64,000 nucleotides of DNA. Origin: Melanopsichium pennsylvanicum (Eukaryota; Basidiomycota; Ustilaginomycetes; Ustilaginales). The notes below the pieces were generated by a model, which worked only from the letters and a program-made list of their open reading frames with translations, was not told the DNA's origin and made no database searches. Positions 1 through 64,000 of the stretch are shown piece by piece. Within the stretch, counting starts at the first letter, position 1. Every line of letters begins with the position of its first letter. The position numbers and the translations under genes are program-made. The DNA is taken from positions 434,001 through 498,000 of the forward strand of contig OAPG01000020.1 in NCBI GenBank assembly GCA_900208305.1. Reading direction: 5' to 3'.

Positions 1-433
1 GAATCACACGGCCAACAGCCCGTCTCGGTCGCTTGACTCGAAAAATCCTGCTAAAAAAAATTGTCGCCCTGACCCCACATCCATTGTCAAGTAAGAGAGT
101 GCAATTCTGCCTCAACTAAGGGTCCATGGCTTCGCATGCAGAGCTGCAGGCAAAATGGAAAATACTCGGCTTGGCGCACGTCCAGCTCAGCTCAGCTTTT
201 TGGCTTTCCCCTCCCTCAACCCCTTGTCGTCCTCATCAATCCTCGTCTACCCTCGATGTGGGTGGAAAAGCATATATCCACCTTCTCTCTTACTTTGCTC
301 GACGCTTCCCTGCTGATCAATTAACTCCTTTAGGATCTCGATCAAACACCCAAGCATTTAACCATCACACAATCTCAGTCAACATAAACACATCTCCTTC
401 TACTCCGCTGCACCACGATCCTTGCAAGCCAAC

Positions 434-1498
434 ATGTCTGAAGTGGGACACGACACTCTCCAGAAGAGCTTGCACAACGGCGACTCCAAGAAGCCAATGA
501 TGGCTAGCTCCTCTGCTGCCCCCTTCGGTGGAGGTGGTCTTGTCACTGTTCAGCCTCTTCGACGTTCTGAGATGCAGCCTTCTTACAAGCAGAATCTTGG
601 CCTCGAGACGGTCGAGCACGGTTTCTACGGCTCTCTCATCAACGGCATTGGCTCTGTCGCCGGTTTCTTCGGACAACTTCCCTTTTGCTTCTGCTGCCCT
701 AATCCGTTCAAAGAGATTGAGCAGGGAAGCGTTGGTCTCATCTCTCGGTTTGGTCAGTTCTACAGAAGTGAGGATCCCGGTCTTGTACGCCTCAACCCGT
801 GCTCCGAGACGCTACGAAGAGTCGATGTCAAGGTGAACACGTCTTCTGTCGGACATCAACAGTGCATTACTAGGGACTCTGTCTCTATCGGTGTAGAGTC
901 CGTAGTCTTCTGGCATATTTCGAACCCCTACCGAGCTTCGTTTGGTATCGCGGACGTAAGAGCGGCTCTCATCGAGCGAGCGCAGACAACGCTGCGGAAT
1001 GTGGTCGGAGGGCGCACTCTGCAGTCGCTGGTCACGGACCGCGAGCAAGTCGCGCTCGAGGTGCAGGAAATTGTTGGCGACATCGCAGACAAGTGGGGAG
1101 TGCAGGTAGAGGCCATCCTCATCAAGGACATCATCTTCTCCAATGAGCTTCAGGAGTCTCTCAGCTCCGCTGCCAAGCAGAGGCGTATCGGTGAGAGCAA
1201 AGTTATTGCTGCTCAGGCTGAAGTCGACGCTGCTCGACTCATGCGACAGGCTGCCGACATCCTGGCTTCCAAGAGCGCCATGCAGATTCGTGCGCTCGAG
1301 TCGCTGCAGGCCATGGCCAAGACTGCCAACAGCAAGGTGATCTTTGTTCCTATGAACCTCAACGATCTTTCCGGTGACAACACACTTCCCTCTGGCGGGC
1401 CTGGCACCAACCCTGCTCCCCCCTCCGGCTCTGGCTCCGGCTCCACATCGGGTAACATGATCAGCACCGCTGCTCTCTCGCATCTCGCCGAATTGTAA
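434..1498 (+). CDS. SPFH/band-7 (stomatin-like) membrane protein
   Basis: A 354-residue single-exon protein of the stomatin/prohibitin superfamily. I chose the first ATG (434), which gives MSEVGHD; the reading frame upstream lacks another ATG. The N-terminal ~70 residues are polar and Gly/Ser-rich. A hydrophobic stretch with a Cys cluster (FCFCC, around residue 85) precedes the SPFH domain and probably dips into the membrane and is acylated, as in stomatins. The SPFH domain (about residues 95-290) has the family-typical segment on Arg/Ala-rich helices (AALIERAQTTLRNVVGG) and the Ala/Glu-rich coiled-coil (SKVIAAQAEVDAARLMRQA). The tail is Pro/Gly/Ser-rich. These proteins oligomerise and scaffold membrane microdomains; a precise role here is not visible. 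Family call is firm, function inferred. Confidence 0.88.
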   Translation: MSEVGHDTLQKSLHNGDSKKPMMASSSAAPFGGGGLVTVQPLRRSEMQPSYKQNLGLETVEHGFYGSLINGIGSVAGFFGQLPFCFCCPNPFKEIEQGSVGLISRFGQFYRSEDPGLVRLNPCSETLRRVDVKVNTSSVGHQQCITRDSVSIGVESVVFWHISNPYRASFGIADVRAALIERAQTTLRNVVGGRTLQSLVTDREQVALEVQEIVGDIADKWGVQVEAILIKDIIFSNELQESLSSAAKQRRIGESKVIAAQAEVDAARLMRQAADILASKSAMQIRALESLQAMAKTANSKVIFVPMNLNDLSGDNTLPSGGPGTNPAPPSGSGSGSTSGNMISTAALSHLAEL

Positions 1499-3277
1499 AC
1501 CGGTTGGTCTGCGCGTAATTTCTGCCTCGCAAGCTCTCGTTTGCAGCTTCACAGATGCAGCAGCTGTGCATTAGAGTCGCCCAACACAGCTCACTCCAGA
1601 CTTCGCCGCCAACATGAACATACATTTTCGACTCACCAAGGCCAACTGATGTTGCCCATGTATTCCAGCTTCATTGGCAGCAACGCGGTCCCTGACGCTG
1701 CGGCATTGCATACAGTGGCTGTCACGCTTTGCCCTCTTCACGATTCTGTTGTACATAAGAAGGCCCACGATGTTGCTTTGTTTCGGGTGTCGGGCCGTTT
1801 CTGATACCCAGTTCGGAATCCTACGATACCAAGTGGAACTTCTTGTCTCGTTTTGTGCGTATTATACTAGAATTTGCTGGTTGGCCATGTGTGAGTGCAG
1901 CAGCTCGACAAGGTGAGTACGGGCACGAGATTTGAACACGTTGAGTGGTTTAGATTCTTTTATGTCGTATTCTTGCACCTATTACACAGTGACGACGGGA
2001 TGGATCTGTATCTGCTTATGATTAGTGGGGTAACAAATGTCGAGATATTGTCTGGGTGAAGAGCAAATAAGGTGGCGAAAGGCTAGGGTTGAACTGCAAG
2101 AAAGAACGATGGAAGAGGGTGACACCAGGTTGGCGAAGGGGGTTGGCAAAAGATGTCTTGTTCGGCGAAAAGGCAGGCGTACATATCCATACGATGGGAA
2201 AGCGGCTGTGTGAGCCAGAAACGAGGAAAGGCGAAGCCTCTGGAAAGAAAACGCGAAATCTGATTTGTCGGGTTCGAGATTAGATTTGATTTCTTCTCTC
2301 ATTTAGCACATTCACAGATTGCTCGTGCAGCATAGAGATGACGCCTTTTCTGGCTCGATCGTATATCATGTCCATCAGAATATGATCAAACTTTCAATGA
2401 TGAAAAAAGCATTTCAGAGGCAGGATCCTCCACCAAGAAAAGCAATGGCGAGGTCAAGCTTGTGCGATACTGGTCAAACGGCCAAGTTAGGGTTAATACA
2501 TCGCGGGTGAGTGTTGCGAGGCGCAAACTAATCAGACAACCAATCACAGAGCAGACAGAACAAGAAGAATTGGTGGCTCGAACTGCGAGTGTGAGAAGTG
2601 TGACTCGTTTCTTGTTCCAATTCGCCAGCTTTCTTCCTTAACCTTACCAGCTTCTCACCAACGAATACAGTGATTTAAACTACATTAAAAATATTCTCTA
2701 TTATTCGTTCTCTGGCTTTGAATACAAAGTATCAAATTTAAAAAAACAAATTGTATTTCAAGAAGAACTCAAGAAAATCCGAGCTCCTTGTGGACCAAAA
2801 AATAAAAATAAAAAATGAAAAGGGTCTTTTGCCAGCCAGACAAGAGAGTCACCGAGAGTCACTCGCAGCAGATACAGTGTAGAGGACTGTGCTGTGCTGT
2901 GCTGTGCTGTCCCTGTAATGCCGGCTCCGCTTCGTCTTCACTTATTGGCCTTGAATCCTTCTTCTTGCCCCGCTGCTCGCAAATTACCTACTCTGAACTC
3001 GACACACAACAATTCCAAAGAGAAAAAGACACTCTCACGCTCTCTCTCTCTCTCTCTCAATCAATCAATCAATCAATCACCGCTGCAAACATCCGCTTTT
3101 CTTCCTGAGTTTGTCCACTCGTCCGTCCACAAGGTCCCCGTATACCTCTTTCTTTCAATTCAAACCCGACTACCTTCTTCCCCCTCATCAGCTTAATAAG
3201 CTATACCATCGTCCTTCTTTCTTTCTTCCTTCTCTCCGGAAACACAAAAACACACACACATACCTACACGCACAGCA
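1499..3277. other. Intergenic region with the ILV5 leader
   Basis: No gene is supported in this 1.8 kb. The left half is plain. The right half is an A-rich stretch (about 2690-2815), a GTGCT tandem run (2889-2908), then CT and TCAA microsatellites (about 3036-3080) and a strongly CT-rich leader with CACA repeats just before the ILV5 ATG. The pyrimidine-rich part looks like a core promoter and 5' UTR. Confidence 0.5.
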
Positions 3278-4768
3278 ATGAACGCCAACGTCGCACGAAC
3301 CGCCCTCAGGGCTGCCACCCGCTCGGCTCCTCGCCGTGGTGCCGCTGGCGTCGCTCGATCCCTCTCCATCGCTGCTACTGCCCGTCCCACCCTCAACAAG
3401 ATGGTTTCGGCCGCTGCAAAGCCTTCTCTCGCTCGTGGCCTCAAGACTATCGAGTTCTCCGAAGGTATCCCCGAAAAGGTCTACGAGCGCGAGGACTGGC
3501 CTCTTGAGAAGCTCCAGGACTATTTCAAGAACGAGACTTTTGCCATTCTCGGTTATGGTTCCCAAGGCCACGGTCAGGGTCTCAAGTAAGTTTTTCACAT
3601 TCCACTTAGTCTTGCTATTGATGCATTGTGCAGCTGCCTGCTGAGCCTGCAGGTTGGATTTCGTTATGCTCTCGAGCCGCAAAATGCGTCTTTTGCAGCC
3701 AAAGTTCGACCTTTAGCGAGCGAGAAGATAGCTGTCTGCATCGCCTAGATTCTTTTTTCAGCTCCAAGGTTTCCGCTGAAATCTGACAAGAAATTGGTTG
3801 CAACAGTTTGCTGACCTGACTGCACACTCTTCTTTTGTCTCTCTTCCAACAGCCTCCGTGACAACGGCATGAATGTCATCGTCGGTGTCCGAAAAGATGG
3901 TGCCTCGTGGAAGGAGGCCATCGAGGACGGCTGGCAGCCCGGCAAGAACCTCTTCCCCATCGAAGAGGCTGCCGAGAAGGCCACCATTGCCATGCTTCTC
4001 CTTTCCGACGCTGCATGCGCTTCCGTGTACGCTTCCATCAAGAACAAAATGCCCAACACCCACACTCTTTATTTCTCGCACGGTTTCCAGATCACCTACC
4101 AGAAGGAGACCGGCTTCGAGGCTCCCAAGGACAAGGACATCATCCTTTGCGCTCCCAAGGGCTCCGGCCGTACCGTTCGATCGCTCTTCCTCGAGTCGCG
4201 AGGTATCAACGGCTCTATCGCCGTCTTCCAGGATGTCTCTGGTAAGGCCTTTGAGAAGGTCTCTGCCATGGGTGTCGCTGTTGGATGTGGTTACCTGTAC
4301 GAGACCACTTTTGAGCGAGAGGTGTACTCGGACCTTTACGGTGAGCGTGCCTGCTTGATGGGTGGTATTCAGGGTCTTTTCAAGGCTCAGTACGACGTTC
4401 TGCGTGCCAACGGTCACTCGCCCTCGGAGGCTTTCAACGAGACCTGTGAGGAGGCCCTCCAGTCTCTTTACCCGCTCGTTGGTGCCAACGGTATGGATTA
4501 CATGTACAAAGCTTGCTCCACCACCGCTCGTCGTGGTGCCCTTGACTGGGCTCCCGAATTCGAGAAGGCCTGCAAGCCCGTTCTGGAGAAGTTGTACGAG
4601 TCTGTTAAGAATGGTTCCGAGACCAGGAGGGCTCTTGAGTTTGGTAACCGTAAGACTTACCGTCAGGACTTTGATAAGGAGACCGACGCCATTGCTGCGC
4701 AGGAGATGTGGAAGGTTGGTCATAAGGTGCGTGCTCTTCGTCCCGAGAATGCCGCCAAAGGTCTCTGA
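3278..4768 (+). CDS. ILV5: Ketol-acid reductoisomerase, mitochondrial
   Basis: Two exons, 3278-3585 and 3853-4768, joined across a GTAAGT...CAG intron, give 407 residues, normal for fungal Ilv5. The junction restores the conserved GQGLNLRDNG segment, which confirms the splice. The first ~50 residues are rich in Arg, Ala and Ser without acids, as in a mitochondrial targeting peptide. The NADPH-binding loop GYGSQGHGQG lies near residue 93. The C-terminal knotted domain carries the metal-binding part (DLYGERACLMGG) and the CEEALQSLYPLV helix. The enzyme converts acetolactate or aceto-hydroxybutyrate to the dihydroxy acids in valine, leucine and isoleucine synthesis. The 267-base intron is long for this intron-poor window. 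Very sure. Confidence 0.97.
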
Positions 4769-5209
4769 GCGATATCTGTTGCCGTAGGTTTCTTGTCAAA
4801 TTGCTTAAGAAACCCGATCGGAAACCATCATCGCGTGGTGTTTCGGTCAAAATATATATATATATATATATATTAAAAAAAATGAAAAGAAATATCTCAC
4901 ACATGATTGCGTTATTAGCATTCAACCACACAACATGTATATGTACACACTTTTTTTTCACTTTTCTTTCAAAAATCCTGTTTTTTGGTTCCGTTTTTCT
5001 CCTACTCTTTTCTTTCTCGTTAGAATGTATGGCTTGCCTCTAAAACAAATCTCATTTGTTGTTGAGTAAGTTCATGTGATGTCAAGAAAACGACAAAATT
5101 AAAAGAAAAAAAGGGTGTGATTATTTTCAAAGGCGGATAGATAGGGTATCTTATTTTATAGGAAACGGCTTGAAGAGTGAGAGATGATTGACCGTGTTAA
5201 GTTTTAGGC
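4769..5209. other. Convergent intergenic region
   Basis: AT-rich 3' flanks of two convergent genes. There is an (AT)n run at about 4850-4873 and several T or A tracts that could serve as 3' end signals. No gene seen. Confidence 0.5.
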
Positions 5210-6169
5210 TCAAGCTAATGAGCTGGCTTTATCGCACCAATGTAAGTAACTAATACTCAGATCGCTGGTCAACCTGAACTCGGCCAAGAAACTGCTCACG
5301 AATCCTTGACCCGTCATGAATCGATATAACCCCATTGGTGGAAATCGAATCCCAGGCCTCATTCCAACTAGATCTTTTTTTGGACCAGGTCGAAGTCCTG
5401 CTGCTTGCATAACACCATGTACTTCGTCGGGCGTAACATAGAGTTTGTGATCGTGTACGTCGCCTTGCATTGCTTTGAGAATGTCTTGAAGAATAAAGAT
5501 GCTAAGATAGTAGGAAGTAGGGGTGCGATTGATTGTGTCAAACGAAAAAATTCCGTTAGGTTTCAACACCCGAGAGATGGAGGAGAAAGCGCAAGGTAGA
5601 TCGAAAATATGTTCAAGTACGTCACTGCAGATGATGGCGTCGATGGAATTTGTGTCCAATTGAAGGTCATAAATATCGCCGACAATGTAGGATATGCTCA
5701 TCGATCTCGACTCGGCTCTTTGACGAGCAAGCTCGATTGATCGCGCAGACATGTCTATACCTATCAGCTTGTATTGCACCTCTCCATCATTGATTCCGTT
5801 CTTTGTGATTTTGACCTTGGACGGATCTTTTGAGGACCGAATAAGGCACGAATGAATCGCTTCGATAGCCAGACCCGCACCACACCCAAGATCAAGGATC
5901 GTAATCGGCTGCTGTTTGCTAGATGCGTCTAGAGAGGAGATCCGCCGATGTAGCTTATCCATAAAGTAGCCCACCCGAACGGGATTGAGAAGCTCAAGCC
6001 CTGACTTGGCCCAATCAAAAGAATCATTATTGTAAACGTCATTGTCCAATGTGCTGTCGTATGGGTCGAGTTTGGCTAGTCGATCGTTGAATGGTGTTGG
6101 CACACCGGGAACCAAACCGAATGTATGTAAGGCACCAAACAGATGCTCTACAAGCCAGCTGATCACCAT
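5210..6169 (-). CDS. UbiG/Coq3-like SAM-dependent O-methyltransferase
   Basis: A 319-residue single-exon class I methyltransferase. Motif I is ILDLGCGAG at residues 91-99; a DVLEHIFD segment and the SRVLKPNGIFSFDTINRT stretch follow. The latter, the LNPVRVGYF segment before motif I and HDHKLYVTPDEV after it resemble UbiG/Coq3, which methylates ubiquinone precursors twice. Unlike typical Coq3 it begins with a hydrophobic segment (WLVEHLFGALHTFGLV) rather than an Arg-rich mitochondrial presequence. It may therefore be a paralogue acting on another substrate, or the localisation signal may be atypical. Transcribed divergently from the GST-like gene with 557 bases between them. Family firm, exact substrate uncertain. 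Confidence 0.78.
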   Translation of the reverse strand: MVISWLVEHLFGALHTFGLVPGVPTPFNDRLAKLDPYDSTLDNDVYNNDSFDWAKSGLELLNPVRVGYFMDKLHRRISSLDASSKQQPITILDLGCGAGLAIEAIHSCLIRSSKDPSKVKITKNGINDGEVQYKLIGIDMSARSIELARQRAESRSMSISYIVGDIYDLQLDTNSIDAIICSDVLEHIFDLPCAFSSISRVLKPNGIFSFDTINRTPTSYYLSIFILQDILKAMQGDVHDHKLYVTPDEVHGVMQAAGLRPGPKKDLVGMRPGIRFPPMGLYRFMTGQGFVSSFLAEFRLTSDLSISYLHWCDKASSLA

Positions 6170-6726
6170 GACTGATTTTTTGATTGAACTTGAAGACGAT
6201 GTGTAATTTTGGGCGGCAGTATGGAAGAGTACGATGTGGACAAGGTGTCAGAATTGTATGAAGGCGTGAAAAACTGTAGTTCCCAGGGGCGTAATGGTGG
6301 TGACTTCTATTTGTGGGTGGATGGTGCACATACTGTAAATTGCGTTAACTTACTGTAACTTTGTATTACTTCACAGTAGTAAATTAATCTATGTGAGCGT
6401 TGTTTGGCGTGGCAGCGGGAATAAATACACAACGAGAATCGGATCCTTCACTGGGCACCAGAGGAGAGAAAAAGCCCAACATTAGTGTGATGTACGAGTG
6501 CATCTGTCACACATCACTGTCACTTTGCCCTTTTAAGTTTCTTTTATTGTGGCAGAAATCACCGATACATATTAAATGTATCACCTCACAGCTTTCACGA
6601 ATTACCACGAGACCACAAACGCACGCACCACTCTCTCTTGGCCTTGTTTCTGCTTCTCCTCTACACCTTTCTCTATTCTCGTCACTTTCATCACATCAAG
6701 CTTCAAGTCATCGAATCAAAGCAATA
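6170..6726. other. Divergent promoter region
   Basis: 557 bases between the methyltransferase and the GST-like gene, AT-richer on the left and CT-rich just before the GST ATG. No gene or clear element seen. Confidence 0.45.
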
Positions 6727-7722
6727 ATGTCCGCCGAAATCCCAAAAGCAACACTATACACCTTTGACGGATCTGTCTGGGCGTCTGCTCCCCGCCTCGC
6801 CCTCATCGAAAAGGGCTACTCTTCTTCCGATGTCGACATCAAGGTTGTTGACCTGGTCAAGGGCGAAAACTTCGATCCTTCCTACCTTCGAATCAACTCA
6901 AAGGGTACTGTACCCACGCTCGTAGTGCCTTTGCTCGAAACTACCTCGGCTGAGGTCGACACCAAGTTTCGCGCCATCAATGACACTAAAGCCATCCTCG
7001 AATTCCTCGACAAGAGCAGGTCTCAGAACACTTTGGGTGACGAGGTAGATGCAAAGCCTGCTCCGATCTTGGCTCCTGCCACCATCGAGGGAAAATCGGA
7101 CAGCGATGAAATAATCAAGCTCGTACATGAATCCTCGGTCGACCCCAACTTCTTGCTTTTAGGTGCCAGGAGTGAAGCCGAACTCCAAACGTCCAAGAAA
7201 GCATTACCAGGCACCTTTGTCACCAATCGCTACAACGCATTGCTCGAAAACAAAAATGCACTCGACAAAGCCAGAACGACAGCATTCGATGGATCAGCAA
7301 ACCCAAAGGCCAGCGCCATTCATGAGAATCTCAAGAAATGGTACGAGGACAAGCTGGAATCCCAATCCCTCCTCACCAATGCCTACGTCAACAACGATGC
7401 ACAGGCCATTCAGCAGCTGATTCAACTCACTAACGCTACTTGGAAGAACGTCGCAGAGACTCTCGCAACGTTGGATACCAAATTGCAGGGACCGCTTGCA
7501 TTGGGTGACCAGATCAGTCTGGCCGATCTGCACGTCATTCCCTGGCTGGCAAGGATCTGCGCTATTGCAGGTGGATTGGCCAAGGATGACGATCCGCTCA
7601 AGAGCTTGGATGCTGTGGTAGGCGAATGTGGCGGCAAAGTGGGTGAAAAGGTCAGAGGTCTGTGGACCGTCTTCCAAGATAGGCCCAGTTTCAAGGTTGT
7701 GTACGCCGACGGTTTGCACTAA
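6727..7722 (+). CDS. Glutathione S-transferase-like protein
   Basis: A 331-residue protein starting at MSAEIPKATLYTFDGS. The open frame extends upstream, but that part is CT-rich leader with low-complexity translation, so I use the internal ATG. Residues 1-~95 are a thioredoxin-fold GST N-domain: a strand (ATLYTF), an active-site position with Ser/Trp (DGSVWASAP), and the VPTL segment with its cis-proline before an acidic stretch. The C-terminal half is helical with the LADLHVIPWLARI segment that packs the GST_C domain. The insert between the two domains is longer than in classical ~220-residue GSTs. It probably conjugates or reduces electrophiles with glutathione; substrate unknown. Confidence 0.8.
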   Translation: MSAEIPKATLYTFDGSVWASAPRLALIEKGYSSSDVDIKVVDLVKGENFDPSYLRINSKGTVPTLVVPLLETTSAEVDTKFRAINDTKAILEFLDKSRSQNTLGDEVDAKPAPILAPATIEGKSDSDEIIKLVHESSVDPNFLLLGARSEAELQTSKKALPGTFVTNRYNALLENKNALDKARTTAFDGSANPKASAIHENLKKWYEDKLESQSLLTNAYVNNDAQAIQQLIQLTNATWKNVAETLATLDTKLQGPLALGDQISLADLHVIPWLARICAIAGGLAKDDDPLKSLDAVVGECGGKVGEKVRGLWTVFQDRPSFKVVYADGLH

Positions 7723-7969
7723 AACGCACGATCCGAGGCATCAACTAAAGCTTCCCAAAATGGCACTAACACTCCGTCGTACATTTCAATACAGAACGGC
7801 GCTGACCTGAATGCAGAACAGTTACGAAATCAACACATGCCACAGTTGTCTACTTCAGCTTGTGCTGATCGTAATCGACAGTCGAGGTTGAAAATGTGAC
7901 AAAGTGAGATTGAGAAAAAATCAAGAAGAAGAAAAAAAATAAAAATTGGAACTGATACGCGAAAAGCGT

Positions 7970-9766
7970 TTAGGAAGCTATGCTGGGCTGCCAGTTCGCC
8001 TCCTGACTAGTATGCTTTCTGTCCAAGTATCTCTTACAGGCCGCCTCGACATCCACCACTTCCTTGGGTGCCGTACTGCTCAGCACCACATTGTCCTGTT
8101 CTCCTACCGCAATATCGTCCTCGACCCTGATACCGATGCCTTGAAAGTGTTTCGGGAACGCATCGTCCAACGGTACATACACACCTGGTTCGATTGTGAC
8201 CACTACGCCACTTTCCAACTTGGTGGTTCTCTCCACGCTTGAGCAATCGTGCAAATCGATGCCCAACCAATGACCAATATAGTGCGGGTACAGCACTCGT
8301 TCCAGCGTTCCACCGGTGAGGTTGAATCCGATCTGCTTGAGTTCTTGTCGGAGAAAGTCAACTGAGCGTCTATGCAGGTCGGCCAAAGTGTAGCACTGAT
8401 TCTCACTCGCGAGTGCTGTACATGATTTCAAAACGTTGAGAACTGCGGTGTAAAGATCCTTCTGAGGCTCGCTGAAGCGTCCATCGGCGTTGCAAGGGAA
8501 AGCCCTGGTGATGTCGGATGCATACCCATCGAGTTCTCCACCAGCATCGATACAAACGAGTTGATCCGGCCCGACCAGGCGATCGTTGTTCACGTAGTGA
8601 ATCGTGAGTGCATTCGAACCTGATGCAACCACAGGTACGTATGCCGGACGTTGCGAGCCTCGAAGAGCACATTCGTACTCAAAGACCGCCTGAAGTTGCG
8701 CCTCAGATACACCAGGGCGCACGAATCCCATGGTCTCGGCCATGGCTTCTCCACTTGCCTTACCGGCGCGTCTCATCACGCGGATCTCGTTGACCGATTT
8801 CTTAAAACGCAATCGCTCCACCTCGCGCGCAAGAGAATGACACTTGCGTGTATCACCGAGCAGCTTTACCACGGCATCGAAGTCGGATTTTTTGCTGAAC
8901 AGATCGAGGGAGGTGGTGCTAGGCGGAGCGAGGTAGTTGAGAATGTTTCCTGCTTTGCTGCCTACCGTGTTACCTCGACGAGGAGTGGTAGGCTGATTTG
9001 GTGGCTCGACGTAGATGTGCGTGTACTTGGGCAGAATCTGTTTGAGGTGGTTAAGAAGAATAGCAGGTTCTAACTCGTAACTCTCGTCAGCACCGAAAAC
9101 ATCCACAGCTCCATCAAGCCCAGTCCTAGGCCCATTCCACGTCTCGTTATGCTCGTCGCGCTTTTGAACAAACATGGTCATCTTGTAGCCCCGCGGGTTT
9201 GAAGCGTCCTTCTCCAGAACGACAGCAGCGTCTGGCTCTTGGAAACCTGTGAGGTACCAAAAGTTTGTCTCTTGACGAAATTTGTAAAAGATATTTCCTG
9301 ACATACTTTTGACTCTACCGGACATGGCAACGACAACGCTGCTGTCGGAAAGTCGATCCATGAGTGCTTTGCGACGGTCTTCATATTCGGTCTTCGGAAT
9401 GCCGGGCGTGAGCTGTTCTGTGGCTACGATGCCAGTGCCGACATCGTAAAGCTCACTAGAGGAGGGGAGTGCATCCCCGGGACGCAGGACAGCATCTTCG
9501 GAACCTAGTACGCCGCGTCGGGGGAACAGATGAGGATGCGAGTGCGGCAGGGGTTGACCATAATTTCGCTTACGGCCGAGGTTTGAGCTAGACGAAGCTG
9601 AAGAACAGGAGGAGGAGGACGCGGAACCGGATAGGTTGTACGGATCGACGTCGTCGGTAGGCCTTGCTGCGGAAGAAGCTGCTCTGTTGCTGCTCGCCAA
9701 TGTTCTGCTGCTGCGTGACAGCTGGTTGAACAGGCTTCGCGAGCCTCTGCTCAAGCTTGCAGCCAT
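7970..9766 (-). CDS. ICP55: Mitochondrial aminopeptidase P / intermediate-cleaving peptidase
   Basis: A 598-residue M24B metallopeptidase. The N-terminus is rich in Ser, Arg and Leu without acids (MAASLSRGSRSLFNQL), as expected for mitochondrial import. The creatinase-like N-domain begins near residue 118 (LTPGIPKTEYEDRR), a segment typical of Icp55/XPNPEP3. The five metal ligands are all present: Asp407 and Asp418 (DAGG...ASDITR), His499 (GHWLG), Glu526 (TIEPGVY) and Glu549 (RVEDD). In yeast Icp55 removes one residue from imported proteins after MPP cleavage, changing their N-end stability. A Ser-rich low-complexity stretch at residues 46-62 is an oddity. Convergent with the GST-like gene, 247 bases apart. 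Confidence 0.92.
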   Translation of the reverse strand: MAASLSRGSRSLFNQLSRSSRTLASSNRAASSAARPTDDVDPYNLSGSASSSSCSSASSSSNLGRKRNYGQPLPHSHPHLFPRRGVLGSEDAVLRPGDALPSSSELYDVGTGIVATEQLTPGIPKTEYEDRRKALMDRLSDSSVVVAMSGRVKSMSGNIFYKFRQETNFWYLTGFQEPDAAVVLEKDASNPRGYKMTMFVQKRDEHNETWNGPRTGLDGAVDVFGADESYELEPAILLNHLKQILPKYTHIYVEPPNQPTTPRRGNTVGSKAGNILNYLAPPSTTSLDLFSKKSDFDAVVKLLGDTRKCHSLAREVERLRFKKSVNEIRVMRRAGKASGEAMAETMGFVRPGVSEAQLQAVFEYECALRGSQRPAYVPVVASGSNALTIHYVNNDRLVGPDQLVCIDAGGELDGYASDITRAFPCNADGRFSEPQKDLYTAVLNVLKSCTALASENQCYTLADLHRRSVDFLRQELKQIGFNLTGGTLERVLYPHYIGHWLGIDLHDCSSVERTTKLESGVVVTIEPGVYVPLDDAFPKHFQGIGIRVEDDIAVGEQDNVVLSSTAPKEVVDVEAACKRYLDRKHTSQEANWQPSIAS

Positions 9767-12700
9767 CGTTGTTATGTGCTTGTTTCGGTGAGATTGAGAA
9801 GGTTATCAAGAGGTTTGGACCCGAATCTTGCCGTATTACAACACCAAAATGTTACAATTCGGAGGCTCGGAAATGACACGGAACAGATCTGCTGTAGAGC
9901 TGCATGATGCAACAATGCTCTTCCCGATGAGCGTTCGATTGAACACATAATTGTGAGTAATCAAACAATATCTCGTGCGAGTGCAGGTAGGTAGCATGGA
10001 TTTTTCTCACGCCCATGACCTAGAAAGATGCTCCACACGCATTGCGCCGCACGAAGAGGATATTGCTCAAATGTCGTCACATGAGGTGTCGCGACTCCAT
10101 GGCTTTGCCTGGGCTCGTGCTTGGGTTTGGCTCCCGAGACCGCACCATGTAAATCGGCATAACGGCATGGCCATGCTGTAGCCATCACTCATTTTCGCTG
10201 CCGGAAATGTGCCAAAAAACCTCATTTGTCATGATCGAGAGCATCGTCAAGGACCAGCAAGAATTGACATACCATCGCCAGTTGGGTGTACACCCTCATC
10301 GTCAGGGTCAAAACCGAAAGGGTGAAGACGTCGCGCTTTGCCTGACATTTCAATACGATTCAATGGCAGTGCGGAAGGTGAGCTTGTGCTCGGTTACAAG
10401 TGCCGCATGCAATCAAGAAGTTGCATGCTGGGTCATTGTGCAGATTACTACTGTACACGAGATTGATATAAGCTGCCGTTGCGGGACTCCAAGAACCCCG
10501 GCTTCTTTTCTGGATGAGGTTGCGTTGCTACAGATAAGTGAGGTCTACGCCGAGACGACGCTTGGCCGGTCCAGCCGTCTTATCGTAAAGCCATGTCTGC
10601 GAGGACACATGGTGCTCTCGCCATGTTGCGGAGCACTGTTGTAAAGATAGGACAGTGTGGAGAACCAGCCCGTGCACTGCCTTATCGGACCTGGAACACA
10701 TTACCCGTGCGATGTCAAGAGCAGAATAAAGATTTTGATGATACCAGCTCCGCTAGAAACCAAAACGCCGCGATGAACACTTCTTCCTTATCGTAGAGAC
10801 ATGGCCATGGGGTCATTCGAATTTGTTGGCTGTGTGGGGTTGTTTCAAGAAGTGCATCACTGCAAACACCCAGCGAGATAGAATCTGATGGCTTCTCTGC
10901 GGGTTTCGAAGTGCCCTCGTCCCAAGGTCTCGTACACTTTCTCTTTTGTTTAGCTCTGGGCGCTGTCTATGCTACACATTTACACGTCTGAGTTTCGTCT
11001 TCGCCAAAAGCGACTGACTCTGAACTAGGGTCACCAATCCGAATGCGTTTGTGCATCTACAGACACCGAGAGAAAGCTTTCTTCTATCTTGTTGGTGTGC
11101 GAAAAGTCCGTAATAAACCCGCGATCGCAGGCTCGGCGTGGATGGTCTGACGATGCCTTTTCCATCTTTCATGGGCTCAGTCACGCTTTTCGCACGCCAT
11201 AAGGCCAATTTCGAGACCACGTTGCCAAGATATATTGGCGACCTCTGTTGGCACCCGCCCAAGGTTATTATTGGAGTAAGGGTTGCTGACCAGATCGGGA
11301 AAATGCTAAAAGTGATGCCAGGGCCTCGGCGTTAGGGCTCCGAGGCCCGCGATTACGCTTGACAACGACATACAGACACGATCAGACCAGATTGTGGGGC
11401 TCGCTCTGGACGCAACACAAGTCGAGGCTGGTGCAGCACCGCCGCAGCCGGGTAGGTCGCAAACCCTTTGATTGTCGGCCCGCCAAGATGCCGAGCGAAG
11501 GTGGTGTCGTCGGAGACTGGCTGGAGGCTGCACCCGCCAGGAGGGTCTAATGTCACACGAAGCAAGGTGCAGCAATTCCAACAGCGCGGCACAAGCCAGA
11601 GGCGGTCTCAGTGGCTGCGGGACGCTTGATGGCATTGTCTCAGTGCTGTGCCCCGTTGTGCGGTGGGAGTGAACAAATCGAGCAAGGGGTCCAAGTCGAC
11701 GTCTTGGTCAAGTTAAACAAAGGGTCGCAGGCAGCAGGTACCAATGCGAGGCGGCAAGGAGGCAGGGGGCGACGCGAGACAACAAATGCTGGATAGAAAG
11801 AGGCGTGCTTGCCTTCAGACACTTGGTTGCTTCTTTCTCCCACTGACACCAACATAGCCTTGATATCTGTTTCCTTGATATCTGTTTCCTTGATATCTGT
11901 TTCCTTGATATCTGTTTCCTTGATATCTGTTTCCTTGATATCAGTATCCCTTCTGCATTGCGACTGCCGCAAGCTTGAAAGCCAGCTCGGATTGATAAAT
12001 GCCACAAGAACAGCATGAGGTTCGCTTCAACACAGTACACCGTCACTGTCCATTTGGCTAATGCGAAACTTGCCCCGAGGGCTCAGGTTCTGGATGCGGC
12101 GTCGTGTTTGGTGATCATGACGTGAGCAACCAATGTCCGAGAGTGTGAGCGAGTCAAGGAGCCCATTTTGTTTCTCTGAGCTCGGCTAGCGGCGTCTTGT
12201 TCTCTTTTTTTTTTCTTCCTTTCTTTCTTTTCTTTTCTTTTCTTTTCGCAGTGCATGGGAAAATTCGCTTAGCCCTGGTCTGCCATGGCAGCCACACGCT
12301 GCCACTGTAATGTGAACACTGGCGACCAAATCAGGAATCAATTCGAGCAGCTTGCAACGACCCCTTTGCTCGAGGCAATGGACACTGCCGTCTCAGGTGA
12401 GAGCACAATCAACATAGCTTGCGCATGATCTTGCCAGAGGCAGAAGCGAAGAGCCCAAGCTCTGTCGTGGCGTGATAAACAAAGGAAGGGACAAGCCAGC
12501 TAGTTGTCGGAGCAGCATGGATCTTGCTGGTTGAGGAAAGAAGAGAAGATGATTGTTTGCTTGGCGGATCGACATTGCCTATGGTCAGCGTCATCCTGCA
12601 AGACTTTCTTCCTGAAACAGATGCTCACACCCGAGCACGTAAATTTAGTTTATAACCTTTGGGTGGTGCTGCAGCCATGCCACCTCTGAGGCAGATGCTC

Positions 12701-15700
12701 ACTCTTGCAAACGTGACCAAGCGAAAGAGGCTTCTGGAGCGTGCTTGCTACCATCTCTGGCTTCGACGTCGGCCCACGAAAGCCACAGCAATGGCTGCGA
12801 ATTCTAATAGGTGGGTATGCTCTGTGAGTATGTCACATCAGTACGAAGGTAGTTGCGTGCGACGTGAGGTGTCGCTCTCGGAAGATTGCTTGATAAGAGT
12901 TGCGATGAGGGCTGGGCGTCCGGAGTCGGGCTCGGCAGCGTACTAGCGAGCTAGCCTAAAAAGTTTCTTGGACCTGGCTGCCTGGGTCGCCGAAGCAAGC
13001 TCGGCTATCCACCCCTCAACACAAATTTCCATGGGCGAAAATTACTTGACTCGTCCCAGCCTCAAAGCTTGTAGCGATATTGTACGGCGAGATGTGCTTG
13101 CTGGTACGGCAAAGAGAGTAGTGTGCAAAACGTGTCACGCTTGGGGCTCAATGGTAGCCGCCTGGGGTAAGCGCTTCGAAGCTTATTGTCCGCTTTGTAG
13201 AGGCGTTTCGGTTACCTCATCTTGTGATCTGAACGGAACACATCTTTGCTACGTAATCAATCTTCCTCCTCTGCACGAGAGCTGCCTTCCATTTGATCAC
13301 AGGGATGTCAACACGTTGCTGATGCTAAATTGGAAGATGATACAGGCTCTCTCTTTAGCGTAATCAAGCTTCTCATTAAGGGGCCTCGGCGCCATCAAGG
13401 CCACTTTGGAGCAACTAGCATTCGAATTGAGAGCAAAATGGAGGGTGCGCGGTTGTGGCTCCAGCCCAATCAAGCATCGATGTTGCTCAGCCGCAGTGCA
13501 CAATACAGTAAAGTACACGGTGTCAATCTGCTGCACAGTGGGGCTCCAAAACTTTGTCGTGCATCTGCGGGTGAAGATGCAGAAGCGATTCTAGATTGGG
13601 ATCTGGCACTAAATTGTAGATTCACCATAGACCCGTGACTTATCTTTACTGCCCCATTTGTTAGGAGATACTTGCGCTTAGTCTCTAGGTGTTGCCGCAA
13701 ACGTGGTGATAAGCAAATTCATATCAACCTACTACGCGGGAAGCTGTAGAGTTCAGTCTTCATGCCACACGTTCTTGATAGAATGTGGGTTTAGCTGACG
13801 CTAGATCATCGGGACGGGACCTGGGAAGCATCTGGTCGAGACCATGGTCCCAGGTCGAATGATAGGGCTCACGCTCCACAGGTTGGGAGGTGCGTCTCAT
13901 TATGTGGCTGGGTTCAGATTTGGCGGATGGTATAACTGAATCTGCAATCTGCAGACCGCGGTTACGTACTGCATTTGTAGCGGCGGCAGCCCCGTGTGTG
14001 CTTAAAATCATTCGAAATCGCTCGGGTGTTAAGCTGCTACGTTTCTGTGCAGCCGCTCGGTTAGTTGATGCTGCAATTCGCATTCCGCCAGGTGGTTACC
14101 AAGCATGCAAAATTCAAGGGGCGTTCCCGTGATTTGCCTCGGTTACTGTGTTTAAAGCGGAATTTTGGATTGTGTGTAATTTTGGTGCTCCGGTATACTG
14201 TATTTCTTCCTGTAAGTTATGTACACAAGTCTCCGTTGAATGGCTGTGACCTGCGAGGTGAGAAAGAATTTCAAACTTCTGTGAGAGAGGATATGGTGCA
14301 TGTGGTTCAGAGAGTAATTCGAAAACAGTTCCACACGACAACACTCGCGCCGTGAAGGAGCGGAAACCGTTGAAGCAAACACCTTTTCAGTACCGCTGAG
14401 TTCATGAAGAGTGGGTTCAAATTGCGAAGCCAATCGAGCAAAGATGGAATTTGTGTGAATGATGGATGCTTCATGTGAGCTGTGGAAAAGACGTGCTGGG
14501 TGAGCATCTATACGTTCCGCTTTGAAACGGGTTGTAGTCAAATTGGATTGGCAGATGGCAATTTGAAGCACGATCCAAGTCCTTCAGACGTTGCCAAGCC
14601 GTGCAAGCAAGCACTGTTGAAGGCAATTGGAGCAAGGGAGCAAGGTGGGGAAAGAGACTATGTACTCTGTGATTGGTCAGGAACTCACGTGTCCCTATAG
14701 TATTGTGTTGTGAGGGATTCTGCAGCTGTCACAACTGAAACCTGAAGATGTGGCGACGACGGAACGCAGAAAGAGGAGATCAAGTGCACTGCAGTGCCAA
14801 ATCAATTCTCGGAGTGAATTCCCCCCTTTCCCCCTCGGTTGCGAAAAGTCGGAAGGATGCCGTGTTGTCGCAAGCCTTGCACTTGTCATGTGGTGGCATC
14901 CCTGCATCGACAGCGTCAGTCTCAGATGTCAGCACTCTTTTTACGTATGAGCTCCTCTCCATGCGTTCGCTTCCTTTTTCAGTCGCAAACATCCCTGGCT
15001 GCCACTATTTCGTTTTGCGAACTTGCACCTCGCGAGAGCAAATTCCCATCCAAACTAGCCGAGCAAGGATGGTTTTTTTTTAGCACAAATAAAAAAATCC
15101 CAGCTTTCGCTTTCCTGTACTGCAATGGATCACATTCAAATACAGGTTCACAATTGGGTTGGTGGTGAACGGGCCTTGACACAAAGTCGTAAGCTACAAC
15201 AACAGTTCGGGTTCGATCTATTTCACAAGCCCTTGAACGGTGAGAAAACGGCACCGAATCGGCTGTGGCATGGTTACCTAGGTCACAGCGTATTCTCACT
15301 GCACACGGTTAGAGGATTGACGGATGATAAGAATCACCACTCTGCAACGTTGCAACGCTGCGAAACGACCGCAGCCACATTTTGTATCTCTGTGGCAGCT
15401 TCATTGGTTGTCTCGCTGACATAGCTTTTTCTGGGTGTTTCACCATGGCTTTTCCGCCTCTTCTTTTGTGTTTTGACAGTCCTGCTTCAACAATTTCTCG
15501 GCTACGGCCAGCCACTATTCACAAAATTCCTTAACAAGTTAACACAACCGTTTGTCTTCCAATTTTCGCCCTTACTACGGCGTTTCCTAATCCTGGTCCA
15601 TCGCGCACACACACCACTGCCAGAATCTGCTTTGCAGCAGAGCATGCACGGCTAAATGGTCTTTCTCCAACACCTGCAGTCTGGTCTGGAGCCCCCCTTG

Positions 15701-16145
15701 TCAAAATTCTCTTAGCCGCCATCTCTAACGCTGAGACACACTGCGCTGCTCTGTATATTAATGGTAGCACCACTGCCAAACACCTCTGATTTCACTCGTG
15801 ACGTGACCCCTTTGTTCTTCAGCCAAAGTTTTGAGCTTGATATATACAATCTGGATACCCCTACTTGTCTGCACGACCACCTTCATTCCTCGATCTATAG
15901 CCACGTCAATTGAGTCCTCCCTGGATCTTCTTGACACCATAACCATATCTCTCCATCTCTTTACCTCAACGTAGCACTACTTTCACTTTCACACAATCGC
16001 CGTCGCCGTCCGTCGTCTCTCCTACACTCGACGCTAACACTCAATCGACGCTTACAATTACAGTGTCATTTGTCTTTATCACCTGCTCTATCATCACTGT
16101 CCTGACCATTCGCCTATTGTTGCGTTCTGGTCTCAATTCTTCGGC
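9767..16145. other. 6.4-kb gene-poor region
   Basis: No ORF here has the length or composition of a real gene, and I saw no tRNA-like B box or protein-family motif. Contents I can see are a 15-bp minisatellite (11858-11945), a polypyrimidine tract (about 12207-12247), and a C/T-rich leader from about 15950 up to the next gene. It could be a long upstream regulatory region, hold a non-coding RNA, or carry a decayed gene I cannot recognise. Confidence 0.5.
11858..11945. repeat. 15-bp minisatellite
   Basis: Five tandem copies of CCTTGATATCTGTTT plus a diverged sixth. Because 15 is a multiple of three, frames through it stay open and give a repeated ISVSL or KQISR peptide, but no gene is supported around it. 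Confidence 0.9.
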
Positions 16146-17582
16146 ATGGTATCTCTCTCATATTCTGCACCAGCTCCTTCCCACAATGACCCCATTTTCA
16201 TTCGCACGCACTTCCTCAGCCGTGTCGCTTCTGATGCCTCCGGCCTCGAATACCAGCACGAGCTCTTGAAGAGACGCAGCAGCCGACACAGTGATCTCAA
16301 CCGTTGGGACTCCAACTGGCTTGCACCTGTCACGAATGTCTTGGACTACGACAGCGATGACACAAGCGACACGGACGATGATGTCCTTGACATGGGCGCT
16401 CAACACAAATCGATGCCCGCTCATCACCTCAGGAGCCGCTCTTCCACGCTGCCCTTCACCCTCACCATGAGCGCTCCCGTCGAGATGGCACGCGCTCGCT
16501 CTATGACCGCACCACTTTCCTTTGCCTCGTCGTTCGACACCCGTCCTCTGCGCAAGAATGGCTCCACCATCGGCCGCGAAACTCGTCTCATGCCGGCTCG
16601 CCCTCTTACCATCGACACTGCCCAGCCGCTTCGTTTTCCCTCTCTCAACGTCTCGACCATTGGCGAACCATCTTGCGCGGTCAATGTTCCTTCTCCTATC
16701 TCAGCCGTGGCACCGTCATCTAAAACTTGCAGCCCTCCCTTCGTTCCCATCGAATGTTCTGAATCTGATGGCTCTTGTCACGGAGATGCTGGTGATCAGG
16801 ATCCAGAGGCTCAGCTAGCGGCCGGTATTGTCCGTCTTCGCGAGCAGCGCCGTCCTTCTTCTTGCTTCAAATCATCACGTCGCACCATTTCTAAGCGTCG
16901 CTCGCCTGCCCAGTCGTCTGGACCGACCAACAGGCAGCAGCCCAAGCTCGTTGATGATGCTGACTCGGATGATGCGCAGTCTCTGGTCATTCGAAGGCAC
17001 GGTGGTAGCTTTGTGCTCCGTCTAGCAGAGATGGTCCTTGACTTCGGCTCTTGCGCCCTCGAGAAGCTGGTGATTCCGGACAGAGATGAATGTGTCGATA
17101 CAATGATAAGCGCAGCTCAGCAGTCTCCCACCCAGCCTCGCACGCGATCGTCCACCACTCCAAAAGAACTAATAGCAGAAGCAGGCGAACTTCTTCGTCG
17201 TCGTCGTGAGCGAATCGGCTCTCTGCTCCCTCACGACTCTGTAGCCGAGTCTGACAGCACCGGCAAGGCGACCTTGATGCGTTCTTGGTCTGTCCCTAAG
17301 CTGCTCGGTCTGCCCCTCTTCAACCCTTCTGCGTCACTACGAGCGCTCTCTTCATCGACCGATCCCACGCCGGCGACGCCCACGTCTGCCCCGATCCGCT
17401 TGCTTCCCGACTTCACCTTCACCAGCGCTACTCAAAGGCCTTCGAAATACAGCGAGTTTGGCTCATTCGACGACGTCGGGACATTCTACAGCAAGCAAAG
17501 CCTATCTCTCTCCAATCACTCTTCAAGCTTTGCTGAGGTTGTTGCCGACCCTAGCCATGTCTCCCCGCTTTGGAAACAGTGA
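16146..17582 (+). CDS. Ser-rich protein of unknown function
   Basis: A 478-residue single-exon ORF beginning MVSLSYSAPAPSHND after a CT-rich leader. I do not recognise a domain. It is rich in Ser, Arg, Pro and Thr and looks largely disordered. Visible features are an acidic patch (DYDSDDTSDTDDD, about residues 67-80), several RSRS/RARS-type basic-Ser patches that could be phosphorylation sites, and one better-ordered segment (SLVIRRHGGSFVLRLAEMVLDFGSCALEKLV, about residues 280-310; described by position, only its ends matter). Its codon use matches neighbouring genes, which supports coding. The very long upstream region suggests complex control. Possibly lineage-specific regulatory protein; function unknown. 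Confidence 0.7.
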   Translation: MVSLSYSAPAPSHNDPIFIRTHFLSRVASDASGLEYQHELLKRRSSRHSDLNRWDSNWLAPVTNVLDYDSDDTSDTDDDVLDMGAQHKSMPAHHLRSRSSTLPFTLTMSAPVEMARARSMTAPLSFASSFDTRPLRKNGSTIGRETRLMPARPLTIDTAQPLRFPSLNVSTIGEPSCAVNVPSPISAVAPSSKTCSPPFVPIECSESDGSCHGDAGDQDPEAQLAAGIVRLREQRRPSSCFKSSRRTISKRRSPAQSSGPTNRQQPKLVDDADSDDAQSLVIRRHGGSFVLRLAEMVLDFGSCALEKLVIPDRDECVDTMISAAQQSPTQPRTRSSTTPKELIAEAGELLRRRRERIGSLLPHDSVAESDSTGKATLMRSWSVPKLLGLPLFNPSASLRALSSSTDPTPATPTSAPIRLLPDFTFTSATQRPSKYSEFGSFDDVGTFYSKQSLSLSNHSSSFAEVVADPSHVSPLWKQ

Positions 17583-18276
17583 AGCCCGCATCACATCAGT
17601 AACATCATATCACGCTTATTACTGACTCAACGACTTACGGAACACTCCCGTACACAGAGTAGCGCCAGCTTACACGATTTTACCAAGATTACGACTTCAT
17701 CAGTATTCACATCACACTTTCTAGCATTCCTTTGTACTTGTATCTTTCTGGGCATCACTTCATGGATTTCAATGGACTTGGCATCATCTTGTACCTCACC
17801 GCTGTCGCCGTGTGTCTGCCTGTCCAATACTGTATGCATCATGATTGAGAATGGCAAGATACGGACACTTGTAGCGTAAGAAGGACGCCAAAGAAAGGAC
17901 TGTGATACCGGGTTTGCCATTCGCGATTTGCATTAGCTTTGAATGGTGCTTGTTTGGGAATGGCGGCAAGATAAGACGCGCATGAAACCGACGCACGCAC
18001 GATTTCGTGTTGTGGACGTGCAGCATTCAACTGCGCGTAACCCCCGCCCCGGGAGTGTGGCCTGCCTATTCTAGCAACTCGCAACTCCACATTATTCGTT
18101 TCTTTAACCGATGCGCGCGTGACCCTTGAATGCCATTAACCACCATCTCGGTCGCGCTTCACCGCCTCAAACAGCGGCGAGCTTACTGCCCAATCCGACA
18201 GCTACGAATCAATCGCAAGATCCACCAAAACCCCCTTGCTGCTGTGCTGGGTATCGTCTAAAACCAGGAGAGCAAG
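17583..18276. other. Intergenic region upstream of VPS20
   Basis: 694 bases with no gene visible: the 3' flank of the unknown protein followed by the short VPS20 promoter and leader. Confidence 0.45.
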
Positions 18277-19273
18277 ATGGGCGCAACCAGCTCCAAGGGC
18301 CCGAAAATCACCCCTCATGACCGCGCCGTGCTGGAGTAAGTCCGTTGGTCTTGCGACACTATCGGCAGGCAACTTGAAGCTGACGTACGATATAATTTGT
18401 CCCGTACCCTTGATCCCTTCTTCTTCAGCTTGAAACTTCAACGAGATCGCATCAAGCAGTATCAAAAGAAGGTTAGTAGCTCGCACTCTTGTCGTGCTCA
18501 ACATGGAGCTAGTGCCTTTGCTGACTCGTTTTCTCTTCAAATACACACAGATCCAAGTGATTCTCGACCGCGAGCAAGAAATCGCACGACAATGCCTAAC
18601 CAAAGGCGAGAAGACAAAAGCACTTACGGCCTTAAGAAGGAGGAAGTACCAGGAGAGCCTGATACAGAAGACCGACTCGCAGCTTGAGACATTAGAAGGC
18701 CTCGTAAGTCCAACCGTACCAGTAACTCGCATGCCGATGCCCACATTCGAATGCCTTACAAATTGCGCTACATCTGCTGTGCTCTCCATCTCCAGGTATC
18801 TTCGATCGAATTCTCGCAAATACAACAAAGTGTCATGCTCGGCCTACAACAAGGTAATGCTGTCCTCAAGGAGATTCACAAAGAGATGAACCCCGAATCT
18901 GTCGAGAGATTACTCGAGGAGACTGCTGATGCACAAGCATACCAACGAGTGAGTCCATCCCTGCCTCGTAACCCGCACTGCTTCAATTCTGCTCGCCTAC
19001 TCACAGCAACTTGTACCGCTCTGTGTAATGCCGTTGCAGGAGATCGATGAGATGCTGGCAACGCAAATGACCGCCGAAGAAGAGGACGCCGTTCAATCCG
19101 AACTGGAGGCACTCGAGCGCGAAGCGGGCATCCGTACAGACGAGCCGCGACAGACCGTGCATCTTCCATCGGCACCGCAAACCGAACCAATTTCACGAGA
19201 GGAAGCTCAGCCCGAAGAACAGCTGCGAAATGCACAACACGCTGCTCCGGAGAGGCAGGCTGTTCCTGCATAG
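18277..19273 (+). CDS. VPS20: ESCRT-III subunit Vps20 (CHMP6)
   Basis: Five exons: 18277-18335, 18429-18471, 18551-18703, 18796-18948 and 19040-19273, joined at GT-AG sites in phase, give 213 residues, the usual Vps20 size. The N-terminus MGATSSKG has Gly2 for N-myristoylation, as in Vps20. The first junction makes DRAVLDLKLQRDRIKQYQKK, the basic helix 1 characteristic of the family. Helices continue through EQEIARQCL, KTKALTALRRRKYQ and the later SSIEFSQIQQSVMLGLQQGN. The C-terminal third is acidic (TAEEEDAVQSELEALEREAG), matching the autoinhibitory and MIM region. It links ESCRT-II to Snf7 polymerisation at endosomes. Four introns in so small a gene is exceptional in this window. Confidence 0.93.
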
Positions 19274-19363
19274 GCATTCTCGCACGCAATCAAACACAAA
19301 TTATCTGAGTGTATCAAATGAGACAGCGGAATGATTGTTTCGCGTCGCGCGGTCGTCCTGTGC

Positions 19364-22078
19364 TCAACGGAAATGTGTGGATACGAGCGAAGCAGCTCGT
19401 TCCACAAGACGCCAGAGAGCCATACCGCCTTCCGCGCCTGACAAAGAACCCGTCTCGCGGACTAGCCGGATGGCCGTAGACAACGCTCTGACGCACGTTG
19501 TGGTGGCAAGTTTGTCTCGTGGTCCGTACTCAAGTCGATCGACGAGCGAGCTGAAGATGACGACCCATGTCGTGTAGGAAGGCGCATGCATGATTGGCGG
19601 GAATGCCTCTTTGCCTATCAGGACGCTTGTTGCAAAGGGTCCCAGCGGTCGTGAGGGCTCAGAGAGGGTATTACGGACGAACAAGTCGTCAATGAGATCC
19701 ATAGATCGGTTGAAAGCGGCTTGGTCGGAGCGTGTGCTACATAATCCTTCAATGAGATAGCGGAAGGTGGTGGGAGTCGGCGACAGGCCTCGGCCTTTCA
19801 TGCGTTCGAGCAGCAGTAAGGATAAAGAGACGTGTGGCGACTCTTGCAACCATCTCTGCACGACTTGAGGTGTTTCTTTCAGTCGATGCAGAACCTTTGG
19901 TGCGGCACAGTGATGGCGCGGTATTACCTTCGCCTGGAAGGCATGGGCTACTGCGTCAGGATTCTGCAAGCATCCTCCGATAAGAGCACTGAAGGTAATC
20001 TCGGAAGTCGCGACCTTGGCTTCGATCATCCTGTCGAACAGTTCGAGCGCAGCCTCGATGCGTACATCGTTCGAAGACCACAGTCTCGCCTTACCATCGG
20101 GCGAGTCGCCAAGCATGCTCTGACTGGCGAGGTCCAGCTGTGCAGCCTCAGCACCGACCAGGCATGCCTTGATCATAGCTGTGTAGGTGAAATTGTTCGG
20201 CTGTACACCCATACTCGTCATGATCCCAAGTGTTTTGCGTACCGCATCTGTGGCTGACTCACCTCCCTTTCGCAGCAGCGCATCGAGAATGGTCGTGAAC
20301 GTTACAACATCAGGTTTCAGCTTGAGCTTATCCGCCAGGCGTATGGTCGAAGCGAGGGCTTGAAGGTCTCCGACTCTCGCGTAGGCGCGAAGAAAAGTGT
20401 TGATAGTGCCGATGTTGGGTGCCGGGCCTTTCTTTAGCATCTCATCGAGCAAACCCTGCGCCTGCACATGTTTGCCAGACACGAAGAGACCATGCACAGC
20501 GGCGTTGAATGTCTCAGCCTGAACATGAAGCTTTCCACCTTGTCGATTGCTATGAGCGATCATGTCGGCGAGCAATGCCATCGCTTCGTCGACCTTTCTT
20601 GCCTTGAAGAGGATGCTGATCATCGTCGTGTACATCGATTCATCTGGTAGTTGCGTCAAAGAAGAATCGGCACTGCCTTGCTTTACAGCTTCGTACCAAG
20701 TTTGCTGAGCAGCAGCATAGTTCTTGGCTCGGCCGTAGCCGTCCAGAAGGGCATTATAGATTCTGGGCGTGAGTTGAATTCGTCGCTCTTGCAGCTTTTT
20801 CCATACTTCTTTGGCGAGTTCATTCCTGCCAGCGGCGATTAAGTTGGAGAGGCAGACCGACCAAGCGCTTTCAGTCCATTCAGCCCTGGCAGGATGCGGA
20901 GAGGTAGCCTCGCCTGGCTTCTCGATTGAAAGCCAAGTGGACGGTGGCGAAGACGCCCGCATGGCTGTCTGAAAAATGGTGTATGCTGCTTCGACTTGTC
21001 GCATGGAGAACAGGGAGCCAAGAAGCCGAGCTATGCGCTGAGGGCCTCCCGAACCGGAAGATAGGCCCCGAGCAAGCTCGACCATCCACAAGCTGGACTG
21101 CATAGTCTCCCAGTCTACTGCAATCTCGGCGACGCTCGTAGCTCGGAGTCTCGGATTCGGCAAGGAGTCGAATAGACGCTTTGCGCGAGACATGGCGAAA
21201 AAGAGGCGGAATGGAGAACCAATTTCGACCTTGTCGAAGAGATCGACCAGATGAGAAGTGCGGCTGGAGGTGATGCACGCAAATGTGACTAAGCAAACCA
21301 TATCATGCAGGTCGATTCTGTCGCCTTGGCTTGATACATCGAGGCGGACAAAGCTTTCGCCTTCTGTGTCTGGGTGTGATATTGCGTCTGATGCCTCGTC
21401 GAAAGACGTTCTAATTGGTCCGTTCTCGATTCGTATGCGGACGATGTCCTCCCAGATCTCAATGACATCTTCAGCTTGATCGCTTGCGAGGAGCAGACGA
21501 AAATGATCGCAAATAAGACTCACATCGCCAGTGAGCGATGCACTCTTTGCAAACTCAAGTAGTCGGGGTTTCCATTGCTGGAATTGGGTTGCATCTTGAA
21601 TACCAGAGGCGTAAGAAGAGCATAATCGCAAAAGCTTGCAGTGCTCCGTTCGAGAAAGTTGCCGGTTGCCTTGGCCGATCGCTTCCCAGGCTTCCCACAC
21701 TGATTGGATGTTCTGGCTGTCTATTGCCTTCAGTAGCGCAAGAAGGCCTGGGTGTGAAGTCTTAGATGAAGATGATTGCTCCGTAAGGGGTGGTCCGAGT
21801 GCAAGCACAAGCTTGTTCCGAAGTGATACACGTGAGCTATTTGGGTCTGGATTAGGATATTGTCTTGATATTGAAGGTAGCAAGCTTGTTCTCTGTTGCT
21901 TGCTGACTGAGTGGTCTCTTGCCTTGCTGCGCCTGCGGGCCTTGGGTGTATGGATGCTGAACGAAGCGTCAGCGGCAGTGTAGCTCCTGACCATTGGTCG
22001 CGTGCATTGTGGCTGCAGGCCGACATGAAGAATTCGGCGCGATGCACCTGCCGCAGCATTGCAAGAGATGTGCAGCAT
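19364..22078 (-). CDS. Pentatricopeptide repeat (PPR) protein, probably mitochondrial
   Basis: A 904-residue single-exon protein. The first ~35 residues are basic and hydrophobic with few acids (MLHISCNAAAGASRRILHVG), consistent with import into mitochondria. PPR motifs of 35 residues are clear from about residue 420 to 640, for instance PRIYNALLDGYGRAKNYAAA, TFNAAVHGLFVSGKHVQAQG, DVVTFTTILDALLRKGG and NNFTYTAMIKAC. More motifs lie near the C-terminus (TPTTFRYLIEGLC). Such proteins bind organellar RNA one base per repeat and act in its processing, stability or translation. The RNA target cannot be read here. Its end lies 90 bases from that of VPS20 (convergent). Confidence 0.85.
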   Translation of the reverse strand: MLHISCNAAAGASRRILHVGLQPQCTRPMVRSYTAADASFSIHTPKARRRSKARDHSVSKQQRTSLLPSISRQYPNPDPNSSRVSLRNKLVLALGPPLTEQSSSSKTSHPGLLALLKAIDSQNIQSVWEAWEAIGQGNRQLSRTEHCKLLRLCSSYASGIQDATQFQQWKPRLLEFAKSASLTGDVSLICDHFRLLLASDQAEDVIEIWEDIVRIRIENGPIRTSFDEASDAISHPDTEGESFVRLDVSSQGDRIDLHDMVCLVTFACITSSRTSHLVDLFDKVEIGSPFRLFFAMSRAKRLFDSLPNPRLRATSVAEIAVDWETMQSSLWMVELARGLSSGSGGPQRIARLLGSLFSMRQVEAAYTIFQTAMRASSPPSTWLSIEKPGEATSPHPARAEWTESAWSVCLSNLIAAGRNELAKEVWKKLQERRIQLTPRIYNALLDGYGRAKNYAAAQQTWYEAVKQGSADSSLTQLPDESMYTTMISILFKARKVDEAMALLADMIAHSNRQGGKLHVQAETFNAAVHGLFVSGKHVQAQGLLDEMLKKGPAPNIGTINTFLRAYARVGDLQALASTIRLADKLKLKPDVVTFTTILDALLRKGGESATDAVRKTLGIMTSMGVQPNNFTYTAMIKACLVGAEAAQLDLASQSMLGDSPDGKARLWSSNDVRIEAALELFDRMIEAKVATSEITFSALIGGCLQNPDAVAHAFQAKVIPRHHCAAPKVLHRLKETPQVVQRWLQESPHVSLSLLLLERMKGRGLSPTPTTFRYLIEGLCSTRSDQAAFNRSMDLIDDLFVRNTLSEPSRPLGPFATSVLIGKEAFPPIMHAPSYTTWVVIFSSLVDRLEYGPRDKLATTTCVRALSTAIRLVRETGSLSGAEGGMALWRLVERAASLVSTHFR

Positions 22079-22771
22079 GATTCTGCCTCAGCCAGGAACT
22101 TCTCTCTAGGGTCGAGAATTGTGAGCAGACCAGGCTGATGTTTGTGGTACGGGGTCCAAAATGTGGTTCAGAAGAAATGAAGGTCTAGTCAGGGTGCAAA
22201 CGAGATCCGAAATCCGACTTCCGGCAAGTTGAGATTATAGTCATGAATTGTTAAAGTTGAAATCAATGTGCACCTTGCTTTTCCGCGTCTTGTGCCTGGC
22301 ATGAGGGAACTGAGCTAAGTTAGAGCGACGTCGTGTCGAATACAGTAGGCTACAATTGCTCAGCTCTATTTTATTTTAGTTGCCGTCAAGGAATCGGCTG
22401 CAGCGCGAGAGAGAGCCCACAACTCAGACAGATTACTGTCGAGTTGGACGGCACTGCGTTTCCGACATCCCGTTGCAGACTGACCCTGACAACCATTCAT
22501 TCCACACTAACTGAATCCTCTCCATTGATTCTTTCTCATCATCAATCACTTTCGCAAAGACAAGGTGTACCGACCAGGGAGGTGAGAAGCCCGACCAAGC
22601 TCCATTCCTCAGCTGTTGGTCTCGTCGCTCACAACTTTCTACCAACTCACCCCACAGCGTTCTTGCTTTCGCTTGTCTCCGTCTACACCTTTCCCTTCTC
22701 GCTTTGCACCTCGCCTTATCTGGTACAAGTCCGACTCTGATCGCTCGACTTTTTTCCAAACTCTGGCCAAG
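22079..22771. other. Divergent promoter region
   Basis: 693 bases between the PPR gene and the membrane-protein gene. An open frame runs into the right-hand gene from 22616, but its translation is CT-rich leader. No separate gene seen. Confidence 0.45.
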
Positions 22772-24673
22772 ATGAGCAATCCTCGCCACTCACTGGATCG
22801 AGATCACCAGCCTTTGCTCGACGGTGATGCTGCTGAGCTCGACAATCGTTTCGCTATCGATGACAGTCTAGCTGAAGAGCAACCTGCCACTGACACACCA
22901 TCTTCCAAGTACCCGCCACTTCCGCCATCGTACGACGATACTATTCGAGTCGACGCACGCTCGCGATCCAGGTGGAACCCAGCTGCATGGTTCTCCATCT
23001 CTCGTACTACCAAGGAGCACATTCAGGCTTGCTTCCCTCGTACCAGTTCCGGTGAGCTCTTGACTTTTTCGACTGCTTTCGGTGGCTGCTACAAGGGGAC
23101 AATGCGCTGCTGGCCTGTCAATCGATTCGCACAAGCCAGCGTCTTCATCATTGGCCTTTGGATCCTTGTCCTTTTCACCGGTCCCTCTTTGACTCAGAGC
23201 GGAATGGAGAACGTCGGCAGCGGTCTTCACCAAGACTGGGACTACTCTCACATCCCCTCCACCAAGCCAGCACCGCTTCACGATGACGGCTCCATTGTAG
23301 AGGAGGCCAAATGGCAATGGCACAACTGTGCCTCCATCAAAGGCACAAACAGGGTTCAATGTATGGAGACTTCGAGCTTCCTTCTCAACCCTAACAAGGC
23401 CAAAGACAGCTTCGCATCCACCGAGTCCATCTTTGTCGACGTCGATCCTATCCGTGATGACAGGCCACAGCCCGCCGGCAGTGTTCCTGGAACCATCACT
23501 GTGTTGCATCAGACCGAAGCTGTCCCAGCTGATGAGAAGGATCTCGTCAAGGTCGAAATCACTGCTCGCTACGATGAGGCGTACAAGAAGCTCTTTGACA
23601 CCAGCCTTGTCGCCAAGATGAAGCGAGGTCTTTACGATGAAGGTGTCGAAATTCTCACTTACGCAAAGGCCGTCTCAACAGATCAGAGTCCGCTCATTTT
23701 TGACGTCAAAGTCATCATTCCACCACACATCAACATCCCTACCCTTTCCGTCGATACGGGCGCTTCAAATATCGATCTCTTCCAGCCATCATCCGCTGCA
23801 AAGAGGTCGTTTGGCTCACGAGGCCAGCACGCTCGTGATGCTTCACTCAGTCCTGATTTCTGCTTTGGCAAGCTGCACGCGCGCACTCAGGTGGGTAAGA
23901 TTCACTCGACTTCCATACGCGCCCTTGCCGACATCCACCTCACCACTACCAACGGAAAGCTTCACATCGGAGGCTCGTTCCAGGCGCAATCTTTGGAATT
24001 CAAAACGGTCAACGGTCACGTCGACATTGATCAGAACTCCAGACTTGAAGCCACGTACGATCTCACACTCCAGACGACGAACGGGCACATTCGTGTTGGA
24101 CAGCGTACCAGCCTACGCGCCACCACCTTGCGCTCTGAATCCCTCAACGGAGGCATCATCGCAGATAGCGCCGTGTTCAATGTCAACCACACTCTTTCTC
24201 TGCGCTCGCAGACGGGTAGGATTGAAGCAGGCATTGCTGTCGAGAAACCCGACCTGAGCAGACTCGATGCACCTGGCCTTGGCAAGACGGAGCTGGTGAA
24301 AGTTGACGCCCAGTCTCAGACCGGCTCCATCCAGCTCGACTTTGTTGAGCACCAGCGCGAGGTGCCGCTTACCTGCCATGCCTCCAGCGAGGTGGCTCCG
24401 GTCTCTGTCACGTTGCATCCAGAGTTCCAGGGTAGGTGGGAGCTGCGTGGTGCAACTCACTCGCGCTACCGAGGCCCTGGGTCACGGGACGGCGTCGAGG
24501 GCGATCGTGGCACTCACCGGTTTGTTGTCGACGAAGACAGCTTCGGCTGGATCAACCGCTTGACAAAGGGTCGCACGTGGTGGGATGAGCCCAATAAGTC
24601 TGGCGTCATCCCCAAGAATGCCGAGGCAACGATCGGTTCACAGGTCGGACTTGCTCTCATCACCTTCAAGTAG
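22772..24673 (+). CDS. Single-pass membrane protein with beta-rich extracytoplasmic domain
   Basis: 633 residues from the ATG at 22772 (MSNPRHSLDRDHQPLLDGD); the in-frame extension upstream looks like leader. The N-terminal part is polar and presumably cytosolic, with a dileucine-type start and a PPSY motif at residues 51-54 that could bind WW-domain ubiquitin ligases. One transmembrane segment lies at about 119-138 (ASVFIIGLWILVLF). The remainder has repeated beta-strand motifs of the form TTNGKLHIGGSF, TVNGHVDIDQ, TTNGHIRVGQ, SLNGGIIADS and SQTGRIEAG, like the DUF4097-type beta-solenoid found in many fungal proteins. Function unknown; a cell-surface or vacuolar role is a guess. Confidence 0.72.
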   Translation: MSNPRHSLDRDHQPLLDGDAAELDNRFAIDDSLAEEQPATDTPSSKYPPLPPSYDDTIRVDARSRSRWNPAAWFSISRTTKEHIQACFPRTSSGELLTFSTAFGGCYKGTMRCWPVNRFAQASVFIIGLWILVLFTGPSLTQSGMENVGSGLHQDWDYSHIPSTKPAPLHDDGSIVEEAKWQWHNCASIKGTNRVQCMETSSFLLNPNKAKDSFASTESIFVDVDPIRDDRPQPAGSVPGTITVLHQTEAVPADEKDLVKVEITARYDEAYKKLFDTSLVAKMKRGLYDEGVEILTYAKAVSTDQSPLIFDVKVIIPPHINIPTLSVDTGASNIDLFQPSSAAKRSFGSRGQHARDASLSPDFCFGKLHARTQVGKIHSTSIRALADIHLTTTNGKLHIGGSFQAQSLEFKTVNGHVDIDQNSRLEATYDLTLQTTNGHIRVGQRTSLRATTLRSESLNGGIIADSAVFNVNHTLSLRSQTGRIEAGIAVEKPDLSRLDAPGLGKTELVKVDAQSQTGSIQLDFVEHQREVPLTCHASSEVAPVSVTLHPEFQGRWELRGATHSRYRGPGSRDGVEGDRGTHRFVVDEDSFGWINRLTKGRTWWDEPNKSGVIPKNAEATIGSQVGLALITFK

Positions 24674-25110
24674 ATCGACCTCAGCCCTTCAGTCTTTTCT
24701 TGTCCTTCAGTGTTCTGTGTCACTCTCTATCTTCGCACATTGCGTCTTTTACCAGCTCTATTCTATGCCCCTGCCAGGACCAGCCGCTCGCTCACTGTTC
24801 GCAACCTCATTTGAAGTCACGTTGCAATGGACAATTCGATCATGGGTTTGCCTCCGCATGGTGGCATGTTGCTTGCTTCCGAATGAATCGAAACATGCTC
24901 TCAGCGAGGCGTGAGATGCAGTCATCGCCGTCGAGGCCAATATGAGCCATCTTCATATCAGACAGAAGCATGCGAGCAGTAGCGGCAAAATGTCAGAAAG
25001 TTATTTTGATGCAATCATGCCATAATCCGCTTGAGTCATGAAACGTATATTTCCTGTGGATTGAAAGCGGCAAGTAGAAGCGAGCAACCGAACCTGTGAT
25101 GTATGAGATC
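24674..25110. other. Convergent intergenic region
   Basis: 437 bases between two convergent genes. Nothing recognisable beyond 3' flanking sequence. Confidence 0.45.
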
Positions 25111-25818
25111 TTAGCGACGGAAGCCGAACAAAATGCTGAGGTCGAGGCACAACAAGCTGGAGCCATCCTGATTCTCGCCAGAGACGTGAACGTTGAACTT
25201 TCCAGGTGGGATCTCTCGGGGAAGAGCGACGGTGTGCACGAGTTCGTACTCGCCAGGAGAGAGAGGGCACTGGAGGTCCGCATCATTTGCTCTTGCCTGT
25301 TCGCATACATCGAACCGACGAGCCAGAAGCCTGATGAGACCGAGCTTGACGACAACATCAGCAAAGGTTCCGTCCTGTGTATGACGCGGGTGGAATATCA
25401 GCCGGTTTCAAGAGGATATATAGGACGAACATGGGCGCTGTTAGCGGCATATAACAAGGACCTGCATGGTGTGGATATCAAACGGGAGATGAACACTTAC
25501 GCTGACTTCGTCCTTGATGGTACCCTTGGCACGGACAGTGAGATTCTGACCAGGAACCGGCGGGTCAGGACTCACGACGATGCTATCCACGTCTACAACC
25601 TCGTCGCCAGTGCCACAGCTGGCCCACTGCCAGCCCTGTCCCGGGACGGGATCCAAGGCGCTCAATTTTGTCTTATCATTGTAGCGAGCTTGTTGGGGTG
25701 CTGAGAAGGATATCTGTTTGGAGACGTGATTGCAGTCCTGGCCAATGCAGCCCCAAGCCAAAGCTTGGGAAGCAAAGGCGAGTGATGCCAGAGTGGCAGC
25801 TACGAAAGGTGCGCGCAT
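25111..25818 (-). CDS. NPC2: NPC2/ML-domain lipid transfer protein
   Basis: Two exons on the minus strand, 25818-25501 and 25374-25111, with a 126-base GTAAGT...CAG intron, give 193 residues. The join makes KDEVSDGTFADVVVKLG. Residues 1-~21 are a clear signal peptide (RAPFVAATLASLAFASQALA). The ML domain has the family's Cys pairs (WGCIGQDC, WASCGTGDE, DVCEQAR, LQCPL, LLCLDL), the SPDPPVPGQNLTV segment and the LSPGEYELVHTVALP strand pair. This matches the fungal phosphatidylglycerol/phosphatidylinositol transfer protein group, orthologous to NPC2, which moves sterols or phospholipids in the vacuole lumen. The protein ends in LSILFGFRR. Confidence 0.93.
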
Positions 25819-26738
25819 AGCTGGTCAGCGAGAATTGTTGTTGATTCTAGCGAAAGACGGCTTTCACTTTCGATGGTGATGGAAGCGGACGACGAAAGTC
25901 GCAGGCGGATCAAAGGATCTAAAAGAGGTCTTGGTAAAGCTTGAGGTAAGAGATGGACGTCGGATGATCAACAGATGGAAAGGTGCAATCATGATAGAGT
26001 CCATCAACTCAGCCCATGGGGGCAGCTGGGAGGTCAAGTCGAGCGGAATTGCCGTATTTGGATGTTGGACTCTGCTGAATGAATTGCTTGCCTGCTTGCC
26101 TGCTTGCCTGCTTGCCTGCTTGCCTGCTTGCCTGCTTGCCTGCTTGCCTGCTTGCCTGCTTGCCTGCTTGCCTGCTTGCCTGCTTGCCTGCTTGCCTGCT
26201 TGCCTGCTTGCCTGCTTGCCTGCTTGCCTGCTTTGATGCATGTGGAGTTGCGACTGCAGACGCAGAATTCGACAATTTGTCCGATTGAATTTGAACCCTC
26301 TCGGATCGCCCATTTTTGTGGCCCCTGATTTTCAGCGTCGTCATTTGATCAGGTCTGTGTTGTGTTGTACAAAAATCGTATTCAAACCCGCTGCACGCTG
26401 CCTTTTCGCCGCAGTCATGGACCTAAGCCTTTCAACACAGCGCAGTCGAAATTCAGACTCAGTTGTGTGAATGCCCGCTCTAACAAAGTAAAAAGGTTGG
26501 TCTGACCTCGGTTCGTGGAGTATAGATGAGAAGGCTCCGGAAAAGTTGTCTTTCTCACTTTCAGGGTCCTGATGAAATCTCCCACGAAAAAATTCTAGAC
26601 GACACCCTGATAGCTCGAACTGGTGTCGAGAACCACTCTTCTTCGCCATCATCGTCAACATCATTTCCGCAACCACACCCTGCATCGTCAGTCGGACAGC
26701 TGCTTTCCGGGTAGCTTTATCCGACAAACTCAGCAACA
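25819..26738. other. Divergent promoter region with minisatellite
   Basis: 920 bases between NPC2 and RIO2, both transcribed outward. The only structure I see is the 8-bp minisatellite given separately. Confidence 0.5.
26086..26233. repeat. 8-bp minisatellite, about 18.5 copies
   Basis: A near-perfect tandem array of GCTTGCCT over 148 bases. All frames on both strands stay open and give LPAC/LLAC or KQASRQAG peptides; this follows from the repeat and is not evidence of coding. It lies about 270 bases upstream of NPC2 and 500 upstream of RIO2. Confidence 0.97.
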
Positions 26739-27726
26739 ATGCGTCTCGATGCCACAGATTTGCGTTACATCACCAGTCAGGAGTTTCGAGTCCTGACTGC
26801 AGTCGAGATGGGTTCCAAGAACCACGAAGTCGTGCCTTCCACACTCGCAGCCCAGATCTGCGGCCTTCATCACTCTGGTATTAACAAACTCCTCGGCTCT
26901 CTCGCAAAACGCAACCTCATTGCTCGCGTGCAAAACACAAAATACGACGGTTATCGACTCACGTATGGTGGATATGACTATCTTGCCCTCCGCGCATTCT
27001 CAAAACGTGACACCGTCGCTGCAGTCGGCAGGCGTATCGGCGTGGGAAAGGAGTCCGACATTATGATTGTCTCCTCGCCCGATCAGGAACAGAGGGTCCT
27101 CAAAATCCATCGTCTCGGTCGTATCAGTTTCAGAGCTATCAAAGAGAAGCGTGACTATATGGGAAAGCGCAAGAGCGCCAGTTGGATGTATATGAGTCGA
27201 TTGGCTGCTGCCAAGGAATACGCTTTCATGAAGATTCTTTACGAGCATGGCTTCCCCGTCCCTCAGCCCATCGACCAAGCCCGTCACTGCATCGTCATGT
27301 CCTATATTGACGCTTTCCCCCTGCGACAAATCGCCGTCTTACCAGCAGACCAAATCCCACTTCTCTACTCTGCCCTGATGAAGCTCATTGTTCGTCTCGC
27401 AAGAGCTGGCCTCATTCATGGTGACTTCAACGAATTCAACTTGCTCATCCGCGAAGTCACAGACTCAACCGACGACGAAAATGAGTCGGTGTCCCAAAGG
27501 CCAGCGCCAGCCAAAGATTCCCAAACAAGCAGTACGGGCAAGCAAATCGACTCGCAACACGAGCGGCAGTCTGTGCTCGAGATAAATCTGTTTGACGGCC
27601 AACAGATCGAGCATGGAAAAGGGTTCGAGAGGGTTGTCGCTTCGGCTTCGTTCCAGACACCAGATGAGGTTGCCTCGGATCGAGAGAGAGAAGAATCGGA
27701 AGATGAGGAAGAGGAAGAGGAGGAGT

Positions 27727-27766
<40 letters not shown>

Positions 27767-28553
27767 AGCATCCCAGGGTCAGGTACATCTTGGCGAAGAT
27801 GTCACCGTCGAGCCAATTTTGATCGATTTCCCACAGATGGTCAGCATCAATCACGAAAATGCGGAATACTACTTCGAACGCGACGTTGAATGCGTTCGAC
27901 GATTCTTCCGGAAACGTTTCAGATACCATTCGGACGAATTCCCTCACTTTCAACAAGTCGTTCCCGAGCATGCACGAAAGCAGACCAGGATACGAAAGAC
28001 CGCTCCAGACGCCGAGATGGAAGAGAACACTGATGAAGCCCAGCTGACAACACGGGGAAACGAAGTGCGTCTCGATCTCCTCGCCAAGGCAAGTGGATTT
28101 GGTGGCTCCAAACAGGACCGCGAACTGGAACAATTCATGTCAGCTTTGCGCTTGAGCACCACCGAGGGCATGATTGAGGTGGCTGATGCTGAAGACGGCG
28201 ATTCTGTTGACGGTGAGGAGGAGGAAGAGGAGGAGAGCAGCGGCTCAGACGACGATGATGACGACGAAGACGGCTCCAACATCGGCGATGCTAGGGAGGA
28301 CCGCAAAGCCGCCAAGGCGGCGAAGACCGCGCACGGTGTCAACATATCCAGAGGCGCCGCGCGAAAAGCGGCACTGGACGGTGATGACTCCAAGATTGCT
28401 CAATTGGTAGCATCTGATCGTGCCAAGGCCGCGCGTCGCGCCGAGAAGCATCATGGACGCAAGGCGCACGCAGGCAAGGGTGGCAGAGCGCATGCGGGGG
28501 GTAAAGCCAAGACTGGCAAGGCAAGAATGATCAGCGACTCAATGGATTTCTAG
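26739..28553 (+). CDS. RIO2: Atypical protein kinase Rio2
   Basis: A 604-residue single-exon protein. Residues 1-~90 are the Rio2-specific winged helix (MRLDATDLRYITSQEFRVLT). The RIO kinase domain follows: an ATP loop region GRRIGVGKESDI, the lysine strand QRVLKIHRLGR, the catalytic loop IHGDFNEFNLLI and the metal-binding LIDFPQMVS, which stands in place of DFG. Long acidic insertions (poly-Glu/poly-Asp at about residues 310-345 and 485-520) separate the catalytic loop from the metal motif and lengthen the tail. The C-terminus is Lys/Arg/Ala-rich. Rio2 works as an ATPase in final maturation of the 40S ribosomal subunit in the cytoplasm. Catalytic residues look intact. Confidence 0.96.
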
Positions 28554-31204
28554 TCATGACCAATTGAGATGTAATACTATCAAACCTGTCTTCGAAACTT
28601 GACAAAGCATCCATGATGTGAGGGCAACCTGCTCATTTTGCAGAGAAATGAGACAAGCTTGGTTGATGCTGTCTTTTGCAGTGTGGCTCTGGGTCCTCAA
28701 GAAAGAAGTTCAAATATGTATCGGTCCTAGCAAAAAAAGAAAACTCCAAAGCCTTTGTCAAATGCATTGTTTCTGCGAACTTAGTTTGCTGGAGAAAAAA
28801 TGAACACCACGTTTCTCAGGAATTTTAGAATCCACCATCACATATATCACATAGCGAAAAGAGTCAGGATCAGCCGCAATGTTCGTCGTTGAGATCACGA
28901 GATTGAAGAACAAAAAGGACACACCTGTACAACAGCAGGCAGCAGATCCAGTGAACGTTTTGTTAAAATTTCGTCCTGGTGGCTCTTCACCACAGCATAA
29001 AGATTGAGGCTGTCTGATACCCTATGCAATGATATTAGTTATCTGCAAGCAGACAGGAAACAAGGTATAACCTGCGATGCCTACCTTCTTCTGCAGTGGC
29101 ATGCAAAATCACTGCATTTGGCAGCGGTGTTGGTATTACTTACGCGTCCGTACTGATGCAGTCGTGTTATTTGACCCATCCAAAAGTACATTACGTGGGC
29201 ACCAGTGACAGACAAAGTTATTGCGTAAAAAGGTAGAAAGTCGTACTACACAAGGCGGTGGCTCCTGGGATAGCTGCTCGGTCATGTTTTTAAAATACTA
29301 TGGGGCCGAATGCGCTCATAATCTAAATTCGCACCTGTCCTAGATCAGCCGACCTAAGAATTGCTTAGGATGAGATCTCATGTCGAAAAAAAAAAATCAG
29401 ACTTGTCCGTACGCGGAGGTTATACGAACAGGCATATCTTAATTCAAAAGTTATTCAAGTTGAGGAGCCATCCCGATAGGCCACCCTGCTCATATTCAAA
29501 AAACAGGAAAAGCAGAAAAAAAAGACCAGGTTTCGAATTGGGCGACAGTAGCACATTTTCTTCAACGTTTTATTACGGCTGAGACGACCCTAAGCCCTTT
29601 TTAGAAGGAGAAGAAGGAAGAGACCAATCATCATTTTATACTTGCAGCGTGCTGAAATTGTAAGGAGAAGTCTTGACGGGATCAGCCAGCTAATTACTTG
29701 TTATGAGCTTATTGATCCTCTATATATTTCTAAGCTGGGTCAAGAATGTCCTGCTGAGTGGCTTTTCCAGGTGGCTCCCAGTTTGGCTGGTGAATTATGC
29801 TTCTATTTTTCCAAAGATATACTCCCATCTTTAATTCAGTTTAACTCAATCTATTTGACTCGGCTCTAGCCGCCATGCGCCTAGCTTCAAAGCCCAGCTT
29901 GTATAGGTAGTCAGTGGTGAAACAAGAGATGCCTGAAAAAGAAACACCCAGCTTGGTATCTGCCTTTGTCACCTTTTCTGAAGCAAGTGAAAACTGGCAA
30001 AGATCGAGTCTAAGCAGCCACTTTTCTCAATGCTCTTCTCGGCGGAAGGATCGACCAAGTGGTGGCTTCACAGGTGGCTATTCGATTTCGATCTCTCCTT
30101 TTTCTCTGATAAGCGAAATTGGGCCAGCAGAGACATAAAAGGTACCTAAGGCGTTAGGAGTGGACAATTGTCCGCGGGGCCAAAAGACAGCCTGGTGAAG
30201 GCGGGGGGGGGGGGGGGGGGGTTAAAGCCAGCTTCAAATAATTCGACATATTGCGCAATTCTATAATGTTGAAGCTCAATCGACCCGATCGCCCCCTATG
30301 CGCCTTGCCCATCAGCTTACGTTATGCTTGATACAATGAAAACACGAGCCACCGGGAACCACCGCTCGGAGCAGCGATTTGAGCAAACAAATCCGGCTGC
30401 ATAATTGCAGACGAAAACGTCTCCCTTGGCTTGCCTCTTGGACGGCTTAATCGAAGACATAACGTCTACGTAGAATTGAGAAGCCACCCAATGGAGGAGC
30501 CACCCCAAGGACGCTGCCTGAGAATAGCCGCCTTGCGTGATAAAGATAAACGACGCAAGTGCATGAAAGATGCGCATGCAAATTTTGACAACAGACACTA
30601 CAATAATGGCTTTGCCATAATCAGTAGCAATCAAGAAAGTGTCATGTGAATAGCAATAAGTGAGCTAGGCAAGTAAGAAACAGTGTTATTGATAAAGTAA
30701 GTGTGAGTGCAACAAGTCACTTTAAAAATGTTGCACTTAGCGAGATCAGAATTGATCGAGTCAATTGTGCCCAAGTGGGAAAGTGCGGGAGAAAGGAAGA
30801 AGAAGCAGAGAAAGAAAACGGAAAGGAAGCAGAGCAACTTGTGATAAGAAGCCTCCTAGAAATGCAGAACAAGTTTTTCCACTCTCTTTTCAGGAGGTAC
30901 AAGGCAATGTGAGCCAGCGCGTATCATGCTGCACCCAAATGAGGATCACGCTAGGACAAACTTCCTCCATGTCTGCTTCAACTCCATGTCATAATACAGG
31001 CTCAATAAGCTCACATCTGCTAGGATTTACGACGCAGCAAAACTACATCACAAGGCTACAGACTGAGATGCTTCGGAAAGGTTAGGGTATGTGGAATTGC
31101 GCGCGGTCAAGAGACGGAAACAACGATTACAACAGCTCTATCGGCTAATGACGATGCCCTGATGTTGTGAAGGTGCCATTCAAAGCATGTTTAGCGCCTA
31201 ACCA
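28554..31204. other. 2.6-kb gene-poor, AT-richer region
   Basis: No ORF of convincing length or composition. The base composition is visibly more AT-rich than the flanking genes. It contains an uninterrupted G19 run (30203-30221). The phrases GGAGCCA and GCCACCC recur several times between 29470 and 30510. This may be decayed mobile DNA, but I could not identify a source. Confidence 0.45.
30203..30221. repeat. G19 homopolymer
   Basis: Nineteen consecutive G residues on the plus strand. Assembly length is unreliable at such tracts; it could form G-quadruplex. Confidence 0.85.
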
Positions 31205-34200
31205 TTACCGAAACGACTTTCTACCGGTGAGACTTCTCGAAGCTCTGCTAGCCCCAGAGGCTCTCCCCGTGTTCTGATAGACTGCCTCGACCAAGCTGGA
31301 ATCTCCGATCTGCTCGACATAATCATCCTCTTGCATGGCCGCTTTCTTCCTCAACTTCCTCTTCTTCTTCGGCGTCACCGTCTCCTCCATCACCATACTC
31401 GCATCGCTCAAGTCTGTCAACATACCAGCCTGATCTATAATGGACGAGTCATGAGACACTCTGGCTTTGGCAGAAGAGCGACGAGCGCGAGCAGTGGCTA
31501 TGCTGCCGTTGCTGGCACGAACTGTAGGCATCGCGCTCGTGCGGCCAGATTTTCTTCGTGGAGGAGAGAGCCGCTCTTCTTCGCTATCGGCGGATTCGGC
31601 GTCCAGATCGAAGTCGGAGTCTGACTCCTTGGCGGCGGCCGAGCTAGCGACGGAGTCAAAGCTGCCATCCGGGAGGTCAGCGGGAATCTCGACGTACACC
31701 TGGGAATGCTCGTCCGCGTCTTTAGGTTCAGATTTGTTGCCCTCGTCCTCATCTTCTTCATCGCTGTCATTGTCCTCACCGCTTTCCTCGTCTTCAGCAT
31801 CGCTGACAGCTGAAGACACGTTCGCGTCCTGATCGCTCTCCAGCTCGGTTTGGGTCTCTTCTTCCTCTTCCTCCGACAAAGATTCTTCAGAGGACACGTG
31901 CTTGGCGTTTTTCGTCCCTCCGCGTTTAGTAGGGCTCCTCCTTGTCTCGAGAATCGCCGACTCGTCGTCGCTATCCTCTTCGTTTCCCTCGGCTTCACTA
32001 TCTATCAGAAGAGAGTTTGAAAATTCGCCTTCAGTGGCATCATCGAAGACGCTTTCTGCACCGCTGAAATCGCTCATGCTGTGATCGACGGCGCGGCTCT
32101 TCACTGTGCTCAGGTCGCCTTCAACCTCTGCCTCGTCATGACCAAATTCGTACCCCTCTTCGCTCACATCGCTGTCAGACACGAGCTCGGGTTCGTGGCG
32201 CGCGTTTGTGCCGACTAGTAGATCGATCTTGCGGTTCATGAACTGCGCGTTCTGCTCTGCGTCATTCATCATCATACGGTTGTATTGATCCTGCATCTCC
32301 AACAGCGTTTGCTCGAGCTTGTCGCCCATCTCTTGGCGCACTTGAGCCTCGATGGTTGCGCATCGGAGTTCGGCAGCGTAAAGCTTTTGACGCAGCTCCT
32401 CGTGCCTTTCGACAAGCATGTCCACAAAGGGGTCGTGGTCCTCGTCACCAGACTCTTCGTCGTCCTCGACGATGGTGACGTCCGCGCTAACTTCGCTATC
32501 TGACGTGCCGACCTCGACAGTCGACCCGGACTTGGGCAAGAGCCAGGAGCCAGAAGCGCGCGCACTTTTGTGTGGCGGAAGAGGGGGCAAAGTCTTGGTG
32601 ACAGGTCCCATGTGACGAGGGACGGCAACCTCTTTGGCAATAGCACTGAATTTCATCACATGCGAGTTTTCGTCGAAGCCAGTATCGTATGGGTTGGCGT
32701 TGACAATCATGACCGCCTTGCCCTCTCCGACGAAGAAGCTCTGGAAAAGTTCAGTGAGCTTCGAGTGGCGGAAAGGCACGATGCTCACGCGTCGCTTGAC
32801 GGTCTGCGCTTGCCCGCCTTCAGTGGTACCCATCAGTCGCACCTGATTCTTGCGAAGGGTTTCGAGGCATTGGCCCAGACACATCAAGCTCTTGTTGATG
32901 TTGCCGGCCTCCTTGAGCCGATCACCGCTGGCAAGGCCGGTGTTGGCGACACGCTCGCTGCCTGCGAGGTCAACGATGCTGAGACGTGCGGTGGTGAACG
33001 AGTCGAGATCGTCAACTGACAAGTTGGTGATACCTCCGTGGTGACGCACAACTTTGATGGTGAAGATGCCGTGACTACGCGAACTCGCTCTGTTTGCCAT
33101 GGTTCCGAAAACTGCTCGATTTTCCTGACCTCGGTGGAGAAGGTCGCGAGCCTCTTGTGCGGAATTGATCTTGATCTCGCGCAGACCGGCGACGTACTTG
33201 CCTCCGTTCTCATGGTCGTTCTTGAGACTGAGAGGTTTGCGGTTGAGGGTGATGCTGGCACTCGAAGGAATTGAACTTGGCGCAGCGTTGGCCATATTGG
33301 CAAGACTCCAATTGGAACCACGGACAGACTCGGATCGACCGAGCGTGGCGCCGGGAGAGACGTCGAGAAGGTCGAAAAGTTTTTCGTTGTAGATCTCGAC
33401 GTAGCTGACAAACACACTGTATCGCAAATTGCGGTCGACGGGCACTTTGGTGGTGTCATGCTCGATGAGCTTGGCCGGCTTTGCGGTGCGAGCGGGAATG
33501 TCTGCGAGCAGTCTGCGGGAGACGCTTGGTATCATGAAGGGGTTGACTCCGAGATTGGAGGTGAAATCTGCTTGTGCGGACGGGTTGTCAACGCGCTGAA
33601 CGCCAGAGACGCCCATGGGTTGGATGTTGGATGTGCTCTCAAGACCCTGAATGCTGTTGAAGATGACGTCAAGTGCGCGTGGAAGGATACCGGCTCCTCC
33701 GGGCGAGGTGTTACCCATGACAGTGTGACTCTTGCCGGAATTTGTGACACCGTATGTGAACATGAGACCGCTCTCACCCTGAAGGAGCGCTTCGACGAGA
33801 GGCAGCGTGGTATGATGGAAGAACGCCGATTGCGACATGTCCTGTTCGGCACCCGAAGACGAAGTCGCCTGATGACTGCCAAAAACTTTGGAGAAGATAT
33901 ACTTTGTGGGAGGGATTATGCTGGTGGTTCTAGACCTGGCGCCGGGGATGGAGCTGTTGTAGGCGGTTTGGGCAGGTGGATGCATGAGAACTTCGGTTTG
34001 GCTGATGACCTCGATGTAAGGACGAGCAGAGTGGATTTGAGCATCTTGGGGTGGAGGTCTGATACGGAGGTAAGCTTTGACGGGCTCGATGTCGAGCATC
34101 TTGGAAGAGTCATCGGTAGTGGAAGAGGCGACGGTGAGTCTTGAAATGTCGCTGACGGACTGCATCTTGCGGATATCGGAAGAAGGGTCGAGGAAGGTCT

Positions 34201-34501
34201 TTGGTCGTGGGGTGATGGTTGCAGGCTCGGTATCTGTGCGTTTTCTCCTAGGCTGCGGAGTAGCGTTGGAAGCGAACGTAGGTGACATAGCAGAGATGGT
34301 GAGGGAGTCGGAGGGGACTCGTTTTTGCTTTGTTTCGGATTGAAGATGTGTGGGAAGAATACGCTTGGAAGATACCGAGTTGGTGATGTTGTTCATGCTC
34401 CGCCGGGAAGACAAGAGGACGACGGGCTTTGCGCGAGGTGTGGAGAGGGTGGGATCGTTCTCGCTGTGCGGTGTAGCGTTCCTCGAAGTAGGTGTGGGCA
34501 T
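31205..34501 (-). CDS. Kinesin-6 family motor (MKLP/KIF20-KIF23 type)
   Basis: 1098 residues from the ATG at 34501 (MPTPTSRNATP). After a Ser/Thr-rich N-terminal extension of ~135 residues comes the motor domain with P-loop GVTNSGKSHT (251-260), switch I ASSRSHGIFTIKV, switch II LSIVDLAGSERVA and the LKEAGNINKSLMCLGQCLETLR helix (only the ends matter). The GILPRALDVIFNSI segment followed by a long insertion before YVEIYNEKLFDLL, and VPFRHSKLTELFQSFF near the end, are hallmarks of kinesin-6. A coiled-coil (about 680-750) and a very acidic Ser-rich tail follow, ending in a basic patch. Kinesin-6 motors bundle central-spindle microtubules in late mitosis. The family call is strong; orthology within it is less so. 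Confidence 0.88.
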   Translation of the reverse strand: MPTPTSRNATPHSENDPTLSTPRAKPVVLLSSRRSMNNITNSVSSKRILPTHLQSETKQKRVPSDSLTISAMSPTFASNATPQPRRKRTDTEPATITPRPKTFLDPSSDIRKMQSVSDISRLTVASSTTDDSSKMLDIEPVKAYLRIRPPPQDAQIHSARPYIEVISQTEVLMHPPAQTAYNSSIPGARSRTTSIIPPTKYIFSKVFGSHQATSSSGAEQDMSQSAFFHHTTLPLVEALLQGESGLMFTYGVTNSGKSHTVMGNTSPGGAGILPRALDVIFNSIQGLESTSNIQPMGVSGVQRVDNPSAQADFTSNLGVNPFMIPSVSRRLLADIPARTAKPAKLIEHDTTKVPVDRNLRYSVFVSYVEIYNEKLFDLLDVSPGATLGRSESVRGSNWSLANMANAAPSSIPSSASITLNRKPLSLKNDHENGGKYVAGLREIKINSAQEARDLLHRGQENRAVFGTMANRASSRSHGIFTIKVVRHHGGITNLSVDDLDSFTTARLSIVDLAGSERVANTGLASGDRLKEAGNINKSLMCLGQCLETLRKNQVRLMGTTEGGQAQTVKRRVSIVPFRHSKLTELFQSFFVGEGKAVMIVNANPYDTGFDENSHVMKFSAIAKEVAVPRHMGPVTKTLPPLPPHKSARASGSWLLPKSGSTVEVGTSDSEVSADVTIVEDDEESGDEDHDPFVDMLVERHEELRQKLYAAELRCATIEAQVRQEMGDKLEQTLLEMQDQYNRMMMNDAEQNAQFMNRKIDLLVGTNARHEPELVSDSDVSEEGYEFGHDEAEVEGDLSTVKSRAVDHSMSDFSGAESVFDDATEGEFSNSLLIDSEAEGNEEDSDDESAILETRRSPTKRGGTKNAKHVSSEESLSEEEEEETQTELESDQDANVSSAVSDAEDEESGEDNDSDEEDEDEGNKSEPKDADEHSQVYVEIPADLPDGSFDSVASSAAAKESDSDFDLDAESADSEEERLSPPRRKSGRTSAMPTVRASNGSIATARARRSSAKARVSHDSSIIDQAGMLTDLSDASMVMEETVTPKKKRKLRKKAAMQEDDYVEQIGDSSLVEAVYQNTGRASGASRASRSLTGRKSFR

Positions 34502-35407
34502 GGCAAGTGTGTGTTTACGTATAGTCAATACCCCGCTGATGCGAGCGGTTTGAGTGTGATGAGCTGCGCTGCGTGCAAAGAACGGGGCTTGGCAGCCCGA
34601 TGTGAAATAAGAAGCTGGATGATATGGAGTCTGAGCTGTTCGACGGACGATCGGTGGTGGAAATAGTGGAAGAAGGAAGCGTAAGACACAAAGAGAAAGA
34701 CAAGATCAAGATACAATTATAGAAAGTACAGAGTGGTGGTTCTCTGTAGCTCTGTTGTGTGAATGCACCAATGACACTTTTTTTGATCTTGCGAGTATGC
34801 GCCAAATCAAGCAGTGGAGAAGCACACAGTTAATTTACTGTATTTTTATTTATTATTATTTTTGTGTGCGAGGAGATGCGTTGGACTGCAACACCGCTCA
34901 TTAAACGCGTTCTTTTAGAGAGAGAGAGAGAGAGAAAGGGAGACAGAAGAGAGTGGGCTTAAAGGTTCGCGATTTGACCAAAAGTGTTGTTCTGTCATAT
35001 AGCTTACTTTGCACGTTCTCAATCAGTCACGTGTCGGTTTCGTCTTGTTAAATCGCGAGGAAATTAGGAGTGAAATTCGATTATTGCGACTGCTCTTCTT
35101 GTCAGGGACAAGGATCGATTCGATTGAATTGTCTACTAGACTTAGCTAAGCCCGTGCGCTACGTTGCTGTTTTTTTCGAGAGGTCGTAGTGTATATGAGC
35201 AGAGTTCTCTAGTTGCATGGACCCTTACCTCTTTCAGTGGCATTACGTCGATCTTCTTGTCATTCCCTCCAATCTAATCGGTCCATCCGTTCCTTCACAT
35301 TCCCCTTCCCTCCCCGCCCTTCCCTGCCCTCCCCTTTTCCCCCATTCGTCAGCGTCGCAACATCCTCCATTTCCCACGCTGCCATACCATTTGGTCATAT
35401 ACCCCCA
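34502..35407. other. Divergent promoter region
   Basis: 906 bases between the kinesin and methyltransferase genes. It has an AT-rich patch (about 34830-34865), a GA microsatellite (about 34916-34936) and a C/T-rich leader before the right-hand gene. Confidence 0.5.
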
Positions 35408-36472
35408 ATGATGAACCAGCTGTACGAGCTACTCGATCGCGGATACCTTCCCGACCCTGTCCTCCGACGCGCCATCCGACTCTTGAACTCACAACGAATC
35501 CGCTCTTTGGCCAAACCCGAGCATGACTTTGGCAAACACATTGAGACAAAAAAGGATTATATTCGCTCACTTAAACTTCGCGAGATCGCCATTGAACAGG
35601 ACAAAGCCAACCAGCAGCACTATGAAGTTGACACGGGTTTTATGCTATCCTGTCTCGGTAAACGCGCAAAGTACTCTTGCTGTCTTTACACCACCGCCAA
35701 CGAGACGCTAGATCAGGCGGAGGAAGCCATGTTGAACTCTTATTGTGAAAAAGCGGGCTTAAAGGATGGTCAGGACGTACTCGATCTTGGATGTGGATGG
35801 GGAAGTCTAAGTCTTTATCTCGCAGAGAGATACCCCAACTCTCGCATCAAGGCTCTCTCCAACTCGAGGACCCAAAAGATCTACATCGACAATATGGCAA
35901 CCACAAAAGGTTTCAAGAATCTCGAAGTTCACACGGGCGATGTCAAATCTTACCAATTCCCCCAAGGCTCTTTCGATCGCATTCTCAGCATCGAAATGTT
36001 TGAACACATGAAAAACTATCTTCAACTCTTCGAAAAAGTTTCATCCTGGCTCAAGGATGGTGGAGAATCAAGGTTGTTTATCCACATTTTCTGTCATCGA
36101 ACCACGCCGTACCATTTCGAAGAGGATGATGGATGGATGGCACAAAACTTCTTCTCGGGTGGAACCATGCCTTCCTTCGACCTCTTTCAACATTTTCAAC
36201 AAAACGTTACGCTCGAGGACTCTTGGTGGATCAACGGTACCCATTACGCAAAAACGTGCGAAGATTGGTTGAAAACCCAAGATGCCAACCAAAAGAAACA
36301 TAATTCTGTCAACATGTTGCGAAAGGATGCAGCAAAGAAGGGCAACAGCGAGATCGAGGGCGAAAAGACTTTTTACAGATTTAGGATCTTTTACTTGGCC
36401 TGTGCCGAGTTTTTTGCCACCAACGGGGGTAACGAGTGGGGCGTGGGTCACTATCTCTTTTCCAAAAAGTGA
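35408..36472 (+). CDS. Cyclopropane-fatty-acyl-phospholipid synthase-family methyltransferase
   Basis: 354 residues from ATG 35408; a second ATG follows immediately. An in-frame extension to 35213 lacks an ATG and encodes Pro/Ser-rich leader. SAM motif I is VLDLGCGWGSLS at about residues 124-135, followed by KALSNSRTQKIYI and the SIEMFEHMKNY segment typical of the CFA synthase/Mycolic acid methyltransferase family (also plant coclaurine N-methyltransferase-like proteins). The later WMAQNFFSGGTMPSFDLF and LEDSWWINGTHYAKTCEDW segments are family-conserved. Substrate could be a fatty acyl chain or an amine; it cannot be told from sequence. No targeting signal is obvious. Confidence 0.82.
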   Translation: MMNQLYELLDRGYLPDPVLRRAIRLLNSQRIRSLAKPEHDFGKHIETKKDYIRSLKLREIAIEQDKANQQHYEVDTGFMLSCLGKRAKYSCCLYTTANETLDQAEEAMLNSYCEKAGLKDGQDVLDLGCGWGSLSLYLAERYPNSRIKALSNSRTQKIYIDNMATTKGFKNLEVHTGDVKSYQFPQGSFDRILSIEMFEHMKNYLQLFEKVSSWLKDGGESRLFIHIFCHRTTPYHFEEDDGWMAQNFFSGGTMPSFDLFQHFQQNVTLEDSWWINGTHYAKTCEDWLKTQDANQKKHNSVNMLRKDAAKKGNSEIEGEKTFYRFRIFYLACAEFFATNGGNEWGVGHYLFSKK

Positions 36473-36705
36473 GAAAGTTTGTTTTCCATCTCCCTCCATC
36501 GATTGTGAGCACAGTTCAAGGTACCAACCGCTCTCAATTCGTCGAACATGAACTTCGGTCACGGTTCTTTGTTGGAATAGAAATACAAGTCATCATCAAT
36601 ACAAATGGAACAGTTCGACAATGGGGAAAGCTTTTCATCTCGGCAGGCTTGCCTTTTCTGTGTGTATGTTTTGTGTGTGTATCATTACGAGATGTGCAAA
36701 GGTCC

Positions 36706-39063
36706 TCACTTGGTCAAAGATGTTCCCTCTCCCTTGCTCTTCTCCTGACCTTGCTGTGCGCTGTTTGGATGCGGAGCCATACCAAATAGAGCCCATTTCT
36801 CAAATTCGCTCTCACCAAATCTCAACAATGTCGTGATACTCCCATCCACCACCGCCACCACCACTGTCCTTCTACCGGCCTTTAGTGCTGGGAAAGGATT
36901 ACCCGTACCTCCTCTACCTGCTGCTGCGCTACCCTTGCCACCTGCTCCTCCTTTATTAAACCTTCCATTCTTTCCCCTATGATTATTATTGTTAGGGTGT
37001 TTCGGCTTTGTCTCGCTCCAGCACCCTGGAGGACAATGTCTGAACAGCCTTGCTACAACCTTTAGCAATCCAAAGTCGAGCAACAACACTTTTATCAATG
37101 CCTTTCCGATTAGAGTGCGGCTCAAACGTTTCCAAATCCCAGCCTGTGAAGCGGCAGTGGTGAAGGATTTACGCTGAGCAATCGCAGCTTGTCTACTCGC
37201 CGCTTTTTCACGGAGATACTTTTGTTTACCTTCACTGAACTTCCCATAAGCAGCACGATTTTTCGCCTCGTTGCTCGCCTTGAGCATCTTTTCGTACTCG
37301 ACCCTTTGTTTCACTTGTTCCTCAGTCATTGCTGTGCTACCGTTGACTTCCGCCTCAACGGCTTGGTCGGAATCAGCTCCACCAAAAGCAGTGGTAGAAT
37401 GAGAAGAGGGGAGTGTTCCAAACAGTTCCGCATCGGATCCAGGAATGGGAATATGAGCAAAAAGATTTTCAAACTCGAACACCGAGGGTACAAGGGTAGT
37501 GCGAGCGTTGAGGATCACAATACGGAATTCGGGTGGTGGCGGATGCGACTTGCGGTATTGTGTTGCTGGTCGATAGGCGTAATAGAAGGGTTTCAGCTTG
37601 TTTGCTTCTCGCGTCTGTGATCCTGGTTCGTTCAGTACGCTGAGCGATTCTTTGCTTTGGAGTGATGTTGCATTGGTGGATGTTGAGGAAAGTGCAGTGG
37701 TGTGGGTGGTGGTGGAAATGGAAGAGGGGGAGGAGGAGGGTAGCCAAAAGTCATGACCCGAAGGTACGATCTGAAGCGAAGAAAAGACCGCATCGTGGCT
37801 GTCCCAGTCCACGTTCCCTTTCTCTCCTAAAAATTGTCGACCGTCATCTCCTCTACTCTTCAAGCCCAAGGCTAAGCCTAGAGTCCCTGCATTGCCTTTG
37901 TTAGCCTTCTTTTCCTCACCCATTATCCTGACTGTTTGTGTTGCGATCATCGCGATGAACCTCGCAATGGTTTTTCTCCACACCCATTGAACCCACTTCA
38001 TCACCGACCCAGCGGCATCACCTGTTAGTTGTGCAATCCGCCTCGGTATGTACAAAAGCACGTCCCAGATGGTCACCAGCTTGACTGGTCTCTGAGGATC
38101 TGCGATGATGCCTTCCGCCTTAAGCTGATCTTGAGTAAATGCTGCGCTTGAGTTGCTGCTGCCGGTGCCGCTGCTGCTGTTGTTGTTTTTCTTTGCCAAT
38201 GTCGATGCGCTGATCGGAGCAGCCCTTACTGAATCGACAATGCTCGCCCTCTGCACCACATACCCTAACCTTTTCAGATATGCAAAAATCAAGTAAGCCT
38301 CCCTTGTCAAAGGTTCATCTTGTCTTTTGCCATCCTCTCCAGGCATCATTAATGTTGCAAATGCTTGTTGAAGTGACATTGGTACCATCCGAGCTTGTTC
38401 TCCTTCCTTGGTGTAGATCTGCAAACTCCCCCTCTCGGCCAAGAACAGCGCTTCTTCCGGTAAGAGCTCGTTGCTCGCCTTTGTAATGTTTTTGCCTGTC
38501 TTGGGATCTGAGGTTTGTTCTCGCCTGATGACGCCTACGGTCTCGAAAATTTTGCCTTGAACGTCCAACAGTGTTGCTCTGCACCTTTCCGCATTCCAGA
38601 TGGCTCGAACCAAAGTTCGTGAACCAACCTTACGTTCGCCAGAGACCGCCTGAAACATTGCCTCCCTAGATCTTTCGAGGAGTTTTGCTTGACCACCGAA
38701 ACCTGTAGGTTCAAAATCCTTTTCGCCTCGTTTGGGGATGACGATGCCAGCAGCCGACGATGAATTGGAGGTAGAAGTAGATTTGGATTTCGGATTGAGC
38801 GTCGATAAGAGACGCAAATAGTCGGGCGCTTCATCTTCATCGGCTGAATCATCGGCAGGGTTGGTGGTGGACGATGGGATGTGACGAGGAGAAGAAGATG
38901 AGGGAGCATTGTTGCGAATGTATGCGGTTGGCGTAGCGGTTGGATCGTCCATGTCTTCTTGCACATCGAGCAATAATGGTGTGACCGGGGTTGAAGGTGA
39001 GTCGCGACGACTGGACGATGTTGAAGGCTTTGTTGCCCGATGCGGTGTAGTTGGTTGTGACAT
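36706..39063 (-). CDS. SEN54: tRNA-splicing endonuclease subunit Sen54
   Basis: 785 residues from the ATG at 39063 (MSQPTTPHRATK). After a disordered Ser/Thr/Pro-rich start the Sen54 N-terminal domain runs from about residue 75 to 290: DYLRLLSTLNPK, IPKRGEKDFEPTGF, LLPEEALFLAERGSLQIY, MSLQQAFATLM and LTREAYLIFAYLKRLGYVVQ. The C-terminal part holds the weaker nuclease-fold domain (EFRIVILNARTTLVPS) and long Ala/Ser- and Gly-rich insertions. Sen54 is a structural subunit of the heterotetramer that cuts introns from pre-tRNA, pairing with Sen2. At 785 residues it is longer than the yeast protein (about 467). TPT1, acting later in the same pathway, lies 385 bases upstream on the same strand. Confidence 0.9.
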   Translation of the reverse strand: MSQPTTPHRATKPSTSSSRRDSPSTPVTPLLLDVQEDMDDPTATPTAYIRNNAPSSSSPRHIPSSTTNPADDSADEDEAPDYLRLLSTLNPKSKSTSTSNSSSAAGIVIPKRGEKDFEPTGFGGQAKLLERSREAMFQAVSGERKVGSRTLVRAIWNAERCRATLLDVQGKIFETVGVIRREQTSDPKTGKNITKASNELLPEEALFLAERGSLQIYTKEGEQARMVPMSLQQAFATLMMPGEDGKRQDEPLTREAYLIFAYLKRLGYVVQRASIVDSVRAAPISASTLAKKNNNSSSGTGSSNSSAAFTQDQLKAEGIIADPQRPVKLVTIWDVLLYIPRRIAQLTGDAAGSVMKWVQWVWRKTIARFIAMIATQTVRIMGEEKKANKGNAGTLGLALGLKSRGDDGRQFLGEKGNVDWDSHDAVFSSLQIVPSGHDFWLPSSSPSSISTTTHTTALSSTSTNATSLQSKESLSVLNEPGSQTREANKLKPFYYAYRPATQYRKSHPPPPEFRIVILNARTTLVPSVFEFENLFAHIPIPGSDAELFGTLPSSHSTTAFGGADSDQAVEAEVNGSTAMTEEQVKQRVEYEKMLKASNEAKNRAAYGKFSEGKQKYLREKAASRQAAIAQRKSFTTAASQAGIWKRLSRTLIGKALIKVLLLDFGLLKVVARLFRHCPPGCWSETKPKHPNNNNHRGKNGRFNKGGAGGKGSAAAGRGGTGNPFPALKAGRRTVVVAVVDGSITTLLRFGESEFEKWALFGMAPHPNSAQQGQEKSKGEGTSLTK

Positions 39064-39448
39064 AATGATACCTACTCTCGCACAGATGATGCGATGCAAT
39101 GTGAGACGAGATTTGATGATGATGATGATAAGGATGTTGAGATTGGATTGGGTCGGCAAAGCTTCGTGGTGGAGTTATGGTACAACAAAGGATTATTTAT
39201 ATTTTTGTCATTTAAGAATTAATCGCGCCTGATTTTCGCTCAACAGGAAGAAGAAGAAGAAGAAAAAAAAAAAAAAAGGTGTTGGACCCTGAATCATCAT
39301 CAATCTGTGCCTCTTTGCTTCATCACTAACAGCTATGTAACTCTCACACAGACCTTACGTCACATGATTCAGTATCGTTCTACCTTTAGAATGATAGCAT
39401 CACACAAACCTCGTTGCTACGTCCAACAGTGTCATTGGGTAAAATCAT
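39064..39448. other. SEN54-TPT1 spacer
   Basis: 385 bases, containing an AAG run leading into an A14 tract (about 39247-39276). Presumably TPT1 3' flank plus SEN54 promoter. Confidence 0.45.
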
Positions 39449-40540
39449 CTATGATCTAACCATCGTACCGTCCGGAGTCCAGATCACCTGTCCACGCTGA
39501 TCTTCGACCTTTGTAAAATACCTGATGCTCAGCACTCCAATCCCCTTGGCGCCGGGTGTAAGCACAACCCCATTACTCGAGAGCAAGAACTCTATCCCAT
39601 CCGCAATAGCCGTCTTGATATCGATGTAAATCAACCGATTTGCACTCTTTCGCATACCCGAAATAACGCCAGCTTGACCAAATTTGCCTTTGGCAAGGTG
39701 AATGTGGTTTCTCGTCATACGTTTCAACCCACCACTGGACAGAATACTTTCCCATGCATCTTTATACGTCCCATGGACTACCTCTACCACTTTATCATTC
39801 CCATCTTTGTGTTCATCTTGTTTGATGCCTAATTTGGCATCAATTTGGCTTGCGAGTTCATCATCATCTCGTTCTTCTTCACCCTCGCCATCCTCGTTCT
39901 TTTGCTTTGTGGACAATAAGTGTAAGTTATCGAGGGTGAGTGGTATGTGTTGCAGTTCAACCACTTGTTTGAGCGAATGACCTTGAACTGCACGAACCCA
40001 CCAATCTCCATCACCACCACCATTGTTCGTCTCCTGCATGACTTCGAACCTCTTCTTGTCGTTGCTTTCTGTGACATTTACCACATCTTGTACACCTGGC
40101 TCCTTCTTTGCTGTGCCATCGCCTTGTCCTTCGGCCATATTGACACTCTTGACTCTCGGTCTCTTCAGCACATCCTTGAGCAATACGTATCCATCAGGGC
40201 GGATTTTCAACCCTTCCTTGTCGGCTCCGTGACGCAAAATGTACGCCAGAGCTCTGCTGAGCTGTTCTGATGGACTTTGCGGCGCTCGTGCGGGTTTTGA
40301 TTTGGTTTTTGTGGACGATGATGATGATGATGGTATAGCGGTAGATTGGGCCGCTTTGGCAGCTTTCTTGTTGAGTGCTTGCTGGGCTTTAAGTGCTTTC
40401 GCCGCATCTTTTCGTGCTTTACGCTCGAGGTTTACGCCTGTTGCTTCCGATGCTGGGATGGTAGCATGGCTTTGAGATTCTGGTGCGACTGCTATTGGCG
40501 TTGCTGAAGTTGCTATTGATGAGGTTAGTTCTGACGACAT
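39449..40540 (-). CDS. TPT1: tRNA 2'-phosphotransferase
   Basis: 363 residues from the ATG at 40540 (MSSELTSSIATS). The first ~110 residues are Ala/Lys/Ser-rich and disordered. The Tpt1/KptA domain follows: LSRALAYILRHGADKEGL with its Arg-His pair, RPDGYVLLKDVL, the Trp-Trp-Val-Arg-Ala-Val-Gln-Gly-His segment, VVEVVHGTYKDAWESIL, and HIHLAKG. The C-terminal GVLSIRYFTKV closes the fold. The enzyme uses NAD+ to remove the 2'-phosphate left at the splice junction after tRNA ligation. Acidic insertions (GEGEEERDDDE) lengthen it beyond the 230-residue yeast protein. The catalytic Arg-His-Arg-Arg set appears kept. Confidence 0.93.
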   Translation of the reverse strand: MSSELTSSIATSATPIAVAPESQSHATIPASEATGVNLERKARKDAAKALKAQQALNKKAAKAAQSTAIPSSSSSSTKTKSKPARAPQSPSEQLSRALAYILRHGADKEGLKIRPDGYVLLKDVLKRPRVKSVNMAEGQGDGTAKKEPGVQDVVNVTESNDKKRFEVMQETNNGGGDGDWWVRAVQGHSLKQVVELQHIPLTLDNLHLLSTKQKNEDGEGEEERDDDELASQIDAKLGIKQDEHKDGNDKVVEVVHGTYKDAWESILSSGGLKRMTRNHIHLAKGKFGQAGVISGMRKSANRLIYIDIKTAIADGIEFLLSSNGVVLTPGAKGIGVLSIRYFTKVEDQRGQVIWTPDGTMVRS

Positions 40541-41468
40541 GTTGCACGTAGTGTGTAGTTGCAGTATTGGAGGAGAGGAGAGGGAAGGCAAAGTAGTACA
40601 GTCAGCTCCAAACACATGGAACAGATTTTATTTATCAGTGGAGGTGAGTCGTAGGATCTTCGACTAGAATGTTAGACTGTATTAACCACTTAGAACACGA
40701 ATTGAATGACTCGTGCGATTGGAAGAACGCAGTCTGTGCGCACAACCAAAACCCGAAAAACCGGCTGAACCGGAAGCGTAAACGTTCCGACCGAACTTGG
40801 AAATTGTTTGTGTAACGACACCTTTGCTCCTTTGCTGAAGGCGACTTCCTTTCCGATATGATGGGTTCGCGCCACACTCTTTCGTGAATGTGCATGTACA
40901 ACAAATCTGATTCGACGGTCAAGGTCAAGAGGGCCAGCCTCGAAAAAGAAAGCAAAAAAGGATGGGGATGCTCAAGTGGTACCGAACGGGCGTAAGAGGA
41001 AACACCCACATCCAATCAACCGTTGAGCGGAGTGATCTAGCCGAGGCCAAAGGATCGGCATTTTGAGAAAAACGATACACAGACAGCTCACAGACTGAAA
41101 CTGTATTCATTCTTGTTCAAGTTGGACGGAGCCATGTGCACAGCCCGTAATCATTCTCGTCCTCACCTCCGCTTTTGCCGTTCCCCCCTCGCATCGCCGC
41201 CCTCTTTCAACAAGAGAACGCTCAAACGACACCCGCGCTGCAATTCTACCTCCGCTTTCCACTGTCATTACTATTTATATTCACTAAGCGTTCTTCCTTT
41301 TGTGGCCTGTGCTTTGCTTCTCTGCCTCCTTTCCTCTTTCAAACTTTGTACACTCTCAAAGGTTTCTTCTCCCTCTTTCCACCCCTTGAATCTTTCACAT
41401 CCACACCACCATACCGATTGAATTACTCCTTCCACACGATCACGCTCACCCTATCACTTCTCTTCAAG
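40541..41468. other. Divergent promoter region
   Basis: 928 bases between TPT1 and the SET-domain gene. The right half is strongly C/T-rich, like other leaders here; an open frame runs through it into the SET gene but its translation looks like leader. Confidence 0.45.
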
Positions 41469-42249
41469 ATGATGACCTCAAACCCCACCTCGTCGCTCCC
41501 CGCTTCCGATTCCGAAACGACTTACCAAGGTCACCTTACCGCTGGAGATGGTGCACTCGCTTCTCGCCTCCATAAACCTACCCACCCTTCTCTGGTTCAA
41601 GTGATCTTCAACAATGGTAGTTACAATTCACATCTCATCTCGCTCCAAAACTTTTCAAAGGGAGATCTCATTACGCCTTTTGCGCCGCATGCTGATTTTG
41701 CCAAAACCAAAAGCTACTCGACCGTTCAGACGGGTAAAGACACTCATATTGAGCTCAATAGTGATCTATTGTACTGTAATCACTCTTGCGATCCCAACGT
41801 TGCTTTCGTCATTGGTGATGCAAAAGATAAAACAACTTGGAAAGCAAGGGCTGAAAAGGAGATTAAGAAGGGTGACATTCTAACTTTCTGTAAGTCGCAC
41901 AACCTCCTTCCTCCCCCCCACCCCTCTCCCTGTGAACGAATCCGAAGAGCACGATCTTATTGACACGTTCGGGAATTCACCACTTTCCTTGTTCCTTCTC
42001 TGGTTAAAATTAACAGTCTATCCAAGCACAGAATGGCAAATGTCGCAACCTTTCGATTGCGCCTGTGGCTCTTCAACTCATTGTCTGGGTAAAATCGACG
42101 GAGCTCATTCCATCGCGGTCGAAACTTTGACCAAATACTTTGTCAATCAGCACATTCTCCAACTCAAACGTCAACAGGTCGAAGTCAACAAATCCACTAC
42201 CTTAAGTGCACACCAAAAGGAGGAACAGCTGAAACTCTTGTCAAAGTAA
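41469..42249 (+). CDS. Small SET-domain protein with post-SET cysteines
   Basis: Two exons, 41469-41889 and 42017-42249, give 217 residues. The junction makes ILTFFYPSTEW, a segment conserved in this group, which supports the splice. The visible SET core is NHSCDPNVAF, the SAM and substrate-binding loop, followed by KARAEKEIKKGDILTFFYP. The end of the domain carries FDCACGSSTHCLG, a Cys-x-Cys-x5-Cys post-SET-like site. There is no pre-SET or other domain. Such short fungal proteins are putative protein lysine methyltransferases with unknown substrates. Two consecutive ATG codons start the frame; either could be used. Confidence 0.83.
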
Positions 42250-42902
42250 AAAAACCAAAAATAAAAGAAAAAAAAGAAAGAAAGAAAGAATAAAAAGCAT
42301 CCTCTCTCCCCTCTCCATCCTCCAAGTTCCCCAAAAATTAAAGGTCGTAACCATAGAGACCTTCGTTATCTTTGATTTTTTTTTGATTTTTTTTTTCCAT
42401 CAAGAGAAAATGTTATACAAACCAGTGCACACACATACCGTGGTAGACATACAAACAGTAGAAGCGCCTTTGAAACAAATCAGAGCTTGAAGAGTGGCGA
42501 GGATTGTGAAAAATGCAAGTGTCTGGATGGCGCAAGAGAGAGAGACAGAAAGAGAGAGAGAGGAAGAGAGAAATTTGTGTGTGACAACCATTGTCGGAAT
42601 TTTAGTGTGTTTGTCACAGGGCACTTCGTTTGAAGGTGTTTTTCAAACTGAGCGCTACGCATCGAAATGGGGCCGAATGTTAAGCTGGAGCACAGCCTAA
42701 GCATTCCAGCGCCTCACACACACTCTCAATCCTTAGGGTCCGTGCAAAAGTATGTATATAAATAAATATATATATATCCAAGAAAGGAGGCAGAGAACGA
42801 GAAAGGATATCAACAAAACGAGGAGAACAAACTAGTATGCAATGGGCTGTGTTTTCCAAAAAGCGGCGGCGAGTTGCCTTTTACAGCCAGCTATTCGCCT
42901 TT
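42250..42902. other. Convergent intergenic region
   Basis: 653 bases between convergent genes: A- and T-rich tracts, GA-rich repeats (about 42535-42570) and an AT run (about 42755-42778). No gene seen. Confidence 0.5.
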
Positions 42903-44111
42903 TCACACTGCCACCATGTACTGCTCTGTAAGAACAAATGGAAACTGTTCCTCTTCCAAAAGCTGCGCATATTCTCCTGGCGCATCGCCTGCATTCGCTT
43001 CCTGTTTCTTTTTCTTGTTTCCATTTTTGCCACTCTCGTTGCCGCTCTGGTTGTAACTCTCCAAATAAGCATAATGCTGTACCAAGGTCTGGAGCAGTGC
43101 CTTTGTACGTTTGGGATTGGGCCTGATACTGACGGCAAAATAATCGGCAGGCAAACCGTACCTCAACACGCTCTCGACGTACGTCCTAACCAATTTGAGA
43201 TGCGCCAAAGCCTGATAGGCCTCGCTGAAGTTGGTCCTTGCCAAACGCAACAATTCGGTCCACAGTTCCTTCTCTGAATCGCCCGCCTCGTCCAATTCCT
43301 GACGTTGACGTGAAACCAGATCGTCGTCCCAAGCAAAATCGGTACGAACGACAAACTTGTTCTCTCTGCACTTTTGTACAAACTCATCCTTGACTTTCTT
43401 AAACACAGTGACATTGAACAGGGCAAACTCTTGATCGTGGGTGATCTTGTTGCTGGATCGAGGAACGACCATGTTGGTGAGTCTTTCGTAACGAGCTTGC
43501 CAATCTTTGGTGTTGTTCTTGGGTACCGCCACCAGTAGGGTTTCGAGGTATTCCGAATTAGTGTCAACGAAATCTTCCTTGTGGACGACGTCTGCCAAGC
43601 TTCGAACGGAAAGATTACCCTGTTTCTTCCTTTGCAATTGCTGCAATTGACCTTTTGCAGCGTTGTAATTGCCCAACTTCTGCTTCATGACATTGTCGAT
43701 CGAATTGAGTTCCTTGCCAAGCATTTCGACGGTGTCCGTCAAACCTCTATCTGCGCGATATTTGCCAGTGTTCCAACTCCAGCTCAACATGTAGTCGTCT
43801 AGAGTTTGTTCGTTGACAAGGACATGCTGTGCAAGCGCAGTTTCGTCGTTGTTGAGAAGAGCACGAAGCGTGTCGATGATCTTTGCTACAATTTGAGTGT
43901 AGGTAGCATCGAGTTTGGGAAGATCTTCGGAGAGAGATATAAGGGATTCGAGGGTGCCTGTCTTGAGAGGAGGGAAAAAGAGTTGACCGAAATCGCTCGA
44001 GGCTGAACCACCGTCGGAAAGGAGTTTGGAGCCGAGTTCAGAAAACATGCGATGAGGGTCTGAATCCTCGAGAGGGACAGAAACAATCCAGTATGCCAGA
44101 TCAGATGGCAT
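42903..44111 (-). CDS. VMA5: V-type proton ATPase subunit C
   Basis: 402 residues, single exon, from the ATG at 44111 (MPSDLAYWIVSVPLED). The N-terminus, the LDATYTQIVAKIIDTLRALL head region, LSWNTGKYR-type segment and the C-terminal LRLARTNFSEAYQALAHLKLVRTYVESVLRYGLP are all typical of subunit C. The subunit connects the peripheral stalks to the V1 head and controls reversible V1-V0 disassembly. A Lys/Asn/Gly-rich insert (SGNESGKNGNKKKKQ) lies near the C-terminus. Size matches the yeast protein (392). It is divergent from the IST3-like gene with 402 bases between the two start codons. Confidence 0.95.
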   Translation of the reverse strand: MPSDLAYWIVSVPLEDSDPHRMFSELGSKLLSDGGSASSDFGQLFFPPLKTGTLESLISLSEDLPKLDATYTQIVAKIIDTLRALLNNDETALAQHVLVNEQTLDDYMLSWSWNTGKYRADRGLTDTVEMLGKELNSIDNVMKQKLGNYNAAKGQLQQLQRKKQGNLSVRSLADVVHKEDFVDTNSEYLETLLVAVPKNNTKDWQARYERLTNMVVPRSSNKITHDQEFALFNVTVFKKVKDEFVQKCRENKFVVRTDFAWDDDLVSRQRQELDEAGDSEKELWTELLRLARTNFSEAYQALAHLKLVRTYVESVLRYGLPADYFAVSIRPNPKRTKALLQTLVQHYAYLESYNQSGNESGKNGNKKKKQEANAGDAPGEYAQLLEEEQFPFVLTEQYMVAV

Positions 44112-44513
44112 GATGGCCAAAGTTTTGCGTGAGGATATAGTGAGAGAATGATGATGATGATGATGATGACAGCGTGTGATTGAGGTACGAAGTTGAATTC
44201 AACACAAATTGGAAATCGTGGCTCGACCGCACACACAACAGAAACGGGTTCGAACAGCACACACTTGGATTTTCCCACTCAAATTTCAGATTTTGCAATT
44301 ATTATTCACGCCCATTTCCACTTTGAACCAATTTATTCGCTCCATTTTCGAGACCCCCTTTTTCTTCTCCTTTTTTCTATTCTATTCTCAAAATATTCTC
44401 ACCTCCTCTTTGTTTGTCTACTCGCACCTCTCATCCACCACCACTACCGCTTCTTGGACCAGAACGAGTTAAAGCGCAAAGCTACTCCGCCGTGTTGGAT
44501 TACCAATTACAAC

Positions 44514-45635
44514 ATGAATGTGGTCAAGGAAATTGCAAGGATCAACAAGGCAGAACTCGATATTGCCATCCAAAACCCTTCGGCAAGCTGGCATCAACAG
44601 TACAACGATTCAGCCTACATTTTCATCGGCGGCTTACCTTATGATCTCACAGAAGGCGATGTTATCACCATATTTTCCCAGTATGGCGAAATCATTGACG
44701 TGAATCTGCCACGCGTCAACCCCAATTCCAACAGTATCAGCAACCAACATGGATCACCAGCTACCTATGTTGAAAAGCGCTCAGAGCAACCTAAGCCCGT
44801 GGGTAAAGGAAAGCATAGAGGGTTTGGATTCCTCATGTACGAAGACCAACGTTCCACAGTGCTGGCAGTCGACAACCTCAACGGTACACAAGTATTGGGC
44901 AGGACATTGAGGGTGGACCATGTGGCTGCGTACAAGCAACCCAAAGTGGTCGATGACGAGGGTAACAAGGTTCATGCTGATACCAAGATTTACAATGCCG
45001 CACCACAGCTCATACACGATGGCTCAACCCAAAATAGCATCGATCACGAAGCCGATTTGGAAGATCCAATGGCAGCTTACTTGCAGGGAAAACGGGTCGA
45101 GGACAAGGGAAAAGCCAGAGTCGATGACGAGTGGGAAAAGCAGGAAAAGAGACGAAGAAAAGAGGAAAGGGCTAGCATCCGTGCTCAGCGGCAAGATCGA
45201 AGAAGCAAGGGTGATCGTAGTTCAGCAAGAAACAATCATGACGATACGTACAAGAGCAGTCGATACCGATATGACCAAGAAAACGAGACCAAGAGACATC
45301 GGTCTTCAAGGCATCGAGATGACAAATATGATCAAGACGACCAAGTGAACAGGTACCAACAGATGAAAAAGTCTCGCGACATCCTCGATATGAGTTCAGA
45401 ACACAGGCATCGCTCATCGCGGCATCGTTCGCACACACCATCACTACCACCACCATTATCATCATCATCATCATCATCATCGAAAAGTGACAGACACGCG
45501 GGAGAGGATCTCAAATATACACATCGTCATCACCGCGATGATGACGATGACAGGCACCGCAGACAACAACAAAGTGATCAAGCTTCCTCACGTCACAGCG
45601 CCAGTCGACGTAGGAGTCGTTCCCCGCGTCCATGA
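44514..45635 (+). CDS. IST3: Spliceosomal RRM protein, Ist3/Snu17 (RBMX2) type
   Basis: 373 residues from ATG 44514 (MNVVKEIARINKAEL). The N-terminus followed by SWHQQYNDSAYIFIGGLPYDLTEGDV (ends of the segment) is the family signature. One RRM spans about residues 33-140, with RNP2 YIFIGG and RNP1 KHRGFGFLMY, interrupted by an insertion (NSISNQHGSPATYVEKRSEQ region) between beta 2 and beta 3. The tail is long and rich in Arg, Ser, Asp and His. Ist3 forms the RES complex with Bud13 and Pml1 and helps activate the spliceosome. In yeast the protein is only 148 residues; the long tail resembles animal RBMX2. Confidence 0.88.
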   Translation: MNVVKEIARINKAELDIAIQNPSASWHQQYNDSAYIFIGGLPYDLTEGDVITIFSQYGEIIDVNLPRVNPNSNSISNQHGSPATYVEKRSEQPKPVGKGKHRGFGFLMYEDQRSTVLAVDNLNGTQVLGRTLRVDHVAAYKQPKVVDDEGNKVHADTKIYNAAPQLIHDGSTQNSIDHEADLEDPMAAYLQGKRVEDKGKARVDDEWEKQEKRRRKEERASIRAQRQDRRSKGDRSSARNNHDDTYKSSRYRYDQENETKRHRSSRHRDDKYDQDDQVNRYQQMKKSRDILDMSSEHRHRSSRHRSHTPSLPPPLSSSSSSSSKSDRHAGEDLKYTHRHHRDDDDDRHRRQQQSDQASSRHSASRRRSRSPRP

Positions 45636-45762
45636 TGTCGCATTCCACTCAATCTCATTCGATTTGAACATACCATTTGCACACGTTGTTTCCTTTTCCT
45701 TTTTCGTTGTTGGTTGGGCTAGGGCTCAAAAATCTTTGCATATTCCAATCGAGAGCACGACT

Positions 45763-46587
45763 CTACTCAATCTTGAACCCTTCAAGAATATCCTCATTCC
45801 AGGTGACGAATGCACCTTGGGCACCCAGACCTTTTCCATCCTTTCCTTTAGGAGTTTGCCTGCTACCCTTGGTAGCGAGTGCTGCAATTGTGAATCCTGG
45901 TTGTTCTGCTTTGAGCAATTTGCCTTCCTTGTGCATTGTCATGAACCTTTCAATTTCGCTTTCCTTCATGGCCTCTTTTCCTCTGGATCTCAACAGTGTT
46001 TGCATGTCCGTATCTACCACTCCTGGTCTCACTGCAAATGTAGCAATCCCTTCTTCTTCATTGGCCAATGTACGACAGATGGCATTCATGGCGGCTTTGG
46101 ACGAATTGTAACCTGCCCAACCTGCGATATTTCCCGTAGCTGCACCACTTGATACGAACACAGCTGTTGCGATCTTTGACTTTCGCAATTCAGGAAGGGC
46201 AGCAGAGAGTGTAGTGATCAGAGACACGGTATTGATGTTGAGCATCTCAGCAAAATCTTTAGGATCCAAGGTGGCGATTCGTTCAGTGGAAACTACACCC
46301 GCATTGAGGATGATACTGTCCAGCTTTCCAAACGTGGAAATCGCTTTCGAAACAGCATCGGCGTTGATCGAGGTGGACGTCACATCGCCTCGTACACAAA
46401 TTAGGTCGGAAGAGTGTTTGGACTGGACCGAACGCAGCTCTTCGGAGAGCGTTCGCGAGATGGTGACCACGCGAGACGCGGGAAACGAGGCGGAAGGATT
46501 GGAAGATCCCGACAGGAGAAGTTTGAGGATGGCAAGACCCAGACCTCGAGAGGCGCCTGTGAGGAGAACTACTGGTTTGTCTGTCAT
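45763..46587 (-). CDS. Short-chain dehydrogenase/reductase
   Basis: 274 residues from ATG 46587 (MTDKPVVLLTGASRGLG). The Rossmann nucleotide loop TGASRGLG is at residues 10-17, NAGV in the centre, a catalytic Ser in FVSSGAATG and the YNSSK tetrad motif with Tyr and Lys. RPGVVDTDMQ follows, a segment seen in the yeast Irc24/benzil-reductase type SDRs. It likely reduces small carbonyl compounds with NADPH in the cytosol. Substrate unknown. An open frame extends upstream of the ATG but is low complexity. Last recognisable host gene before the transposon-rich block. Confidence 0.87.
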   Translation of the reverse strand: MTDKPVVLLTGASRGLGLAILKLLLSGSSNPSASFPASRVVTISRTLSEELRSVQSKHSSDLICVRGDVTSTSINADAVSKAISTFGKLDSIILNAGVVSTERIATLDPKDFAEMLNINTVSLITTLSAALPELRKSKIATAVFVSSGAATGNIAGWAGYNSSKAAMNAICRTLANEEEGIATFAVRPGVVDTDMQTLLRSRGKEAMKESEIERFMTMHKEGKLLKAEQPGFTIAALATKGSRQTPKGKDGKGLGAQGAFVTWNEDILEGFKIE

Positions 46588-47259
46588 TGTTGAGCTGCTG
46601 AGCGAGGAAGATGATGATGGTCTTTGGATTGCGAGAATGGCGTTTCTACACAAAAAGAATCGCCGAAACAAAAGGCGCGCACGGTCACAGCTTCTCCCCT
46701 TTAGCAGGTGGAGGCTGTTTTGACCCGATCCGACCCTCTTCCCCTCCCCGATCCAATAGCATCCCAAGGTTTCTTTTTTGCACTATCATATATGTTACAC
46801 CACCGTTTTCATTTCATTGTAGAAGCACTCAAAAAAATCGAAGAGAGGGTGAATTCGAGGCTCGTCATTCTCACTTGAAATTGTGCAAGCTCGAGTTTAC
46901 TGCGCTCACCTCGACCATACATAGTTGGACACCTGGAGAAGATCCCGCACTTCTCCTCCTCCAATGGTTGGATCCTGGATGTTATCTGACCCACAGGCAC
47001 AGACAGGGATTGTTTGAGCCAAGAAAAAAAAGTTTCAAAGATGCCATTGTACTGAACACAGAGCCAAGAATGGTGGCCAATTCAAACCCTAAGGTGAAGA
47101 CTAAGAATATGAATGGTAGAGTGGATGAGCCCCACTCCTCCACAACTGACATGACCATGCCCTTATACACTATGGCTGTCCTGTCCCTTATCTGTATACT
47201 AGCCCCTCTTATTGCACTTGTAAGTGAACCTGGGCTCCATGCTTGTCAGTGCTGACTTC
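46588..47259. other. Unassigned sequence before the solo LTR
   Basis: 672 bases. The first part is the SDR promoter. From about 47040 the sequence encodes a short frame with a hydrophobic end (MPLYTMAVLSLICILAPLIA) that breaks at the solo LTR. It might be a truncated gene fragment, but I cannot identify it. Confidence 0.35.
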
Positions 47260-48268
47260 TGTCACGGGAGTGGGTCCCAAGGAAGAGGTCTGCGCAGACC
47301 AGAGATGTTGAATTGGCTGAGATCCGGTGGGAGAGCATGTCTCGACGGATCTCAGGGAGATCTGGTGGATATTGGTGGGCTCATGGGATTTAAGGTTAGC
47401 GCAGAACCAAGAAGTTGAATCGGACAAAATCCGGTGAGAGAGCAGGTCTCGACGGATCTCACAGAAATTCGGCGAGTGGCAGTGACTCGCCGGATATCAA
47501 AGGTATCGATGGCAAGGGGAGCATCTGCAACGGCAGCGACCAACGCCATGCCGGAACGACACATGGGCCGATCGACGCCCAGGGGGCAACGGAGAGAGAG
47601 CACGCGGGCGTGCTTGGAAGCACCCTGCCAAAGGACTAGGGGCAGTCTTATTGTGCAGGGGTCCAAGCTTGACGCACGCAGGTTGTACAGTACCGATGGA
47701 CCTTGCACACAATACATATATATAAATACTCTGTTCCCCGCTATCGGATGAGCGGAAGCTCATCCACTCTATCTTATATCTCAGTCACACATAGTTATCA
47801 GTACGTTGTACTTATTATACTCTTCACACGTCGCACATCGCAATACCATTTATTGCAATCCATATAGTCTGTGTCCCCGTCGGTGAACGGAGAACAACGT
47901 ATAGACGTTGTCGACATCCAATCGACGCTGTAGCACCTCAACTACAGGCGGAACCTCAACTGCGGGCCTGGCACCACAACCAGTCCCTCATATCTCCACC
48001 GGCAACGACGGCTGAGGTCTAACCCAGCTGCCAGCAGTATCCCGTTGGTGTTGTGACACTCGCATTGACCAAGTACCCCGTCCGAGCTTGCCACGTTACC
48101 TCTGTACGGAGTGTCACCAGCGGTCAGCCGATATCCGTCGAGAGATCGCCACTCACGGGATTCTCTTCGATATCCGTTGAGGCCAAGCTTAGCCGCCAGA
48201 ACTCACTGAAATCCGGCGAGTCGAGATTTCTCATGGGAAGTTGGATCTCTGGCACGCAACCGCTGACA
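47260..48268 (+). mobile_element. Solo LTR of the chromovirus family
   Basis: A 1009-base LTR that starts TGTCACGGG and ends GCTGACA, flanked by the perfect 5-bp duplication ACTTC (47255-47259 and 48269-48273). It is in the opposite orientation to the full element at 50287-59149 and clearly more diverged from its two LTRs than they are from each other. Many of the differences are CG to CA or TG. It is presumably what remained after LTR-LTR recombination. Confidence 0.95.
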
Positions 48269-48652
48269 ACTTCCTGAGTCAGTAACTGACAGCAATTGGG
48301 CATTGTACATGCTAACTATTTGACTTGGCCTTCCATACCAGCTGGAAGCCTAGCATACCATACCAAGGCCCTCAGTAGTCCCTGTTCCTGATCTACAGCA
48401 TTCGGCAGATTCCCAATCAAGTTTGACAACTTATTGGAAGTCAAATTGAAACTCAATGAAACTAAGAGTTTTGTCCAGATTGGTGTTTTGATGCATGCAG
48501 AATAGCTTTCCAGTGTTAGGACTTTACTTGGCTGGAGAATACAATATATATATTGCATCTTTCCAAAGCTTCTTGTTTCTCCTCTTATCCCCAATGTCCA
48601 GCAGCTCTACTCATATAGAACTTCTCAGGTCCCATTGCTTAATTTGGCCAAG
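48269..48652. other. Spacer between solo LTR and pseudogene
   Basis: 384 bases, starting with the right ACTTC duplication. A minus-strand frame (48316-48594) has no recognisable similarity. The right end may be the promoter of the oxalate-decarboxylase-like pseudogene. Confidence 0.35.
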
Positions 48653-48936
48653 ATGCAGTTCACTCTTTCCCTCCTTGCAGTGGCCCTAGCTCTTTCCACA
48701 TGCACCCAGTCACATGTACTACCCAATGACCAAGCCCCTTATGCACATTATTCATCAGCCATCCCAGCTCTTGAATCTTGTTCCAAATTGATCAGCTCTG
48801 CTGCCAAGAGCATCCTTCATTGTTGTGTGACTTGTCACGTGCAACCCAAATATTCTTCCTTGCCTCTTTTTTAAATGCCAGAATGTCAATGATGGTGGTG
48901 TGACATCCTCCAATGGCACCCCACAGCCTGTTTGAG

Positions 48937-50286
48937 GATCCAAGGGTGCGCCTTTGCTCCAAAAGAGCAACTTTGCTATTGATGCTCAGAATCCTGACAA
49001 TCTCAGTCCACCCTCTACCAATGCAGGTAACATCCCCAACCTCAAATGGTCCTTCTCACAGTCTCACTCCAAGCTCTTGAATGGAGGTTGGGTACACAAG
49101 CAAACTGTGACCAATCTGCTGTCTTCTCCACTTGTTGCTGTGGTCAAGCAATGTTTGTCTGCTTATGCCTATTGCATCTGCACTGTCATTGGGTGGCTGA
49201 GTGGGGATTTGTACTCAACAGTTGTTAAGGCTGTAGGGTCTAGGTACCGCGGGGCGGCTACAGCCGGAGTAGGGTCTACGGGTACAGAGAGGTTGTAGGC
49301 GTAGGCGACACAGGCGGTTGGGGGTCAGAGCACACTACTACGTTGCTATAGAGCTAACTAAGTAATACATGTGACGAGGTCCGGAGGCAATTTCATGTTG
49401 GGCGGGGGCGGGGTGGTAAGGTCCAAGAACTATCAACCACCTCCCATGCCAACTGCAGTAACTACCTCCCACTGCGGCACTACAATATTAGGTTGCCAAC
49501 GGCCGTATTCTGCTTACAGAGGGGCCAGCCGCGGTTGGATGGTAGGAGGGTCATGTTAGGCCAACCACTCCTCTGCAAGGGATCTGGAGAGGATTGGTTG
49601 TGGCTCAATTGCAACGGTTGCTCAATTGGGAGGGTGGGGCCAAGCGCCCACTCTTTGGACTACGGTTGGTGGGGCACTAACAACAGTACTATTTGTAATA
49701 CAGCCAAAAATGAGGACAATAGGAACTGTGTTGAATGATGCCAAAGAGGGCAATCTATGGAGTTTCCCTCAAGGCATACCACACACTCTGCAAGCAGGTC
49801 CTGAGGGTGCTGAGTATTTACTTGTTTTTTTTTTAAAGGCAATTTCAACACTAGTTGGCACTACATTTGTGCTTGACAATTGGATCATGCATACCCTGCA
49901 CAATGTTCTTGCCAAAGACCTTTGGTTGGGACACTTCCATATTCAACACGATTCCAACCCCAGATCTGTATATGGTTGCAGCAAAGCAGAATAAAACCCG
50001 GCTTTCTCTCTCCATGAGGCAAGGAATGCAGTCAGTGCAAATCCTGGTGGTCAAGTAGAGTCTTGCTATGTATATGCACTTTCTCCAGCAGATTCAGACT
50101 ATTGCACCAAGTGGTGGTGGCTGGATCAAGATCACCAAGTATTGTCAATTCTCTGCTTGCCCAACCTTTTGCTTCTGCACATGTCCATGTCAAAAAGGGC
50201 AGACTTTGTGAGTTACACTGGCATAAGAATGCTGAATGTTTCAACTTCAAGCAGGTGATTTCCTGAGGTTTCCCCTATCAAGTAAC
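48937..50286 (+). repeat. 1350-bp direct repeat, left copy
   Basis: This segment (first bases GATCCAAGGG, last CAAGTAAC) recurs at 59150-60499 in the same orientation and length. I saw about six single-base differences by eye. The retrotransposon lies exactly between the two copies, touching the end of this one and the start of the other. Confidence 0.96.
49222..49686. mobile_element. 465-bp insertion in the pseudogene, left copy
   Basis: It interrupts the first cupin reading frame. Removing it joins CTCAACAG to TACTATTTG and restores the frame LNSTICNTAKNED. The bases CAACAG precede the insertion and end it, so it has either a 6-bp target duplication or a 3-bp duplication (CAG) with short TTGTTA/TAACAA ends. 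No coding capacity seen. It predates the 1350-bp duplication, since both copies carry it. Confidence 0.75.
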
Positions 50287-51297
50287 TGTCAGCGGTCGCG
50301 TGCCAGAGATCCGAATTCCCGTGAGAAAGCGCGACTCACCGGATTTCAGTGAGTTCCGGCGGTTAAGCTTGGCCTCAACGGATATCGAAGAGAATCCCGC
50401 GAGTGGCGATCTCTCGACGGATATCGGCTGACCGCTGGTGACACTCCGTACAGAGGTAACGCGGCAAGCTCGGACGGGGTACTTGATCGACGCGAGTGTC
50501 ACGACGTCGACGGGATACTGCTGATGGCTGGGTTAGACCTCAGCCGTCGTTGCCGGTGGAGATATGAGGGACTGGTTGTGGTGCCAGGCCCGCGGTTGAG
50601 GTTCCGCCTGTAGTTGAGGTGCTACAGCGTCGATTGAGGTGTCGACGACGTCTATACGTTGTTCTCCGTTCACCGACGGGGACACAGACTATATGGATCG
50701 CAATAAATGGTATTGCAATGTGCGACGTGTGAAGAGTATGGTAAGTACGACGTACTGATAACTATGTGTGGCTGAGATATACGATAGAGTGGATGAGCTT
50801 CCGCTCATCCGATAGCGGGGAACAGAGTATTTATATATATGTATCGTGTGCAAGGTCCATCGGTACTGTACGACCTGCGTGCGTCGAGCTTGGACCCCCG
50901 CACGATAAGACCGCCCCCTAGTCCTTCGGCAGGGTGCTTCCGAGCACACCCGCGTGCTCCCTCTCCGTTGCCCCCTGGGCGTCGATTGGCCCACGTGTCG
51001 TTCTGGCGTGGCGTTGGTCGCCGCCATCGCAGATGCTCCCCTTGCCATTGATACCTTCGATATCCGGCGAGTCACTGCCACTCGCCGAATTTCCGTGAGA
51101 TCCGTTGAGACCTGCTCTCTCACCGGATTTCGTCCGATTCAACTTCTCGGTCCTGCGCTAACCTTAAATCCCATGAGCCCACCAATATCCACCAGATCTC
51201 CCTGAGATCCGTCGAGACATGCTCTCCCACCGGATCTCAGCCGATTCAACATCTCTGGTCTGCGCAGACCTCTTCCTTGGGACCCACTCCCGTGACA
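50287..51297 (-). repeat. 3' LTR of the chromovirus
   Basis: 1011 bases, TGTCACGGG...GCTGACA in element sense. It contains a TATA-like run (about 50826-50841), a perfect 8-bp hairpin just downstream of it, and three copies of the four-half-site dyad module (50313-50425, 51059-51131, 51165-51238). Confidence 0.96.
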
Positions 51298-51310
51298 CTA
51301 CCCCCCCTTC
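51298..51310 (-). promoter_or_regulatory. Polypurine tract (plus-strand primer)
   Basis: In element sense GAAGGGGGGGTAG lies directly against the TGTCAC start of the 3' LTR, the position and composition expected for the PPT that primes second-strand synthesis. Confidence 0.85.
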
Positions 51311-51332
51311 GAGAGCCGAGCTCCGTTGAGGC

Positions 51333-51339
51333 TTAAATA
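51333..51339 (+). promoter_or_regulatory. TATA-like element of the antisense gene
   Basis: TTAAATA lies 61 bases before the antisense gene's ATG and outside the LTR, followed by a C-rich leader. Position fits a core promoter; it is a weak, short match. Confidence 0.4.
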
Positions 51340-51399
51340 GGGTCGGCGGGTGTTCCCCCGACTTGTTCTTCCACCAACAGCACCTTCTAAACCGTCAAG

Positions 51400-52545
51400 A
51401 TGTCGAACCACTCGAATAATGCCCCTTCCGCTGCGTCATCGCGACCAGCGTTGACACGACTGCCTGCCCTCAGGGCAGAAGAGCCTGTGCGCCGTAGCGC
51501 CAGGCTTCGCAACCGAAATCCTGCCACTTGGGCAGTGACAACACCTTCGGCTGTCGGCCTCGAGGCCACAGCTTCGTCGTCCCCTGCTGCTGGCGAGCAG
51601 CCCATCGAAATTGTGGCTGCTGAGCAGCTCGTCGCGTTGCGGTCGACGCCGCGGCCACTGGAACCGCTGTTTTTGGGAAACGATGTTGCGGAGGAGGAGG
51701 AAGAGCGGCTGGAGGCGATGGAGGTGGAGGAGTCGGTCGTAGGGAGGATTAGCGAGGTCGGGGAGGAACCTGTCGCTCCGCTCGTTGGGCCTCATGTGCC
51801 CAACTACCTCGAGGTTGCGCTGTGGGCGGAGTCGCTTATCGCTCCGGTGTTGCTGGTGTTCGTGGCGTGCGAGGCCTGGCCCCCCACTTGGGTGGTATCG
51901 GAGGGTTCCGTGACGGCCGGTCGACTGCATCGTCTGGTTCTCCTTTGGCTAACCGAAGGCTGCATGCCTTGGCCGAGCTGGCAATGCGCCCGCTGCGCCA
52001 AGCTTGGTATACCGTAAGTACCACTGCCCCCTTCGACGTTCGATACTCACTGCTGACTCTGGTTCTTCCTTTTTTTGTTTCGTCCCAGTTGTTTCCCGTC
52101 GGCCTTCGCTGACGTGCTTTCTGTCGGTGGCAAGGGCCGAACTCCGCGCGCTTGTGTGCATTGCCATCTGGGCGGCCACAAGAAGTGCGTGCGAACCGAG
52201 AGGGCATTGCCAACGATGGTATACGCTGGCGACGCCCCTCCTAGCCATCTACATCGAGGCGAGCGTGGCGTCGAACGAGCTCACGTCACGGGAGCGGGGG
52301 GTCGAGGGTTGGGAGAGGTACGTGGCCTCGACCGTGACTCGGATGGTGTGGCAGACCCGAACTGGGCGCACGCGATGCGTATCATTTGGTCTGCCTCGCC
52401 TCGCGGTCGGCGCGTGCCGGTACTGACGACGATCGAGGAATACTTCGATCGTCAGCGGCGACTGCGGTCCATGTGCTCGCCCTTCGAGGATATCGAGCCT
52501 CCTTCGGTACCTGGGCCTTCGTTAGCCCCCGAGTCTGCGGAGTAG
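51400..52545 (+). CDS. Antisense accessory protein of the retrotransposon, Zn2Cys6-like
   Basis: This gene lies inside the element between pol and the 3' LTR but on the opposite strand. Two exons, 51400-52013 and 52089-52545, with a 75-base GTAAGT...CCCAG intron, give 356 residues. The splice restores CAKLGIPCFPSAFADV, supplying the third cysteine. The six cysteines 196, 199, 206, 227, 230 and 238 form C-x2-C-x6-C-x20-C-x2-C-x7-C, which resembles the fungal Zn2Cys6 DNA-binding cluster but with a longer middle linker and fewer basic residues. An acidic Glu-rich patch (EEEEERLEAMEVEE) lies around residues 95-110. No retroviral family is recognised. Role unknown; a regulatory or DNA-binding protein is my inference. 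Confidence 0.72.
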
Positions 52546-52966
52546 TCTGTGCCCGCTGGCTGTGTCGACTTGTTGCAATGGCAGTGCCTCGTTACCCATT
52601 GAACCTAGTGTGAGCTTGATTGCGTGACTTTCGGTGTGCAACAGGTGCGACGACTCTGAGGAATATACTTGTCGACTCGCATCGCCCGTTAAGGCCTGAG
52701 ATCCTTTGGATCATGCATTCCTCGGCGGATTTTGTGCCTTTTTGGGTTCTCGTTACCCCGCGATTTTTTTTTTTTTAATTTTTTCTGAGATCCGTTGAAT
52801 TGTGCAGTACTCGGCGGATTTCGTGGAAATTCCCTGAGTCGGGGTCATTGTCCGGATCTCGATTCCTGCAAACTTCTACCTTCGCCGCTCGACATCGTCG
52901 TCGAGCTTCTCACCATCTTACTCTCCTGTGATGGCATGCATTGCGGCTCGCAAGATCCTCTTCAGC
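52546..52966. other. Spacer between antisense gene and pol end
   Basis: 421 bases forming the tail-to-tail junction of the antisense gene and pol. It holds one full dyad module (52788-52861), a half module (52698-52733), and a T-run (about 52766-52776) that may act in 3' end formation. Confidence 0.6.
52788..52861. repeat. Four-half-site dyad module in spacer
   Basis: Half-sites at 52788-52800 (GAGATCCGTTGAA), 52811-52823 (CTCGGCGGATTTC), 52827-52839 (GAAATTCCCTGAG) and 52849-52861 (TTGTCCGGATCTC), spaced 10, 3 and 9 bases. A half module with the same first pair, spaced 10, lies at 52698-52733. Confidence 0.8.
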
Positions 52967-55900
52967 TTAGTGTCTCCGTCCCCCCGCCAATTCCTCATAC
53001 TCCCGGATGAGGTCTGGGCAGTTGAGACAGTCTGTCGGTTCCCACGAGGCTGCGTCCTTGGGGTAGCCCCTCCATTGGACTTTGTACTGCACTTGCCTAC
53101 CCTGTTTTCGCTTTCCCACAATGGCCTCTACCTCGAATTCTAGAGTGTCGTCCGGTAGGGGCGGCGTGACTTCGAGGGTGGAGCGCTGTGGGAGTGAGCT
53201 CGCCCTTTGAGGTTCGAGCATCGAGACATGGAAAACGTCGTGTACGCGCAAACTTGCTGGGAGTTGGAGCCAGTATGCTCTTCTGCCGACTCGTTTGAGG
53301 ATGGGGAACGGGCCTGCTAACCTTGTGTCGAGTTTGGGACTGGGTCGAGCCGTCTTCCAGTTCTTTCGGTTGACGTAGACCATGTCTCCAACTTTGAACT
53401 CAATGTCCTTCCGTTTGCGGTTATATTGCTCAACGGTTTGGCTTTGAGCGTACCTGATTTGCTCCTGTAGATACTCCGTAAATTCTTGTCTTCGGGTGGC
53501 AAACTCTTTTCTCTTGGGGTCGAGCACACCGACTTGTTCTGGGAGATCGGGGTGTGACTTTGGATTCCACCCGTAGCAAGCAAAGAAAGGCGAGACTCCT
53601 ATGCTGCTGTGGACCGTGTTGTTGTAAACGAACTCGGCCATCGGCAGCCAGGTTACCCAGTTGTCCTGCTCGTAGTTGCAGTACATACGGAGGTACTGCT
53701 CGACAACTTGATTGACTTGCTCCGTTTGCCCGTCCGTCTGTGGGTGGTAGGCTGTGCTGAGCGAGTGGTGGATGACCAGCTTGTTGGTGAACTCTTTCCA
53801 TGCCGCCGAGACAAATTGTCGGCCGCGGTCTGAGACAATGTGCTCCAGTACCCCGAAACGGGACATAACTTGGTCTTTGAGCATCTTTGCCGTCTGCTCC
53901 GACGTTATTGTCTTGTACGTCGGGGTTAAGATGGCATATTTGGTCAACCGGTCGACCACTACGAAGATCGAGTCATACCCCTCCGATTTAGGTAACCCTT
54001 CAATGAAATCCATCGAGATGGAATTCCAGGGTCTTGACGGCGTCGACAGCGGCTGCAAAAGGCCATATGGTCGGTGTCGCGGTGCTTTATATCGAGCGCA
54101 CACTGGGCAGCTTGCTACATAGTCAGCAACCCATGCTGCCATATTTGGCCACCAATAATGCCGCCTTGTGAGCTCGAGGGTGGCGTCTCGACCTGCATGG
54201 CCAGCGGTAGCGCCGTCGTGGCATTGGGACATTACCATGTATCTCAGGTGCTCCACCGAGAGCGAGCGATCCTTTGCTTCGGCGGCACTCCGAGTGTTGC
54301 GTTGACCTTTCTTACCTGGTAATGTGACTCGCGGCACCACTAGCCGACCGTCGCAATACCACAGGCCATGTCTAACTTTGAAAGGTTGCTTCTGATGAAG
54401 CTCTGCGAGCTCGGCATCGAGCGGCTGGAAAGTCTTTACGAGTTGGACCAGCCCTCCCTCCGTGATATCGGACATCGTTGGCTTTAGCATATTTATTTGA
54501 GATTCGGCGAGTAGCTCTTTCTTGGCGAATTTTGGTGAAATCCGCCGAGTTGAGTCCACTCGGCGGTTTTCGAAATCCTTGGCAAATACTCGTGCTGGTA
54601 ACAGCTGTCGGACGTTGTGTAGGTCTTCTTCTGCGGTCGGCTGCATATCACTTCGTCGTGTCAACGCATCTGGCTCTCCCGCTTTATCTCCTGGTCTGTA
54701 TTGGAGTACGAAGTCGAAGTCAGCGAGTAACACTGACCATCGAGCCTGCCGACCTGTGATCTTCCGCTGAGACTTGAAGTATTTGAGCGCCTCGTGATCA
54801 GTGAGAATAATGAGCTGACTAGGTAGTCCTGCAAGCATGTGCCGCCAGTGGTTGAGACAGACGACAACAGCGAGGAGTTCCTTGTCATGGATCTCGTAGT
54901 TCTTCTCCGCCGATGCCATCTTGCGCGAGTAGAATGCTATCGGGTGCCATCGTCTGTTGTGCTCTTGTTTGAGTACTCCGGCAAGAGCGAAGTCGCTTGC
55001 GTCCGTTTCCAACCGGGTAGGACGATGGTAGTCGAAGTGTTTGAGAACCCCAGCGGTGGTGAACATTTCCACCAGCTTGTGGAAAGCAGCGCGAGCGTCG
55101 TCAGGGAGGTCGAACTTCTTGAATCGCTCTGTGGGCTTAACGAGGGAAGTGAGCGGTCTCGCTATACGTGCAAAGTGAGAGATGAATCTGCGATAGAAGT
55201 TGGCGAACCCGAGGAAGCGTTGGATGTCGTGTATAGACTCCGGCATCGGCCATTCCTTGATAGTCCTGATCTTGTCGGGGTCCATCTTGATACCTGACGG
55301 CTTGATGATGTAGCCGAGGAACTCAACAGTATCGGTATGGAACACGCACTTCGAGAGTTTGGCGAATAACCGCCATACCTTGAGCCTACTGAGCACCGTC
55401 CTGACGTGCTCGATGTGTTCCTTCTTGTTGTCGCTGAAGATCAGGAAGTCGTCAAGGTATACTACCACGTATACGCCAATGATGTTGCGGTAGATGGTGT
55501 TGATGAGCGATTGGAAGTGCGCGGGCGCATTTGCCAATCCGAATGGCATGACCAGATACTCATACAGTCCGAGTTGAGTACCAAACGCGGTTTTCCATTC
55601 GTCCCCGTCGGCGATCCTAACCAAGTTGTAAGCTGCCTTTAGGTCCAGCTTGGTATAGATCTTCGCTTTTCGTAGGAGGAACAGCTGCTCCTCAATTAGA
55701 GGCAGTGGAGCTCGGTTCTTGACCGTGACCTCGTTGAGACCGCGGTAGTCTACGCAGAGTCGCAGGCCGCCGTCCTTCTTAGGCACGAAAAGGACGGGTG
55801 ATCGCGCCGGGCTCTTTGAGGGCCGAATGAATCCTTTCTCGAGATTCTCTTCGAGGTACTTCCTCAGCTCGGCCATCTCCTTAGGGCCCTTGAGATATAG

Positions 55901-56731
55901 CGGACCTTGAGGTGGCGTCGAACTGGGTAGTAGCTTGATGTGCAAGTCGTGCTTCGTGTGAGGGGGAAGCTTGTCCGCTTTGACCTCGTCGAATACATCC
56001 TTGAGGGGGTAGTACGGGGCTGGGATGTCGACGGCAGTGGGAGGCTCTTCTAGTGTCGTTTCCATCTCTATGCCTTTGTCGCCTCCCGTGGGGACAAAGC
56101 CAAACGACGGGAGCGACGTCGGAGGAGCGCTGATTAGCATGACCCCTATGGGGCCATCCCGTAGTGCCGCCTGAACGAGCTTGTTGGCGTCGACGAACTC
56201 GTAGCCATGTACTACTAAGTTTGCTCGAGATTCGGCAGATTGGCCGGTCTCGGCGGATTTCGGTGAAATCCCTTGAACGACCGCGTCTGACCGGATCTCG
56301 TTGGTTTTTCCAAAATCGAGCTGTCCAGTATCCCAATGGACCCTTGGCTGTAGGCGTCGTAGTTCATCGTACCCCAGGATGAAATCGTAGTCGCTAGCGT
56401 CAGCGACGGCAACCTTGAGCATCCCTAGGTGTTGTCCTCCTATGACTACGTCGACGTCAGCAGCGCTCGTGATCGTGAGGGAATGTCCGGTCACTCCGTG
56501 TACGGTTCTGTTTTTTATGGGTTTTGTGGTTATCGAGTACTTGCGAACAAACGGAGCTGAAACTATAGACAATGCAGCGCCGGTGTCGGCGAGAATGCTA
56601 GCAGGATGGTGGTTGACCGTACCTGCTAGCTCGAGTACTGAGGCACCGGAAGCTGCAGAGAAACATAATGAACAATCTTGACATATACAAGGTGATGGCG
56701 AAGGCGGTCTTAGAGCGATGCATGCCATCAT
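52967..56731 (-). CDS. pol: Pol polyprotein: protease, RT, RNase H, integrase, chromodomain
   Basis: 1254 residues, uninterrupted. The aspartic protease site is LADTGAA at residues 48-54. RT runs from about 270 to 500 with SPVLFVPKKDGGLRLCVDYR (ends) and YLDD at 425-428. RNase H starts with LETDASDFAL near 574. Integrase has His838, His845, Cys875 and Cys878 of the HHCC zinc site and the D908, D968, E1004 triad (SMDF, SDRG, TDGQTEQ). A chromodomain near 1195-1245 (VEAIVGKRKQGRQVQYKVQWRG region, key aromatic residues present) places it among chromoviruses and would direct insertion to marked chromatin. Two linker segments, residues 145-168 and 721-744, are encoded by in-frame palindromic modules. 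The ATG overlaps the gag stop. Confidence 0.96.
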   Translation of the reverse strand: MMACIALRPPSPSPCICQDCSLCFSAASGASVLELAGTVNHHPASILADTGAALSIVSAPFVRKYSITTKPIKNRTVHGVTGHSLTITSAADVDVVIGGQHLGMLKVAVADASDYDFILGYDELRRLQPRVHWDTGQLDFGKTNEIRSDAVVQGISPKSAETGQSAESRANLVVHGYEFVDANKLVQAALRDGPIGVMLISAPPTSLPSFGFVPTGGDKGIEMETTLEEPPTAVDIPAPYYPLKDVFDEVKADKLPPHTKHDLHIKLLPSSTPPQGPLYLKGPKEMAELRKYLEENLEKGFIRPSKSPARSPVLFVPKKDGGLRLCVDYRGLNEVTVKNRAPLPLIEEQLFLLRKAKIYTKLDLKAAYNLVRIADGDEWKTAFGTQLGLYEYLVMPFGLANAPAHFQSLINTIYRNIIGVYVVVYLDDFLIFSDNKKEHIEHVRTVLSRLKVWRLFAKLSKCVFHTDTVEFLGYIIKPSGIKMDPDKIRTIKEWPMPESIHDIQRFLGFANFYRRFISHFARIARPLTSLVKPTERFKKFDLPDDARAAFHKLVEMFTTAGVLKHFDYHRPTRLETDASDFALAGVLKQEHNRRWHPIAFYSRKMASAEKNYEIHDKELLAVVVCLNHWRHMLAGLPSQLIILTDHEALKYFKSQRKITGRQARWSVLLADFDFVLQYRPGDKAGEPDALTRRSDMQPTAEEDLHNVRQLLPARVFAKDFENRRVDSTRRISPKFAKKELLAESQINMLKPTMSDITEGGLVQLVKTFQPLDAELAELHQKQPFKVRHGLWYCDGRLVVPRVTLPGKKGQRNTRSAAEAKDRSLSVEHLRYMVMSQCHDGATAGHAGRDATLELTRRHYWWPNMAAWVADYVASCPVCARYKAPRHRPYGLLQPLSTPSRPWNSISMDFIEGLPKSEGYDSIFVVVDRLTKYAILTPTYKTITSEQTAKMLKDQVMSRFGVLEHIVSDRGRQFVSAAWKEFTNKLVIHHSLSTAYHPQTDGQTEQVNQVVEQYLRMYCNYEQDNWVTWLPMAEFVYNNTVHSSIGVSPFFACYGWNPKSHPDLPEQVGVLDPKRKEFATRRQEFTEYLQEQIRYAQSQTVEQYNRKRKDIEFKVGDMVYVNRKNWKTARPSPKLDTRLAGPFPILKRVGRRAYWLQLPASLRVHDVFHVSMLEPQRASSLPQRSTLEVTPPLPDDTLEFEVEAIVGKRKQGRQVQYKVQWRGYPKDAASWEPTDCLNCPDLIREYEELAGGRRH
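54499..54571. repeat. 73-bp dyad module inside pol (RNase H-integrase linker)
   Basis: Half-sites at 54499-54511, 54521-54533, 54537-54549 and 54559-54571, spaced 9, 3 and 9 (GAGATTCGGCGAG, CTTGGCGAATTTT, GAAATCCGCCGAG, CTCGGCGGTTTTC). On the coding strand it is read without a stop as pol residues 721-744. Confidence 0.85.
56227..56299. repeat. 73-bp dyad module inside pol (protease-RT linker)
   Basis: Half-sites at 56227-56239, 56249-56261, 56265-56277 and 56287-56299, spaced exactly 9, 3 and 9 (GAGATTCGGCAGA, CTCGGCGGATTTC, GAAATCCCTTGAA, CTGACCGGATCTC). Translated as pol residues 145-168; both pol modules give an ISPK peptide in the same frame. Confidence 0.85.
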
Positions 56732-58098
56732 TGCATCGCTCCAAGGTCGTTTCCCTTGTCCTTGTGGTAGGGCTCGCCTGCGTCGTGATCGTCGGCGAAG
56801 AGGTTGGGGTCAAAGTGGTCTTCAAGACCGCCATCGTCTTCGCGATGGTCTTCAGCTCCGTCTCCTTCCTCTGGTGAGCCGTCCTGTGGTTTCTCTGACT
56901 CCAACACCACGTGCGCTCGCATCTGTGGTCCTGATGGTCTAGCCGGGTAAACCGTTGGCTTGGCGTCTGGACAGTTCCGCTGCCAATGCCCGGTCTTGCC
57001 GCAGACCCTACAAGCGTCGCTGTTAAATGTCGTCGGGCCGGGGACAACCCTTCGGTCGTCGCGAGGTCTTGGTGGTGCTTCCCGTACCGGCAGCTTCTGT
57101 GCCAGATGAGGGGGCAACGGTCGAGAGCCAGTTCTCTGGGGAATGCCCGGTTCGGTATGAGCAGTCCTGATTGCTGGGGTTGGGGCGAAGCGGACAGCAT
57201 TCTGCTGATGCCGCATACGCTGGCGATCAATGTCCTCGACCTCCCGGTACCAGGCCCACTGGTCTTCAGGTGGGTTACGCTCGAACTTCTCCTGAAGTGA
57301 GCGAGTAAGGCTCCCTCGGAAGAGGTCGATGACAAACTCAGGGTCCTCCATGTGGCACTGAGCTGCCAGGTCTCGGAATTGCTCGACATGTCGCGTTGCT
57401 GCTCCTGGTGTGTCGGTAATAAGCCTCAACGCTAGGAGTTTGTTGTAGGCATTGACCCTGTCGCTGCGCTGATTGTACAGCTCCCTGAGTCGGGTGGTGA
57501 AGTGGCTCCAATCATGGAAGAGCATCCCTTGACGATGCCGATCGACGCGGAGCTTACCCTTCCACCACTCTCGAGCGGTGCCCTCGAGCTGGGCTGCCGT
57601 GTGTAAGATCATCGAAGTATGGTCGTACACACCATTAGCCTTGAACCAAGCGTCGGCCTCGAGAATGAAGATATCGATGTCGCGAGTGTCGAGCTTGGGG
57701 AATGGAGTCTTGAGGGCAGCGTGGGGCTGAGTGTCCTGTTCACTGCCAGTGCCGGTCCATGCCTCTGGGGTCACCGGTTTGACATACCGAGGTCCAGTAG
57801 GCGTAGCGTACTTCTCTTGGTCGGTGTACGCTCGTCGGTCGAGAATGTCAAAGGTGACGGACCGAGGGTGTGGTCTAGTCGCAGGCGTGGGTGTCTCGAG
57901 ACCACCAAGGTAGGACTCATCCGCCTGCTGCGAGGCTCGACGGGTCGGGGAGCTTAGATCATGCTCCCTGGCTCGTCGACCAGGGGATGGGGTCTCCTGT
58001 TGGTCGAGCCGAGCCTTGAGTGCGGCATTGTCTACCTGCTGCTGCTCAAGGAGGGCGATGAGGCGGTCGAGTCTGTCATGTAGTGCAGAGTCGGCCAT
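56728..58098 (-). CDS. gag: Gag protein with CCHC zinc knuckle
   Basis: 456 residues, single frame, ATG only 40 bases after the 5' LTR. An N-terminal coiled-coil (LHDRLDRLIALLEQQQ) precedes the capsid-like region (about 115-290: DIFILEADAWFKANG, LEGTAREWWKGKL, FIDLFRGSLTRSLQEKF-type helices) typical of Ty3/gypsy Gag. A single CCHC knuckle, CRVCGKTGHWQRNC, lies near residue 370, followed by an acidic tail rich in Asp and Glu. It forms the virus-like particle and packages the RNA. The last codons, ATGCAATGATGG on the coding strand, place the gag TGA inside the pol start (ATGA overlap), so pol is in the -1 frame relative to gag. Confidence 0.93.
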   Translation of the reverse strand: MADSALHDRLDRLIALLEQQQVDNAALKARLDQQETPSPGRRAREHDLSSPTRRASQQADESYLGGLETPTPATRPHPRSVTFDILDRRAYTDQEKYATPTGPRYVKPVTPEAWTGTGSEQDTQPHAALKTPFPKLDTRDIDIFILEADAWFKANGVYDHTSMILHTAAQLEGTAREWWKGKLRVDRHRQGMLFHDWSHFTTRLRELYNQRSDRVNAYNKLLALRLITDTPGAATRHVEQFRDLAAQCHMEDPEFVIDLFRGSLTRSLQEKFERNPPEDQWAWYREVEDIDRQRMRHQQNAVRFAPTPAIRTAHTEPGIPQRTGSRPLPPHLAQKLPVREAPPRPRDDRRVVPGPTTFNSDACRVCGKTGHWQRNCPDAKPTVYPARPSGPQMRAHVVLESEKPQDGSPEEGDGAEDHREDDGGLEDHFDPNLFADDHDAGEPYHKDKGNDLGAMQ

Positions 58099-58127
58099 CT
58101 TGGTGAACTTGGGGCGTCGCTTGTACG

Positions 58128-58137
58128 ATCCACTCTA
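58128..58137 (-). promoter_or_regulatory. Primer binding site, probably self-primed
   Basis: In element sense TAGAGTGGAT starts one base after the 5' LTR. It is the exact complement of ATCCACTCTA inside the LTR (plus-strand 58637-58646), about 40 bases downstream of the TATA run, near the expected RNA 5' end. This arrangement matches the self-priming of the Tf1/sushi group. I see no tRNA 3'-end complement at the LTR edge. Confidence 0.65.
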
Positions 58138-58138
58138 A

Positions 58139-59149
58139 TGTCAGCGGTCGCGTGCCAGAGATCCGAATTCCCGTGAGAAAGCGCGACTCGCCGGATTTCA
58201 GTGAGTTCCGGCGGTTAAGCTTGGCCTCAACGGATATCGAAGAGAATCCCGCGAGTGGCGATCTCTCGACGGATATCGGCTGACCGCTGGTGACACTCCG
58301 TACAGAGGTAACGCGGCAAGCTCGGACGGGGTACTTGATCGACGCGAGTGTCACGACGTCGACGGGATACTGCTGATGGCTGGGTTAGACCTCAGCCGTC
58401 GTTGCCGGTGGAGATATGAGGGACTGGTTGTGGTGCCAGGCCCGCGGTTGAGGTTCCGCCTGTAGTTGAGGTGCTACAGCGTCGATTGAGGTGTCGACGA
58501 CGTCTATACGTTGTTCTCCGTTCACCGACGGGGACACAGACTATATGGATCGCAATAAATGGTATTGCAATGTGCGACGTGTGAAGAGTATGGTAAGTAC
58601 GACGTACTGATAACTATGTGTGGCTGAGATATACGATAGAGTGGATGAGCTTCCGCTCATCCGATAGCGGGGAACAGAGTATTTATATATATGTATCGTG
58701 TGCGAGGTCCATCGGTACTGTACGACCTGCGTGCGTCGAGCTTGGACCCCCGCACGATAAGACCGCCCCCTAGTCCTTCGGCAGGGTGCTTCCGAGCACA
58801 CCCGCGTGCTCCCTCTCCGTTGCCCCCTGGGCGTCGATTGGCCCACGTGTCGTTCCGGCGTGGCGTTGGTCGCCGCCATCGCAGATGCTCCCCTTGCCAT
58901 CGATACCTTCGATATCCGGCGAGTCACTGCCACTCGCCAAATTTCCGTGAGATCCGTTGAGACCTGCTCTCTCACCGGATTTCGTCCGATTCAACTTCTC
59001 GGTCCTGCGCTAACCTTAAATCCCATGAGCCCACCAATATCCACCAGATCTCCCTGAGATCCGTCGAGACATGCTCTCCCACCGGATCTCAGCCAATTCA
59101 ACATCTCTGGTCTGCGCAGACCTCTTCCTTGGGACCCACTCCCGTGACA
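58139..59149 (-). repeat. 5' LTR of the chromovirus
   Basis: 1011 bases, same length as the 3' LTR, with six differences by my alignment. The TATA-like run is at about 58678-58693. Downstream of it in element sense an 8-bp perfect stem GGATGAGC/GCTCATCC with a GGAA loop (58643-58662) sits at the presumed start of R. Confidence 0.96.
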
Positions 59150-60499
59150 GATCCAAGGGTGCGCCTTTGCTCCAAAAGAGCAACTTTGCTATTGATGCTC
59201 AGAATCCTGACAATCTCAGTCCACCCTCTACCAATGCAGGTAACATCCCCAACCTCAAATGGTCCTTCTCACAGTCTCACTCCAAGCTCTTGAATGGAGG
59301 TTGGGTACACAAGCAAACTGTGACCAATCTGCTGTCTTCTCCACTTGTTGCTGTGGTCAAGCAATGTTTGTCTGCTTATGCCTATTGCATCTGCACTGTC
59401 ATTGGGTGGCTGAGTGGGGATTTGTACTCAACAGTTGTTAAGGCTGTAGGGTCTAGGTACCGCGGGGCGGCTACAGCCGGAGTAGGGTCTACGGGTACAG
59501 AGAGGTTGTAGGCGTAGGCGACACAGGCGGTTGGGGGTCAGAGCACACTACTACGTTGCTATAGAGCTAACTAAGTAATACATGTGACGAGGTCCGGAGG
59601 CAATTTCATGTTGGGCGGGGGCGGGGTGGTAAGGTCCAAGAACTATCAACCACCTCCCATGCCAACTGCAGTAACTACCTCCCACTGCGGCACTACAATA
59701 TTAGGTTGCCAACGGCCGTATTCTGCTTACAGAGGGGCCAGCCGCGGTTGGATGGTAGGAGGGTCATGTTAGGCCAACCACTCCTCTGCAAGGGATCTGG
59801 AGAGGATTGGTTGTGGCTCAATTGCAACGGTTGCTCAATTGGGAGGGTGGGGCCAAGCGCCCACTCTTTGGACTACGGTTGGTGGGGCACTAACAACAGT
59901 ACTATTTGTAATACAGCCAAAAATGAGGACAATAGGAACTGTGTTGAATGATGCCAAAGAGGGCAATCTATGGAGTTTCCCTCAAGGCATACCACACACT
60001 CTGCAAGCAGGTCCTGAGGGTGCTGAGTATTTACTTGTTTTTTTTTTAAAGGCAATTTCAACACTAGTTGGCACTACATTTGTGCTTGACAATTGGATCA
60101 TGCATACGCTGCACAATGTTCTTGCCAAAGACCTTTGGTTGGGACACTTCCATATTCAACACGATTCCAACCCCAGATCTGTATATGGTTGCAGCAAAGC
60201 AGAATAAAACCCGGCTTTCTCTCTCCATGAGGCAAGGAATGCAGTCAGTGCAAATCCTGGTGGTCAAGTAGAGTCTTGCTATGTATATGCACTTTCTCCA
60301 GCAGACTCAGACTATTGCACCAAGTGGTGGTGGCTGGATCAAGATCACCAAGTATTGTCAATTCTCTGCTTGCCCAACCTTTTGCTTCTGCATGTGTCCA
60401 TGATAAAAAGGGCAGACTTTGTGAGTTACACTGGCATAAGAATGCTGAATGTTTCAACTTCAAGCAGGTGATTTCCTGAGGTTTCCCCTATCAAGTAAC
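59150..60499 (+). repeat. 1350-bp direct repeat, right copy
   Basis: The second copy of 48937-50286, starting directly at the outer end of the 5' LTR. It carries the same pseudogene pieces and the same 465-bp insertion (59435-59899). Its right edge runs on into unique sequence (GTTCTTCC) that the left copy lacks. Confidence 0.96.
59435..59899. mobile_element. 465-bp insertion in the pseudogene, right copy
   Basis: The same insertion as at 49222-49686, at the same position in the duplicated segment, so it was present before the duplication. Confidence 0.75.
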
Positions 60500-61110
60500 G
60501 TTCTTCCAATCACTTGGCTCATCCTTTCTTCCAACCCTTTCTTGTCTATCTCTTTTAAAAGGAACAGAGTTTCTGACTGTACTACAAATGCACTCTTCTT
60601 CACCTACCATCTCGTTCTTGTATAGGCTACAGACACTACATCCACAACAATACCCATCTCCATGGGTATGTTTTTTTTTTTTTTTTTTCTGTAGCCCTCA
60701 AATTTCAACCAATTAGCATCATGACAGGCTACTTTGTACGATAGCAAATCTGTTGTATATGTCTTGATTGATTGTTCAGATTGGCTGCTTTCTAACGTTT
60801 GAGATTGTTGCCTTCAGAAGAACATGTTGGTTGTCATTTTTCATCAATTAAAGTCGAGACAAAAAAAAAAAGGATCAGATTTGGCAGAAAGTTTGGTAGC
60901 GTAGAGAAAGTACAAGGTATCAAAAAAAAAGAAACATGATCAGGTGTAAAAAAAAGCTACAATAGTGAAGATGATTTTGATTAATAATTCTTGTATTGCT
61001 CAAATTGAAGAAAAGAAAAAAAAGTCCATGGCGATGGCTAAAAGTTGCACAATCGACGGCAATCGGATCATTCTACTTTCCCTAACTCATTCATTGCTAA
61101 AATGAATAAT
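60500..61110. other. Right flank of the accessory block
   Basis: 611 bases. C/T-rich at first, with a T17-18 run (about 60670-60688) and several A-tracts further right. It includes the likely 3' flank of the pseudogene and of the fasciclin gene. No gene seen. Confidence 0.45.
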
Positions 61111-62442
61111 TTAGGCAAGGAGCCAGAAACCAGAACCGAGGATGGCAGCGACAGCAGCAGCACCACTAGAAACCTGTAGAGCGTTGGCACCATTACCAGA
61201 TCCCGAACCAGAACCGGAACCAGAGCCGCTGGAACTCGAAGTCTGAGTAGGAGCCGAGGTGGCAGCAGCGGCCGTGTTCGCAGCAAAACCAGAAGAAGCG
61301 GCAGCAGCATTTTGAGTAGTGTTCAAGAGAACTCGATCAATGGTATGAACAACTCCATTAGAGGCAACATTGTCCGACGAAATGATTTTAGCTTCAACGC
61401 CACCAACGGATACGAAGGCACCCGACGAGTTGGTAGTGAACACAAGCTCATTACCAGCAGCGTTGATGGCATTCTTGACGTTAGTAAGCTGGGTAGAGTA
61501 AACGACGGTTCCGTTAACAACGTGATTGAGGAGGACGGCAGCACGCTGCTCGTCAGTCGCGGCCGTGACGGTGTCGGAAACCTGCTGAATAGCCTCATTG
61601 GTGGGGGCAAAGACAGTCACGTTCGAGGTGTCAAGAGGCTCAACGAGGTTGGCATTGGTGAGCAGAGTAGCGAGCTGCGAAGCGCCAAGAGCACCAGCAA
61701 CCGAGCTGACATTGGATGGGATGGTAAGAACCTGCTCAATGGGCTGAACACGGATATTCTGGTATTGAGGGCCATCCGTGGCCGAGGCGAAGGAGACGTT
61801 ACCAGTAGCGAGTTGAACGTAGGCAGTGTTGTTGTTGGCGTGCTTGGAAAGAACGGCAACCTGGCTACGACCATTGGGAAGCATAACGTACTCAGACATG
61901 TTGAGAGCGGTGGAAGCAATGGTCTTGTTGTTGGCGCTGATGCCTTCGGTGGTGAAGGAGCCGTTGAGCACTGTTGAGTCATACGTACGAAAAGCGGTGA
62001 ACAAGTGTGAGTATTCTGTTTGACAGCTCTTGTGAAGTGCTTTGTTCGAAAAGATACAAGGGCGACTCTTAACGCGATTCATTCAGAACACGACGCAACA
62101 ATCACTCTTGCCCGAGACAGTCTGAAACGTGAGGAAAGGCAACCGCAGATGTGTGAGGTACTTACCGTGGTAGGCAATGGTGGCAACGAGCGTCTGGTTG
62201 TCGACGTTGCCAAGAGCCATGAAGGCCTGGTTGGAGGGGGCAAGCACGGTCTTATTACCTCCCTGAAGAGCGCCAAGGAGAGCGGCAGAATTGTTGCCAA
62301 CGGCGTCAGCGAGCATGGTGAGGTTGTTGGCACGAAGAGCAGCAAGGAGACCGTCAGCGAAGGCGGTAGCGTTGCCGCTGGACTGGGCGAAAGCACCAGC
62401 GGTGGCCGAAAGGGCAAGGGTGAGAGCGGCGAGGAACTTCAT
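61111..62442 (-). CDS. GPI-type fasciclin (FAS1) domain surface protein
   Basis: Two exons on the minus strand, 62442-62166 and 61970-61111, with a 195-base GTAAGT...CAACAG intron, give 378 residues. The join makes AYHVLNGSFTTEG, the expected end of FAS1 motif H1. Residues 1-19 are a signal peptide (MKFLAALTLALSATAGAFA). Two FAS1 repeats are visible: the first with TVLAPSNQAFMAL and the second (about 205-330) with VTVFAPTNEAIQQV, LLNHVVNGTV and GVVHTIDRVLL. A Ser/Gly-rich stretch and a hydrophobic tail ending in LGSGFWLLA suggest a GPI anchor. Many NxT/S sites are present. Fungal FAS1 proteins act in adhesion; the role here is not known. Confidence 0.9.
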
Positions 62443-62532
62443 TGTAGTGAATAGGACGGAGACGGAAGGAAAAAAAAAGGATATCGACGTGTATGGTTAC
62501 AAGAGAGATTAATCCAAACAAAGTATGGCGAG

Positions 62533-62540
62533 GTATATAA
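62533..62540 (-). promoter_or_regulatory. TATA box of the fasciclin gene
   Basis: TTATATAC on the minus strand, about 92 bases upstream of the ATG, in an otherwise mixed sequence. Suits a strongly expressed surface-protein gene; sequence match only. Confidence 0.45.
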
Positions 62541-64000
62541 CGGAAACAGAGACTAGACTGTGGTGAGGCATCCGTGGCTGAAACTCTCAGGATCGCAACC
62601 AGCAAGCCTCAGCGGGAGAGAAACAAGAAGCGGGCTTAGGATCGGAAGGCGGATGAAAGAGGCGCCTTTCGTTCAAGACGAGGGCACGCAAGCAAGGAGC
62701 CATTGGCTTGTAGGCGAAGCGGCTGCCGATATGTTGAATGCATGGAGCTCAAGGCTGCGCTTGAAAAGACATTCCAAGCTGCTTTGGTAGGCACCTGCAA
62801 CGGAACTCTTTAAGTTTGAGGATTGCGTTTCAACGACTGAAAAAGGTGGAGATGTGGAGCGAGGAAAGCGAGGAAAGTTTGATAGCCAAGCCTTGAGACA
62901 TGGTAAGCAAAACGGCAAGACTTGGAGGAGACCTGCGCGCAGTATTGGACGGAATCGCTGAGAGGGACAAATTAAAAATGTCAAACATAGTCAAGGGATT
63001 TGCCTCAGACCTCGCTTAGAGGCGAGGGGTGTATAGAGGAAACAAGGATTTGAGCGTGTGACGAGAGTAAGAGAAGTGGATAAAAAAAAAGTATCATCAT
63101 CAAATAATTGTACATTTGCTGTACATTTCCTAAAAGCACCATCGAAAAGGTACGAGACAGTTTCGTGACCTGTGTCAAGGGAGGAGGGGGCGACGAAGGG
63201 GTAGGGCCAGATTCAGAGAGCCAGATTCAGAGAGCCAAATTAACGAGAGAAATCACTTTTTGCAGAATGAAAGCGGAAGAGCGGGATGGCATACCTTGGT
63301 GCTTTCCTGTTAAGAACGCAAAACGGAACGACTTGGCACCAAAAACTCAAGTAGTCTGTACACATAGCAGGCGACGCACGATTCGGACAGGAAGATCGAC
63401 ATGCCGACGTTGGGTGGGAAGCGAAGGGAAAGGGAGAGAGCCAATTGCTTGGCGATTCGACTTTGAGGCTGAATGCAGTGCAAGGTGGCCGAGATGGTCG
63501 AAACTCGGCTTTGGTTGAGAAGGACCGATATTTTGTGTGAGAAAAAAAGGTATTTAGTTGCAAGCGCGCTGACAATCGCTTGGGACGGTCAGAAAGGTGG
63601 GTAGAGCAAATATGGATTCCCCGTAAGGTTGGTTGTTTTGTAGAATGCTCCATCTTTCCGAGTGGATCTCGTCCCCATATTGACATCATCATGGCGCATA
63701 TAGAAACAAAAGTTGCAAGTATTGGCATTTGATTGACTGATTTTGCATACTGTATCCCAGTGGTTTGAGGCCGGAAGCAAGCTAGCGTAATAGAATGGTG
63801 AACAGCTTGACGACACGGCACCTCGTTCTCCCCGCAATTCCGCGATCAAGTGGCAGACAAGGGTCCAGAGAAGATGTGCTTACGAAGCGTTTGCACGGTC
63901 GAGAATTTGCATAGGGTTTAGCAGCATTCAACAGAGCTTATTTGATCATTGTGAAGAAAATGAGCATTACGTGATCATTGAATGATCAGGCCACAGTGTT
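62541..64000. other. Upstream region of the fasciclin gene
   Basis: 1.46 kb to the window end. The longest frame (minus strand, 63240-63821) lacks family motifs and has a composition unlike the real genes here. No gene is supported; another gene may start beyond the window. Confidence 0.45.

What the first reader, a model, noticed from the sequence alone, without database searches (positions are those of the whole stretch)
51400..52545. A spliced gene on the antisense strand inside an LTR retrotransposon
Seen: two plus-strand exons with a canonical 75-base intron, between pol and the polypurine tract of a minus-strand element. They code for 356 residues with six cysteines in a C-x2-C-x6-C-x20-C-x2-C-x7-C order, one of which is at the splice junction. 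A TATA-like site lies 61 bases before the ATG and outside the LTR. Known: antisense ORFs occur in a few retroelements and retroviruses, but a zinc-cluster-like one in a fungal chromovirus is not familiar to me. Inference: an accessory regulator of the element.
Basis: partly seen in the sequence, partly recalled or inferred. Interest (0 to 1): 0.85.

Follow-up and report, generated by a model that had tools for sequence, protein, structure and literature searches.

The report
Spliced antisense gene in smut retrotransposon
A jumping element in a smut fungus carries, on the strand opposite its own genes, an intron-containing gene for a cysteine-rich protein that selection has protected and recombination has shuffled, and it may be a switch the element uses on itself.

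Summary
In detail: 51400-52545 encodes 356 residues in two exons, antisense to gag-pol, between pol and the 3' LTR of a chromovirus, probably of Melanopsichium pennsylvanicum. It is a real gene. Of 29 copies with the intron, 28 keep the donor and 29 the acceptor; exon-1 indels keep frame; median dN/dS is 0.28, and 0.085 in the cysteine domain. Two diverged element lineages carry homologues with the intron at the same place; Ustilago has related proteins.

Two things were unexpected. The gene is a diversity island (synonymous diversity 0.20 against 0.05 in gag and pol) with mosaic alleles, beginning about 20 bp before the ATG. In a sister lineage 20 places share a clean deletion of the gene, against 6 elements that keep it; the 7 gene-less places examined also lack a U3 segment that the gene-bearing ones keep.

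Best reading: a trans-acting nuclear regulator working on U3 that restrains its own element, like Ty1 copy number control in logic. An anti-silencer like VANC is the main rival. The class (antisense aORF; brtn in Boty) is known, so this is a new variant. No RNA was examined, and the function is inferred.

The parts
51400..52013 (+). exon 1 of the antisense gene (residues 1-204 and two bases of codon 205)
52014..52088 (+). 75-nt intron; 70-94 nt in other copies
   Evidence: donor GT[A/G]AGT in 28 of 29 copies, TCCCAG acceptor in 29 of 29
52089..52545 (+). exon 2, stop codon included
51961..52188 (+). cysteine domain (C188-C238, across the intron)
   Evidence: median dN/dS 0.085 for residues 187-240; the six cysteines kept in lineages 2 and 3
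51333..51339 (+). TATA-like site of the antisense gene
   Evidence: no change in the 23 aligned copies
51380..52554 (+). diversity island coextensive with the gene
51298..51309 (-). polypurine tract of the element
   Evidence: sequence reading
50287..51297 (-). 3' LTR of the minus-strand element
58139..59149 (-). 5' LTR; 99.3% identical to the 3' LTR
52967..56809 (-). pol: protease, RT, RNase H, integrase, Chromo domain
56728..58134 (-). gag open frame (stop to stop), with zinc knuckle
51099..51128 (+). U3 motif copy 1, GATCCG-N19-CGGAT: candidate target site
   Evidence: candidate only
51206..51235 (+). U3 motif copy 2; window 51175-51234 has the lowest diversity of the aligned stretch (pi 0.004)
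52789..52819 (+). motif copy in the spacer between the gene and pol (N20); a copy with one change at 52700-52732

Best explanation
51400-52545 is a genuine accessory gene of a Ty3/gypsy chromovirus. Selection on the protein and on the splice sites is shown; transcription antisense to gag-pol and splicing are inferred from that. Because the intron is antisense, the sense genomic RNA is not spliced there, so the intron can survive retrotransposition (inference; it fits the copies seen). The protein most likely acts in the nucleus, in trans, on U3 sequences that lie upstream of both the gag-pol promoter and its own, and restrains the element as its dose rises (inference). Loss of the gene together with a U3 target segment would release an element. 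Exchange of gene alleles by template switching would give elements of different regulatory type, which would explain why this gene alone carries old, mosaic diversity (inference).
For: Real protein: in 25 full-length copies median dN/dS is 0.28, 0.085 in the Cys domain; exon-1 indels are 7 of 7 multiples of three, intron indels 50 of 63 not, inherited events counted repeatedly; splice sites kept. Element gene: 31 of 31 distinct copies read have the LTR directly upstream; 33 of 34 lineage-1 pol ends have all or part of it; lineages 2 and 3 carry it antisense with the intron at the same place and phase. Island: pS 0.197 against 0.046 in gag and 0.050 in pol of the same five elements; over 253 pairs r = 0.05 with pol-end pS; recombination signal in the gene, 0 of 1000 permutations as low. 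Restraint rather than need: 20 places share one deletion junction at 99-100% identity, against 6 gene-bearing elements; 7 of the 20 were examined for a 49-bp U3 segment and all 7 lack it, while 6 of 6 gene-bearing elements have it in at least one LTR. Parallel: Ty1 mosaics whose breakpoints coincide almost precisely with gag, the source of the restriction factor p22 (PMC7055915, passages).
Against: No RNA evidence. No localisation or DNA binding was shown; no DNA-binding family matches and the models are too weak to decide. The gene-less lineage and its U3 deletion are probably one event, so the association has n = 1. More gene-less copies can also mean trans-supply or drift; three of the six gene-bearing lineage-2 elements have pol deletions, which may itself explain fewer copies. 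No island is seen in lineage 2. In three of six multi-copy allele groups the gene is about twice as diverged as the end of pol, so a raised mutation rate is not excluded. Gene divergence correlates weakly with LTR divergence (r = 0.32), and the LTR stretch also shows a recombination signal (1 in 1000). The U3 motif was chosen after seeing it and is not in the lineage-2 repeat unit.
Confidence: 0.42

Rival explanations
1. An element-encoded activator or anti-silencer: the protein binds non-coding repeats of its element and keeps them from being silenced, as VANC does for VANDAL elements; gene-less copies are supplied in trans.
For: U3 tandem repeats differ between lineage-2 copies; VANC targets often form tandem repeats in non-coding regions (PMC5735166, abstract and one results section); lineage 1 keeps the gene at 33 of 34 pol ends, wholly or in part.
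Against: The gene-less lineage spread to 20 places and lost a U3 segment, odd if that segment recruited a helper.
Confidence: 0.27
2. A protein acting after transcription in trans, for example on Gag, particle assembly, nuclear import or target choice.
For: Ty1 p22 acts on Gag, not on DNA (PMC4599808 and PMC8458377, titles and abstract starts in a listing). A cysteine domain could bind protein or RNA.
Against: No Pfam domain of any kind in the window protein. The shared U3 arrangement suits transcriptional control, but only weakly.
Confidence: 0.16
3. Antisense RNA is what matters: overlap with the sense RNA makes double-stranded RNA and the protein is incidental.
For: Antisense transcription over the 3' part of the sense RNA is implied; proposed for plant elements (PMC7264820, parts 1 and 2 of 3).
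Against: Codon-level constraint, frame-keeping indels and cysteines kept over diverged lineages.
Confidence: 0.05
4. About the island only (independent of the function): not selection for diversity, but introgression from older, now lost lineages, or a raised mutation rate in this stretch, on a backbone homogenised by a recent burst.
For: Mosaic alleles; in groups 6, 7 and 9 the gene is about twice as diverged as pol; no island in lineage 2.
Against: The left edge lies about 20 bp before the ATG and diversity falls after the stop, unlikely for random exchanges; in groups 1, 2 and 5 the gene is no more, or hardly more, diverged than pol.
Confidence: 0.42
5. Chance open frames.
For: Other open frames of 100-170 aa exist on both strands here.
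Confidence: 0.01

Closest known systems
Antisense additional ORFs (aORF-3R) of plant LTR retrotransposons: Grande gene23, RIRE2, Retand ORF4, PvRetro13 (PMC7264820, PMC11963269)
   [quoted passage not shown] own promoter and nuclear product in Grande.
   Different: Plants; Retand's TRP28 is a Pfam family and none matched here. Here an intron at a fixed place, a six-cysteine domain and a diversity island. The word 'intron' is not in the Retand paper's main text.
brtn of Boty-like elements, Botrytis cinerea (Zhao et al. 2011, seen only as a citation and in passages of PMC8365987, PMC4227169, PMC5987419)
   Same: Fungal chromodomain element with an additional antisense gene.
   Different: Ascomycete; no Botrytis protein among our hits. 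BRTN itself was not compared.
Ty1 copy number control (p22) and canonical/Ty1' mosaics (PMC7055915)
   Same: Self-encoded restriction is proposed here; a gene-sized stretch of divergence with breakpoints at the gene's borders.
   [quoted passage not shown] here a separate antisense gene.
VANC anti-silencing proteins of VANDAL elements (PMC5735166)
   Same: Element-encoded protein; non-coding repeats in the element change fast.
   Different: Plant VANDAL elements; sequence relation not tested; binding not shown here.
Zn2Cys6 fungal zinc clusters (pattern recalled)
   Same: C-x2-C-x6-C and C-x2-C-x7-C halves; in the weak model a short helix follows each CxxC.
   Different: 18-20 residues between the halves, no Pfam match.

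Membership tests
Antisense aORF (aORF-3R) of LTR retrotransposons | Open frame antisense to gag-pol between pol and the 3' LTR | tested here: met
Antisense aORF (aORF-3R) of LTR retrotransposons | Present in most copies of the family, conserved like other element proteins | tested here: met
   Lineage 1: 30 of 34 pol ends with both exons, 3 with one, 1 with none; pN/pS 0.29 against 0.17 gag and 0.24 pol in five elements. Lineage 2 fails this: 20 gene-less places, 6 gene-bearing
Antisense aORF (aORF-3R) of LTR retrotransposons | Antisense transcript from its own promoter | not testable with these tools
   Only a conserved TATA-like site
Chromovirus (Ty3/gypsy with chromodomain) | RT, RNase H, integrase in that order and a C-terminal Chromo domain | tested here: met
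Zn2Cys6 fungal transcription factor | Match to the family's sequence profile | tested here: not met
   None at E<=1 for the window protein or 16 relatives; HMMER filters drop many weak matches
Zn2Cys6 fungal transcription factor | Cysteine spacing with a short loop between the halves (recalled: 5-12 residues) | tested here: not met
   20 here, 18 in L043, L041 and Ustilago P0025
Zn2Cys6 fungal transcription factor | Binuclear zinc fold | tested here: inconclusive
   Mean pLDDT 50, about 60-70 in the Cys region; no usable fold match
Ty1-type self-restriction (works-like question) | Element protein reduces mobility as copy number rises | not testable with these tools
   Indirect only: number of gene-less places
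VANC-type anti-silencer (works-like question) | Binding to element repeats and loss of silencing | not testable with these tools
   Repeats exist; no binding or methylation data

The most novel reading that the evidence does not exclude
The gene is a polymorphic self-immunity locus of a retrotransposon. Each element carries one of about ten allele groups, recombination moves alleles among copies of a common gag-pol-LTR backbone, and rare alleles are favoured because they escape restraint by resident copies, as with phage immunity repressors. Loss of both the repressor gene and its U3 target creates an unrestrained derivative that spreads, as lineage 2 may have done.
Probability: 0.18. Interest if true: 0.9.

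Novelty: new variant of a known kind. Interest (0 to 1): 0.68.

Why it matters
The review read here states that the function of antisense accessory genes of retrotransposons is not known (PMC7264820). This family offers a natural experiment within one genome: a lineage that keeps the gene, a sister lineage most of whose copies lost it, apparently with a U3 segment, and about ten allele groups on one backbone. That makes the function testable. The antisense intron shows how a reverse-transcribed element can keep a spliced gene. A gene-sized peak of diversity suggests that regulatory type, rather than gag or pol, may be what is diversified.

Full report
What is there. The window lies in a 21.1-Mb genome (contig C20). 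Database proteins named Melanopsichium pennsylvanicum come from contigs of the same lengths, for example 551283 for C20, so the organism is inferred to be that smut. A minus-strand Ty3/gypsy chromovirus spans 50287-59149, with 1011-bp LTRs 99.3% identical, gag, and a pol with protease, RT, RNase H, integrase and Chromo domains. Public annotation has a gene here (P0005, MEPE_06408), but its 304-aa model skips residues 154-205; a 356-aa model exists for another copy, P0001.

Is it a gene? Exon 1 has 46 matches in the genome, 40 at 83-100% identity and 6 at 37-39%; exon 2 has 45. The 40 loci fetched with these two searches (20 each) reduce to 31 distinct copies. L010 (LTR-like sequence inside the intron) and L020 (sequence changes at the donor, near a contig end) were set aside, leaving 29. 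Of these, 28 have GT[A/G]AGT, one has ATAAGT, and all 29 end in TCCCAG; intron length is 70-94 nt. Four more (L006, L008, L015, L018) lose the 3' end of the gene and were dropped, leaving 25. In exon 1, 7 of 7 indels are multiples of three; in the intron 50 of 63 are not; in exon 2 of the 25 there are none, the 19 listed being in the four dropped copies (inherited events count repeatedly). Pooled pN/pS is 0.31 and median dN/dS 0.28; medians by region are 0.39 (residues 1-130), 0.085 (187-240) and 0.26 (241-356). By windows of 17 residues three N-terminal windows reach 0.96-1.15, so constraint is uneven. Of the 25, 13 have no premature stop; the other 12 carry 13, 12 of them TGA, mostly at arginine codons that hold a CpG.

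How old is the association? Two further lineages in this genome carry a homologue at the same place and orientation. Lineage 2 (L043-L048) has pol about 66-70% and gag 39-42% identical, and an antisense gene 35-41% identical over the aligned parts, 439 aa in L043. L042 holds one end of a further lineage-2 copy. Lineage 3 (L041) has a pol 63% identical, and its exon 2 holds stops. In L043 and L041 the intron splits the codon just before the third of the six cysteines, as in the window, and the six cysteines are kept. Proteins of Ustilago hordei, U. nuda, U. tritici and relatives show the same cysteines, and several open frames end at the same splice point; their genomic position could not be read here. 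The two protein searches gave 36 and 88 hits; named ones come only from Melanopsichium and Ustilago, three have no name, and about 8000 candidates were scored each time. No Pfam family matched the window protein; single relatives gave three at E 0.08-0.99.

The island. In 23 copies with complete flanks, diversity per 60-bp window is 0.004-0.041 in the LTR stretch, 0.019 at the PPT and TATA, 0.05-0.18 from 51355 to 52554, 0.019-0.075 in the spacer and 0.009-0.047 at the end of pol. The change begins about 20 bp upstream of the ATG. In five elements read through pol and gag, mean distance is 1.3-2.7% per 300-bp window from 52846 on, 5.7% in the first spacer window and 9.4% in the gene. Synonymous diversity is 0.046 in gag, 0.050 in pol and 0.197 in the gene. 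Over 253 pairs the gene's pS averages 0.167 against 0.055 at the end of pol, exceeds it in 92% of pairs and does not correlate with it (r = 0.05); with LTR distance the gene correlates weakly (r = 0.32). Clustering at 5% gives ten groups, four of them single copies. Within groups 1, 2 and 5 the gene is no more, or hardly more, diverged than pol, within groups 6, 7 and 9 about twice as much, so a raised mutation rate is not excluded. Alleles are mosaic: of pairs among 203 informative sites 47% are incompatible, 29% within 50 bp and 55% beyond 300 bp, and none of 1000 permutations gave so low a neighbour score; the LTR stretch gave 1 in 1000 and the end of pol 27%. L036 is close to L027 in its 5' part and to L035 in its 3' part. 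Lineage 2 shows no island in the copies compared, three for exon 2 and four for exon 1. The sequencing method of the assembly is unknown to me; mixing of repeats could make some mosaics, but would hardly place a border at the gene.

A natural deletion. Of 34 lineage-1 pol ends matching over the whole query, 30 have both exons nearby, 3 have one and 1 has none. Of 22 diverged pol ends examined, 5 show a hit nearby, one of them a lineage-1 fragment, so 4 have a related gene. Three gene-less loci (L053-L055) lack the stretch from just before the ATG to near the stop. A 201-bp probe across that junction gave 33 matches: 20 over its full length at 99-100% identity, 12 that are the two halves at 6 gene-bearing elements, and 1 partial. 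The three loci also lack 49 bp of U3 that L043 and L046 keep. A 120-base probe for that segment listed 50 matches, only 40 of 77 candidates being scored: full-length ones lie at all 6 gene-bearing elements, in one or both LTRs, while 5 gene-less places, one of them L055, show only the two ends. Together 7 of the 20 gene-less places were examined, and all 7 lack the segment. Other full-length matches, many diverged, lie elsewhere and were not placed. So gene and segment appear to have been lost together, probably once. This is the strongest hint at function: the gene is not needed in cis for spread, and its loss went with higher copy number. Caveats: one event, possible trans-supply, and three of the six gene-bearing elements (L043, L044, L046) have a pol deletion.

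Possible target. U3 of lineage 1 holds two copies of GATCCG-N19-CGGAT 107 bp apart, and the spacer between gene and pol one with N20 (10 matches in the window over both strands and all LTRs, 0.37 expected in shuffles, at most 5 in one shuffle; pattern chosen after seeing it). A wider scan with up to three changes gives many weak matches that I do not count, apart from 52700-52732 with one change. The window over most of the second copy is the least diverse of the stretch. The genome holds 345 matches against 1 for the reversed control; among those listed most are LTR-type sequences, so this number reflects copy number. Lineage 2 has instead a 53-bp tandem repeat in U3. U3 of the 3' LTR lies next to the antisense promoter and U3 of the 5' LTR upstream of gag-pol, so one protein could act on both; this is inference.

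Structure. The better of two models (32 sequences) has block pLDDT 72-85 for residues 131-180, 60-70 around most of the cysteines with a short helix after each CxxC, and 64-72 for two C-terminal helices; its mean is 50. No fold match is usable.

Known and new. [quoted passage not shown] PMC11963269, passages). Boty, with a CHROMO domain, carries the antisense gene brtn (PMC4227169, PMC8365987, passages; the original paper was not read). The class is therefore known. A conserved antisense intron, a paired Cys3 domain, a gene-sized diversity island and a linked loss of gene and U3 segment were not met in what I read; the searches are listed under Tried and rejected. [quoted passage not shown] Verdict: a new variant of a known kind, a real and selected gene, its function inferred.

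Noticed in passing
52255-52257 (codon 261) and copies among L001-L039: Codon 261, just after the cysteine domain, is TGA in 8 of 25 full-length copies on several allele backgrounds, while three other conserved arginine codons of the same kind show TGA 0, 0 and 1 times. Recurrent CpG change, recombination or a selected truncation are open.
   Followed up: partly
48937-50286 and 59150-60499: The element is flanked by two direct copies, 99.6% identical, of a 1350-bp sequence that abut its LTRs; no short target-site duplication is seen at its ends.
   Followed up: no
47258-48268: A lone LTR-like copy of the same family in the opposite orientation, 94% identical.
   Followed up: no
L043, L044, L046: Three lineage-2 elements carry the antisense gene but a pol lacking about residues 628-1208, with LTRs 99.5-99.9% identical: recent derivatives that kept the gene.
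   Followed up: partly
L047 (G000:C23, near 197578): A lineage-2 copy with a deletion that removes the intron and the end of exon 1 with the first half of the cysteine domain, yet leaves a 334-residue open frame.
   Followed up: partly
L010 (G000:C15:441654): A copy with what begins like an LTR of the same family inside the intron of the antisense gene; exon 2 follows about 1 kb further on.
   Followed up: no
26085-26233: A tandem array: self-matches at offsets of 32, 40 and 48 bases.
   Followed up: no
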